A stretch of 48,115 nt of DNA, taken from positions 1 through 48,115 of IMG/VR virus record IMGVR_UViG_3300017788_000037; one strand, given 5' to 3'. The first letter of the stretch is position 1; each line of letters starts with the position of its first letter. This stretch comes from a virus. Positions 1-48,115 of the stretch are shown piece by piece. The notes beneath the pieces were generated by a model, which was given only the letters and a program-made list of their open reading frames with translations, made no database searches and was not told the origin of the DNA. The position numbers were made by a program, and so were the translations under genes.

Positions 1-1547
1 AACTCTATTATTTTTCATAATTTTAAGTTCACTCATCTCCTCAAGCAATAAAGGAATCATGGGCATTGCAATTCTCTCTTCATATACCATCATGGCTAGG
101 TCTTCATAGTGTTTTTTAGCAACCGACACAGTTTCTGTTTTAATCCCAACAGCCTGAAGTTCATTTTGAATATCAAATGACTGCCAGCGGTCAAAAGAAA
201 CCATTCCGATATTAAAGCCCTCTCTACGCAAATTAATGATCCACTGTTTTACTTCAGATAGGTTAACTGGTCCTTCTGCTTTTGGTTCCCACCAGGCAAC
301 GGCATCAACAACAACGATGGGGGCCACCTGTTCATAGTCTTTAATGACTTGAATGTTAACCCACTTATCTACATGTGCAATTGCTACCGCACACTTGTCA
401 TGCTTTTGTGCAAGGTCAGCGTGAATATAATATACCTTTTCTGGGTCTGCTTTAAATGTTGCGTCAAACCTTCTAAATTGATCTAGCGGATTTCTAGCAT
501 TCATACATTTTTCTAACTTCTCTTTTTGTTTAAAGAATGCATCTGATGCGTAGGTTGGCATACATGCAAACCTCATCATTGCATCACCAAGGTCTGTGTA
601 AAAAGCCAACTTAAAATCTTCTATTTTTCTTGTGGGGTTTACTTCCCATGTTGGTCTTTTAAATGCATATACTCTTGGAACTTTGTATGACAATATTGTG
701 TCTTCATCCCATGAAATTTCAAACTGGTTTGCTGGATCATCATGTGGCAAGTCTTCATTCATTATGAAGTTATGTGTGCGTTCAATGGTTTCTTTTTCAG
801 CAATAACTGACTCATATCTTTGTGAAATAAAATCACCTTGATATCGGGGAAATGAAAGAAGAACCACCTTACCAAGATCAGGAAAGCGAGAGTCTACTGA
901 TCCACGGAATGCTTTATAGATATTATCGGCAGTCTTACCCTGCTCATTGCCAGTATTAACTTCTGTTGCAAACCCAGAAATCTCATCAAGTACTGCCATA
1001 AGAAGGTTTAGCCCCTCGTGTGATTCTCTTTCTGAGTGTCCAGAATAAACTGTTATTGATTTATCAAACTCAACTGAGTCTGCTTTGGCATTATACTTTC
1101 CAGCAAACCAAGGAGACTTTTCAATTTTTGTTTTAAATCCTTTAAAAAAAACATTTTTTGCTTGTTGTGCGTTAATGGCAACATTTATGAGGTCAATGGC
1201 ATCTCCTGCAGGCTTACCAAAGTAAGTTGCTGGATCTTTAAGGCATAAAAGTTTATACACTACATATGCACATGCTACCGTTGATATAAAGTCTTTTCCA
1301 GATCCCTTGCCAAGTTGCAGAATCAGTTCATTCTTTGTATATTTATTAAAATGGTTTAGTCCTTCAGCCTGCCCCATTAATTCTATTAGATCTTCTTTGC
1401 GGTAGATTTGACTCATGGCCTCTACGATTTCATATTGGATGTCAGACAGCAACGGTTGACCAAGATAGTTTGGTGACTGAACAAATGTTTTTACATCTAC
1501 AGGAGTTTCAACAAAATGATTTTCTTTTAAAACATCAAAAAACTCAT
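1..1547 (-). CDS. terL: Terminase large subunit (3' end cut by window edge)
   Basis: DNA-packaging motor: an ATPase that pumps DNA through the portal plus a nuclease that cuts the concatemer. I translated it from the minus strand. It begins MSFFDVLKEN at 1547, in an ATGA overlap with the upstream gene, and stays open to base 1 (about 515 codons). The ATPase shows a Walker A-like LGKGSGKD (residues 79-86, with Asp after the Lys instead of Ser/Thr) and a Walker B LMAVLDEISGF. The C-terminal RNase H-like nuclease shows YYIHADLAQKHDK and MVSFDRW, which supply candidate metal-binding Asp residues. The C-terminus lies outside the window. It is the last gene of the replication-side operon and sits far from the portal gene. 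Family assignment is firm; packaging type (cos or headful) cannot be told. Confidence 0.93.
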
Positions 1548-2080
1548 TGAACGTCGTGGACAATTGTAATCACTTCTCCTTCTTTGGCAATCTGAGAAAG
1601 TCGGTGCATAATTAAATCACGAACTTCTGGGTGGGTAGAAGCAATTTCTCTAAGTATTTCAACCAACACATCTTGCCTTCTTTCAATCTCAATCATTTCT
1701 TCTGCAAGTTCTTTGTTCTCAAGCAAGCCAGCCTTTTGAAGCATCTCAATTCTAGATTTTTCAATGTCCATAACTAGTTTGATTGCCTGTGTTTTTGCAC
1801 TAAGATTATTTGTCATTGATGCCTCGTCAATAACTTCATATGCTTTTGTGATTAACTTACTATAATGTGTGTCTGCTCCAGCAAGAGCCTCTTTGGCACG
1901 AGCACGAATTGCCTCATTAGCAGAAGCCATAACCTTCCACTCATTAATTAATGCAACAACACGAGTTCTTGGCATATCTAAGTCTTTAGATATTTTTGTT
2001 GGATCTTGTCCTTTTAAATACTCTGTGACAACCTTGTTTACCTCATCAAGATGTTGAATTAGTTCTGTTTCAGTTGACAT
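1544..2080 (-). CDS. terS: Probable terminase small subunit
   Basis: 178 aa, directly upstream of terL with a 4-nt ATGA overlap, the normal position for the DNA-recognition subunit of the terminase. Residues about 23-48 look like a helix-turn-helix (DPTKISKDLDMPRTRVVALI). The rest is strongly helical and charged, suitable for an oligomeric coiled ring. The start is ATG at 2080, preceded by AAGGAAA, and the first 11 nt overlap the upstream gene. No catalytic motif is expected. Position and HTH support the call; the sequence alone would also fit a generic phage DNA-binding protein. Confidence 0.7.
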   Translation of the reverse strand: MSTETELIQHLDEVNKVVTEYLKGQDPTKISKDLDMPRTRVVALINEWKVMASANEAIRARAKEALAGADTHYSKLITKAYEVIDEASMTNNLSAKTQAIKLVMDIEKSRIEMLQKAGLLENKELAEEMIEIERRQDVLVEILREIASTHPEVRDLIMHRLSQIAKEGEVITIVHDVQ

Positions 2081-2405
2081 TTTTTTCCTTTGCTATTTTA
2101 AGCAATACCAAATATCCAATAAGGTCATCTATATCATTATCTCCAACATAGTCTGTTCCCCTCATAAGTCTACTTAATTTGTCATCAATTCTTACTCTAA
2201 GTTGTTCTACTGGATCTGATTTACTAAAAATTCTAACAGGCTCTAAGGCAGAATCACCATATGCAATATTTTTATCAATAAGCATTTTTGCAATTTTATG
2301 ACATGTTGAAAAAATATCGTTACCAGAAGGTGCTGCAATAGAGTGAAGGTATAAATCTTCACAACTAAATCTTTTTACATCTTTAAATACTGGTTGCAAG
2401 TTCAT
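2070..2405 (-). CDS. MazG/Nmad1-like nucleotide-associated protein
   Basis: 111 aa. Residues about 36-105 match my memory of the all-alpha NTP pyrophosphohydrolase-like family called nucleotide modification associated domain 1 (DUF1599). Key strings are MLIDKNIAYGDSAL, VRIFSK, VRIDDKLSRLMRG and DDLIGYLVLLKIA, with acidic and Lys residues spaced along helices as in MazG-like metal-binding folds. Family members are often linked to modified-nucleotide metabolism in phages, but no base-modifying enzyme is seen in this window. The ATG at 2405 follows AAGGAAG and overlaps the upstream stop as ATGA, so translation is probably coupled. The specific substrate is unknown. Confidence 0.6.
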   Translation of the reverse strand: MNLQPVFKDVKRFSCEDLYLHSIAAPSGNDIFSTCHKIAKMLIDKNIAYGDSALEPVRIFSKSDPVEQLRVRIDDKLSRLMRGTDYVGDNDIDDLIGYLVLLKIAKEKNVN

Positions 2406-2557
2406 CGCTTAGACTTCCTTAATCCAAATTTAGCAAGGTATACGTAAATAGTTTCAACACTAGTTCCGCACTCCTTAGCAATGTCTTGTGGAGACTTCTT
2501 ATCCATAACAAACCTTTTACGGAGCCAAGTCTCGCTTGTATATAGTTTAGCAGCCAT
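2402..2557 (-). CDS. Small helix-turn-helix protein
   Basis: 51 aa, beginning MAAKLYTSETWLRKRF at the ATG at 2557. A longer reading from 2635 would run back through the upstream gene and is unlikely. Residues 20-47 (KKSPQDIAKECGTSVETIYV) form a classic HTH like those of recombinase or transposase HTH domains. The protein is basic at its C-terminus (GLRKSKR). With no catalytic domain it could be a small regulator or a DNA-architecture protein for the late replication/packaging genes. Target and role are unknown. Confidence 0.7.
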   Translation of the reverse strand: MAAKLYTSETWLRKRFVMDKKSPQDIAKECGTSVETIYVYLAKFGLRKSKR

Positions 2558-2561
2558 AAGA

Positions 2562-3209
2562 TTATTTGTCAACTTCTGTATCAATAACGTCATAATGATA
2601 TGCATCTGAATCCTCTGTGATCCACTTGGAAGCATCTTCTACGTCCCATTTTCGGGTATTAATAAGGCGATGTATAACAGGCTTACCAGGCTTTGTAGTA
2701 AATGAAGGCTCTAAAACAAAGATACGGTTGTTGGGTTGGATAGCAAAGTTACCATCATCACGTTGAATAACGTGCCCACATTTATGCTGACCAGGGTTTT
2801 CAGAGTAGCCATCATCAAGATTGTTTGCGTCTCCGCTGTACCAATCTAAAGTAAATAAATACTTACCAGATACCTTAGTCTTAGTTCTATCCGTATAGAA
2901 CATGCTAAGGTTTGCAAGGTTTGAGAATTTTGTGACGGTAACAAAAGGACTAAAAGAATTCCATAATACTAAGTTGTGTATGTCTTCTTCTTTAACCCCT
3001 GGCTCAGTACAGAAAGCATTGATAGGCATTCTCCACCAGATACCGCCATCCTCCATCATAAAATGAAACAGTGGGCTTCGGTTTGGTACACTGGATACGC
3101 CAAAGATCACACATGGAAAGTATTGATCGTGACTGTCTTTTTGGTTTCGCAAAAAATTACCACGGACATAGCATTCAATTGGCGGGATGTTTGCATTTAA
3201 CTCTGGCAT
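2562..3209 (-). CDS. Conserved-looking phage protein of unknown function
   Basis: 215 aa from ATG 3209 (MPELNANIPPIECYVRG). This start has GGAGAGGA about 7 nt upstream and shares one base with the preceding stop; the longer reading from 3254 lies inside the upstream gene. The protein is rich in aromatic residues and Asp/Asn, with no signal peptide or membrane segment. It contains Cys and His (for example QHKCGHV) but no clear zinc motif. I do not recognise a family. Its place between the RuvC-like nuclease and the terminase genes suggests a role in DNA maturation or replication, which is inference only. Confidence 0.75.
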   Translation of the reverse strand: MPELNANIPPIECYVRGNFLRNQKDSHDQYFPCVIFGVSSVPNRSPLFHFMMEDGGIWWRMPINAFCTEPGVKEEDIHNLVLWNSFSPFVTVTKFSNLANLSMFYTDRTKTKVSGKYLFTLDWYSGDANNLDDGYSENPGQHKCGHVIQRDDGNFAIQPNNRIFVLEPSFTTKPGKPVIHRLINTRKWDVEDASKWITEDSDAYHYDVIDTEVDK

Positions 3210-3775
3210 TATTTGTCCTCTCCTATTGCTTTGCTCCAATTGCTTAATGCCCAATGCCCAATCCCGCAGGCATCAGCAACATCGTTATCTACAATAGATC
3301 TATCATAGATAGTGTTAATAAACTTGATAGTTCTTTCTTTTCGTAAGTTTCTTTCATATTGCTTATACCAAGATACAGACTTTGAAGGATTATCGGAACG
3401 AATCAACAGTTGTTCTTCTTTAGATATCTTCTTGTTACCAATAAAGTTTTGCCATGTAATGGGTGACACCTTGCCAATTATTTCTGTGCCTGATTGACCT
3501 GCAGATCCAAGAATTGCGCCTTGAACAAGAGCAAGGTCAGCAGCAGTTTTTGGACTATTCATAAATACTGTATGCTCAATTATTATTGCCTTAAATCCCT
3601 CATAGTGATCAAAAAATGCTTTTACTTTTTTGCCAGCATCCATTACTTTTTCATAAATATCTTTGCCCTCAAAATTAATTTTTCCTACGGTACCTAGTGT
3701 TTTTTGTTTAGTATCAAACAAAGCAAAAGCAAGACTGTTAGTGCTGGCATCAATGGCACAAATAGTGTCTGGCAT
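3209..3775 (-). CDS. RuvC-like Holliday junction resolvase
   Basis: 188 aa from the ATG at 3775, chosen because the RuvC fold begins at once (MPDTICAIDAS) and GGGGAG lies about 8 nt upstream; a longer reading from 3811 or 3805 is possible. RuvC family enzymes cut four-way or branched DNA with two metal ions in an RNase H fold. Candidate acidic residues are D9 (AIDAS), E67 (AIIIEHTVF) and D165/D168 (DNDVADACGIGHWA), in the family order D...E...DxxD. It probably resolves branched replication intermediates before packaging by the terminase encoded just downstream. A second, unrelated resolvase candidate lies at 5287-5568. Confidence 0.8.
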   Translation of the reverse strand: MPDTICAIDASTNSLAFALFDTKQKTLGTVGKINFEGKDIYEKVMDAGKKVKAFFDHYEGFKAIIIEHTVFMNSPKTAADLALVQGAILGSAGQSGTEIIGKVSPITWQNFIGNKKISKEEQLLIRSDNPSKSVSWYKQYERNLRKERTIKFINTIYDRSIVDNDVADACGIGHWALSNWSKAIGEDK

Positions 3776-3797
3776 TAGTGGGACTCCCCACTTACTC

Positions 3798-4082
3798 TTA
3801 ATCATAATCAAAAAATCCTTTTAATTCCTTTAATGTTTTATCTACTTCTTTTTTGTTTACATTGCAATTGAAGCAAAATCCAAAATCATTATATATAGAC
3901 AACTGCTCTCCACAACCACCAAGACAAAGTCTTTTTTTACCTATTCTATTTTGTCTGCGAGTTATTTGATACCTTTCGGCTATCTTTGCTTTTGTTGCCT
4001 CTTCTCTACAAGAACTTCCGCAATAAATTTGATAACTGACTTTTGGTTTAAATGGGCTATCGCACCTTTCACATAATTTCAC
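3798..4082 (-). CDS. Small protein with two zinc-ribbon-like modules
   Basis: 94 aa, GTG start at 4082 with AGGA about 9 nt upstream. Two four-Cys sets are visible: C4, C7, C21, C25 (LCERC ... YCGSSC) and C53, C57, C70, C73 (CLGGC ... CFNC). A basic stretch between them (TRRQNRIGKKR) could touch DNA or RNA. It sits between a nuclease gene and the RuvC-like gene. Such proteins are common in actinophage replication clusters, often unnamed; a homing endonuclease lacking its HNH part is another possible origin. No enzymatic motif is seen. Confidence 0.75.
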   Translation of the reverse strand: MKLCERCDSPFKPKVSYQIYCGSSCREEATKAKIAERYQITRRQNRIGKKRLCLGGCGEQLSIYNDFGFCFNCNVNKKEVDKTLKELKGFFDYD

Positions 4083-4087
4083 ATTGA

Positions 4088-4948
4088 TTAATCCTGTTCA
4101 TCTTTCAATAATACTAGAGGCTTAATCTTTATTGTGCCTGTCCCTGCTTCGGCACACGCCTTTTGAATTGGACACACCTTACAAATTTTTGAATTTGAGC
4201 GATATGGAATTTCTGGCAATTGTTGATCTTTCCAATTTTTATAAACTACCCTCATCCACTCAAAAGCCTGCTCTACCCAATTACGATAACGTTCATTTAC
4301 TACTATAGGCAACGTAAGTAACTCATGGTTATTTTTATTTTCATAAATCATAACGCCTTTACGAATCTTTAAAACCTTCATATACATTAACAACTGCATT
4401 AAGTGACCCATCTTAGGTCGTCTACTTATTTTTTTATATTGAAAACCATCGTTAGGCATTGTCTTTATTTCGCCAAGAAGTCTTTCGCCCTTATAGTCAA
4501 GCATTACGTCACCGTATCCATCAAATGGCGGATCATCAATTTTAACTCTAAACTCCATTGCTGGATGAGTTTGCTTATTATACTTTCTTGGTAGTGGATC
4601 AAACTCCATGTCTTGTGCAAGTAGACCAGAGGCTGCTATTGCTTCTTGTATTCTTTCATGTCCAAAACTTCCTTGTGTTCTGTTTGCTACACCAAAAGCG
4701 TCTGCATTGTCATAAAATATTTGTCCTTCAAAAGCCAAATACCAATACCTTGGACACTCTCCAGAACCATAGGTTAAGTTTGATGCAGAAAAATTATTCT
4801 TCTTTGTAAATTTTGGTTTTGTTTTAGCAAGATAACCAGAGTTAATTGCATCCACTAGGCCTTCAACAAACTCTTCGTCCTCTGCGGTATTCTTAACCTT
4901 GCTCTGATTATTTTTAATCATAACGTGCTTTAATAAATTTTTAGCCAT
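4088..4948 (-). CDS. Cas4/RecB-like PD-(D/E)XK nuclease with Fe-S cysteines
   Basis: 286 aa. Exonuclease of the Cas4/AddB-type fold, probably processing ssDNA ends in recombination or replication. The active site shows H97, G146-D147 (DGYGDVML), E160-I-K162 (LLGEIKTM) and a QLLMY string at 185-189 as the fifth motif. One N-terminal Cys (C65, GECPRYW) and three C-terminal ones (C256, C259, C265 in KICKVCPIQKAC) match the 4Fe-4S arrangement of Cas4-like enzymes. ATG 4948 has AAGGA 6 nt upstream and its own extended -10 box at 4971-4979. There is no CRISPR array or other cas gene here, so it is read as a phage recombination nuclease. Confidence 0.85.
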   Translation of the reverse strand: MAKNLLKHVMIKNNQSKVKNTAEDEEFVEGLVDAINSGYLAKTKPKFTKKNNFSASNLTYGSGECPRYWYLAFEGQIFYDNADAFGVANRTQGSFGHERIQEAIAASGLLAQDMEFDPLPRKYNKQTHPAMEFRVKIDDPPFDGYGDVMLDYKGERLLGEIKTMPNDGFQYKKISRRPKMGHLMQLLMYMKVLKIRKGVMIYENKNNHELLTLPIVVNERYRNWVEQAFEWMRVVYKNWKDQQLPEIPYRSNSKICKVCPIQKACAEAGTGTIKIKPLVLLKDEQD

Positions 4949-4970
4949 TGTTTATCCTTTGTTTGTACTA

Positions 4971-4979
4971 AGTATAGCA
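4971..4979 (-). promoter_or_regulatory. Extended -10 promoter box (TGCTATACT)
   Basis: In the gap upstream of the Cas4-like gene; 22 nt separate it from the ATG at 4948. TG one base before the hexamer is the extended -10 feature that can replace a -35; no good -35 is seen. Confidence 0.5.
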
Positions 4980-4981
4980 GG

Positions 4982-5287
4982 TTAGCGGATTATGTATTTA
5001 AGCGCTGATACCAAGTTGTTAATTGAATCTGCTGCCGTGAAATATATGTTCTTTTTTGCTCTGTCCGACTTGTCAACGTTGGCCATCCAAGTTGCCTTAA
5101 ATGACATTTTTGCAGCAATGGCTTGTAAGCGAACTATTTCAACCGTAGCCACATTAAGAGGTATATCTGGTTTAATTATGATCTTAGCAATAAAGGTAAG
5201 TGCTGTAGTCAACTCCTCATCCTGCATATAGTCTGCTATTTCTGCCAAACCATTTACCATATCTATTGTTGTTTGCTGTTGCTCCAT
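4982..5287 (-). CDS. Hypothetical helical protein
   Basis: 101 aa, mostly helical by residue pattern, with no Cys pairs, membrane segment or known motif (core: SFKATWMANVDKSDRAKKN). ATG 5287 is overlapped by the preceding stop and has a strong GGAGGA directly upstream. An extended -10 box (5324-5332) inside the end of the preceding gene could give it its own transcript. Its location between two nuclease genes points to DNA metabolism, but the function is unknown. Confidence 0.7.
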   Translation of the reverse strand: MEQQQTTIDMVNGLAEIADYMQDEELTTALTFIAKIIIKPDIPLNVATVEIVRLQAIAAKMSFKATWMANVDKSDRAKKNIYFTAADSINNLVSALKYIIR

Positions 5288-5568
5288 TATTCCTCCATTA
5301 TATTTTCTAGTATACTCATTTCAATTATAGCAAGTCTTACCTTTGCGTTACCCTCGCCCATTACGACCACTATCGCTGGATCTTTGCCATTTTTCATGGC
5401 ATCTGTAGTAGCCTTAGCCCAAACCTCTTTATTTAAAGTAAAAGACTTTCCAACTTCTTTAAAATCTACAACAAAAGTTTTCCAAGAAGCATCACCTTTT
5501 TGGGTATTGCGTCCAGAATTTTTGTGCTGTTTAGCACCAATTCTTTTGCTTTCGCTTTTCTCAGTCAT
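5287..5568 (-). CDS. Possible Hjr/Hjc-like PD-(D/E)XK resolvase
   Basis: 93 aa, basic N-terminus. The string NSGRNTQKGDASW followed by FVVDFKE gives D26, D35 and K37, which fit the D...(D/E)XK metal site of small archaeal-type Holliday junction resolvases and related phage nucleases. The usual N-terminal Glu of Hjc is not obvious, so the assignment is moderate. The ATG at 5568 overlaps the end of the upstream 58-aa gene, and the stop overlaps the next start. It sits directly downstream of the RecA-like gene and one small zinc gene, which fits recombination-intermediate processing. Confidence 0.55.
   Translation of the reverse strand: MTEKSESKRIGAKQHKNSGRNTQKGDASWKTFVVDFKEVGKSFTLNKEVWAKATTDAMKNGKDPAIVVVMGEGNAKVRLAIIEMSILENIMEE
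5324..5332 (-). promoter_or_regulatory. Candidate extended -10 box (TGCTATAAT) inside a gene
   Basis: Lies in the 3' end of the 93-aa nuclease gene, 36 nt before the start of the 101-aa gene. It also encodes Ala-Ile-Ile, so it may be coincidence. Confidence 0.3.
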
Positions 5569-5737
5569 TTTTTTTTACTTTTTTATATCCTTTTTTAAAT
5601 AAGATTACTTCTGATAAATGTTTTTCTGAACACATCCAAGATGCCATGCCAGTATCCATATAAACTCTCATAGTTCTTACTTCTTTTTTGCAAGTTTTAC
5701 AAGGAAACTTTCCTTCGTATGTGCTGTAATTAATCAT
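5561..5737 (-). CDS. 58-aa zinc-binding protein
   Basis: Short gene between the RecA-like and the 93-aa nuclease genes. Its ATG (5737) overlaps the RecA-like stop and its TGA (5561-5563) overlaps the next start, so the three reading frames tile without a gap. The protein begins MINYSTYEGKFPCKTCKKEV and has C13, C16, C36 and H40 (CX2C-X19-CX3H), a plausible single zinc site, then a very Lys-rich tail (KKGYKKVKKND). It could be a nucleic-acid-binding partner of its neighbours. No family recognised. Confidence 0.7.
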   Translation of the reverse strand: MINYSTYEGKFPCKTCKKEVRTMRVYMDTGMASWMCSEKHLSEVILFKKGYKKVKKND

Positions 5738-6740
5738 TTAACTTGGACTTAATTGATTCTTGCAAGTCAAGATCCTCTCTAACACGATTAACAAATGCTT
5801 CCTTGCCCTGGATTTTTGTGCCATCGGGAAGTATGTACCATGCACCTGTCCGTTCTACAACACCATTTAACTCTGCGGTAGTAACCAAGTCGCCAATGGT
5901 ATCAAGACCAATATTGTCACCTCTAAAGTAAAAATCATACTCACCAGACTGGAACCCTGGAGAGGTTTTAGAGAACTGGAGTTCCCATTTAATAGTTCTA
6001 CCAATTTTTTCTTCAATTAACTTATCTCCTACTTTAATTTTTCCTTTAATTGCTTGGTTATCTGACTCGGAACTAAATAACTTAATGATGCAAGAAGAAT
6101 AAAACTTAGTAGCCTGACCACCAGAAGGCTGCTGGCTAGTATACATAGCATTAATATTATTGCGAGACTGACTAATGAGAACAAGAAGAGTAGGCTTAAC
6201 TTTGTTGTTAGCATAATTAAGCATTTTCCATGCGTTGCTAAAGTCACGGGATTCTGCTCCAATCTGTTTTGTATTTTCCAAAGCCTTCATTTCGTCAGTG
6301 TCTTTCTCAAAATAAATTGCAGGGAGCATTGATGTAATGGAGTCTATTACAATTAAATCAACCCCAGCATTCATTAGTCCGACACCAACATCTACCATAT
6401 CGCTAATAGTTCTTGCTTGTGAGTAGATTAGTTTTTCTGGATCTACCCCCATCTGTCTGGCCCAATCTTCTGAGTATGACATTTCTGAATCAATCCAAGC
6501 ACACAGTTTTCCTTCTGCCTGGGCTAAAGCAATCATTTGAAGACACATAGAAGACTTTGCAGACGATTTAGATCCCCAAATAAGCACTTGTCTGCCATAG
6601 GGAAGACCACCACCCAGTGCACGGTTTAAACCAAAACTAGGAGTAGGTTGATATTCGTAGTTAACACCTACGCCACTTCCTAATCTTTTTCTTAACTTAG
6701 GGTCTAACTGTGCTAACGCTTCTTCTATGCTAACTGACAT
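5730..6740 (-). CDS. RecA/UvsX-like recombinase ATPase
   Basis: 336 aa from the ATG at 6740 (MSVSIEEALAQLDP), which has GGAGG 6 nt upstream; an ATG two codons earlier has no spacing to that site. RecA-fold strand-exchange ATPase. The P-loop is WGSKSSAKSS (residues 55-64), where Ala replaces the usual Gly before the Lys of GxxxxGK. Walker B-like strand LIVIDSITSMLP, then LLVLISQSRNN as the motif corresponding to the RecA Gln switch. The C-terminal part (AELNGVVERTGAWY) resembles the RecA end. It overlaps the polymerase gene by 11 nt, so recombination and replication are co-expressed. Strand exchange is inferred from the family. Confidence 0.85.
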   Translation of the reverse strand: MSVSIEEALAQLDPKLRKRLGSGVGVNYEYQPTPSFGLNRALGGGLPYGRQVLIWGSKSSAKSSMCLQMIALAQAEGKLCAWIDSEMSYSEDWARQMGVDPEKLIYSQARTISDMVDVGVGLMNAGVDLIVIDSITSMLPAIYFEKDTDEMKALENTKQIGAESRDFSNAWKMLNYANNKVKPTLLVLISQSRNNINAMYTSQQPSGGQATKFYSSCIIKLFSSESDNQAIKGKIKVGDKLIEEKIGRTIKWELQFSKTSPGFQSGEYDFYFRGDNIGLDTIGDLVTTAELNGVVERTGAWYILPDGTKIQGKEAFVNRVREDLDLQESIKSKLND

Positions 6741-9700
6741 GTACATCCTCCAATGTTATGGTTCCGTCTTTAGTTTTGCCAAAATTAAACTTATAATATT
6801 TGCCCTCTTGAATATGCATGTATGCTTTTGGAAACGAAGTTGGAAATACTAAGATTGAATGAAGATCTCTTTTCGTATCTGCCAGTGTGAGCGAAGCCAT
6901 TTTTTTTCCAGTCTTAGTAACCCTAGGCTTAAAGGAAACTACAAACATTTCATCATCTTTAAATGGCAATTGCTTGTATCCTAAAAACTTAACAAGAGCA
7001 TGCGATGATTCTTTTATTTCTTCAGACGGTATGAAAGATACAATCCGATTGTCACTACAAAGAACCAAATAAGAGCGACCTGTCTCAATAGTTGTATTTT
7101 CATCGTCAAATATACCCACAGACCCAGTTTTGTCCAAAATTTCAACTCGTGACCATCCCTTTCCTCTTTTAATTGCCTTAGCCATTCCCAATAAAATAAA
7201 TGCACCCTTTTCTTCAAAGTCACAAACGTCTTGAATAAATGCATAGTAGTGTGAGGGAATTGAAAGATTAAACTCTGGAAGATTTAAATACTCATAAATG
7301 TTTTCTTTAATTTCTAAATCATTTCTAGGATTATCTGGAAAAGTTGCAGCCCCTACTAATCTCATTGACGATAAAGCACGACTGTTAACACCATTACCTT
7401 TTGTAAAAGTAAAGTCTTCAAGTTCTTTATAAGACTTAAATGGTCTTGCTGCAATATACTTATTTGCAATATTGTTAGATATGTATTTAATTCCAGTCAA
7501 CCCAAACCTTATGCCTTTACCTTCAATCTTAAAATCTAGATCAGAATCATTAATATGTGGGAGTTTGATTGATATACCCATACGTTTTGCTTCAATCAAA
7601 TATTCTGTGCGTCCATCTTTATCTTTTTCGTTTTTAAGAAGGGCAAACATAAATTCAAGCGGATAATAATACTTTAACCACGCCGTCCAATATGAGAGCG
7701 TAGAATAAGCAACCGCATGACTTTTGTTGAACGAATATCCCGCATGCGCTTCAAAGTCCTGCCATAAATCACGAGCCTGATTGGGAGTAATATAGGCAGA
7801 AGCACCAGCAATAAAACGTTCTTTGTAGATATCAAACTCTTTAGCATCTTTCTTTTTTCCAATAATTTTTCTAACCTTGTCTGCCTCAGACATGGACATT
7901 TGCCCAAGGTGTACGCATGCTTGCATAACTTGCTCTTGATAAAGAATGCAGCCATAGGTGTCCTCCGTATAGGGTTTTAATATCTGGTGTAAATAGGATA
8001 CAGCCTGTTTTCCATGTTTACGGGCAACGTAGTCTTTGCCGATAGTGTTCATGGCACCTGGACGGACAAGAGCATTAGATGCTGCAAGTTCATCAAAGTT
8101 CTTTACGCCCATTTTAACTAATAGGTTTGTATACGGTGTTGCTTCACATTGGAATACACCCTTTGTATACCCGTCCGAGAGCATCTCGTAAACTTTTGCA
8201 TCTGCTAAGTCTAAAGATAGTAGATCTATTTCTTTGTAATGATTTTCTTTTATCATTGCAACTGCATCCTGAATAACACTTAATGTTTTTAAGCCAAGTG
8301 CATCAATTTTAATTAAACCAATCTTTTCGGCCTCTTGCATATCAACACCAACCACAGGTATGCGACTGTCCGATCCAGGAGAGGAGCGAGTTTCTAGTGG
8401 TGCATACCTAAAGATTGGGTCCTTACTAGTGACCACGCCAGCAGCATGAATACCAGTGCCCCTAATACGGCCTCGCAATTGCTCTCCGTAAACTTCTACC
8501 TCTGGATACTTTTCTCTAAACCATTCTGTGGTTTTTGATCTACAAAACTCATCCCAGGTGTCAACTAACTTTAAAACTTTATTAACATCTGTTAGTGGAA
8601 TGTCCAATATTCTTGCAACATCTCTTACCACGCCTTTGTCTTTAAACTCCATAAAGGTTGCAATAGAAGCAACGTGTCTGTATTGTCTAACCAAATAGTC
8701 TTTTACTTCATCTCGGCGAGTATCTTGAATGTCTGTATCAATATCTGGAAAGTCATTACGTTCTGGATTAATAAAACGGAAAAAGAGCAAGCCGTGCTTT
8801 ATTGGATCAATTGTGGTGATGCCAAGTAAATAACAAACTAAAGAGCCAGCAGATGACCCACGACCTGGACCTACAAGGATTCCTTCTTTCTTTGCCCAGT
8901 TAATCATATTGCTTACCACAAGAAAGTATGGTGCAAACTTTTTATCACGAATAATTTCTAGTTCTTCATTAAGCCTTTGCTCATAGACATCATTCCCAAT
9001 CCAACTGTTTGTAAGTTTTTTTTCTTCAAGTCCTGCGAATGCTAGGCTTGATAACTCTTTATCTGGATTTTTATATTGAACTGGAAGAAGATTTAAACCA
9101 TCTTGAATGTTATATTCTTCTACTGTATCCGCTAACAGTAAGGTATTTGAGTAAATGTCTTCTCTATCAATACCCTGTTTTTGCATGGCAGCCTTTATCT
9201 CATCATAAGACAAAAGATGAATATCAAATTTGTTAAAAGTAATATCTCTGTCTTCGCCATAAAGATAGTCAAGTCTGTCCATCATAGAAGAATGCTTTTT
9301 GGATTTTGCATAAGTTGTGTCTTTTTGAACCTTAGTATGTGTATTTAATAACAACTTAAATTCTTGGACTTCTCTTTGGGATGTGTCTGAGTGATGGCAG
9401 TCTGGAGTTACAACAGCCTTTATATCAAACTCATCTGCAAGTTCAAGTAAATATTTATTTATTTCGGGGGTATTGTGTGGCATAACCTCAATGTAATAAT
9501 CGCCACCAAAATTATCTTTAAACCATTTAATGTATTTTTTTGCAATTGCAAACTCTTGTTCTTCTAATGCTTTAACAAGAACGCTACTTGGACAAGCAGA
9601 TGTAACAATAATACCTTCTTTATATTTTTCCAATATTGCAAAGTCAAATCTTGGTTTTTTAAAAAATCCATCAGTCCATGCAATCTCGCTAATCTTATTA

Positions 9701-10017
9701 AGATTTTCCAAACCCTTTTGGTTCTTGGCTAGAAGGACAATGTGGTTGTAGACAAGATCTTGTTGACCTTCTCTTTCAGACTTATCTCGTGTATCAGATA
9801 TGTCTGCACACATATATCCTTCTAGACCTAGAATTGGCTTAATGCCCTTTGCTTTTGCAATACGGTGCAGTTCCCTATGCCCAGATAAAGTACCGTGGTC
9901 GGTGATGGCTATTGCAGGCATCCCTAACTCAACTGCACGGTTCACGTATTCTTCTGGAGTAGCAATCCCATCAAACAAACTAAAATGGGTGTGGACATGT
10001 AAGCCTACGTAGTTCAT
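6730..10017 (-). CDS. dnaE: DNA polymerase III alpha subunit (DnaE type)
   Basis: 1095 aa replicative polymerase, close to the size of bacterial DnaE. The start at 10017 (MNYVGLHVHTHFSLFDG) places the PHP domain at the N-terminus; a reading from 10062 would overlap the SSB gene. PHP metal ligands look intact (HVHTH, DHGTLSGH, TPDCHH). The C-family palm has GPGRGSSAGS (about 383-392) and FPDIDTDIQD (about 423-432) with the catalytic Asp pair. A helix-hairpin-helix/OB-like C-terminus follows (GWSRVEILDKTGSVGIFD). I see no separate 3'-5' exonuclease, so proofreading may be done by PHP or the host. No clamp or clamp-loader gene is in the window. Confidence 0.95.
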   Translation of the reverse strand: MNYVGLHVHTHFSLFDGIATPEEYVNRAVELGMPAIAITDHGTLSGHRELHRIAKAKGIKPILGLEGYMCADISDTRDKSEREGQQDLVYNHIVLLAKNQKGLENLNKISEIAWTDGFFKKPRFDFAILEKYKEGIIVTSACPSSVLVKALEEQEFAIAKKYIKWFKDNFGGDYYIEVMPHNTPEINKYLLELADEFDIKAVVTPDCHHSDTSQREVQEFKLLLNTHTKVQKDTTYAKSKKHSSMMDRLDYLYGEDRDITFNKFDIHLLSYDEIKAAMQKQGIDREDIYSNTLLLADTVEEYNIQDGLNLLPVQYKNPDKELSSLAFAGLEEKKLTNSWIGNDVYEQRLNEELEIIRDKKFAPYFLVVSNMINWAKKEGILVGPGRGSSAGSLVCYLLGITTIDPIKHGLLFFRFINPERNDFPDIDTDIQDTRRDEVKDYLVRQYRHVASIATFMEFKDKGVVRDVARILDIPLTDVNKVLKLVDTWDEFCRSKTTEWFREKYPEVEVYGEQLRGRIRGTGIHAAGVVTSKDPIFRYAPLETRSSPGSDSRIPVVGVDMQEAEKIGLIKIDALGLKTLSVIQDAVAMIKENHYKEIDLLSLDLADAKVYEMLSDGYTKGVFQCEATPYTNLLVKMGVKNFDELAASNALVRPGAMNTIGKDYVARKHGKQAVSYLHQILKPYTEDTYGCILYQEQVMQACVHLGQMSMSEADKVRKIIGKKKDAKEFDIYKERFIAGASAYITPNQARDLWQDFEAHAGYSFNKSHAVAYSTLSYWTAWLKYYYPLEFMFALLKNEKDKDGRTEYLIEAKRMGISIKLPHINDSDLDFKIEGKGIRFGLTGIKYISNNIANKYIAARPFKSYKELEDFTFTKGNGVNSRALSSMRLVGAATFPDNPRNDLEIKENIYEYLNLPEFNLSIPSHYYAFIQDVCDFEEKGAFILLGMAKAIKRGKGWSRVEILDKTGSVGIFDDENTTIETGRSYLVLCSDNRIVSFIPSEEIKESSHALVKFLGYKQLPFKDDEMFVVSFKPRVTKTGKKMASLTLADTKRDLHSILVFPTSFPKAYMHIQEGKYYKFNFGKTKDGTITLEDVHVS

Positions 10018-10018
10018 C

Positions 10019-10675
10019 TTACCAATCAGCGTTGGTAGCAGATGAAGATGTTGGACCGTCAAAGCCTAAGTAAAATGCTTCCTGTTCAGCGTAAGGAATT
10101 TTCCTTAGCGCTAACTCAAGAGGATAAGGCTTGTGTGCTGACCAGTCAAATGGCTCTGCGTCTGGCGCTCCAGGAATAGTTGTGTAACTTGTCTCAGTTC
10201 CCTGGCCATTACGTTTTACTTTCCAGACTACGTTTGAAATGCTTCCTGTTTCAAGAGCATACTCACGAATTGTATTAAATGCTGATTGCTTACTTACACC
10301 CATTGACCAGATAGCCACGTAAGGTGGTTCAATGCCATCGTCAACTAGAACATTGCAATAGAAACGAAGACGTGCTCTCCAGCCAGCCTTTGGATCTTTA
10401 CGGTGCATTTCTTCTGCCCAGTCACGACCTTCTGACTCCATTGTATCTACAGCCTTGCGCTTGTAGTCCTTTGGATTTGTGTGTTCCTTAACAACTAGTG
10501 CAAGACCACGTTCTGCGTTATAATTTGCAGAGTCTTCATCTAGTTCTTCAATGAAACGAATTTTTGCTGATTGACCGTCGGCAAGTTTTAACCATCTTAC
10601 CTTTGGTGAATTTTCATCATATTTTGGCTTGTCAACTAGGGCATTAATATTTTTTAGTCCCTTTACAATAGTCAT
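10019..10675 (-). CDS. Single-stranded DNA-binding protein, phage type
   Basis: 218 aa. The order and layout fit phage ssDNA-binding proteins: an N-terminal region ahead of an OB-like core with WLKLADGQSAKIRFIEE and WRARLRFYCNVLVDDG, and a flexible Ser/Thr tail that ends in an aromatic residue (TSSSATNADW). It would coat the ssDNA of the replication fork and contact polymerase and primase-helicase. ATG 10675 has AAAGGAG upstream and a candidate -10 box (TGCTAAAAT) at 10706-10714, so it may be transcribed extra strongly. The neighbouring primase and polymerase genes support the call; sequence similarity alone is moderate. Confidence 0.7.
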   Translation of the reverse strand: MTIVKGLKNINALVDKPKYDENSPKVRWLKLADGQSAKIRFIEELDEDSANYNAERGLALVVKEHTNPKDYKRKAVDTMESEGRDWAEEMHRKDPKAGWRARLRFYCNVLVDDGIEPPYVAIWSMGVSKQSAFNTIREYALETGSISNVVWKVKRNGQGTETSYTTIPGAPDAEPFDWSAHKPYPLELALRKIPYAEQEAFYLGFDGPTSSSATNADW

Positions 10676-10703
10676 ATTATTTTTTCTCCTTTTGTTATTG
10701 ATT

Positions 10704-11636
10704 TTATTTTAGCATACCAACGATAGAATTGTCAAACTTAAACTCAAGTTTTTTAATTGCCTCATCGTCCATATCGCCTATATCTTTATATTTTTTATCT
10801 ATGTATACAGGAGTGACAACTGGGCCAAGTTTTTCAATCAACTTATCCTTCATTATTACTCCTGCATCGTCGTTATCTGCAATCAAAACAATGCCATTAA
10901 AATATTTCTCTAATAGCCTAATTTGCGCTGCAGAAACATTAGCCCCCAACGTAGCCACGGCGGGGAATCCCACTTGATCTAGTCTAATTGCATCAAACGA
11001 TGACTCTACTAAGTATACTACGTTTGATGTTTTTACTCTGTGCAAATTAAAAAGAGTTTTTCCTTTTGGTAATCCTGGAGTATTTTTAAACTCTTTGCCC
11101 TCAACAGTTCTAGCAACAAACCCTATACACACTCCATCTGGTGAGTGTACTGGGACTGTTACAGAGTCTTGTCTTTCGGAATACCCAAGTACAAACTTTT
11201 CTATTGATTTTTTTGTTATTTGTCTGCCTTCAAAATACCTGAGTGCCCTTGGAGACTCCAATGCTTGATTGTTTAATCTTTTAATTAGCAATTGATCATA
11301 TTGAACAAATTCTGGTTTATCTATTAGTGCTCTATTTATAGAGTCCTCAATATTTGTTTTCTGCTCTTTACTTTTAATATATCTTATTGCCTCAAAGTAT
11401 GTCCTATTAGATATATGCATTACAAACTCAACAAGAGTTTTTGTGGTTTGACACCCAAAGCAAAAGAACAGCCCAGATTCCTTTGAAACTTCTCCAGCAG
11501 GTGTTCTATTATTATTATGATAAGGACAAAAGATTATATAGTCAGTACCATACTCTGCCTCTATGTCTATTCCTGCGCCAGTTAGTACCCTGTTTATTTG
11601 CTGCGCTGAATAAATATCTCTACTGTTTGTCTTCAT
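10704..11636 (-). CDS. DnaG-type DNA primase
   Basis: 310 aa from ATG 11636 (MKTNSRDIYSAQQ); a TTG-started reading from 11666 is less likely. It makes RNA primers at the fork. CHC2 zinc finger: C37, H40, C59, C62 (FCPYH ... FFCFGC). The TOPRIM domain shows VVYLVESSFDAIRL (catalytic Glu) and GIVLIADNDDAG (DxD-like Asp pair). The C-terminal helicase-interaction domain of bacterial DnaG is short or missing. The start overlaps the end of the DnaB gene by 17 nt, so primase and helicase are translationally linked. Confidence 0.9.
   Translation of the reverse strand: MKTNSRDIYSAQQINRVLTGAGIDIEAEYGTDYIIFCPYHNNNRTPAGEVSKESGLFFCFGCQTTKTLVEFVMHISNRTYFEAIRYIKSKEQKTNIEDSINRALIDKPEFVQYDQLLIKRLNNQALESPRALRYFEGRQITKKSIEKFVLGYSERQDSVTVPVHSPDGVCIGFVARTVEGKEFKNTPGLPKGKTLFNLHRVKTSNVVYLVESSFDAIRLDQVGFPAVATLGANVSAAQIRLLEKYFNGIVLIADNDDAGVIMKDKLIEKLGPVVTPVYIDKKYKDIGDMDDEAIKKLEFKFDNSIVGMLK
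10706..10714 (-). promoter_or_regulatory. Candidate extended -10 box (TGCTAAAAT)
   Basis: Upstream of the SSB gene (start 10675), 30 nt before it. One mismatch from TATAAT. Confidence 0.35.
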
Positions 11637-12843
11637 AGTCCTTGTATCTGTAATAACCTTTGTCAAAGTCTACCTGTACTAAAAAATCACCCATAAAACC
11701 ATTTCTGTTTTTTCTAAATACGCATTCAATAATATCACTATTTGTAGCACGACCAAGTGCCATGACCCAGTCAGCATCATATGCAATCTGTCTAGACCAC
11801 GCTGTTTGCCCTAAAGTCGGAGGTGTAGAAAGATCTTTGACATCATCGGGGGTGGCAGAAGAAATAGCCATGATGGGAACCTCTTCACTAATAGCCATAA
11901 GTTTAAGTTCTCTTGAAAGGTTCTTCATTCTTACCGTTTCATTGTCAGACTTCTGGTTTGGACTCATAAGTTGTAAGTAGTCAACAATAACAAAATCTGG
12001 TTTGTATTGATCAATCTTTCCACGTATAACGGAAGGGGTTATATCTCCGCCATTGTCATTTGATATGATATGAAATTCTGGTTTTCCTGCTAATTTTTGA
12101 GCATGCCATTTTTTAAGCATATCAATTTCTACTTCACCATTACTAAGTTTGCGGTGAGACCAAAGTCCTTCGCCCATAATTGCAAACACACGATTACGAA
12201 CTTCTGTTTCAGACATTTCAAGACTTATGATAAGTGGACTACGACCCTGCTTCCATGCTTGTACTGCAAAATATAAAGCAAGCCAAGACTTGCCAATACC
12301 TGGATACGCTAAGAAAACACCAAGTTGCCCTGGCATGATTCCAGAAGGCAGGTAATTGTCAAACCCTGGGAGCCCTGTTTTAATTCCAACATGCCCAAGG
12401 TCTTGCATCTTCTTTACATTTTCAAAGTATGCAACGGCTGAATCTAAATCTGTAACTTCAATATCTCTAATTGCGGATGTATTCTTTTTTAGTTCAGATG
12501 TTTTTGTGATTAACTGCTCAAGAGCGTTAGAGCCATTTCCTACTTGAACTTCGGATGCTGCATTACGTAAAATATCTTTTAGGCTATCGGTTAAATACTC
12601 TGCCTGCAATTCTTCAAGATGATGCTTTGTTGACCCTACACCATCTACCGCAGCAAAGTCTCTGAATTTTTCTACTACTAAAGACGTTGGAGGAACTGAC
12701 TGATTATTTTCTGAATACAATCTAATAAAATTCCACACATCATTGTGCGTTCTTAAAAGATTTTCAACATTGGCCTGCAATAAAACATGGATTTGCCTAT
12801 CATTAAGCACTGCTGTGATTAACTTTGCCTCTGTGTTATTCAC
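11620..12843 (-). CDS. dnaB: DnaB-like replicative helicase
   Basis: 407 aa hexameric 5'-3' helicase. An N-terminal helical domain (about 1-125) is followed by a RecA-type motor: Walker A AYPGIGKSW (residues 179-187), Walker B PDFVIVDYLQLM, and DnaB-type motifs LIISLEMSETEV and RMKNLSRELKLMA. Start is GTG at 12843 with GGAG about 8 nt upstream, inside an 8-nt overlap with the preceding small gene. It lies next to the primase and is smaller than bacterial DnaB, mainly at the N-terminus. Confidence 0.93.
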   Translation of the reverse strand: MNNTEAKLITAVLNDRQIHVLLQANVENLLRTHNDVWNFIRLYSENNQSVPPTSLVVEKFRDFAAVDGVGSTKHHLEELQAEYLTDSLKDILRNAASEVQVGNGSNALEQLITKTSELKKNTSAIRDIEVTDLDSAVAYFENVKKMQDLGHVGIKTGLPGFDNYLPSGIMPGQLGVFLAYPGIGKSWLALYFAVQAWKQGRSPLIISLEMSETEVRNRVFAIMGEGLWSHRKLSNGEVEIDMLKKWHAQKLAGKPEFHIISNDNGGDITPSVIRGKIDQYKPDFVIVDYLQLMSPNQKSDNETVRMKNLSRELKLMAISEEVPIMAISSATPDDVKDLSTPPTLGQTAWSRQIAYDADWVMALGRATNSDIIECVFRKNRNGFMGDFLVQVDFDKGYYRYKDYEDKQ

Positions 12844-13144
12844 TCAGCCACTCCTTTGCCTTTTTTCTTAATGCTGCTCTTTGCTTGATATCTTCTTCTA
12901 CTTCTAGTTTACCATTAAGAATTTTTTCTGCATTGTAAGCAAAATAATTCCATTTAGGATCTTGGGAAATACTAAAATAATACTCTAATAGATCATAGCA
13001 TTGTGATAGACCGTAGGACTCAACAAGTGCATCAGCGGCCCATTGCTCTACATTAAGGTTCATGTTAGACTTTTGCTCATACCTTTGCAGGTAAAATTTA
13101 TTAAATCTGCTGAGCAAGGCCATTCGGTCTTTGCGGTCAGCCAT
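12836..13144 (-). CDS. Small protein upstream of dnaB, possible helicase accessory
   Basis: 102 aa, helical, with many aromatic and charged residues (NKFYLQRYEQ, LLEYYFSISQ, KWNYFAYNAEKIL) and a Lys/Arg-rich C-terminus (ALRKKAKEWLSE). It overlaps dnaB by 8 nt and the upstream gene by one base. Many phages encode a helicase loader or primosome adaptor just before the helicase, so this is a reasonable guess, but I see no loader motif (no Walker site). Treated as hypothetical. Confidence 0.7.
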   Translation of the reverse strand: MADRKDRMALLSRFNKFYLQRYEQKSNMNLNVEQWAADALVESYGLSQCYDLLEYYFSISQDPKWNYFAYNAEKILNGKLEVEEDIKQRAALRKKAKEWLSE

Positions 13145-13368
13145 TACTCTTTACTATCGGACTCTGCTTCTGCCTCTTTGACCTTTTCTGTTAATTTGTC
13201 TTCAACAAACTTATACACTCTTTCAAAGGCCTGTTCTGTATTTTCACCATCACGCTTTGAGTCAACTATGCCAAAATCAAATCTTAGTGATTGAAAATTA
13301 CCTAGATTAAGGGTATATCCAATCGCTACTGATATTTTTGTATTTTCGTCTTCCATCATCCCCACCAT
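13144..13368 (-). CDS. Hypothetical acidic protein
   Basis: About 74 aa. Two starts are plausible: ATG 13368 or the ATG at 13356 that follows GGTGGGG closely; a TTG at 13395 is less likely. The core, KISVAIGYTLNLGNFQSLRF, has beta character, then a helical part (EQAFERVYKFVEDKLTEKV) and an acidic tail (EAEAESDSKE). The tail resembles acidic ends of ssDNA-binding or partner-binding proteins. It sits first in the small gene group leading into dnaB. Family not recognised. Confidence 0.65.
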   Translation of the reverse strand: MVGMMEDENTKISVAIGYTLNLGNFQSLRFDFGIVDSKRDGENTEQAFERVYKFVEDKLTEKVKEAEAESDSKE

Positions 13369-13376
13369 TTCTATTG

Positions 13377-13919
13377 TTAAATATTTTCTGCCCAAACAGG
13401 AATGAATCTGCCATCCTCTGTCTTTGTATATGTAAGTATACCGTCGCCCATTCGCCTTGTCAATTCTTGGCTTGTAGGAGTCATATTATTTGTTATAAGC
13501 CCATCTTTTCTTGGTTGTCCTATATGTATAGTAGCCAGTATAGCACGAATGTCCCTGACCATGTTTTCTGAATAATAGGATCTAATTTGCCAACCTCTTT
13601 CACCGTTTAGCCTTGCACCAATTGGAGGCGGAATCATTCCAGTTTTAATTAGTTTAGGCATATACTTTCTATGACGATTAATTAATTTAGCAGTCTCTGT
13701 AACAGTATAGGCTCTTTCTCTATTTTTTCTAAAATCTGAACGCAAACAAGTTTCAAGTCTATCTTTAGTTATATTATAAAACGAAACCATTCCAGTAGAT
13801 CGTGAACTATGATGAATTCTTACAAGGTCATTATTTAGAAACCATATTTTTTGATTTCCTTTTATTACAGTTTCGTTATTGTAAATTTCGCCCTGTATAA
13901 TTCCTTTGCTAGTAACCAT
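13377..13919 (-). CDS. Helix-turn-helix DNA-binding protein
   Basis: 180 aa from ATG 13919 (MVTSKGIIQGEIYN) with GAGGG close upstream; the frame is open further back but that stretch covers the preceding zinc gene. An N-terminal beta-rich half (FLNNDLVRIHHSS) resembles a short recognition or HNH-like element without its catalytic motif. Residues 70-101 (AYTVTETAKLINRHRKYMPK then IKTGMIPPPIG) look like a MerR/excisionase-type winged HTH. It overlaps the zinc ribbon gene by 55 nt. Placed between tail and replication modules, it is a candidate regulator of the replication block. Function not shown. Confidence 0.7.
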   Translation of the reverse strand: MVTSKGIIQGEIYNNETVIKGNQKIWFLNNDLVRIHHSSRSTGMVSFYNITKDRLETCLRSDFRKNRERAYTVTETAKLINRHRKYMPKLIKTGMIPPPIGARLNGERGWQIRSYYSENMVRDIRAILATIHIGQPRKDGLITNNMTPTSQELTRRMGDGILTYTKTEDGRFIPVWAENI

Positions 13920-14056
13920 CTTCCCTCTTCGCTTTCTGCTGGCGGATGAAAAAACTTTCTCAGCCCACACACAATACAATAAGTCTCTATATGTTGAATG
14001 CTGCTATATTGTCTGTCAATAAAGGTTTTACCTTTGCACTTTTTACAAAAAATCAT
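13865..14056 (-). CDS. Zinc ribbon protein
   Basis: 63 aa from ATG 14056 (MIFCKKCKGKTF). Cysteines C4, C7, C27 and C30 form two CX2C knuckles, a standard zinc ribbon. A TTG reading from 14089 would overlap the upstream gene. The C-terminal third is helical and basic (GRWLLAKELYRAKF). It is followed by an overlapping HTH gene. Small zinc ribbons of this kind often bind nucleic acid or RNA polymerase; no specific role can be read here. Confidence 0.75.
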   Translation of the reverse strand: MIFCKKCKGKTFIDRQYSSIQHIETYCIVCGLRKFFHPPAESEEGRWLLAKELYRAKFTITKL

Positions 14057-14069
14057 TATTTTTTTATTC

Positions 14070-14510
14070 TTAGTTTGGAATTCCAACAATAATTAAGTGC
14101 ACTGCTAAAGATAGATCGCCAGAGGCACCGAACCTTACAATGCCCTCAACCCTTGTCTCAGTAACACTTTTTAAAATAACGTTAACATTTTGTCCCGCTG
14201 GAGTTTGTCCAATGTTTACTGGCGTAGCCGAAACAATTGGTGGATATTTAAAGTCTTTAAAATCGTATGTAAATGTTTTTTCGTTTCCAGCAGATACCGT
14301 TGAATTGTTAGCAACTTCAACATAGCCACCAATTATTCTTGAATTAGAAGTTTTAATTTCTTGTTTTCCAGCACTTACTGTATCTATTACGGTTTTATTT
14401 ACGGTTGTGGATGCAACCTGTGTTGAAAGATCGTTGACAGCATCAACCAAACTGTATAAATATGTAACATCAAGAGGTTGCCCTCTTTCTGGTAGTGGTA
14501 CCTTAGCCAT
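14070..14510 (-). CDS. Minor tail or fibre-tip protein
   Basis: 146 aa. An N-terminal part (MAKVPLPERGQPLDVTYLYS) is followed by a short heptad-like helix (VDAVNDLSTQV) and a beta-rich C-terminus (YPPIVSATPVNIG, GASGDLSLAVHLIIVGIPN), the layout of small trimeric tail-tip or receptor-binding proteins. It ends the tail operon. ATG 14510 has a strong AGGAGG upstream and a TGATATACT box at 14527-14535. Role inferred from position and fold pattern only. Confidence 0.55.
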   Translation of the reverse strand: MAKVPLPERGQPLDVTYLYSLVDAVNDLSTQVASTTVNKTVIDTVSAGKQEIKTSNSRIIGGYVEVANNSTVSAGNEKTFTYDFKDFKYPPIVSATPVNIGQTPAGQNVNVILKSVTETRVEGIVRFGASGDLSLAVHLIIVGIPN

Positions 14511-14526
14511 TATTGCCTCCTATTAA

Positions 14527-14535
14527 AGTATATCA
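14527..14535 (-). promoter_or_regulatory. Candidate extended -10 box (TGATATACT)
   Basis: In the gap before the 146-aa minor tail gene, 16 nt before its start; AGGAGG lies between. A TATAAT preceded by CCG is also nearby at 14535-14540. Confidence 0.4.
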
Positions 14536-15036
14536 TTATACGGTGTATGGACCATCTTCATAAACCAACAAGGAATTATAATCTCTTGTGATTGGTGTTC
14601 CTATTAGATATATTTCTACGTTCAACCTATTTGGATGTGACTCTTGTAAAACTCCATCTATTGTATAAGTATTTGGTACTGGGAATGAGATACTTCCACC
14701 TTCAATTCTTTGTTTATATATCCAGTCTCCATTGTCATTTCTATGCCATTTTAACCATATATCAAATTCAAGAGCCTTTCTTATTTCATTGCCGTCTATT
14801 TGTATTGAAACTGAGTCCCAGGCAAGTGATGCAATATCTCCTGCATGATTAAATGATATTGATCCAGGAACATACGCATAGTTTGGTTGAAGAATAGATG
14901 TTGGGGACCAGTGCGAAGTTCGGTTTTTATCTTCTGACACAACTCTATATCTTAGCGTATATCCTTCTTCATAAATATCTATGGGTGGAAGATTTTCTTG
15001 TTTTATTGTTACCTGTTTTATTACTGGGTTAGCCAT
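14536..15036 (-). CDS. Minor tail protein
   Basis: 166 aa, beta-rich, no membrane segment. The sequence has fibronectin-like strand patterns (YTLRYRVVSEDKNRTSHWSP and FDIWLKWHRNDNGDWIYKQR), typical of actinophage tail-tip accessories. The start overlaps the upstream stop (TAATG). Its exact place in the tail tip is unknown. Neighbours on both sides are tail proteins. Confidence 0.55.
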   Translation of the reverse strand: MANPVIKQVTIKQENLPPIDIYEEGYTLRYRVVSEDKNRTSHWSPTSILQPNYAYVPGSISFNHAGDIASLAWDSVSIQIDGNEIRKALEFDIWLKWHRNDNGDWIYKQRIEGGSISFPVPNTYTIDGVLQESHPNRLNVEIYLIGTPITRDYNSLLVYEDGPYTV

Positions 15037-16196
15037 TACGATATTACCCCGCCAGAGACGTCTACAGAAAATCTAAACTCAACATAATTGCTTGTGTTGG
15101 GATTTTTAACTATGGTTGATGCATCCTGTGTCTGAATAACAGAGTAACCTGTTAATCCGTAAAGTGGATTTGTAGTATAAATATTTTCTAATTTTAAAGC
15201 GTCTAGTGCCACGTAGTAATCGCTTGATGGATTAACACCATCAATAACACATGCATATATTTTAACTACAGAAACCACATTCCAATCAAAATCTGAGGTT
15301 CTATACAAATCCTGAAGTTGTTTTGTTACAACAAAATATCTTTCTGTAGCAAAATCATACTCTCCTCCACTGCTATCGTCGGCAACTTCCGCTTCAAGCC
15401 TTGCAAATTGTGTTCCACTTGTATTTTCAAATGAAATTAAAACTCTAGCCCTTTCTGGCTGAGTTCCATCACCAGTTGTTCCGTCCCTATTTACAATTGA
15501 AAATGCCAGCCTTAATTCGTCCAAGGGAGAATTTTTTGTAAAATCAACCGTTGCTCCACTCAACTTAATATAATTTGACCCCGCTCCAATTTCAAAAGTA
15601 TCCTGTGTCGGACCGCTGTCTAATTCAAGATCCAGATCAGCCTCATCACCTCTTATCATAATAATGTTATTTAAAAATCTTGGCCTTTCATATCTTTCAA
15701 CTCTTGGTGATTTAAAAAATATTGGATTGTCTGCACTTGTTTGAAATACTGGATCTGCTACAGCAATAATATTGTCATATTCTGTAGCGTCTAGGGCTTC
15801 AGAGTAGGTATCAATTGCTACGGCTGACACATTTGAAACATATTGCCAGTTTTCAGTTTCTGTAAAAGCAAAAACGGTCTTGCTGTCATACGCTCCTGCA
15901 GACGGGTTAGAACCTGCAGAATATATTCCAATTTCAGATATTTCGTATCTTTCTTCTGTTGGCAGTTCTGCGGTTAAAACAATTTTATCTACCCCATTTT
16001 CATTTACAAAACCTCTAGATGATATGGGGACGCGAAACATTTCAAAGTCTAAGTTTGTTTTTGTAGAATAGTCACCTATTGTGTCTCCAGTTGTTAGTGG
16101 AGTAGCACCACAGCCAACAGCAATATATGAAGCATATGCTGGTGCTTGTCCAAGAAGGTATTTAGCAATAATGGTTTTACCAGTATTAGTAATCAT
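15036..16196 (-). CDS. Minor tail / baseplate-type protein
   Basis: 386 aa. It begins MITNTGKTIIAKYLLGQAPA then YIAVGCGATPL, a pattern I associate with phage minor tail proteins that start with a small helical cap before a beta-sandwich. The C-terminal two thirds resemble a jelly-roll carbohydrate-type fold (DEADLDLELDSG, YFVVTKQLQDLYRTSDFDW). The ATG overlaps the LysM gene stop as ATGA with GGAGAAAA upstream. Host-surface contact is a guess from fold and position. Confidence 0.6.
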   Translation of the reverse strand: MITNTGKTIIAKYLLGQAPAYASYIAVGCGATPLTTGDTIGDYSTKTNLDFEMFRVPISSRGFVNENGVDKIVLTAELPTEERYEISEIGIYSAGSNPSAGAYDSKTVFAFTETENWQYVSNVSAVAIDTYSEALDATEYDNIIAVADPVFQTSADNPIFFKSPRVERYERPRFLNNIIMIRGDEADLDLELDSGPTQDTFEIGAGSNYIKLSGATVDFTKNSPLDELRLAFSIVNRDGTTGDGTQPERARVLISFENTSGTQFARLEAEVADDSSGGEYDFATERYFVVTKQLQDLYRTSDFDWNVVSVVKIYACVIDGVNPSSDYYVALDALKLENIYTTNPLYGLTGYSVIQTQDASTIVKNPNTSNYVEFRFSVDVSGGVIS

Positions 16197-17158
16197 GATA
16201 TATTTTCTCCAAGATCTATATCATATATTGTACCACTTGCAGTAATTTGAATTTCAACCTGTTCGTCATTGTTTATATTAATAAACTCAATTACTAAGTC
16301 TCCTAGGTCATTTATGTATACGTTTTCACCGTTTGGCCCGTTACCCTCATTTGGAATTTTATCCTCTAGTTTTATTGAAAACCCAGCAAAATATTTATCT
16401 GCAGTTTGTTGAAGACCAAGAATATTGTTAGGATTATACCTTTGCTGTATGGACGACAAATTTTTAATAGGTTGATAAGATATTTTTTGACCATTAACGA
16501 TATCAGACCTTGTAATATTAATTAATTCTATTCCCCCAATATTTTCAAATATTAAATCTGCCATAGTATCTATTGGCGTTGATTCGTCATCAAACAAAAT
16601 AATATCAGGTGTTGCTGTTTTAACTGGTGGCGGTGGGGGCGATACAATTGCTGCAGATATTGCCGATGGAGTTAGCGGTGTTGGGTTTACAGACTGACTC
16701 ACATAAAAACTTAGAGGGCCTGATGTTATATTTGTATTTGTTTCTACCTTTGGGGCTATTTTTGGAACAATAGTGGGGGGTTGAATTGATTCTGGCTTTT
16801 TCTCTGGCACATATGGCAGCGGCACTGATGCTGGCTCTAATTTTGGAGCCACCTTGGGGGCGGGTACTTGTGCTGGTGCTGGGGCTGAGGTAACTTTTGG
16901 GGGAGTTGATACTTTTGATGGAATAACAACCTTTGTTCCAGCAAATATTGTATTTCCACCCTTATATTTTGGATCTTCTGTAAATTTTGGATTAGCAGCA
17001 AGAATTGCTTTTACGGTGGTGTTGTTTTCTCTTGCAATAGAAGAAAGGGTATCTCCTCTTTCTACTTCAACCTTTGTTGATTTTTTTGATTTAGAGGCTG
17101 TAGTTTCTTTTGATTCAGTGCTTCCATCACCATCAATTAGAGGTCCCAAATATCTCAT
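16193..17158 (-). CDS. LysM-domain tail protein
   Basis: 321 aa. Residues about 30-80 are a LysM domain (VERGDTLSSIARENN ... FAGTKVVIP), which binds peptidoglycan or chitin-like glycans. Residues about 81-190 are a Pro/Ala-rich linker including PPPPPV. The C-terminal about 130 residues are a separate structured domain (LIFENIGGIELINITRSDIV, DLVIEFININND). There is no signal peptide and no catalytic motif. ATG 17158 follows the hub-like gene by one base with GGAGG upstream. LysM modules in tail operons can anchor tail-tip proteins or contact the cell wall; which applies here is not shown. Confidence 0.85.
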   Translation of the reverse strand: MRYLGPLIDGDGSTESKETTASKSKKSTKVEVERGDTLSSIARENNTTVKAILAANPKFTEDPKYKGGNTIFAGTKVVIPSKVSTPPKVTSAPAPAQVPAPKVAPKLEPASVPLPYVPEKKPESIQPPTIVPKIAPKVETNTNITSGPLSFYVSQSVNPTPLTPSAISAAIVSPPPPPVKTATPDIILFDDESTPIDTMADLIFENIGGIELINITRSDIVNGQKISYQPIKNLSSIQQRYNPNNILGLQQTADKYFAGFSIKLEDKIPNEGNGPNGENVYINDLGDLVIEFININNDEQVEIQITASGTIYDIDLGENIS

Positions 17159-17159
17159 T

Positions 17160-20100
17160 TTATACCTCCGCCAAATAAAGTGTCATTTCAGGACCACTTA
17201 TTCTTCTTGTATAATCAATATTATATACTATAAACCTAGAAGTGTCTTCTGTTACTAAATCTAAATTATTAGAATCTTTGTAATTAATTGTAACAATATC
17301 GCCAAGTTGAATAGTTGGAGTTGTAAAAATTTTTATTCCAATAGATTTTTTAGGCACCATTAACTTATCTATAAGCCAACCCATTAGGTTTTCAGCGTCA
17401 TCGTGTGTTTGAATATATGGGGTGTCCAAAGTAAACTCATTATTGCCGTATATCATTCTGCTTAATTTTATATTATCAAATTGTTCTTTTTCAATAAGTG
17501 GAGAAATAATTTGAGACGAAGAATCTAGTTGTGGATTAGAAAAGTTACTGCGTTTCTTAAAATATTCATCAACGGTCAATTCATGAGTTGTGTCCTGGGT
17601 AAATGTAACTCCTTGAATTCTTAAATAATTTCCGCTAGTTTCATCAAGATTAATTGCTGTATCTGTAGCATTAAAGATTAAAAATTCAGCGCCATAGGAA
17701 TCAGCATAAAATCCAGACGTTGTATAACCTTTTATTTTATTAAAAGTTGGAGATAGTTGTGCATAAAGAGCAGGATAGGCACGGTCATACTTAATATCAA
17801 AATACGCACATTCACGCATGATAGTTCCAAATTCTTCAAAGTATAAATTATATTTAGGGGATTCTTGAGAACTAATTCCAGATAAATAGGTTGACTGAAC
17901 TATTCCACTCATCGCATACCTTCTAAAAGATTCACTGGCATTTATTTCTTTATTTTCAAATGCTGATGAAAGTGTTTCTCCAACCGTAAAAATACTGTTT
18001 TGAGAATAATTTTCAGATAGTGCATAAATATTTTCAAACATAACCCTAGAAGATCCACGAACAAATGGAGCCATGTTGTTGTGTATTGGAAGCGGATCTG
18101 GGTCGTCTACAACTTGAATTAACTGATTATTAATATACAAAAAGAATCTTCTAATTTTTCCTATGTCTTGATACTCTACTGCCAAATCATAGACTGTCGG
18201 ATTTTCTTCACCAGCCATTCTGTATTGACCTGTAAACCTACCATCATCAACGATAATCTTTGACAATCCGCCCCAAAGTTTTACTGGTATTGCTTCTGTG
18301 TTAGCAGAATTTTTTTTAATTTTATAGAACACTACATTATTAATTGAAATATTAGACCTATTGTTTTTATCTAAATTTAAGTACGACTCTACATTTTGCT
18401 CCGTTAGAGCAACAATTTCAAAATAATAACCGTTGTTTGTTTCTGGATTAAGCAATACTGCCAAACCGCCAGAGCCTCCAGCAATGTTTACGTTTTGATC
18501 TGGCCTTACTCCAGCAACCTGATAATACGTAACGCTTCCTGTTGGAGTTTGACTACGAATTTCATTATTTTCAATTTTTCCAATAATTCTTATTCTGGCT
18601 CCAAAATGTTTGTATGCACTGTCTAAGTCTTTATAAACATATGAAACTAAATCAATAGGATTTTCTGTTGTAGCAAAAGATGGTCCATTCATAACTAAAG
18701 CAGAAGACTGTATTGTTCCAGACTGCGTTGACAGTGTGCCATTAACTGACGTTTCAGTTGAATAACTTGAAGACATAAAGTTTTTTATAGTTCCATTTCT
18801 TGATGTTTGTCTTGCCTTGGTATTGTTAATTCCTGCTGCACCTGTTGTTGTTGATGGTGTTGATATGTCTTCAAGTAATGTAGTTGTAAATAAATACTCT
18901 GTCTTCATTTCACAGCCCCTGACATAATCATTATTTGACCAATAAGAGCCTATTCCTGCAGAGTGTGTAGCGATTGATGTTCCAAATTGTGCACGTCCAT
19001 GCTCATAAACTGATCCATTTTGTAAACGAGTAATTCCTTCAATTTCTTCATAGAATGGAACAGTGTATATTCTAACCAATCCTGTAGGGTATATTTTTCC
19101 ATTAAATGGCAACGACTTAAAATAATTTTGATATTCCTGATTGTTTGTAATCCAGACATTGCTGCTTCCTTGTCTGTGTGAGGCTCTCCATCCCTGAATT
19201 TCTTGTCCTTTTTGCGCCTCTGTAATTTGTCCACTTGCAACTTTCTTATCTAAAGCATCAATAAAATTAGTTGGAGCCAGTCTTCCAGGCAAAACGATTT
19301 GTGGCGAAGAGTCTAATAAAGATCCATCCGATTGAATCGGATACCAAATTGCAAGCGTAACATTAAATTGAGCAGCGTCATATCTAATAATTTCTCCATT
19401 AGAATAAAAATATCCTTGATATCTAGTAAGCCAATAAACGTTTTCTCCAAGGTCTATTACATTATTTTGAATTTTATGATTAACCACTGTTGGAACGTTA
19501 TTGGATAGATCTGAATTTATTGGCATTGCTCCAAGAACATATTTTGATTGTTTAGACGCAACCTCATTAATTGTTTTTGTTGAATCCGTTCCAGATGCCT
19601 CCCAAAGTAATGATGGCTTATATATCCAGGTTTTTTCTTGATCAACCATGCTTGCTTGACGAATATTTCCATAAGACCTTTGAATATATCTAGTTGTATA
19701 ATTAATTTTTCCATTATTATAAACTTTTTTATCTTCAGATGCTATTGATAAAATATTAGGTAAGTTTCCCGATGTTTGATTTTCAATTATTCCACTAATA
19801 GACTGATTGTTTGATCCAGACAAAATAAAGTTAGTTTCTCTATCATTTTCTGTTGGCAACATATAGTTTTTGCTCATTATAATAAAATTATTGTATTCAT
19901 CAAAAAACATTGCGCTTTGTGTTGCTACTGCCAATTGATTTAAAACCTCTGCTACAGTTTGATCTGGCGCAATAAAAAAATATGGAATTATTGCTTCTGG
20001 CTCATCTGTATTTCTGTAAAATGTGTAGTTGCTAAAACCAATATAATCAAGAATTAAAGTAATGGCATAACTAAGGGATACCTCTGTAACCAACATTCTT

Positions 20101-21665
20101 GGGGCGGGCATAGACTCTAGAAAGAAATAAAAGTCTCTTAGGTATAAGTCTAATGTTCCAGCAGTTACATCTGCCTGTGGAAACCCGTCTGAGTACAAGG
20201 TTTTAATTGGTACCCAGTAATCATATCCACTTACATTTAATATTTTTTCATAAAAATTAAACTTTATATTTTTACGAATATAGTCACTAACAATACTATT
20301 ATTGTTGTTATCATTCAATGCTTGATCGTCATCAAATATAGATAAATTTCCAGTTGAGGCCAACAACTGTCCTACTGGTAAAGAAGAATTTCCTAGGTCT
20401 GAAAGCATTTTTTTAACACTGTACTCTATAACTTTGTCAGATATGTTGGCAACAAGTCTTGGTGACATTTCAATTAAATCAAAAGTAGAGTCAAACTTGT
20501 TCATTCTTTCTACAACAACTCTTAATCCACGAATATTTTGAAACTCTCTATAGATTGTTTTTCCATTTAATGTTTCTGTAAAGGACAATGGCGATGTTAA
20601 GTCTGTTACAAAACTTGTCTTATTGTCAATTCTCTCGTCCCCTAAAATCCAACCGTATGCTGGCACAAAAGTTTCATATTCTTCTGTGGTTGAATCCCAA
20701 ACATTAAATATTCCAGCCTCTCCTTCATTTTCAACCACTAAATATGCGTACCCATTAGTTGATTCTTCTGGTAACAATGTTGAAGAAGAGAGTGTTTGTG
20801 CTATAACAAAACTATCTTTAAATTTATTTGGAATATTTTTTAATCCATACTGCAACTCAACATATCCATCGTGACCAATAATAGGAAGTCCATTGTCACG
20901 AGTATCGTTTTCAGTAAATACATAAGCATCTACCCAGTTATTTTCTTCAAGATACTGAATCTTCCATCTTGTTGGAGTTGTTTTGTTTGCATCACCATAC
21001 AGCGGATCTGAAAATGTTTTAGATATATCAGTAAACCCTCCTAGGTCTATATCTCCAACATTTGTCTGCATTTTTACAATAATTCGGTTTGATGGAACAT
21101 CCTCTTTGTACACTACAAAAGGTACGGCGTCGTCTATGTAGTAATTATTATTAACAATGGTTTTAGCAATGCCTCGCTCAATGCCGTCCTCGGTTCTAAA
21201 AGAAGTCCAATATTTAAATTGATCATATCTTGATGGCATATAATATCTTGGTCGTCTTGCAATATCTTTTCCAGAGTTTGCTAAAAATTTGCCATTAAAA
21301 AATACTGCCTTATTAATTCCAGACCTTGGTCTAAATGGTTTTATACAATCTTCTAGAGAATACAATAATTTAGTTTTTTCTTTTATTGAAGTAAATGCTT
21401 GAGGTGTTCCATTATTTTGAAATCCACCATCAACAACAACATCTGCATCTGTTGCCCCTGTATAAAATAAACCAACATCTGCTGAGTCAAAAGTATTTAT
21501 TAATGTTAAAAATTGAGAATTTTGTTCTTGAGGTCTATATCTATAGTTTCCAAGTTTAAATATATTATCTGGCATGTTCATATTCCATTCAGCCAGAACT
21601 AAAGATTCTGTTTTTATCGTTGCAGATGTTTCAAAATGATTTTTTAATTCAGCACTTTCAAACAT
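17160..21665 (-). CDS. Large tail-tip / hub-like minor tail protein
   Basis: 1501 aa. The gene order tape measure, distal tail protein, then this gene marks it as the tail-associated hub (Tal-like) protein. The last 120 residues (ENLMGWLIDKLMVPKKSIG, IQLGDIVTINYKDS) resemble the hub fold of phage baseplate proteins. The middle (about 1130-1290) has a LamG-like beta-sandwich look (GRFTGQYRMAG, RRFFLYINNQLIQVV), possibly glycan-binding. No peptidase or lysozyme motif is seen. It is far longer than a plain hub, so extra host-recognition domains are likely. Start ATG 21665 follows the upstream TAA directly. Confidence 0.75.
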   Translation of the reverse strand: MFESAELKNHFETSATIKTESLVLAEWNMNMPDNIFKLGNYRYRPQEQNSQFLTLINTFDSADVGLFYTGATDADVVVDGGFQNNGTPQAFTSIKEKTKLLYSLEDCIKPFRPRSGINKAVFFNGKFLANSGKDIARRPRYYMPSRYDQFKYWTSFRTEDGIERGIAKTIVNNNYYIDDAVPFVVYKEDVPSNRIIVKMQTNVGDIDLGGFTDISKTFSDPLYGDANKTTPTRWKIQYLEENNWVDAYVFTENDTRDNGLPIIGHDGYVELQYGLKNIPNKFKDSFVIAQTLSSSTLLPEESTNGYAYLVVENEGEAGIFNVWDSTTEEYETFVPAYGWILGDERIDNKTSFVTDLTSPLSFTETLNGKTIYREFQNIRGLRVVVERMNKFDSTFDLIEMSPRLVANISDKVIEYSVKKMLSDLGNSSLPVGQLLASTGNLSIFDDDQALNDNNNNSIVSDYIRKNIKFNFYEKILNVSGYDYWVPIKTLYSDGFPQADVTAGTLDLYLRDFYFFLESMPAPRMLVTEVSLSYAITLILDYIGFSNYTFYRNTDEPEAIIPYFFIAPDQTVAEVLNQLAVATQSAMFFDEYNNFIIMSKNYMLPTENDRETNFILSGSNNQSISGIIENQTSGNLPNILSIASEDKKVYNNGKINYTTRYIQRSYGNIRQASMVDQEKTWIYKPSLLWEASGTDSTKTINEVASKQSKYVLGAMPINSDLSNNVPTVVNHKIQNNVIDLGENVYWLTRYQGYFYSNGEIIRYDAAQFNVTLAIWYPIQSDGSLLDSSPQIVLPGRLAPTNFIDALDKKVASGQITEAQKGQEIQGWRASHRQGSSNVWITNNQEYQNYFKSLPFNGKIYPTGLVRIYTVPFYEEIEGITRLQNGSVYEHGRAQFGTSIATHSAGIGSYWSNNDYVRGCEMKTEYLFTTTLLEDISTPSTTTGAAGINNTKARQTSRNGTIKNFMSSSYSTETSVNGTLSTQSGTIQSSALVMNGPSFATTENPIDLVSYVYKDLDSAYKHFGARIRIIGKIENNEIRSQTPTGSVTYYQVAGVRPDQNVNIAGGSGGLAVLLNPETNNGYYFEIVALTEQNVESYLNLDKNNRSNISINNVVFYKIKKNSANTEAIPVKLWGGLSKIIVDDGRFTGQYRMAGEENPTVYDLAVEYQDIGKIRRFFLYINNQLIQVVDDPDPLPIHNNMAPFVRGSSRVMFENIYALSENYSQNSIFTVGETLSSAFENKEINASESFRRYAMSGIVQSTYLSGISSQESPKYNLYFEEFGTIMRECAYFDIKYDRAYPALYAQLSPTFNKIKGYTTSGFYADSYGAEFLIFNATDTAINLDETSGNYLRIQGVTFTQDTTHELTVDEYFKKRSNFSNPQLDSSSQIISPLIEKEQFDNIKLSRMIYGNNEFTLDTPYIQTHDDAENLMGWLIDKLMVPKKSIGIKIFTTPTIQLGDIVTINYKDSNNLDLVTEDTSRFIVYNIDYTRRISGPEMTLYLAEV

Positions 21666-22301
21666 TTAAACTTCTTCTAACGTTACGGATATGTTCCAAA
21701 GGTCGTGATTTGTTGCACCACGCTTTACTACTGAATAGTTAAAGTCTGCAAAATAAACCTCAATTATTTGATTATATCTGTTCAAAGCACTATATTGATA
21801 GGCCTGACCTTCTAGGTTTGTATATTTGTCATAAGCGAGGTACATAAAAAATGGACCTTGATGTGTTTCATACCAGTCAAGAATTTCTACGCCACCAGCA
21901 CCGCCGTCTGCCGTGTATTCCGCTGAAGATGCTTCGCTTGGTGCTATTCCTGTTGATTCATTAAAATTAGCCAAACCCGCATACCCTCTTGAAGGAATCA
22001 TGTTCCATGACACAGACATGCTTAATTTATCTGCAATATGATAAGAACGCATACGGCCATTAATTGTTCTTGTTCGCTGTTCAATTCTTTGGGTAGTAAA
22101 CTGCATATCTCCCCTATTATGATCAGACAAAATAATAAACTGGTCCAGTAGATCTGGATCTGTTTCTGCCGTAGAGGCTCCTACCTCTATGCCATTGGGC
22201 ACGTATAGGCCATTAGAGAGGGTGCCAGAGTTGTTTGACCATAATATACCCTGTGGTCTTGTATACCTGCGTCTGCCCGTTAAATAAGCACTAGTAGCCA
22301 T
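21666..22301 (-). CDS. Distal tail protein (Dit-like)
   Basis: 211 aa, sharing one base with the tape measure stop (TAATG). In siphoviruses the gene after the tape measure encodes the distal tail protein that caps the tube and holds the hub. The sequence is beta-rich (SMSVSWNMIPSRGY, RYNQIIEVYFADFNYSVV, DLWNISVTLEEV), and its C-terminal strand pattern fits a tail-tube-like fold. Position is the main evidence. Confidence 0.65.
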   Translation of the reverse strand: MATSAYLTGRRRYTRPQGILWSNNSGTLSNGLYVPNGIEVGASTAETDPDLLDQFIILSDHNRGDMQFTTQRIEQRTRTINGRMRSYHIADKLSMSVSWNMIPSRGYAGLANFNESTGIAPSEASSAEYTADGGAGGVEILDWYETHQGPFFMYLAYDKYTNLEGQAYQYSALNRYNQIIEVYFADFNYSVVKRGATNHDLWNISVTLEEV

Positions 22302-25300
22302 TAGACCCTTTGCCCCCTAACTCTTTGTAAGTCAACATTTTTGATTTCTCTCATTACGACGTTAGCAATATCTTTTGCATTTGCGTTGCTTCCATTAATG
22401 TTAAACCCTAAATTATAATTATACACTGCCGTTGAGTTGTCGCTTACAGATTTTGAAATGTTATTAACTGGAGTCTGTGATCCAATGCTATTTCCAATCA
22501 TTGAAGGATATTTTGATTCATTTAGCATTGACAGCATTGGGCCGAACTGTTCACTTGCCCTTCTATTCATTACAAACTCTCCAGGAGTTAGCATCGCTGG
22601 AACGCTATCAGAACCTATGCGTCCACCAGCAGCCATGTATTTGGGGACCACGCCACCATAATTCATTGGTATAAATTTGCCACCAACTGTTGAACCAGAT
22701 GCTGATGAGGAAAGCCCAGTTACAACAGTTCTACCATCAACAACCCTTGTTCCTGTGACGGTTGAACCAGAAGAAGATCCAGAACTTATTGTTTGCTGTA
22801 TGGTTGTAAGGGTAACAACCTTGCTTTGTATATCATTCCAGTTCTTAAGCATTGCTGCTGTTTTACTTTCAATACCCGCCATTGTTGTATCAAAACCATC
22901 TGCCTTTATTTTTGCTGCATCAATACCAGCCTGGGTTTCTTCCCACTTTTCTCTTTGTGCTTCAATTGCATCAATTTCAGCCTGAAGTATTTTTTGTCTG
23001 GCATCTAATTGTCTATTGATTGGCTCTATGATTTCTTCATTAATTTTATATATTTCATCTTCAAGAACTCTAATCTTTAATAGTTCATCTTCTTTTCTTT
23101 CTTGAAGGATATAGATTTGATCTTCAATGCCACGAATTTTATCTAACAAAGGAACCCTTGCTTGCTCTAATCTATATATTACATCTTGCTTTGCAAGTAT
23201 CTGTGCCTGAACCACATCACGATTTTGTTCTAATTGATAAGTTTGTTGTGATATTTGGAACTGTCTTTCTTCTGCTTGTACCTTCGTCAAACCGCCAGCA
23301 GTACGTAGGCCCGCAAGTTCGGCTTCTCTAGCCTGTCCAAGTGCCCCTCCAGAACGCTCTACAGCAGAAGCGGCTGCAGCGGCTCGCATATCTTGTGCTG
23401 CTTGTGCTGCTGCTGAAATGTCTCCACTTGTAATTGCATCAGCAAGACCGATTCTTTGTTTTTCTTGTGAAATAATTTCTTGATTGAGTTCGGATATCTT
23501 ACTAAGGGCTTCTTCTTGTGCATCATATTTTTTATTAATTTCATCTGCTACACGACTTAAAATAGATAAATCATTTGCTAACTTTCCAGACTCATCTTGT
23601 AAAGCCTGAATTGGTCTGTCAAATTGTTCTTCAATTTGTCTCTGTAAACCATTTATTTCTCTTTGAAGTCCATCTATAGGCCTATCAAACTGAAGTTCAA
23701 TATTGCGTTGAATATCATCAATTTGTTCTCTCATTGCCTCCATTGGACGATCAAACTCTAACTCAACATTACGACTTGCATCATCAATTGATTCTTGATA
23801 CTCTTCAACTTTATCTTTTGCTTTTTCCAAAGCAGTTTCAATTGAATAAGAAACTCCCTCAAATGTTACTTTAGTATTTTGTAACCATTTTTTATATGTA
23901 TTGTTTGCTTGGTTTTCAAGAAAGTTATAGAACCTTTCAGCCTTTTCTCTTGCCTTATCAAAATCACTTTGTATTTTTGCTAATGGATTTTTTAATCCAG
24001 CGATGGCATCTTCTAGATCTTCAATTTTGGGCTGATTTTTAATTAAGTCTTGAACTATTGGATCATTAATACCCTTGCTTGCAATCTGATCTGCTAATTC
24101 TTGATTACTTGCAATATAATCTAACAACTCTTCGCTTGTTATTCCAGATGCTCTTGCTGCAGATAGTGCAGTTATTACTGTATTTAGGTTTGTAATTTTA
24201 TCTTGAACGCTTGCGCCAAGATTTTGCACCTCAAGGTTTAAATCTTTAATTTCATCTTTTGCTTTCTTGGCATCCTTGCCCATTTTAACAAGTTCTTTAG
24301 ATGAGATGCTCTTGCTATTTATGGCTACTGCTAAAGATGCATCTGCTACCATCTCTAAGGCTGTTGCATTATCTACTCCAGCAGCCTTTAGTCTTAATAG
24401 TGCTGCTCGCTGTGCAAGAGTATCTTGAATTGTTTGAGCCTGAGTAACCTGAAACTCACCTATAACCTTTTCATTAAATGCCTCTTTAAGTGCTTTTCCT
24501 TGTTTTGTTAAAACTACCTCGCCATTTTTAATATTCATGTATGTCTTGCGAGTTTTATTGTCTAGGCTTTCTAGGAATGAAATAAATTCTCTACTTGCCC
24601 CACCCTTTGCTCCAGCCATTAACTGTTGCATTACTCCGCCAAATTTTTGTAAACCTTGACCGCTGGTTATTTTTAATAACTCTTTTACCCCACCCTGAGC
24701 ATCAATAGATGCTTTACGAATAAATTTAAGTCTTTTTAATAGTTCGTCTAAAGTTGTGTTCCTATTTTTATTAGCGTTAGGATCATCAACAATGTCGCCT
24801 CCTGGAACTGGTCCCAGCAATGTTCCACCTTTTGCAATTAATTCTGCTGCACTTTTGCCAGCAGCAGAGCCAAAGCCTTTAAAGTTAGGATCGTTGGATA
24901 CAACATCAAAGGCAACCTTTAAGTTTTTACTTACAGTATCTTTGCCTTCAGACAATATGGTCCATTGATCATAAAATGCTTTCCATTCTCCTGGCTTTTC
25001 TTCAGCAAGTTTTGCGACCACATCTTTTGTTAACACATCTGGCAATGTTTCAATTTGCTTTAATGCATTTGTTGTGTTAATAATTTGCTGTATTCCATTG
25101 GCCTTGAGATCAAGAGTAATCCCATACGTAGGATTTATTTGATTCAAGAAACTTAAAGCCTGCATGTCTTTATCAAAATCTTCGGTATCGCTATTAACAT
25201 ACCTAAGCATGAGGGATCTTGTTTCGTCTGTAGCGCCTTGGGATGGCAATAGTTGTGCTATCAATGCAGCATCTGCAAGCCCTTGCTTATCAACTAAAAG

Positions 25301-28300
25301 ATTAAATGATGTTTCAAATCCTTTATTTCCTGCTGCAGTTGAAAGAATTTTTGCAATTACAGCAGGGCCAACTTGTCCAGAAGCAAGTCCTATCTGTAGT
25401 CTTGTTTTAAAGTCTGACTTCTCTAATTCATTTAAGGCCTCTATTGCCTGATCTTTAAAGACAGCCATTGGACCTTCTTTATACATTACGTCTGCTGCAG
25501 CCTTAATGCCTTTTGTAAATGCCTCTTCGCCCAACTGATCTCTTTGACTTACTAATAAACTTAACGCATTTGCATTACTTGCATTTAGTTGATCAAGAGC
25601 ATTTTTTCTCTCATCCTGAATTGTTTTTATTTGTTCTTCTGTTTTTGCAGACTTTAATTTTATATCGTATTGTTTATTTAGTGAATCTACAAGTCCTTGA
25701 TTTTGTGCTACTTCCTGTATTCCAAGTTCAACTGCTGCTGCTGCAAGTTTAACATTGACGGCTTTTCTCTTATTGGAATCTGCCTCGCCCAGCATCATTG
25801 CTCCTGCGCCTGCTGCTGCAATTCCCGCTCCTGCTGCAACTCCTCCAGTAAGAACTGTTGCTGCAATTCCTGTTGCTATTAATCCAAATCCAGCAACCCT
25901 AGCCAATACATTTGGGGCTGTTGCTTCACTGATAGCGCCTTCAATTGCGGTTTTAAATGAATCAGACTGCCTTTGCATGGACTCTTTTTGTATTTGTAGT
26001 GTTACCTGTAGTGGATCTGATGCAAGGTTTTCACCGTTAGGACCAATTAAACTTGTAAGTTTTCCACTGACCAAGGCTGGAATCTCATAACTTCCAAGGC
26101 TTTCTCCAAGTGCTGCAGCAATACTTCTTGCTTGAGTTGTTGTTACTGCCCCTTGTGCAACTGCAACCGCTAAATTATTTGCAAGATTTTGAGATATTTC
26201 CTTAATTGACTTACCACTCTTAGACTGAGTTTCTATGTCAGCAAGTATTTGTTTTCCAAATTCACTATCAAGTACATTTTGCCCAAATTGTCTTTGTCCC
26301 TCAACCGTTCCAGAAACAATATTTTGTCTTCTTCTTGCAGCCTCTTCACTTGCACTAACTGTTCCAGAAATAACCGATAAATCTACCAACTTTTTAGATG
26401 TCATAGACATAGCATTAGCAAGAGCAATTCCTTCTTGTCTTGCTTTTTCTATGTCCTTAGCCATTTTAAATAGTATTCCTCCAACAAGAGCAAGGCCAGC
26501 AATCATTGCAACAAAAGGATTTGCAAGTAGTGGAAGTAGTGCTACTATACCCTGCAATCCAAAAACAAAAGGCATTAAGGTTTGAGCAGTTTCTCCTAAC
26601 TTACCACCAGCAAAAGATGCTGCAATTGTAAGTCCAGAAATTGCACCTATGCCAAGGCTTGCTTTTGAACTAAAATCGGATAACTTTTGTTTTGTTGTTT
26701 TCTGAGCCTCTGTAGACTCATTCATTGCACTTGTTAGTTTGCCTTCTGCTGCTATACGTTTTTTGGCTTCATTTAAACTTATCTTTTCTGTTGCTGCCAA
26801 TAATTGAGCACGAGATAGTCTTGCTGATTGAGATATTTCTCCAAGTGTAGTGCTTCCAGTTCTTGGATCAACCTGTGGTGCATTTGCAAAACCACGTAGC
26901 CTTCTCATCCTTTGAACTATGGTTTCGTTTGGACCAAGGGTTGTTGTTCTATTGTCTGAAACATTTCTACTGGTTGTTCCAACAGAGGCTGGCTTTCTTG
27001 AAGTATTTTGTCCTGTTAAAGGTGTTAAATTGCCTTTTGAGTCAACCTTGTATTCTCCCCTAGCCCTAACAGCAACTGTTTCTCTCTGAGGTTGTTTGCC
27101 AATTAGTCTATCAAAAGCATCATTTAATGATTTAGTGACCCTGAGAACCTGTCGTCCTCCACCTAAAAACTCTCTTTGTGATTTAAATTTTCCATCAATC
27201 AATGCATTAATTACATTATTTTTTGTAACTTTCCCACCTGTTATTTCAGGTCTTCTATAAGCAACGATTTCACCTGCATCATTTAGTCTAGTAGGAACCT
27301 GTAAATTTGGATTAAGTTTCTTTAATTCAATTAATTTTTTAACTAACACTGGGTTTGAACGAGTTTTTTGTACTGCCTTAATTACATCATCAATTGGCTT
27401 TAATTTATTTGTTACAATTGACGATCCACCAACTGCGCTTGAAGACACTCCACCTAGTAAAGATGCTGCTGCTCTAGATATTACTGGATCTCCAGATTTA
27501 GCAAGCGCCCCCATGATTCCAGTTCTTTCGTTACCCATTCTAGAGTAAATCATTTTATCATTAACTAAAGCATTGTCTGGTAAAGAACCTAAAGATTTTA
27601 ACAAATTTGCTCTAATTTGATTTGATACTCTAAACGCCTCTTTATTTGGTATTCCTCGCTTAATAAGATTTTGTGTCATTGTTCTTAAAGAGTTATCATC
27701 AAGAAGTGCTCTTCTGTAATCTCCAGCACGAACTGTTGAATTCTTTCTATTCAGTTGTGCATTCATTTCTTTAGGAATGTCAAAGCCAACAGAAGTATAT
27801 ATGTTTTCTCTTCCAAAACCAAGTCTTCTAAATTGTTCTGAAACCTTTTCTCCAGAAACTTGTCTTCTATCTACGGCATGTCCAAACACCAAGTTTTGTG
27901 TTGCTTGAGTTTTTTTAGCATTCATTTTTTCAAGCAGTGCTGCGCTTCTTGCAGCAAAGGCTTCGTTAGTTTCTGTAAATGCTGACCTACCTAGAACAAG
28001 ATTGTTTACTTGACCTGGGTTAGTATTAAGAACCTGTGATGAAGGTCCGCTTAAATCCATTTTTGGTTTAAATTGTGGAGAATTTTTAAAAGGCTGAGCA
28101 TCATCGGTACCAGTACCAAATGCTTGTAATGTTCCATTCATCATTGCTTCAATAATTGGCTGGTATTGTGGATCTTGTGCAATATCTGTTGGAATTACCG
28201 CTTCTCCAGGCATAAGCACTGCAGGTACATTATCTTTATTTCCACTTCCTGGTACAGATGTTGTTCCTCTTGCAAATTTCTTTGGTGCACCTCCTCTGCC

Positions 28301-30277
28301 AGGAATCATCATTCCTGGATTTGTCCTAGCAAAGTTTGCTGCTGCTACGGTTGCATCAATATATGCCTGACGAAGTAATCTAACTGCAGATGCTTCAATA
28401 TTAAATTGTTGTGTAAGTCTGCTATGTGCCTGGTTTAACGATGCTGCTACTGTGGCAGCCTCAAACTGTTCCGCTGACAAATAGTTTGTTTGCTCTGCAA
28501 GAATTTTACTATTTCCGCCAAGCCTTAGAAAACCTGTACGCATTACCGCAAATAATTTAATACCATTTGCAACCGCATTTAACAACAAACCGAAAGTCAT
28601 TAACAATACTGGACCAATAATGCCAACCAATGTTGTTGCAATTACAATAAACCTTTTTGTGCCGTCTCCAAGATTATTAAACCTATCTAATAGGCCTGCA
28701 ATTGATTGTGCAATTGGAGTAACTGCTTCTAAAAATGTTTTACCAATTGGCTCAAGTGTTAATTTAAGGTCTTGCATTGCCTTTTTAAACTTAGTTCCAA
28801 CTGCATCCTCTAAAACTCCAAGTTCTCGTTCGGACATTATTGCAAGTTGTTCAACAGAGTCTGTTGTTAGTCCAAGAACCTTTGATGCTTGTGTTCCATC
28901 TTTAATTACGTTTTGAAACAAAGTTGATAAACGCGAAAACTGAAACTTACCAAATAATTGTTCAATGGCACGAGCACGATTAAGTGGATCTAGGGTATCT
29001 AATGCTCTTGCAAAGTCTATAACTGTTCCCTGAATATCTCCTTGATTACTTTCAACAATTGCATTAATGTTAATTCCCATGTCAGAAAGCATTTTGTTTG
29101 CTTTTTCTGTAGGATTAATTAATGCTGCAAGACCAGACTTTAATGCGTTAGCGCCTTCTGATGCATTAATTCCACCCTCTTTCATAGCAGTTAAGAAGAA
29201 TGCTAAGTCTTCAACGTCTCCTCCTAGTTGCTTAACAACTGGACCTGCTTTAGGAATTGCAATAGTTAAGTCTTCAATAGAAACCACTGTCTGGTTTTCA
29301 ACGGCGTTAAGAAAGTTAATCTTTTTTGCTAAATCTTCTGCTGCTGTACCAAATGCGTTGGTAATAGATATGGTTGTTTCTAGTGCTTGTCCTTGTTCTA
29401 CCCCGCCAAGAACGGCAAGTCTAGTAGCCTGTGCAACCTGTGCAGTAAGGTCTGCTCCAGTCTTACCCATTGCTGCAGCATCTGCTGCCATTTTCATAGT
29501 ATCTACAACTGCAATTCCATATTTAGTAAATGATTCTGCAAGTTGTCTTACATTTTCAAGAGCCTCGTTTGTTTGTTCTGTTGTGGTAAAGATATCTCCA
29601 TATACACGCTTAAACCTAACCGCTTGTGCTTCAAGATCCATGAATGTTTTAGCAGCAGCAGTTCCAAGATAGGCAAGGGGGATTGTAAAACCAACCATCA
29701 ACTGACGACCAGCCCACTGAGTATTCTTACCAAAATTTAGAAGATTGGTTGATCCTTGCTTTAGTAATTGATTAAACAATGCTTGTTTTTGTGCTGCTAC
29801 TGCAACTTGTGTACCAAAGTCTTTCATATTTACACTAGTTGGAGTAACAGAAATAGCCTTCATAGAACCGCTTGCATCACGGCCTAGTTTAATATACTGT
29901 GTTTGTAACCTTCTTACACGATCTTGGGCTACCTTGCCAATTGTGTCAAATTCTGCTTTAAATAATCTTCCAAATGTTTTTGTAGAGCCTCCCGCAAAGC
30001 GAAAGTATTCTCTCATTGATAACTTATTTTTTTCAAGAGCACTTGTAAAAGATTCTGTGGATGTTTGAATAACACCCATCTGTGCTGAAAACTTACCAGT
30101 AGCATTTATTGAGTTCAGCAGGTTCTGCTGCATGTTACGCTGTTGAGCAGCAGCAGAAGCACTACCCTTTGATACTGAAGTATGGAATAGTGCTAACTGT
30201 CGCTGTAAACTTTTAAGTTCCGCTAACGCCTGCGACGTATCAATTTGTACGCCAATTCTGGCATTAACATCACTCAT
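22301..30277 (-). CDS. Tape measure protein
   Basis: 2658 aa, the largest gene, following the tail chaperones. It sets tail length and fills the tube. The N-terminal third carries the phage tail tape measure core (TKYGIAVVDTMKMAADAAAM, KAGPVVKQLGGDVEDLAF). Hydrophobic stretches lie near residues 540-570, 1232-1272 and 1452-1502 (for example VLARVAGFGLIATGIAATVL). Late coiled coil includes three 22-residue repeats built on FDRP (residues about 2172-2237). A VPAxLxPGE motif occurs twice (near 670-730 and 2540-2590). ATG 30277 has GAGGTGA upstream. At about 1.5 angstrom per residue the rule of thumb predicts a tail near 400 nm. Confidence 0.95.
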   Translation of the reverse strand: MSDVNARIGVQIDTSQALAELKSLQRQLALFHTSVSKGSASAAAQQRNMQQNLLNSINATGKFSAQMGVIQTSTESFTSALEKNKLSMREYFRFAGGSTKTFGRLFKAEFDTIGKVAQDRVRRLQTQYIKLGRDASGSMKAISVTPTSVNMKDFGTQVAVAAQKQALFNQLLKQGSTNLLNFGKNTQWAGRQLMVGFTIPLAYLGTAAAKTFMDLEAQAVRFKRVYGDIFTTTEQTNEALENVRQLAESFTKYGIAVVDTMKMAADAAAMGKTGADLTAQVAQATRLAVLGGVEQGQALETTISITNAFGTAAEDLAKKINFLNAVENQTVVSIEDLTIAIPKAGPVVKQLGGDVEDLAFFLTAMKEGGINASEGANALKSGLAALINPTEKANKMLSDMGININAIVESNQGDIQGTVIDFARALDTLDPLNRARAIEQLFGKFQFSRLSTLFQNVIKDGTQASKVLGLTTDSVEQLAIMSERELGVLEDAVGTKFKKAMQDLKLTLEPIGKTFLEAVTPIAQSIAGLLDRFNNLGDGTKRFIVIATTLVGIIGPVLLMTFGLLLNAVANGIKLFAVMRTGFLRLGGNSKILAEQTNYLSAEQFEAATVAASLNQAHSRLTQQFNIEASAVRLLRQAYIDATVAAANFARTNPGMMIPGRGGAPKKFARGTTSVPGSGNKDNVPAVLMPGEAVIPTDIAQDPQYQPIIEAMMNGTLQAFGTGTDDAQPFKNSPQFKPKMDLSGPSSQVLNTNPGQVNNLVLGRSAFTETNEAFAARSAALLEKMNAKKTQATQNLVFGHAVDRRQVSGEKVSEQFRRLGFGRENIYTSVGFDIPKEMNAQLNRKNSTVRAGDYRRALLDDNSLRTMTQNLIKRGIPNKEAFRVSNQIRANLLKSLGSLPDNALVNDKMIYSRMGNERTGIMGALAKSGDPVISRAAASLLGGVSSSAVGGSSIVTNKLKPIDDVIKAVQKTRSNPVLVKKLIELKKLNPNLQVPTRLNDAGEIVAYRRPEITGGKVTKNNVINALIDGKFKSQREFLGGGRQVLRVTKSLNDAFDRLIGKQPQRETVAVRARGEYKVDSKGNLTPLTGQNTSRKPASVGTTSRNVSDNRTTTLGPNETIVQRMRRLRGFANAPQVDPRTGSTTLGEISQSARLSRAQLLAATEKISLNEAKKRIAAEGKLTSAMNESTEAQKTTKQKLSDFSSKASLGIGAISGLTIAASFAGGKLGETAQTLMPFVFGLQGIVALLPLLANPFVAMIAGLALVGGILFKMAKDIEKARQEGIALANAMSMTSKKLVDLSVISGTVSASEEAARRRQNIVSGTVEGQRQFGQNVLDSEFGKQILADIETQSKSGKSIKEISQNLANNLAVAVAQGAVTTTQARSIAAALGESLGSYEIPALVSGKLTSLIGPNGENLASDPLQVTLQIQKESMQRQSDSFKTAIEGAISEATAPNVLARVAGFGLIATGIAATVLTGGVAAGAGIAAAGAGAMMLGEADSNKRKAVNVKLAAAAVELGIQEVAQNQGLVDSLNKQYDIKLKSAKTEEQIKTIQDERKNALDQLNASNANALSLLVSQRDQLGEEAFTKGIKAAADVMYKEGPMAVFKDQAIEALNELEKSDFKTRLQIGLASGQVGPAVIAKILSTAAGNKGFETSFNLLVDKQGLADAALIAQLLPSQGATDETRSLMLRYVNSDTEDFDKDMQALSFLNQINPTYGITLDLKANGIQQIINTTNALKQIETLPDVLTKDVVAKLAEEKPGEWKAFYDQWTILSEGKDTVSKNLKVAFDVVSNDPNFKGFGSAAGKSAAELIAKGGTLLGPVPGGDIVDDPNANKNRNTTLDELLKRLKFIRKASIDAQGGVKELLKITSGQGLQKFGGVMQQLMAGAKGGASREFISFLESLDNKTRKTYMNIKNGEVVLTKQGKALKEAFNEKVIGEFQVTQAQTIQDTLAQRAALLRLKAAGVDNATALEMVADASLAVAINSKSISSKELVKMGKDAKKAKDEIKDLNLEVQNLGASVQDKITNLNTVITALSAARASGITSEELLDYIASNQELADQIASKGINDPIVQDLIKNQPKIEDLEDAIAGLKNPLAKIQSDFDKAREKAERFYNFLENQANNTYKKWLQNTKVTFEGVSYSIETALEKAKDKVEEYQESIDDASRNVELEFDRPMEAMREQIDDIQRNIELQFDRPIDGLQREINGLQRQIEEQFDRPIQALQDESGKLANDLSILSRVADEINKKYDAQEEALSKISELNQEIISQEKQRIGLADAITSGDISAAAQAAQDMRAAAAASAVERSGGALGQAREAELAGLRTAGGLTKVQAEERQFQISQQTYQLEQNRDVVQAQILAKQDVIYRLEQARVPLLDKIRGIEDQIYILQERKEDELLKIRVLEDEIYKINEEIIEPINRQLDARQKILQAEIDAIEAQREKWEETQAGIDAAKIKADGFDTTMAGIESKTAAMLKNWNDIQSKVVTLTTIQQTISSGSSSGSTVTGTRVVDGRTVVTGLSSSASGSTVGGKFIPMNYGGVVPKYMAAGGRIGSDSVPAMLTPGEFVMNRRASEQFGPMLSMLNESKYPSMIGNSIGSQTPVNNISKSVSDNSTAVYNYNLGFNINGSNANAKDIANVVMREIKNVDLQRVRGQRV
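23567..23764 (-). repeat. Three 22-codon FDRP repeats in the tape measure
   Basis: Three tandem 66-nt units encode ELEFDRPMEAMREQIDDIQ.., ELQFDRPIDGLQREINGLQ.. and EEQFDRPIQALQDESGKL... The protein repeats are clear while the DNA units have diverged, so the duplication is old or under protein-level selection. The period of 22 is two 11-residue (hendecad) turns, fitting a long coiled coil. Confidence 0.85.
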
Positions 30278-30292
30278 TTGTCACCTCATTGT

Positions 30293-30625
30293 TTAGTTGT
30301 TTGCAAGAACTGTGTTCAAGAGTGCATTTGCATCCTGAAGTTTTACCCCTGAAGCAGACTCAATGATTCTATAAACTGTTGGAAGATCAATATTTTCTTC
30401 TAACTTTTTAGCATCTTCTGCAATTTCTGGCTTATATTGTTTCATAGCAATTTGAACACAATCAATAAGGACAGTTGTTGACTTGTCATTATCTTCTGCC
30501 ACCTCTGCTAGTTCTGCAAATTTCTTCATGAATGGACGAAGTAATGAGATTTTAAGCGGTCTTGCTTTAATCTTTGTACCATCCAAAAGAACTAGTTCTA
30601 CCTCTTCATACGTGCTTGTTGCCAT
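30293..30625 (-). CDS. Tail assembly chaperone, short (G-like) paralogue
   Basis: 110 aa, directly upstream of the tape measure. It shares its whole length with residues 1-95 of the next upstream gene (for example VQIAMKQYKPEI against VRIAMKQYYPGI, and DLPTVYRIIESASGVKL against DMPTIYSILDVSAGIKI), so the two genes arose by duplication. It holds only the G-like domain. The normal start of translation is ATG 30625 with AGGAGG, and a TGCTATAAT box lies at 30653-30661. Chaperones of this type bind the tape measure before tube assembly. The gene is complete: stop 16 nt before the tape measure start. Confidence 0.75.
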   Translation of the reverse strand: MATSTYEEVELVLLDGTKIKARPLKISLLRPFMKKFAELAEVAEDNDKSTTVLIDCVQIAMKQYKPEIAEDAKKLEENIDLPTVYRIIESASGVKLQDANALLNTVLANN

Positions 30626-30652
30626 TGATTTTTCCTCCTATAGGCTATGTTA

Positions 30653-30661
30653 ATTATAGCA
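30653..30661 (-). promoter_or_regulatory. Extended -10 promoter box (TGCTATAAT)
   Basis: Between the long and short tail chaperone genes, 27 nt before ATG 30625. Would let the short paralogue be transcribed independently of the long one. Confidence 0.5.
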
Positions 30662-30686
30662 TGATGACTCTTTATTTTTTAGTATT

Positions 30687-31382
30687 TTATTTTGTTAGAT
30701 CTTCGTACTCTAGACCCATTCCAATACCAAACCCTGCTTTTTTGGCATTTTGTCCTTGAAGCGCTAAGATATCTCTACTATCACCTGTTGCACCCTTACT
30801 AAAGACCCTGGCCTTCATATCTTCCCATTCTTTTTGTCCTCGTGAAGATCCAGACTGTTTGTCTAAATCTACCCCTTGAATTGCAGCAAGAAACCTTTTT
30901 TCTTCATAGTCAAGTTCTCTGCGACTAGCAAGCGTGGCCATTAATTCTGGCATAGATAAAGACTCTTCTAATTCTTTATAGTCTTTCCAGATACCCAATA
31001 AAAATGCCTCAGCCTCAATTTTTGCTAAGTCTAAATCAGACCAGGTTGATCCACTTTCTGTTGCTTGATTTTTAACAGTTTCTTCTGAACTCTTGTTTAT
31101 CTTAATTCCTGCAGAAACATCTAAAATTGAATATATTGTAGGCATATCAAAACTGTCTTCTATGTCATCTCTTTTTAACATTATGCCTGGATAATATTGT
31201 TTCATGGCAATTCTAACACATTCCATCAAACAGTCTATTGCTTCGTCATCGTCTTTGGCATTTTTTACATTTTCAAAAGCCTCCATGAATTCACGGAGAT
31301 ATTTTATTTTTAATGGAATAATCTCTAGTTCTGTTCCATCAATAAGATTTATTACTTTATTTTGATAAACTGTTGTTGCCAT
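30687..31382 (-). CDS. Tail assembly chaperone, in-frame G-T type fusion
   Basis: 231 aa. Residues 1-95 are the G-like domain shared with the 110-aa paralogue; residues about 114-231 are T-like (DLAKIEAEAFLLGIWKDY, EESLSMPELMATLASRREL, YEEKRFLAAIQGVDLD), as in the extended chaperone of other siphoviruses. In most phages G and GT come from one gene by programmed frameshift; here the fusion is a plain continuous frame. The ATG at 31382 has no Shine-Dalgarno site. A TGATAGAAT box ends 9 nt before it, suggesting a leaderless message. Located between major tail protein and the short paralogue. Confidence 0.8.
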   Translation of the reverse strand: MATTVYQNKVINLIDGTELEIIPLKIKYLREFMEAFENVKNAKDDDEAIDCLMECVRIAMKQYYPGIMLKRDDIEDSFDMPTIYSILDVSAGIKINKSSEETVKNQATESGSTWSDLDLAKIEAEAFLLGIWKDYKELEESLSMPELMATLASRRELDYEEKRFLAAIQGVDLDKQSGSSRGQKEWEDMKARVFSKGATGDSRDILALQGQNAKKAGFGIGMGLEYEDLTK

Positions 31383-31391
31383 GATTTATCT

Positions 31392-31400
31392 ATTCTATCA
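31392..31400 (-). promoter_or_regulatory. Candidate extended -10 box (TGATAGAAT)
   Basis: 9 nt before the ATG at 31382, just downstream of a terminator. No Shine-Dalgarno follows, so the transcript may be leaderless. Confidence 0.45.
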
Positions 31401-31404
31401 CAGG

Positions 31405-31436
31405 CAAAACAAAAAACCCACCTCATAAGAGATGGG
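31405..31436 (-). terminator. Hairpin terminator after major tail gene
   Basis: Minus-strand RNA: CCCAUCUC - UUAU - GAGGUGGG (8 bp with one G-U pair) followed by six U. The stem lies 31417-31436, just past the major tail gene stop at 31460. The plus strand also has T-rich flank, so it could work both ways. Confidence 0.8.
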
Positions 31437-31459
31437 CTTTTGTTTAATCTAAAATTAGA

Positions 31460-32092
31460 TTATGATTGACCAAATGTACGATCTACGATCTTACCGTATG
31501 ATCCTGACGCATCTTCTGGAAGAAGACGGAATGAAACTTCAAACATTGACGCTTCGTCACGCTTTGCGGATACAGTTACGTTCTCAATTGATAGAGCACG
31601 ATATGCTGTGTAAACACGCTCAACAGAGTCAGAGTTGTCGCAATCTCCAGTTCCTGGTCCAACAGCAACGATTCCTCGTTCTACTGGACATTCTCCAAGT
31701 TCACCTGCAGATAGATTAAGTGTCTGACCTGTAGATGCTGCCTTGTTTCCTGTAAGTTGTGCATCAGAGAATGCTAATGCAAGAAGCAAGTTTTCTAGTG
31801 TTGCTTCAGCAAAAGCGGTAGCAAGATTAACCTGCATACCTTGCTTATATAGTTTTGCAACGTCAAGAATTTGGTCTACCTGGACTTCACCGAAGTCTGG
31901 TTGGAACTGCACTTCTAGACCGTTCATGGTATAACCTACGTTAGTATAATCTGCTGATTCTGCTAGTGTATCCTTAAAAGATTCACTTGCATCAAAAGCC
32001 TCCAGTGTACCTGGAGTTAGAGTTGTATCAGCAACGAAAAGTGCTGCTGCACCAACGATAATGTTGTTTGACGTACCACGGCTATATGGCAT
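31460..32092 (-). CDS. Major tail protein
   Basis: 210 aa tail-tube subunit. It lies after the connector/completion genes and before the chaperones and tape measure, the fixed siphovirus position. The sequence is beta-rich with the usual N-terminal arm (MPYSRGTSNNIIVGAAALFV) and strand pattern (GYTMNGLEVQFQPDFGEVQV, DEASMFEVSFRLLPEDASGS). ATG 32092 is preceded by AGAGGTGA. A TATAAT lies upstream at 32151-32156, and a hairpin terminator follows the gene, so it may be made as its own abundant transcript. Confidence 0.8.
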   Translation of the reverse strand: MPYSRGTSNNIIVGAAALFVADTTLTPGTLEAFDASESFKDTLAESADYTNVGYTMNGLEVQFQPDFGEVQVDQILDVAKLYKQGMQVNLATAFAEATLENLLLALAFSDAQLTGNKAASTGQTLNLSAGELGECPVERGIVAVGPGTGDCDNSDSVERVYTAYRALSIENVTVSAKRDEASMFEVSFRLLPEDASGSYGKIVDRTFGQS

Positions 32093-32150
32093 ATTATTTC
32101 ACCTCTTTCATAAAGTATATTAAGTTGTTTGGCGTGTTTCCTCAAAACCT

Positions 32151-32156
32151 ATTATA
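32151..32156 (-). promoter_or_regulatory. Candidate -10 box (TATAAT) upstream of major tail gene
   Basis: TATAAT preceded by CGG (not the TG extension), about 58 nt before ATG 32092. Weaker than the others. Confidence 0.3.
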
Positions 32157-32163
32157 CCGCTGT

Positions 32164-32736
32164 TTATGTATATCTAGAATCTGGCTCAGTCTTGATGTGA
32201 TAGTCATACTCAATAATCAGTTTGTTAACAAAAAGGGTTCTTGCCGATGCTAACTCTGCTACGTCCCTGCTTTCGTCTGCCTGATATACCCTGGTATTGT
32301 GAAAATAAATGTTATATGGAATAGATACCTCTCCAGCGGAGTTTAGTATTGGGTTTGAAATGCTATAGGAGTTTATATCTTGGGCTGAAGCGTCTTCACG
32401 ATCAAGGGCATTTGAAATAACACGCACAGAATCTATCAACTTGCCTACATCTGTAGAATATACAAAATATATAAGTTGTTCTCGTTTGTGAGCATAAAAC
32501 GGGGTAGGCCTAAATCTCATCAACCTATCGTAAACAATAAGAACTGGACTTTCTGTTTGCCTGATTTGGATACTATCGTTGTATAGATCTTCAATATTTG
32601 TTGGAAACTGTGCTGGAACCATGGGGCTTGGTGTTAAAAGATCTGACTCTGCCACTAAACCATAAAATGCTAATTCAGACAAAACATATCTATTTAAAAA
32701 TGTAGGTGGAAAACCAGTGTCTGTTAGTATACTCAT
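32164..32736 (-). CDS. Tail terminator / tail completion protein
   Basis: 190 aa between the neck genes and the major tail protein, the usual place for the tail terminator. The pattern (RQTESPVLIVYDRLMRFRPT, KREQLIYFVYSTDVGKLID) suits the mixed alpha/beta fold of such proteins. It starts 4 nt after the preceding stop, with GGGGTAG upstream. Assignment rests mainly on gene order. Confidence 0.55.
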   Translation of the reverse strand: MSILTDTGFPPTFLNRYVLSELAFYGLVAESDLLTPSPMVPAQFPTNIEDLYNDSIQIRQTESPVLIVYDRLMRFRPTPFYAHKREQLIYFVYSTDVGKLIDSVRVISNALDREDASAQDINSYSISNPILNSAGEVSIPYNIYFHNTRVYQADESRDVAELASARTLFVNKLIIEYDYHIKTEPDSRYT

Positions 32737-32740
32737 AGTC

Positions 32741-33418
32741 TTATTCTACCCCAATTGTTGCATTAGCAATCCATTTAAAGCCTGTATCAAGGCCCTTCAT
32801 TCTACCCGCTCTTGATCCAGCCCTTATGTTTGTCTTATAAAGTTTTGGTTTTTTAATATAATCATAAATACCAGAAGCCTTTAGAAATGATTGTTTAAAA
32901 TATCTTAACATAAACTCATCTACAGTTTTTTCAAAACTTCCATAAACCATCTCTCCACCAGGACTGTCTACCTTAATAGACTTTCTTGTAAATACCTCTC
33001 CAGTAGGACCATTAAATTTCAACACACTGGATTTAGTGGGTGTAATAGTGACTGGAATACCGTTTTCCATAATTTTTGCTTTATCATAAAATGGTACCGT
33101 CATGTTTTCTGACACCGTTCTTGATTGTCTAAATGAAGAATTAATAGATAGTCCAAGATTGCTAACAGTATACTTTAAATCAAACAGCCTTGCATTTGGA
33201 CTGCCAGTCTGATTCCATTCGTAAATGTGATGCAGTGCTTTTGGATTTGATCTTGCCTCAACATCAACATATTGTGCTAAGGCTTGAATTACTCCAACGC
33301 CCAATCTATCTAAAAATATTTTTTTACCTTTATGAATGCCGTCTAAAAATCCAATAGAATAATCAACAATGTTTCTCATTTGCTTATCAAAAATTTTTGT
33401 ATTCATTCTAACTATCAT
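32741..33418 (-). CDS. Neck / tail completion protein (gp10-like)
   Basis: 225 aa. The N-terminal helical segment and following strands (MRNIVDYSIGFLDGIHKG, ALAQYVDVEARSNPKALHH) resemble HK97 gp10-type neck proteins that complete the tail end facing the head. Its start overlaps the previous stop (TAATGA). The C-terminus is basic (KLYKTNIRAGSRAGRMKG). Position between head-tail stopper and tail terminator supports the call. Confidence 0.5.
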   Translation of the reverse strand: MIVRMNTKIFDKQMRNIVDYSIGFLDGIHKGKKIFLDRLGVGVIQALAQYVDVEARSNPKALHHIYEWNQTGSPNARLFDLKYTVSNLGLSINSSFRQSRTVSENMTVPFYDKAKIMENGIPVTITPTKSSVLKFNGPTGEVFTRKSIKVDSPGGEMVYGSFEKTVDEFMLRYFKQSFLKASGIYDYIKKPKLYKTNIRAGSRAGRMKGLDTGFKWIANATIGVE

Positions 33419-33867
33419 TAGTCACCCACAGTTTGATTTTCAGTCCTGCGCCACAACATTTTGTAATACTCTATAGACCCAAATGGTCCTGCAAATGGCT
33501 CAATTGTTGCTATTTCATAAATAGTTCCCCTGCCAGATCTTGGCCCAGCGGTTTCTTTATAAATTATGTTATCGCTTGCATCTCTTACGTTTGTCACAAG
33601 TATGTTTGTTGTTGCGTTGTTAGAATTATTTGAAGAAAGTCTGGGGTCATTTTGAGTTCTTGCAATAAGTTTATTTTCATATTGTAAAAATGTTTCTGGT
33701 TTGATGTCTTCCGTTCCTAGTCCACCAACTGAGGTTGCATTGCAGGTTACAGTTCTATCGTAAACCCAGTCTTTTTTAGGTTGACCATAATCTCCCTGTG
33801 TAAGAATTGGAAAATATATATCGGCTTTCATTGGATACATAAAGTCTGTAACTTCGCAAGAGTTCAT
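33418..33867 (-). CDS. Head-tail stopper-like protein
   Basis: 149 aa, second of a run of neck genes after the capsid. Beta-rich with a small-barrel pattern (MKADIYFPILTQGDYGQPKK, GTIYEIATIEPFAG), like stopper proteins that close the portal channel. Tail-to-tail overlaps with both neighbours. The call is from gene order and general fold pattern. Confidence 0.5.
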   Translation of the reverse strand: MNSCEVTDFMYPMKADIYFPILTQGDYGQPKKDWVYDRTVTCNATSVGGLGTEDIKPETFLQYENKLIARTQNDPRLSSNNSNNATTNILVTNVRDASDNIIYKETAGPRSGRGTIYEIATIEPFAGPFGSIEYYKMLWRRTENQTVGD

Positions 33868-34871
33868 TATAAAACTCCAGGACGAACAATATTATCAACA
33901 TATTTAGACAAAATCTTGTCTACAATAATATTTCCAGTACCCTCAATCATTCTTTTGTCGTACTCAATTTTAAATTGATCAGTGCTGTAGTTTTTTACAT
34001 ATCTCTTGTAATAATCTAATTTGCCACACTTGATATCATTAATTAATAACTTTGTAGCATCTTGAATATCAATAGGAACTACTTTATAACCTGTTTCTAA
34101 CAAGAAAATATAATCTGTTCCGTTTGGAAATCCTACGCCAGCAGTTATAGTTTGAACATTTCCGCTATCTTCTGTATCAAATATTGCAAATGAATCTGAA
34201 GAAGCCACTGGAATTCTTGCTGGACGTCTTTCCGCTCTATTTAAAGAATCTATTGACTGCACTGGGTCTTTTGTAATTGCAGTTTTATCTTTAGTAATTA
34301 AGTAATTAAAGTCTCCTAATGCTGGGCCGTCTTCGGTGTCGCTTGAGTCATAGACCAGTTCTGCATTTTCATATGCTTTTAAAATTTTATGTGTTCTGTC
34401 CCAGAGTGGAATGTAATCTGTTTCTTGTCCAACTACCTCAAGATATTTACGTCTATAATAAAATCCGCCAACAACTGTATCAATAATTGCCCTTGCCAAT
34501 GATTCATATTCTTTATACTTGGCAATATCTGTTGCAGATGTTTCATTGTTTGCAGTTGCTAGTTCTGTTGGATTTATATATGGGCGCTCAACCTGTAAAT
34601 TATCTTCAACTACAATGTCCCCACGCTCTCCATCAATATCTTCATAAACAGTGACTGCATAAGATTTGTCGTATTTTACAAAATCTCCACTTAACTCATA
34701 AGTAATTGTTCCTTCTGAAGAAGATGTTAATCCAGATTCTCCGCTAATAAATTCTTCAATTTCTGTCTGTTCTGGAACATCTTCAATGACAAGAATATAG
34801 TCTGCTGTTTCATCTGGAACCTTATAGGTTACGGAAAGCGGGTATGGTGGTAAGCGAAGTACTATTGACAT
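33867..34871 (-). CDS. Head-tail connector / adaptor protein
   Basis: 334 aa. The first 100 residues look like a beta domain (SVTYKVPDETADYILVIED, KSYAVTVYEDIDG), perhaps a decoration or adaptor module. The rest is helical with a conserved-looking core (KYKEYESLARAIIDTVVGGF), as in gp6/gp15-type adaptors that sit under the portal. A two-domain adaptor is longer than the roughly 100-aa HK97 gp6. Function inferred from position. Confidence 0.5.
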   Translation of the reverse strand: MSIVLRLPPYPLSVTYKVPDETADYILVIEDVPEQTEIEEFISGESGLTSSSEGTITYELSGDFVKYDKSYAVTVYEDIDGERGDIVVEDNLQVERPYINPTELATANNETSATDIAKYKEYESLARAIIDTVVGGFYYRRKYLEVVGQETDYIPLWDRTHKILKAYENAELVYDSSDTEDGPALGDFNYLITKDKTAITKDPVQSIDSLNRAERRPARIPVASSDSFAIFDTEDSGNVQTITAGVGFPNGTDYIFLLETGYKVVPIDIQDATKLLINDIKCGKLDYYKRYVKNYSTDQFKIEYDKRMIEGTGNIIVDKILSKYVDNIVRPGVL

Positions 34872-35227
34872 TAGTCTTTACGGTAATAAGATGCTACTTC
34901 TTCAGGCGATGCTACACGCACTAGCCTATGAGTCAGCCACTTTTCCGATGCCTCCTTTGATACTATGTTATATCCCACCTTTAATGCACCCAAATTATCC
35001 ATGTGAAGATTTTTATCTGAATATAAGGCCACCTTATTAATTAAAGTTTTTGCCTTGTCTACTTCTTCTACTTCTTCTTGTTTTGTCTCTGGTGGAAACC
35101 AACTAGCAATAATTTCCAAAATTTCAAGTTTAGTGCTTGCTTCAAAAAGTTCTATATTATTTTTTTTAGCATATGACTTTAATGCTAGTACGCTTTTAGT
35201 TGATAGTTCTTCCATTGTTGTGTTCAT
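34871..35227 (-). CDS. Small protein after the capsid gene, SAP/Rho-N-like
   Basis: 118 aa. The N-terminal 45 residues (STKSVLALKSYAKKNNIE) look like the short helical SAP or Rho-N-type fold sometimes fused to head completion proteins. The C-terminal half has a KVGYNIVSKEASEKWLTH segment common in small phage head proteins. The start has AGGAG upstream and a TGGTATAAT box at 35250-35258. Unknown role in head completion. Confidence 0.6.
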   Translation of the reverse strand: MNTTMEELSTKSVLALKSYAKKNNIELFEASTKLEILEIIASWFPPETKQEEVEEVDKAKTLINKVALYSDKNLHMDNLGALKVGYNIVSKEASEKWLTHRLVRVASPEEVASYYRKD

Positions 35228-35249
35228 AATTCTCCTGTACTCATTTGTA

Positions 35250-35258
35250 ATTATACCA
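35250..35258 (-). promoter_or_regulatory. Extended -10 promoter box (TGGTATAAT)
   Basis: In the gap between capsid gene and 118-aa gene, just after a strong hairpin; 22 nt before ATG 35227. Confidence 0.5.
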
Positions 35259-35259
35259 G

Positions 35260-35296
35260 AATAACAATAAGGAGGACGGTTTTTATGCCGCCCTCC
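35260..35296 (-). terminator. Hairpin after the major capsid gene
   Basis: Minus strand GGAGGGCGG - CAUAAAAA - CCGUCCUCC, 9 bp with one G-U pair, then UUAUUGUUAUU. It lies 22 nt past the capsid stop. The U-tract is interrupted, so partial termination is more likely than complete. Confidence 0.65.
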
Positions 35297-35317
35297 CTAG
35301 TACGTGATTGTTATATT

Positions 35318-36469
35318 TTAGGAATCAGCACTGTCTGCGTCAACATAAGCGACGGCATCTAGTTCTTCCCATTGAATACCAAAGCGTACGAATACTGTGT
35401 ATTCAATTGTGTCTTTCTTTGGCTTGTATTCACGGTTTACAGTGATGTCTCTCTGGAAGCCCCATACACGGTTCTGAGGGAATGTTAAATCAACATATCC
35501 TGCAGGGTAGTAAGGAACCTCAAGAACATCTACACCAAGTACACGAGTTGTACGTGAGTTACCTAGTGTCTGCGCTCCACCATCAAGGAATTCTTGACGA
35601 TTTGCTTGTGTGCTACCAACACGATCAGCGAATGCTGATGAGATGGCGTCTGCAAGTGTACCGTTGTTACGAACGATACCAGCAAAAGCATCAGTACCTG
35701 CGTAGAACTTAAGGTTTGACTTAAGTGCACGATACTTGCGAGGCATTGCTAATAGCAAGCCTTGCATTACTGATGTGGTGTAGTTGTTGTCTGCAACAGT
35801 TGCAGCATATTCGTGAGCGTCGTTTCCGACTGTTCCACGAGTTTGCTTGACGAATCCTGCCATAATTGAAAGGAATGCGTCATTACCTGTACCGAGACCG
35901 TTGATAGCAAGATCTTCAATATCGTTTGCGAAAGCATTGGTCATCAAGCGAACTAGATGATCTTCAAGTGCTCCACCTTCAATATTGTCTTCAAGTGCTT
36001 CAGTTGATACTTCCCAATCAAGACGAATCTTTTTGGTTGTTAACTCAACTTTTGAAAATGTTGCGCCGATGTTTGTATAGTCTGGTGCTCCTTGAGCAGC
36101 AGCACGAATTACACGTTCACCTACGTTTACTTTTTCAATTTCCATGGTGTTTGCTCTCATGGTGACACGACGGCCATCTTTAGCGAGGACAGTTGCATCC
36201 CACACGTAGTCAATAAAACGACGTGCTTGCTCAGGGGCTAGAATACCACCTGCAACACCTGTTGGATTTACTGCGTTTGCTCCAGTTGTTGCACCGAAGG
36301 CTGCAGTAGCAGTGTTACCAAGTTGTGAACCTACAGACGCTCCTGCAGAGTCCAGACCTGTTGCACTACCTATACCTCCAGATACTAATGAACCTTCTGA
36401 GTTGATATCACTCGCTGGTGCACTAGAACTTGGATAGTTTTTTTCTATGTTTGTGTTTTGTTCCGACAT
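35318..36469 (-). CDS. Major capsid protein (HK97 fold)
   Basis: 383 aa from ATG 36469 (MSEQNTNIEKN), chosen because AGGAGGTGA lies 6-8 nt upstream; the earlier GTG at 36478 is inside that site. The N-terminal about 75 residues are flexible and Gly/Ser/Ala-rich, then the HK97-type coat follows (APEQARRFIDYVWDATVLA, RLDWEVSTEALEDNIEGGAL, NLKFYAGTDAFAGIVRNNG). Located directly after the protease-scaffold gene, which supports the call. A strong hairpin lies just after the stop and may limit read-through to the neck genes. Confidence 0.9.
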   Translation of the reverse strand: MSEQNTNIEKNYPSSSAPASDINSEGSLVSGGIGSATGLDSAGASVGSQLGNTATAAFGATTGANAVNPTGVAGGILAPEQARRFIDYVWDATVLAKDGRRVTMRANTMEIEKVNVGERVIRAAAQGAPDYTNIGATFSKVELTTKKIRLDWEVSTEALEDNIEGGALEDHLVRLMTNAFANDIEDLAINGLGTGNDAFLSIMAGFVKQTRGTVGNDAHEYAATVADNNYTTSVMQGLLLAMPRKYRALKSNLKFYAGTDAFAGIVRNNGTLADAISSAFADRVGSTQANRQEFLDGGAQTLGNSRTTRVLGVDVLEVPYYPAGYVDLTFPQNRVWGFQRDITVNREYKPKKDTIEYTVFVRFGIQWEELDAVAYVDADSADS

Positions 36470-36496
36470 TATTTTCACCTCCTAGTGATTTTTACC

Positions 36497-37072
36497 TTAG
36501 TTAAATAGGTCGGTTGATGTGAGGAAACGACCGCCCCATAGGGATTTTTGAACCACTTGTGGTGATTCCTGTACGATCTCGCCTAGATCGCCAGACTTGC
36601 GGAAAGCGGTGTCTTTTTCTACAAGATCTACACGCTTGCCAAACTCGTTAAAGTTGCCCTTAATGCCGTTAACATCTGCTGTTACTGCATCAAGAGATTT
36701 TGTTACTGCTGTTACCTTCTCATTAAGAGATTTGATAGTTGCAGCAAGATCGCCAAAGGCATTAGTAAGAGAAGTATTAATTTCTGAAACTGCTTTAGCA
36801 ACTTCTTCTTTAACGTCTGCAATAGAATTTTCTACTACATTCTCTACCTCAACTGTTGCTGTTGCAACCGAAGAGTCTGCACTAGCATCGTCTGATTTAG
36901 CAATAGCAAGTTCTTCAACTGCTGGTGCCTCTTCAACGACTGCAGGGGTTTCTGTTTCTTCTGCAACAACCTCTGTTGCTGCTTCTGCATTTACCTCTGC
37001 TGGCTGTGCCCCTGGAGCAACCTCTGCATTTTCAACTACAGTTTCTACAACTGCTTCTGTTGATTCTGTCAT
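36497..37072 (-). CDS. Nested scaffolding protein (internal in-frame start)
   Basis: 191 aa, same frame and stop as the protease-scaffold protein, starting at Met254 (MTESTEAVVETVV). An AAGGAGG site lies 8 nt upstream of this ATG, the only strong Shine-Dalgarno seen in this gene, and the protease domain has already ended. Lambda makes its scaffold Nu3 from inside the protease gene C in the same way. This would supply scaffold in excess over protease. Inferred; not proven by sequence alone. Confidence 0.6.
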   Translation of the reverse strand: MTESTEAVVETVVENAEVAPGAQPAEVNAEAATEVVAEETETPAVVEEAPAVEELAIAKSDDASADSSVATATVEVENVVENSIADVKEEVAKAVSEINTSLTNAFGDLAATIKSLNEKVTAVTKSLDAVTADVNGIKGNFNEFGKRVDLVEKDTAFRKSGDLGEIVQESPQVVQKSLWGGRFLTSTDLFN

Positions 37073-37831
37073 TAGATTTACCTCCTTAGTAATCTTAATT
37101 GCATTAATGCCTTTAGCACTATCAACTAAGAATTTTATCATTTCTGCATTATCTTTATCGTTCTTTTCTATAAAACCAATGTTTTGCATTTTGTTTCCAG
37201 TTATTGGACTTGTTACTGAGTCAGAATCTGAAACCATAATGATGCCGTTTTCTGAATCCCAAAATACGTTTTCAATTTCTGTTTTTGACAAATAGCCATC
37301 TACAACATTTTGTCCATTTACCTTTTCAATAGAAACAATGTTTGCAAATTGATTTGCTGGATTATCTACAAGAGATAATTCATATAATTCGTATGTTTTA
37401 ATTACACGGATTGTTTTATCAATTTTTTCGTCATAGGCATCATCCCAAGTCTTAATGTTGCCACCAATTGAAAACCCAGTGTACGTTCCGTCTAAAACCT
37501 TTTCCCAGGCGTCTTGTGCACCCTTAGAAACATAGGCGGATACATAAACTCCGCTATAAAATTTTTTGTCATTTGGATCAAAATACTTGTCCTCTTTAAA
37601 AGAAACAATCTTTCCTACAGCGCTTGGCTGGTGCATTTCACGAAGATTACCACGAAAATTTTTAAAAGCCTCTATGCTAGACTCTGTGGTTACAATATCT
37701 CCTTGCTTATCAATATTGTCAAGGGTTGCAAAACCAGACACCATACGGCGTTCAACATCTATCTTTCCAATGGGCATTGAAAGGCGAACATTGTCACCTT
37801 TAGTTTCCCAATGAGCCTTGTTTATTAACAT
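36497..37831 (-). CDS. Prohead protease fused to scaffold
   Basis: 444 aa. Residues about 15-170 are a S78/XkdF-like prohead protease: candidate H67 (REMHQPSAVGK), S121 (YTGFSIGGNIK) and E151 or D156 (ELYELSLVDNPAN) form the catalytic set. Residues about 250-335 are acidic, Ala/Val/Glu-rich and low complexity; about 335-444 are coiled coil (TSLTNAFGDLAATIKSLNEK), typical of scaffolding. The whole protein would drive capsid assembly and then maturation. ATG 37831 lacks a Shine-Dalgarno site, and a TGCTATAAT box ends 9 nt upstream. An internal start at 37072 is likely (separate entry). Confidence 0.85.
   Translation of the reverse strand: MLINKAHWETKGDNVRLSMPIGKIDVERRMVSGFATLDNIDKQGDIVTTESSIEAFKNFRGNLREMHQPSAVGKIVSFKEDKYFDPNDKKFYSGVYVSAYVSKGAQDAWEKVLDGTYTGFSIGGNIKTWDDAYDEKIDKTIRVIKTYELYELSLVDNPANQFANIVSIEKVNGQNVVDGYLSKTEIENVFWDSENGIIMVSDSDSVTSPITGNKMQNIGFIEKNDKDNAEMIKFLVDSAKGINAIKITKEVNLMTESTEAVVETVVENAEVAPGAQPAEVNAEAATEVVAEETETPAVVEEAPAVEELAIAKSDDASADSSVATATVEVENVVENSIADVKEEVAKAVSEINTSLTNAFGDLAATIKSLNEKVTAVTKSLDAVTADVNGIKGNFNEFGKRVDLVEKDTAFRKSGDLGEIVQESPQVVQKSLWGGRFLTSTDLFN
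37072..37086 (-). promoter_or_regulatory. Internal ribosome-binding site for nested scaffold
   Basis: AAGGAGG followed after 8 nt by ATG at 37072, read on the minus strand inside the protease-scaffold gene. A perfect anti-SD match, unlike the full-length start of the same gene, which has none. Confidence 0.6.
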
Positions 37832-37840
37832 AACGTTATA

Positions 37841-37849
37841 ATTATAGCA
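37841..37849 (-). promoter_or_regulatory. Extended -10 promoter box (TGCTATAAT)
   Basis: Ends 9 nt before the protease ATG at 37831, with no Shine-Dalgarno between. Fits a leaderless head-operon transcript. Confidence 0.5.
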
Positions 37850-37871
37850 CTGGTTTATATAGTTTTCTCAA

Positions 37872-39479
37872 CTATTGAGACGATCTTCCTTCACCCTGTG
37901 GATTACGACCAGAGACAGTGGTTGGTGAGTCAGAGTTATTATTTGTTCTTTCTGAATCCCTTTGACGAGTCCCCGCTAAATTTGCCCTGGCATCGGTTGC
38001 CTGTCTTGGAGACATAACAAATGGATCATCGCCATCTGCTCTTTGTGGCAAGTCTAATTTTTCACGAGCCTCGTTTGGCGTCATAACCTGTGTTTTTACA
38101 TATCTTTCAATAATTTGAGACTGTGCGATTTCATCAGTCAGGGTTAACTCATTAAACTTTAGTTCAAGAACGTCTGTTTTTTCTCTAATAATCTTATTTA
38201 CCACTTTTTCTAAATGTCTTTGCGCTGGACGAGATACCTGCTCTTTAAATGTACGATCTTGAGAAAGTGCTGCTGCAACTCCTGAAGAATCTGCACCACC
38301 TAACTTTGAAATAGGAACTTGATGAGCAATTAAAATATCATCACGATTTTGTTTGCGGTATTCTTTAAATGAACCGTCCTGGATACCATTTTCAATTGGC
38401 TCCATCTTAAACTCAACTTTATTTCCCTCTGTATCTCCAGGAAGTGGAATATATAGGGTTCTGTGTGATTGAGCCTTAAGGCCAGTCTGCAGAAACCTAA
38501 ACATTTTATCTTCAGCGTCACCCGATAGTTTTGCACCCTTTAGTGTTACCACATATCTTGGAACTGCTTTGTTTTCAAAATAGTCAATATTATATTGAGA
38601 TGCTAACTGATCCCCAATTAAAGATGGCATTGCTGCAATAATGTCTGGAATTCCATAAAATGTATTTAAAGGGGAATACTCTTTAAGATGAATGATTTCA
38701 TTTGGCCTTGGGTCTGTGCCCATAGGATTTGCATTTTTTGCTCCAAAGTTTCTAAAATAAACCACCTTTTGGCCAATAATTTGAATAAAGCCGTCACGCA
38801 AACGGCGCACACGAACAGTCGTTGCTGGAATATGTCCAACGTAGCCAATATCTCCAGCCACTGTTCTGCCTATTTCAATAAATCCATTACCTGTTGCCTG
38901 AAGATCTGTATAAACCTTTTCCATAGTTTTTGTAAAACTGTCATCGTCGTTTAAATTTTCTAGCCAATCACGTAACTGTATCTTTGCTCTTTCAATGCGA
39001 TTACGAGCACGATCTACTGCTGCCTGATCCTCATTCATTTCAAACCTCAACATAGTCCTATCTGAAACATCAAAACGATATCCAAGGCCAACTACGTTCT
39101 CTACCTTGGCGTCAATAGCAGCGTGATTGGCAAATGATGTGTCATAGAAGTTTGCTAATTCATACATGTTGTATGGAGGAGTAATTACATCAAATAGTCC
39201 ATATCCATTTCTGTATACCGTGCCAGGATTAATGGCTTTTGATGAAGCGTCTACCCCTGAAGGTGTAACATTTGCTGCATTTAAATATGCCTGATTCGTT
39301 TCTGGACTAATATATTTTGATAAATTACGGGTTGTTCTGCGACGAAAATTTTGATCTAGTCCAGAATAATCTTTTAAATCTTCCCAACTCTTATTAAATG
39401 GATCTTGATTTTTAAAAGGGCTTTCTTCTTTGTCTTGCGTATTAAGCCCTGCACGAATGTACTCTTGCTCATCACTCAT
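37872..39479 (-). CDS. Portal protein
   Basis: 535 aa. Dodecameric ring at the packaging vertex. The sequence fits HK97/PBSX-type portals: an N-terminal region, a wing/stem core (MYELANFYDTSFANHAAIDA, NEIIHLKEYSPLNTFYGIPD, QYNIDYFENKAVPRYVVTLK), then a Pro/Gly/Ser-rich C-terminus. The start has AAAGGA upstream and overlaps the previous gene by 8 nt. It precedes the protease-scaffold and capsid genes. A TCTCAA-TTGAGA inverted repeat sits on its stop codon. Confidence 0.9.
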   Translation of the reverse strand: MSDEQEYIRAGLNTQDKEESPFKNQDPFNKSWEDLKDYSGLDQNFRRRTTRNLSKYISPETNQAYLNAANVTPSGVDASSKAINPGTVYRNGYGLFDVITPPYNMYELANFYDTSFANHAAIDAKVENVVGLGYRFDVSDRTMLRFEMNEDQAAVDRARNRIERAKIQLRDWLENLNDDDSFTKTMEKVYTDLQATGNGFIEIGRTVAGDIGYVGHIPATTVRVRRLRDGFIQIIGQKVVYFRNFGAKNANPMGTDPRPNEIIHLKEYSPLNTFYGIPDIIAAMPSLIGDQLASQYNIDYFENKAVPRYVVTLKGAKLSGDAEDKMFRFLQTGLKAQSHRTLYIPLPGDTEGNKVEFKMEPIENGIQDGSFKEYRKQNRDDILIAHQVPISKLGGADSSGVAAALSQDRTFKEQVSRPAQRHLEKVVNKIIREKTDVLELKFNELTLTDEIAQSQIIERYVKTQVMTPNEAREKLDLPQRADGDDPFVMSPRQATDARANLAGTRQRDSERTNNNSDSPTTVSGRNPQGEGRSSQ

Positions 39480-39867
39480 TTATGGCATCCTTTCCATACT
39501 TATCTAATGTTTGTTGTGCTGCATGCCAGGCGCCTAAATCATTCATTGAAGGAATTAGCCCTTCCTTCATTCTTTCTTTTTGCTCAGAATACTCTTCCTC
39601 ACTGATTCTGGTAAGACCAGGAACAAAAATTGCCTTGCCCTCTCCGTCATCCCCATAATGCATGGCGGCCTCTCTTAATTGAGAAATCTTGAACAGGTCA
39701 CCACGATCGGAAGGAATATTTAAAATTGAGCCAGTGTCATCTGTAAACCATTTTCCATTGGACTTCTTATATACGTAAAGACCCCAGTCATATTGCTTAT
39801 CTATTACCTTACGACGAACATTTTGTACATAGGGCTTACCAGTTTTTGGGTTTATTAGTGATTCCAT
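39472..39867 (-). CDS. Small protein preceding the portal
   Basis: 131 aa from ATG 39867 (MESLINPKTGKPYVQNV); a GTG two codons upstream is also possible. Hydrophilic, mixed charge (KSNGKWFTDDTGSILNI, SEEEYSEQKERMKEG). It overlaps the portal gene by 8 nt, so the products are probably co-translated; it may be a minor head component. There is no Shine-Dalgarno site and a TGCTATACT box ends 7 nt upstream, pointing to a leaderless message. Family not recognised. Confidence 0.65.
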   Translation of the reverse strand: MESLINPKTGKPYVQNVRRKVIDKQYDWGLYVYKKSNGKWFTDDTGSILNIPSDRGDLFKISQLREAAMHYGDDGEGKAIFVPGLTRISEEEYSEQKERMKEGLIPSMNDLGAWHAAQQTLDKYGKDAINE

Positions 39868-39874
39868 AACCACA

Positions 39875-39883
39875 AGTATAGCA
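39875..39883 (-). promoter_or_regulatory. Extended -10 promoter box (TGCTATACT)
   Basis: Ends 7 nt before the ATG at 39867 of the pre-portal gene. Again no Shine-Dalgarno. A second TATAAT lies just upstream (39885-39890). Confidence 0.5.
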
Positions 39884-39885
39884 GA

Positions 39886-42800
39886 TTATACTGGTGTAGC
39901 GATGGTGCTTGACCATTCTATTTCTGAGTATATTTTTAATTTTTCAGGCTGATACACTAGACCCTCGCCGTCATCAACTATAATTTTATTCGTTCCTATG
40001 TACGTCTTATAAATGTCTAATGGATTAATTCCGTAAAACTCTGATGATCCTATTACCAACATGCCTTCCCAGTTAAAGTTATTCCTCCAGAATTGCCAAT
40101 CAAAGGTTGTAATTCCGTCTGTTAAAACCTTTATCCATGGCCTAAAAGTTCTACTTTCAACCTCTTGTAGGCTATTTGCTTGATAATATGCAAGATTATT
40201 AAACAACACTGGCCCTGTAATATTTATATTTCCTAAATATGAATTATATATCAGGGATGTTAAGAATGAAATACCAATAGATGACCATTCTTTAAGCGAC
40301 AAAACTGGCTCTCTCACAAGGTTGCCGTTTAAATAAAATGCAACTCCGTTATATTCAACCCCGTTTTCATTTAAAACAAATACCCTTGCCCTATCCATAC
40401 TAGAACTATTGGCCTGAATATAAAACCTTAGTGTGCCATCTTTATGATTAATTTCAAATATTTCTGTTGCTGTTTCTGGAAAAACATCTTGATCATATCT
40501 AAGCCATAGTTGCATGGCGCTTACTTTGTAGGAAGTTGCAAGTTCTTTGTTGATTGGAAGGGAGAGTCCACGATTTTCCAAAGCATTAAGTTCTCCACGT
40601 ACCTCCAGTCCAGATGTTTTTGTTAAATATAAATATGGAGTGCTTTCTTTGTATATGCTAAATGGATTTTTTGTTTTATAATCAAAATATATTCCATTTT
40701 TCTTATATGGAAATAGATCTACACCAAATCTTGTTCCAACAGGATTGGACGAATTGTTGTTAAATGCTTGAGACGTTAACTGTAACTTATTCAATAATAT
40801 TGGCTTGGTTAAGATACCACGACTATTAAATTCAAGACTGTACACAATTGCAAGTTCATTAAAGTTTTCTGTTTTAATAGGATAAATTAAAGTATTATTT
40901 AATACTTCAAACCTTGTGCTGTCCCAATCCTCATATTCGCTCATGTCAACAACCTTATATTGATTTAATGCTTGATCGTTTGCAAACGGCGTTACAATAT
41001 TGGCTCCATCATAAACATATTGAAAAGTAACATAACTTTTTATTTGTGCTCCAGTTGTATCATAATAATATCCAGCGTTTCCAGATTCTTCACTTAATGT
41101 TGTAGTAGTCGGATATCCTAAGTTAAACTGTAAAAAATCTAAGTCGTAATACTCTTCACCATCTTGATTTTTTACAAACTGCCCAAAATAAGAAAGTGGT
41201 AGATAGTCTTGCCAATATCCAGCAACACCTATGTCTAGAAAATATTTTTGATATGCTTCAGAAGGCAAGAGCGTATAACTGCTTGTGTGAGAAATCAACG
41301 CTGAGCCATCGCTTAAAATAACAATTCCGTCTTCGTCAAAACTATCTGACATTTTAGAAAAATTTGTTGCACTACAGATGCCTACAGAATAAATTCTTCC
41401 AGTAAAAGAATATTCTCCAGAATCATCTCCCCCTACGTACATTTTTAAAGAATTTTGATTTCCAAAAAATGAACTTACGCTTCCACCAAAATTGTCAGAA
41501 ATACTTCTTAGGTTAAAACCTACTGAAAAAATGTTGTTGGCCGTTATTGGGTCTGATGTAAAAAGTAATTCAGTGTCTCCATTATAAGTTAAAGAATATT
41601 TAATCTCATCAGCATCTTTAATAATAGAAAAATAATTTCCAGTTATGGGATTATATATTTTAAACAATATCTGTTCAGAAACTAAATCATGAGAACTAAA
41701 AACACCATAAAAGGCATCAACTTGGTTTGCCAAAACGTTAAACTTGTCAAAATTAATATAAGTGTTTTTAGAATTCCATGTGTTGTTTGGCCTAAAAGAT
41801 AAAAATTTGTCTTCAATAAATGGGCCAGATTCGTTATCTTGTATATCTTGGTTATCTTCGTATAATTCTTCTAGTGTTTTACCGTCCAAAAATATTTCAG
41901 GCAATGAGTATTCTGGTGTTCTTAAACTTGTTGCAGTTGTGGTCAAATTATCAAAACTTCCTTGGTTCCATTTTGCAAAATCTGGATAGTTATAGTTTGC
42001 GGTATAGTCAGCAAATGGATAGTCTACGAATGCAGTTATTCCTCCATACGCCGAATTAATTCCTTCTGGAGATATAACCCCTTGTCCATATACCCATCGG
42101 CGCTTTGCAACCGTAACTGGAACCTGATAAGAATAAATTGCAACACAATCAATTTCAAAAGGGTATACGTTTGCATGTGCATAAAAACCAAGCCAGTCTT
42201 GATCATCTCCATTTCCATCAAGTTCTTCTGGTAAAGAAAGAGTGGATGTATCAAAAGATAAAGATAATACCTCTTCTCCGTTTATTAATAATGATGCTGA
42301 GTTTCTAATTAAACGAATATGAATTAACATTGGTCTAAACCATTCACCAACAAAATGAGAAGCAAACTGATTTCCAATAACTAACGTTAAGAATCCGTCT
42401 TCTACATACAGTCCGTCATCGGATGCAATCGGTCCAAAAATCTTAAATGGCGTTAAGGTGTTTGACTCTATCCTTGCCCAGAATTCAACTGTATAGTCGT
42501 TATATTGACCAGACTTATTTAAAAAACCTTTTCCTGGAATTATCAAAGATGCGTCTGTATAGGGTTCTAGCCTTGTTACCCCATTGGCGCCATATACTAA
42601 TGGAATTCCTGCATTTTTACATTTCAGTCCATTTTCTGCAATATAATAGCCAGAGTATTCTGCGATACCATACGCTTGTGCTTCTACCGCATCCAGACCA
42701 CCATAAATGCTTACTGTTGATGGGACCGTAGTCTCTGTTACTCCGTTTAACGAATACGTATTAAACTCTTCATTCCACTGGCCCAAAGTAATACCATTAA

Positions 42801-43350
42801 AATAAAACTGATTGTCGGTTGTAATTGATGATCCTTCAAATATTTTTATCTTAAACACAATCCTTAACTGTGCAGAAACATCTGGAATTTCAAAGGTTTC
42901 AGAAATAAAGCCCCACTTTTGATAAAGTGTGCTTGTAAATGTTTTTAAGTTTTGAACTATTTGGGACGTTGCTGGATCTGTATATTCATATCCTATAGAA
43001 ACACTTTGCAAGTAAACGCTGTCTGAATAAAAATATGAACCTATGGTAAAGGTTTCAAGATTTTCAAGAGCATTAAAATTTAGTATATTAGGACTAACTA
43101 TTGATGCCTCAAGAGTTTCAGTAACTGGAACATCAACTTCAATTAATGTTAAAGCACTATTTGAAAATGGCTCTTTAAGAGACTCTGACTCCAAAGTTGC
43201 TGTTGCATCTGATATGGTCCAAGAATCAGATATGTCTCTTTGTGCCTCAGAGATTAAACTTTTATAATCAAGTGTGTCGTCTAATGCCCACAAAATTAAT
43301 GGGTGTTCAGAGTATATTTTTTCTGCATATAAATTTGATGGGGTAGACAT
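39886..43350 (-). CDS. Large LamG-type structural protein
   Basis: 1154 aa. At least three beta-sandwich segments resemble LamG/ConA-like jelly rolls: about 285-430 (YTVEFWARIESN ... HIRLIRNSASLLINGEEVLS), about 545-680 (SEQILFKIYNPITGNYF) and about 950-1070 (KVSAMQLWLRYDQ ... FYLNGNLVREPV). These usually bind glycans or act as particle decoration or receptor-binding arms. No catalytic motif, signal peptide or membrane segment. ATG 43350 has AGGAG upstream and a TGCTATAAT box at 43368-43376. Located between RNR and head genes rather than in the tail operon, so head decoration or fibre is uncertain. Confidence 0.7.
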   Translation of the reverse strand: MSTPSNLYAEKIYSEHPLILWALDDTLDYKSLISEAQRDISDSWTISDATATLESESLKEPFSNSALTLIEVDVPVTETLEASIVSPNILNFNALENLETFTIGSYFYSDSVYLQSVSIGYEYTDPATSQIVQNLKTFTSTLYQKWGFISETFEIPDVSAQLRIVFKIKIFEGSSITTDNQFYFNGITLGQWNEEFNTYSLNGVTETTVPSTVSIYGGLDAVEAQAYGIAEYSGYYIAENGLKCKNAGIPLVYGANGVTRLEPYTDASLIIPGKGFLNKSGQYNDYTVEFWARIESNTLTPFKIFGPIASDDGLYVEDGFLTLVIGNQFASHFVGEWFRPMLIHIRLIRNSASLLINGEEVLSLSFDTSTLSLPEELDGNGDDQDWLGFYAHANVYPFEIDCVAIYSYQVPVTVAKRRWVYGQGVISPEGINSAYGGITAFVDYPFADYTANYNYPDFAKWNQGSFDNLTTTATSLRTPEYSLPEIFLDGKTLEELYEDNQDIQDNESGPFIEDKFLSFRPNNTWNSKNTYINFDKFNVLANQVDAFYGVFSSHDLVSEQILFKIYNPITGNYFSIIKDADEIKYSLTYNGDTELLFTSDPITANNIFSVGFNLRSISDNFGGSVSSFFGNQNSLKMYVGGDDSGEYSFTGRIYSVGICSATNFSKMSDSFDEDGIVILSDGSALISHTSSYTLLPSEAYQKYFLDIGVAGYWQDYLPLSYFGQFVKNQDGEEYYDLDFLQFNLGYPTTTTLSEESGNAGYYYDTTGAQIKSYVTFQYVYDGANIVTPFANDQALNQYKVVDMSEYEDWDSTRFEVLNNTLIYPIKTENFNELAIVYSLEFNSRGILTKPILLNKLQLTSQAFNNNSSNPVGTRFGVDLFPYKKNGIYFDYKTKNPFSIYKESTPYLYLTKTSGLEVRGELNALENRGLSLPINKELATSYKVSAMQLWLRYDQDVFPETATEIFEINHKDGTLRFYIQANSSSMDRARVFVLNENGVEYNGVAFYLNGNLVREPVLSLKEWSSIGISFLTSLIYNSYLGNINITGPVLFNNLAYYQANSLQEVESRTFRPWIKVLTDGITTFDWQFWRNNFNWEGMLVIGSSEFYGINPLDIYKTYIGTNKIIVDDGEGLVYQPEKLKIYSEIEWSSTIATPV

Positions 43351-43367
43351 ATTTCTCCTATCCCCTT

Positions 43368-43376
43368 ATTATAGCA
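43368..43376 (-). promoter_or_regulatory. Extended -10 promoter box (TGCTATAAT)
   Basis: Between RNR and LamG-type gene, 17 nt before ATG 43350, followed by AGGAG. Confidence 0.5.
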
Positions 43377-43385
43377 GGGTAGGAA

Positions 43386-45416
43386 CTAATATAATTTAAT
43401 TTCACATGCGTCTGTTGAGCAGTATTTTTCGGACTCAGCATCAAGGTTATCTTTGCCATCATAGATGGCAGACCAATCAATTTTGCCAATTGTTCCGACA
43501 TAAGAGTTATATTCTTCTCTTGTTATTTGAGTATATGGCTGTTGCGGGTATGTTTGATTGCCCATTGGTAAAAATGACACTGCCTTAAGTTGACCCTCGT
43601 GCATGTGAAGTGCTGGAGCAATATGCTTAGACTCTGATTCTTTGTCAAATGAAAGCGTTACAGATACACCATTGTCAGACCAATACTTTTGGGCAGTAGC
43701 AGCCAAACCAATTTTTTCAAAAAGACTTACATCTTTCTCAGATCTTGGATGTCCAGATGCTACAGGGAAATATACTACTGAAGTGTTTGCGGATACTACA
43801 TCATCTTCAATTTTATACCCTGCTGCTTTAAACAAATGAAGCATTGGATCTGTATTGCCAAACCTAATAGCACGAAGATAAAATGCTCCTCCAGGACCCC
43901 AGTGAACTCCAGGCGTTGCGCCAGAAAGTAGGGATACAGAGCCAGAAGGCTTGACGGTAGTTACACGAATTGACTCACGCACACATAGCCACTCTGAATA
44001 TGTGTGATCATATGAACGAATCTTCTTATACCCCTCGTCCATCCAATTACGAACTGTTGGCATACCTTTTGTATCTGCAAATGATGCAATACCTGTTAAA
44101 GATGTTCCAATGCGACGATTACGTTGCATAATTCCATTTGTGGCTTGCCAGTGTGTTGGCATTAATGTAACAGTTTTGCCATATAAATATGCAAACTTTA
44201 GTGTACGAAGAAAATCTTCTTTGTCTTCGTGACGATTTAAATGAACTTCCACAAGAGTACATAATTCATAAGACTCTAGTGGTTGTTCGGCGCATGGATT
44301 AAAACCCATGACACGAGAATCTTTATAGTCTGGAGCATCTGCTAGTCTGCCGTAGTTTCTAGCAACATCTAGCCAAATAAATCCTGGCTCACCATTGTCT
44401 GCAATCAAGTCTACGTAATCTTCATACTTAGTTCCAACCTCAGCAGCGATTGAGTTATTGCTCATCCATGCCCAACCTGGTTTTTCTGAATCAAAAGAGT
44501 TTCTGTCTGGAAAAACCTCTGCATTTTTTAAATTAATAAAATCATTGTCTCCTGGCAGCCCTAAAGCCAAGGTCGCAGAACGACGAACATTTCCAGAAAC
44601 AACGCATGTGCCAATAAGGTTAACAATATCTACTATTGCTCTAGAGTCAAGTTTTTCTCCTGCTCTACCGCCAATTACTCCATCTATCTTATTGTGTAGT
44701 GCAATGAGTGGTGCTGGACCGCTGGCGACCCCTCCAAAGCCTTTTATGGGGGCACCTAGGGGACGAATAAGATCATAACTAAACTTCTGTATGGCCTGAT
44801 TGGGGCGTAGGTATGAGTTTAATAGCATTCTTACAGAGTCTACCCAACCTTCACGAGTGTCTGGAATTTCCCATACATTTTCTGGCTCTGTTGGAGCATA
44901 TATGGTCATCTCTTTGTCTTGACCGATAGTGTCAAACCCTACACCTATACCAAGCATTAAGGCATCCATAACCCATGCAAATAAGGCTCCTGGGTCATTA
45001 CGATCAAGGTCACGAGTAGAAACCATGGCACAATTTTGTAAGGAAGCAGAGTTACGCCTTTCCATAGTCATAGGGGTTCCAAATGCCCATAGACCACGGC
45101 CTGGGGGAGTCCACTTTAAGTTAAACATGCGGTCATAGGCTTCTTGAGCAGACTTTTGGGCTTTGTTGTCATTCCATGGTAGTCTGTTGTCTTTAGCGTG
45201 ATTTTTTTGTACAGAGTACATTCCTTCAATTACCCGCTTGCAAACCTCATGCCATCTTTCCTTTGTACCATCCTCTTTCATGCGAGAGTATGTACGTATA
45301 AAAGTAATTTCACCCAGTGAGTTAGAGCCTGCGTCTGTAAAACCAAAAGGCGATGAGACTCCAATATACTTGTTTACGAATTCATCTGTTAAACGAAAAG
45401 AAAAGATATCTGACAC
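43386..45416 (-). CDS. nrdJ: Class II (adenosylcobalamin-dependent) ribonucleotide reductase
   Basis: 676 aa. Makes deoxyribonucleotides for phage DNA synthesis using B12, as in the monomeric Lactobacillus-type enzyme. All key residues are visible: redox pair C129 and C386, N373, thiyl-radical C375 and E377 (FNPCAEQ), and the C-terminal shuttle pair C666 and C671 (CSTDAC). The spacing of C375-C386 and of C666-C671 equals that of the L. leichmannii enzyme. Also VTTVKPSGSVSLLSG and a conserved KNAEVFP segment. GTG start at 45416 with a weak site. It needs host cobalamin, so the host likely makes or imports it. The gene is shorter than class II enzymes with extra N-terminal domains. Confidence 0.93.
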   Translation of the reverse strand: MSDIFSFRLTDEFVNKYIGVSSPFGFTDAGSNSLGEITFIRTYSRMKEDGTKERWHEVCKRVIEGMYSVQKNHAKDNRLPWNDNKAQKSAQEAYDRMFNLKWTPPGRGLWAFGTPMTMERRNSASLQNCAMVSTRDLDRNDPGALFAWVMDALMLGIGVGFDTIGQDKEMTIYAPTEPENVWEIPDTREGWVDSVRMLLNSYLRPNQAIQKFSYDLIRPLGAPIKGFGGVASGPAPLIALHNKIDGVIGGRAGEKLDSRAIVDIVNLIGTCVVSGNVRRSATLALGLPGDNDFINLKNAEVFPDRNSFDSEKPGWAWMSNNSIAAEVGTKYEDYVDLIADNGEPGFIWLDVARNYGRLADAPDYKDSRVMGFNPCAEQPLESYELCTLVEVHLNRHEDKEDFLRTLKFAYLYGKTVTLMPTHWQATNGIMQRNRRIGTSLTGIASFADTKGMPTVRNWMDEGYKKIRSYDHTYSEWLCVRESIRVTTVKPSGSVSLLSGATPGVHWGPGGAFYLRAIRFGNTDPMLHLFKAAGYKIEDDVVSANTSVVYFPVASGHPRSEKDVSLFEKIGLAATAQKYWSDNGVSVTLSFDKESESKHIAPALHMHEGQLKAVSFLPMGNQTYPQQPYTQITREEYNSYVGTIGKIDWSAIYDGKDNLDAESEKYCSTDACEIKLY

Positions 45417-45476
45417 TTATGTTCCAACTTTCTATTAAAATATTATAAGTACTTTGTAATTTCCAAAGTAGTGTTA

Positions 45477-45485
45477 AGTATATCA
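45477..45485 (-). promoter_or_regulatory. Candidate extended -10 box (TGATATACT)
   Basis: In the 149-nt gap before the RNR gene, 60 nt before its GTG and just downstream of a terminator. Another TATAAT without TG is at 45442-45447. Confidence 0.45.
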
Positions 45486-45490
45486 TAGAA

Positions 45491-45524
45491 TTAAAAAGAA
45501 AAACACGCTTGTTTAAGGCGTGTT
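45491..45524 (-). terminator. Rho-independent terminator after fibre gene
   Basis: Minus strand AACACGC - 9 nt loop - GCGUGUU followed by UUUCUUUUU. A perfect 7-bp stem between the fibre gene stop (45566) and the RNR promoter region. Confidence 0.8.
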
Positions 45525-45565
45525 AATCTCTAGTTTAGAGTTAGTGCTTTGTGTTTTATAAAGTA

Positions 45566-47068
45566 CTATGCACCAATCAACATTAGTTCGCTAAATGCTG
45601 CTCCTGCTGCTGGAGTTGAGAAAGAGAATGTTCCAGAACCATCTGTCGTCAACACCTGTCCTGCTGAACCATCTGCTGCTGGAAGTGTCCAAACTCTGTT
45701 TGTTGAAACAGTTTCTGGAGCCTTAAAACCAACATAATGGCTTGAGTCTGTGTCTGCAAGTCTAAGTTCTGCTGTAGCATTAAGTGTAAACGATGTTCCT
45801 GCTATTGCGCTTGTTAGTGTTTTGTTAGTTAATGTTTCGCTACCCGTCAAAGATACAAAGTTATCATCTGAAAGGGCAGTATTGAATTCGGCAAGAGTGC
45901 CAGTTACGGTGTTTGTTGTTAAAGAAATTGACTTATTTGTAAGGGTATCAGTAGTTGCACGACCAACAAGTGTGTCTGTGTCTGTTGGAAGTGTCAAGGT
46001 TCCTGTATTAGAAATACTTGAAATAACTGGTGTTGTTAGTGTCTTGTTGGTAAGGGTTTCTGAAAGATCTTTTAACAATGTACCGTTTACATAAAGTGAC
46101 TTTCCAGATGCTAAGTTGATATGCTCAGAAGATGTCCATGAGTCTGTGGCATCTACCCAGTTAAATGTCTTATCAGTAGTTCCCTTTAATGTTATACCGC
46201 CACCGTCTGCTGTATTATCTGCTGGTTCTGCAGTATCTCCAAGAACTATGTTTTTATCTTCAACAACAAGGTTAGTTGAGTTAATGTTTGTGGTTGTTCC
46301 GTTGACTGTTAAGTTACCAGAAAGTGTTAAGTCTGTTCCTGATACCGCACCAGTAAATGTTGCACCTGAAAGAGATGCTTTAGCAGCAAGATCTGTAGTA
46401 AGGTCTGCAATTTTAGATTGAGCAATTGCTGCAGATGCATTAATGTCACCATTTACGATAGTGCCATCAGCAATCATTGTGCTAGTTACAGTGCCAGTAT
46501 CACTAGTTGTTACGGCTCCTGCTGGTAAGTCTGTTGTTAGAGCAAGTGTTCCTGTAGTCGCTGGCAAAGTAAGAGTAGCAGCACCATTAGTAATAGATGA
46601 AATTGCTGGAGTTGTAAGTGTTTTATTTGTTAATGTTTCACTACCTGCTAAAGTTGCAAAATCTCCATCTGTTAATGCACTGTTAAATTGTGCTGTAGTT
46701 CCAGATACTGTGTTTGATCCCAAAGCAATAGTTTTATTTGTTAAAGTTTGTGTTGTATCTGTGCCTACTAAAGTAGTGGTTGCATCAGGAATTGTTACTG
46801 TTCTATCTGCGGTAGGGTCTGTTACTTGAAGTGTGGTCTCATAAGAGTCAGCGGTAGCACCTTCAAAAATAATGCTTGTACCAAAAGCAGGGTTAACAGT
46901 AGAGTTAATATCGGCAAAATAATCTATATCTGCCCAGTGATTTGTTCCATCACCAATTTTAAATTTGTTTGTATCTGATTCCCAACCTATTTCGCCAGCA
47001 TTTAATACTGGATTTGCAGATGTCCACTGTGCTGCAGTACCTCTGCGTTGCTGCATTCTGGTTGCCAT
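45566..47068 (-). CDS. Fibre-type protein with repeated modules
   Basis: 500 aa. The N-terminal 50 residues ([19 protein letters not shown] then [17 protein letters not shown]) match the small domain seen at the start of phage tropism-determinant and fibre proteins. The rest is Thr/Leu/Asn-rich beta repeats with TLTNK at residues 108, 146, 338, 375 and 412, a trimeric fibre pattern. A 75-residue module near 100-175 recurs near 362-420. No enzymatic motif. It may be head- or tail-attached. ATG 47068 has AAGGAG upstream and a TGTTATAAT box at 47093-47101; a hairpin terminator follows the gene. Confidence 0.7.
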
Positions 47069-47092
47069 TTTTTACTCCTTATACTTGGTTAT

Positions 47093-47101
47093 ATTATAAC
47101 A
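47093..47101 (-). promoter_or_regulatory. Candidate extended -10 box (TGTTATAAT)
   Basis: 24 nt before the 500-aa fibre gene ATG at 47068. Confidence 0.45.
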
Positions 47102-47106
47102 GATAA

Positions 47107-47565
47107 TTAGTTAAAATTATCTATTGCTAGTCCGCCATCATACGTTGCTTCAAACTCTGCTGTGTTATACAGACCTGCACTTACTAAAACTCCAGGTTCA
47201 TTATAAGCACCACCACTAATAAAAGTGCTAACAATTAAGCCAGTACCATCAATTGCAGTATCGTGAATGTGATCTTGTAATGTTTCTGCATCTTCAAGAG
47301 TTGCAATTGCAAGCCATTGAGAACTATAGTAAACATGTACACGTTCAGTTAATGAATCAAACCATAAATCCCCATTTTCTGGAGATGCTGGTGCTGTTCC
47401 ACTAACTGGAACTGATGGTGAACTTACTGCAGTATCTACGTATAGTTTTGTTGCTGCATGAACATTTTCAGTAGGGGTGGCAACTGTGACTGTTCCGCCA
47501 AAAGTACCGCCTTCGGCAACGTTAATGCCGTGCTTTACTCTGAAGTCTTTATTTACAGTTGCCAT
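47107..47565 (-). CDS. Small fibre-associated protein
   Basis: 152 aa. N-terminus is strand-rich (MATVNKDFRVKHGINVAEGG) and the middle has the short motif PENGDLWFDSLTERVHVYY then QWLAIA, which is common in phage fibre and appendage proteins. Short gap to the neighbours on both sides, so it belongs to the appendage operon. Exact virion role is not known. Confidence 0.6.
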   Translation of the reverse strand: MATVNKDFRVKHGINVAEGGTFGGTVTVATPTENVHAATKLYVDTAVSSPSVPVSGTAPASPENGDLWFDSLTERVHVYYSSQWLAIATLEDAETLQDHIHDTAIDGTGLIVSTFISGGAYNEPGVLVSAGLYNTAEFEATYDGGLAIDNFN

Positions 47566-47584
47566 AACCTAGCCCCTATCTTAA

Positions 47585-48115
47585 TTATGCTTCAATATAT
47601 GTTTTGTGTACTTTAACAGCAGTATCTGCTGCAGCACCAGTTACTAGTAGGCGGACATTTCCACCGTTATAATCTGCGTCGGTAGTTCCAAGAACAGCAT
47701 TGCTGAATACATCTGCATACTCTGTTAGATAGACGTTGTTGTTTCCATCTACAGTAACTAAAACCTCAATTACTTCAATGTCAGAACCTTTTTTCATCTG
47801 AACAATATATTTTGCAGATGAGTAAGTGCTTACTGCCCATGAATCAATTACTGTTGCGCTTGTAGAAGCGGTAGCAGTAGCAGTTCCAAGCAAAGCATCT
47901 ATAAGAGTTACAGAACCTGCTGTAACGTTTCCAGATCCTGCATTAACTCCTGCAAATGTAGGTGTTGCGCCTGAGTGTAAGTCTTGTGGTGTAGATAATG
48001 TAATTGCACCAGTTGATGCAGTTGCACTAATTTGGTTTGCTGTACCAGTGATTGAAAGTACACCAGTGTTTGTTACAGCATCGCCTTCAATGCTGATACC
48101 AGTTCCAGCGGTAAC
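47585..48115 (-). CDS. Fibre-like structural protein (5' end cut by window edge)
   Basis: The frame ending at 47585 is open without a stop right up to base 48115, giving at least 176 aa. A TTG at 47893 is only an internal codon. The extra N-terminal part reads VTAGTGISIEGDAVTNTGVL then STGAITLSTPQDL, with Gly/Thr/Ser-rich beta repeats of the kind found in phage fibres. The C-terminus (DIEVIEVLVTVDGNNNVYLT) is a small beta domain. The true start is outside the window. Confidence 0.65.
   Translation of the reverse strand, partial: VTAGTGISIEGDAVTNTGVLSITGTANQISATASTGAITLSTPQDLHSGATPTFAGVNAGSGNVTAGSVTLIDALLGTATATASTSATVIDSWAVSTYSSAKYIVQMKKGSDIEVIEVLVTVDGNNNVYLTEYADVFSNAVLGTTDADYNGGNVRLLVTGAAADTAVKVHKTYIEA

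Follow-up and report, generated by a model that had tools for sequence, protein, structure and literature searches.

Phage scaffolds are typically encoded between the genes for the portal and the major capsid protein (MCP) and feature an acidic linker, a long helix and a short conserved C-terminus. In herpesviruses, the scaffold encoded by UL26.5 is the in-frame 3' part of the protease gene UL26 and is made in excess from a separate internal promoter. Leaderless initiation of translation is common in Actinobacteria. Phages lambda and P2 use one gene for protease and scaffold (PMC8508860), the lambda protease gpC being assigned to family S49 in the accessible part of PMC10695390. In HK97, the prohead protease gene resides directly before the capsid gene (PMC8508860), and the capsid protein supplies the scaffold as its own N-terminal domain, as stated in the accessible text of PMC10275583. 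In leaderless genes of Actinobacteria, a TANNNT hexamer has its first T some 12 bp ahead of the start and a Shine-Dalgarno (SD) sequence is lacking, according to those sections of PMC3160421 that were available. In the literature covered, mostly outside subscription journals and including the accessible part of PMC12749128, we found no report of a nested scaffold in the protease family treated below.

The locus analyzed here probably represents a nested scaffold of the lambda C/Nu3 type in another protease family, with a leaderless protease-scaffold fusion and an SD-driven scaffold read from one frame; we assign this reading a probability of about 0.86. The gene in question is situated between the portal and MCP genes (Table 1) in a window (the whole stretch of 48,115 nucleotides that was analyzed) whose source record is classed as a virus contig. 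Of the 17 isolate loci fetched, 15 came with annotation and two without. The gene takes the same position in all 15 annotated records, the coding sequence after the protease is a capsid or virion structural protein in each of them, and in none of the fetched stretches is a scaffold annotated between protease and MCP. The 444-aa ORF matches the head maturation protease family phrog_9427 over residues 2-441 (E 1.7e-115) and, within residues 23-166, PF14550 (Peptidase_S78_2; 27.1 bits, cutoff 24) and PF04586 (Peptidase_S78; 26.0 bits, cutoff 21). The Pfam test returned these S78_2 and S78 matches and none to S49 and thus gives no indication of homology with lambda gpC. H67 and S121, which we take to be the active-site His and Ser of an S78 protease, are invariant across 66 sequences. 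By these matches, the ORF is an S78/XkdF-type head-maturation protease with an acidic, helical C-terminal half. The isolates nearest to the full gene have Streptomyces and Rhodococcus as hosts, and an Actinomycetota MAG holds a 60%-identical copy; an actinobacterial host is therefore likely for the virus in the window. A gene for a B12-dependent ribonucleotide reductase (43386-45416, minus strand) is present among the structural genes of the window.

Table 1. Features at the protease-scaffold locus, with positions in the window.
Feature	Position	Strand	Remarks
Full-length protease-scaffold fusion (putative)	36497..37831	-	ORF of 444 aa, ATG; phrog_9427, Pfam S78
Serine protease domain	37364..37765	-	About residues 23-156 (Pfam); beta-rich, pLDDT ~70-90 in the AlphaFold2 model
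Putative nested scaffold ORF	36497..37072	-	191 aa; acidic and disordered at first, then a helix of ~80 residues and a conserved motif at the C-terminus
MCP	35318..36469	-	phrog_1623 and phrog_10 (query from 36460); ATG 36469, SD AGGAGGTGA
Portal protein, upstream neighbour	37872..39479	-	Phage_portal PF04860, E 7.4e-31
Full-length start ATG, no SD	37829..37831	-	Longest SD run 3 nt
Candidate -10 hexamer TATAAT after TGC (extended -10, TGCTATAAT)	37841..37846	-	Ends 9 nt before ATG
Possible -35 TTGAGA, tentative	37866..37871	-	19-nt spacer; directly after portal stop codon
Predicted RNA hairpin	37093..37131	-	39 nt; stems of 9 and 7 bp, AAA loop; immediately before internal SD
Internal SD AAGGAGGT	37080..37087	-	7 nt before in-frame ATG 37072-37070

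An AlphaFold2 model of the full-length protein, built with 66 sequences and of moderate quality (mean pLDDT 67, pTM 0.38), shows a protease region rich in beta structure, then a short helix and a stretch without order (residues 246-336), then one helix over residues 333-413 and a last, short one at the C-terminus. In the model, the disordered linker has pLDDT values below 50 and holds M254, the residue with which the nested product would start. At the C-terminus, a KSxWGGxFL motif is well conserved. A fold search of the PDB gave no match at E 0.001, a sequence search of the PDB mostly returned coiled-coil proteins, and fold matches in BFVD are mainly prohead proteases. The acidic linker, long helix and short conserved tail of the model would suit a capsid scaffold, which we regard as the probable function. 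In isolate relatives, a small domain before the linker contains three cysteines (C then CxxC) in a zinc-ribbon-like arrangement; all three are lost in the window (37166-37270, minus strand).

The original prediction had placed an AAGGAGG before an in-frame ATG at 37072, opening a frame for a 191-aa product, and this proved exact to the base. The minus strand has ACT AAG GAG GTA AAT CTA ATG here, and the SD run of 8 nt is surpassed only by that of the MCP gene (9 nt) in a survey of 29 chosen ORFs of the window. The site had been expected to persist in close relatives, and all 80 that were compared, i.e. the best 80 of 598 from one scan, agree with the window in the SD bases, in the codon at which these lie and in the position of the ATG. 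Among relatives below 95% nucleotide identity (29 sequences left after removal of near-duplicates at this threshold from 70 complete genes of 81), the SD codons are invariant (AAG 29/29, GAG 29/29); across the same genes, AAG makes up 42% of the Lys codons and GAG 27% of the Glu codons. All 17 isolate loci, from Streptomyces and Rhodococcus phages, exhibit GGAGG at this domain boundary, followed by ATG or GTG in frame. The codon register is GAA GGA GGT in most isolates as opposed to AAG GAG G in the window, and GTG serves as the internal start codon in many isolates and often in distant relatives. Two further scans yielded 158 distant loci, not all of them independent, with some contigs fetched twice, and the site is found in 156 (148 by automatic search and eight of the remaining ten on inspection). 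The exceptions are L132, in which the SD is degraded (GAAGGGGG), and L216, which is devoid of the site and cut by the contig end. In the latter (L216:3001-4051), the protease is followed by an unrelated tail, with neither SD nor scaffold before the contig ends. Within the 660-960 nt stretch, GGAGG plus an in-frame ATG or GTG occurs in 240 of 248 genes as compared with 11.6% of synonymous-codon shuffles, a comparison limited to those of the 250 genes that reach 960 nt; within the 60-660 nt stretch, the same pattern occurs in a single gene out of 250. As the same bases are kept in different codon registers and before ATG as well as GTG, selection acts on nucleotides. This matches selection for a ribosome site and not amino-acid conservation, and the internal start site is more than chance. 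No comparable boundary site is present in more distant S78-like proteases from other genomes (L379-L386), and the internal start therefore marks this protease family and not the S78 fold. One in-frame stop codon interrupts the protease part in L189, and in L234 another separates the protease from the internal SD; the nested scaffold frame stays open in both, and either a sequencing error or a real variant may be involved.

Just as foreseen, the full-length start lacks an SD, the longest run comprising 3 nt in the window and at most 4 nt in 103 of 106 non-redundant genes, 104 of which start with ATG. These 106 are the genes with enough upstream sequence among 111 non-redundant ones (88% nucleotide identity), drawn in turn from the 244 of 250 genes in which a script had found the internal site. 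A TANNNT hexamer (at least 4 of 6 matches) ends 6-11 nt before the full-length start in 100 of the 106 genes, and several of the six starts without it are wrongly called (L218, L228, L235 and the annotated start of L089). At MCP starts, which served as a control, the hexamer is absent from the searched stretch in 65 of 101 cases. In the window, the candidate promoter fits into the 40-nt gap behind the portal stop codon. A -35 motif of the TTGAGA type also occurs in most close relatives, and its assignment is tentative because the 19-nt spacer exceeds the usual 16-18 nt. Counted from its first T, the hexamer is mostly at distance 12-13 in isolates and in the group with GAA-GGA-GGT and mostly at distance 15 in the window's clade. 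The -10 distance, the missing SD and the ATG fit a full-length start that would be leaderless or nearly so. In the window's clade, 9 nt separate the end of the -10 from the ATG. This is a little far for a strictly leaderless start, so that transcripts there may carry between 0 and about 3 nt ahead of the ATG. The difference in signals between the two starts, leaderless for one and SD for the other, had been part of the original prediction and holds across the non-redundant relatives. Both starts, their conservation, their opposite signals and the order of the domains are directly observed.

For two Rhodococcus phages, Trina and Grayson (L088:2480-2491; L089:2477-2485), the protease start given in the record precedes the ATG homologous to that of the window and either overlaps the likely -10 hexamer or adjoins it. 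Translation probably begins at Met5 of the annotated protein in Trina and at Met4 in Grayson. A further gene that looks leaderless is the small one preceding the portal gene: TGCTATACT (39867-39873, minus strand) ends 7 nt before an ATG that sits two codons after the first GTG of this gene. In the gene at 30687-31382, TAGAAT is found 9 nt before the ATG.

The hairpin in front of the internal SD is an addition to the original prediction, which did not mention it. Its folding z is -2.4 in the window relative to dinucleotide shuffles and ranges from -2.4 to -3.0 in all four clade members tested. All 39 distinct relatives retain the ten core pairs, in which substitutions do no more than exchange G-U, G-C and A-U for one another; pairs outside the core are broken in some of these sequences, and two-sided changes at core pairs occur in none of the 39. 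Kept pairing, wobble-type changes and folding energy thus argue for the hairpin, and covariation gives no proof. In the window's clade, synonymous diversity (observed/expected) reaches its minimum for the gene, 0.068, at codons 231-245 just before the SD and is mostly about 0.6-0.85 in the protease half. An exact match to 27 bases of the hairpin is present in at least 120 viral stretches. In 80 of 80 that were fetched, SD and start follow immediately; 77 have protease motifs upstream and three are on short contigs, in which upstream motifs are uncheckable. When synonymous shuffles are taken as the reference, the strongest folding signal in the gene stems from the 54 nt ending exactly at the SD, mean Z being -2.77 for the hairpin group (n=53) and -1.70 for a second large group with unrelated upstream sequence (n=52). 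In this second group, the windows that first cover SD and start show no structure (Z +0.4 to +0.8), and a 5-bp stem, GCCUG/CAGGC, is kept before the SD in 33-35 of 35 rows of an alignment that comprises 35 of the 52 members and in which the single double change comes from a doubtful row (L255). The accessibility of the SD amounts to 0.70 in the second group versus 0.53 with resampled upstream codons (42 of 52 above the null median) and is hardly higher than the null in the window's clade (0.50 versus 0.47, n=53). The hairpin is a conserved element, and its most likely role may lie in keeping the SD clear of upstream pairing, an idea that is weak for the window's clade because accessibility there hardly exceeds the null. 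The folding signal is absent in the isolates Samisti12 and Trina and weak in Karp; the structured element is therefore not universal. A search for known structured RNA families in the window gave no Rfam 15 match at the gathering threshold. Programmed frameshifting at the hairpin was considered and left aside, since the fusion needs no change of frame and inspection by eye showed no slippery site that recurs consistently.

For a given amino acid, the codons chosen downstream of the internal start resemble those of the MCP gene more closely than the codons upstream of it do (47 of 53 genes in one set, 45 of 52 in another). Such a step would be expected if the scaffold half were translated more and may be taken as an indirect sign of this; as evidence, codon usage and SD strength are both indirect. 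Synonymous diversity is 0.71 for the portal gene (n=26 sequences), 0.75 for the protease part (n=29), 0.295 for the scaffold part (n=29) and 0.57 for the capsid gene (n=22), i.e. the scaffold half (36497-37072, minus strand) has the lowest value of the four while being the most divergent in amino acids. This low value may in part reflect low-complexity repeats or recombination. As synonymous diversity is low across the whole scaffold half, part of the conservation there is not start-specific.

A separate C-terminal protein could also be obtained by proteolysis alone, the full-length protein being cut at the domain boundary and AAGGAGG being incidental. The boundary is a disordered linker in the AlphaFold2 model and proteases of this kind often cut themselves, but neither the keeping of AAGGAGG and an in-frame start at the nucleotide level across codon registers nor the step in codon usage would be explained. 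We consider proteolysis as the only route very unlikely; self-cutting could occur besides internal initiation. An internal promoter specific for the scaffold, similar to that of UL26.5, would turn the conserved block into TTGATA-16-TACAAT and place the SD in the leader of the resulting transcript. Many relatives indeed have near-consensus hexamers at 16-nt spacing, and the block is invariant at synonymous sites. However, only 17 of 53 non-redundant clade members have TACAAT (the window has TGCAAT), TTGATA is missing in ten of the 53, sequence variation follows the hairpin, a promoter scan gave no site there on the minus strand, and the fetched isolates lack such a block. With hexamers that are not kept across the window's clade, we rejected this highly improbable explanation.

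The conserved block might alternatively be caused by a 232-aa antisense gene on the plus strand (36597-37295) that overlaps the locus, spanning scaffold and hairpin. While the respective phase is open over the site for a median of 609 nt in the clade, synonymous shuffles are equally open (null median 567 nt, mean rank 0.54); the antisense ORF is therefore probably a matter of composition, and a gene at this place is scarcely credible. It is also conceivable that the C-terminal product is made and acts as an internal head protein or protease regulator instead of a scaffold, a view with which the lack of a structural match to any known scaffold in PDB searches agrees. Against it stand the position between portal and MCP and the succession of acidic linker, long helix and short conserved C-terminus, all typical of scaffolds, as well as the annotated neighbourhoods, in all 15 of which a further scaffold is missing from the annotation. 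We deem such a function unlikely.

For the favored reading, a nested scaffold with two modes of initiation, we infer from the features of the locus that both proteins are produced, and likewise their ratio, the scaffold function and the leaderless initiation. A promoter located in the 40 nt between portal and protease genes would set the 5' end of the transcript at the protease ATG or within about 3 nt of it, and the fusion, devoid of an SD, would be read by leaderless initiation. The 191-aa scaffold would be initiated at the internal ATG by its strong SD, and because of this SD any transcript across the region, whether from the gene's own promoter or from upstream read-through, would give scaffold. 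Protease would arise only from the transcript begun at the promoter; read-through from the portal gene offers no SD for the fusion and would yield scaffold only. The outcome would be many scaffold molecules and few protease fusions. Via the shared C-terminal helix and tail the protease would be carried into the procapsid, and it would later remove the scaffold. More tentatively, the pair of leaderless start and internal SD may constitute a dosage device, in which protease comes solely from transcripts whose first base is that of its ATG, scaffold comes from all that cross the region, the structured element tunes or gates the second start and the ratio of protease to scaffold is set; we find this possible and rather doubtful. 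Such control might come, for instance, from a protein, from processing of the mRNA or from a response to free scaffold.

If correct, our proposal provides a candidate for the missing scaffold of Stanwilliamsviridae-type Streptomyces phages, of the Rhodococcus phages Trina and Grayson and of a very common environmental phage group; records of such phages annotate the protease alone (15 annotated isolate records). The nested protease-scaffold solution would then appear in a second protease family. Furthermore, the locus would offer a natural, conserved example of one frame that combines a leaderless start with an SD start, and the use of this pair is testable in laboratory Streptomyces. Should the dosage reading be true, we would be dealing with a phage control that sets the protease:scaffold ratio by two initiation modes in one frame.

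Among the known systems, lambda C/Nu3 shares with this locus a protease followed by a C-terminal scaffold in one frame, located between the portal and capsid genes. It differs in protease family, which is S78/XkdF here and, as far as the accessible text goes, S49 for lambda gpC. The gene described here is further characterized by a fusion without SD, a -10 beside the ATG and a hairpin before the internal SD. The window gene may thus work like lambda C/Nu3 while being non-homologous by the Pfam test, and the parallel drawn in the original prediction is sound as an analogy: protease and scaffold share one gene, and the protease family is a different one. P2 gpO likewise combines protease and scaffold in one gene. 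The herpesvirus pair UL26/UL26.5 resembles the locus in its in-frame 3' scaffold made in excess, an excess that is predicted here; UL26.5 depends on an internal promoter, whereas our locus has an internal ribosome site and no consistent internal promoter. With HK97, it has the protease gene directly before the capsid gene in common, but the scaffold is part of the capsid protein in HK97, according to the accessible text, and part of the protease gene here. The leaderless genes of Actinobacteria, as described in the available sections, are similar in having TANNNT near the start and no SD; in our case, in contrast, such a start is paired in frame with a strong SD start, and the pair is conserved in a phage structural gene.
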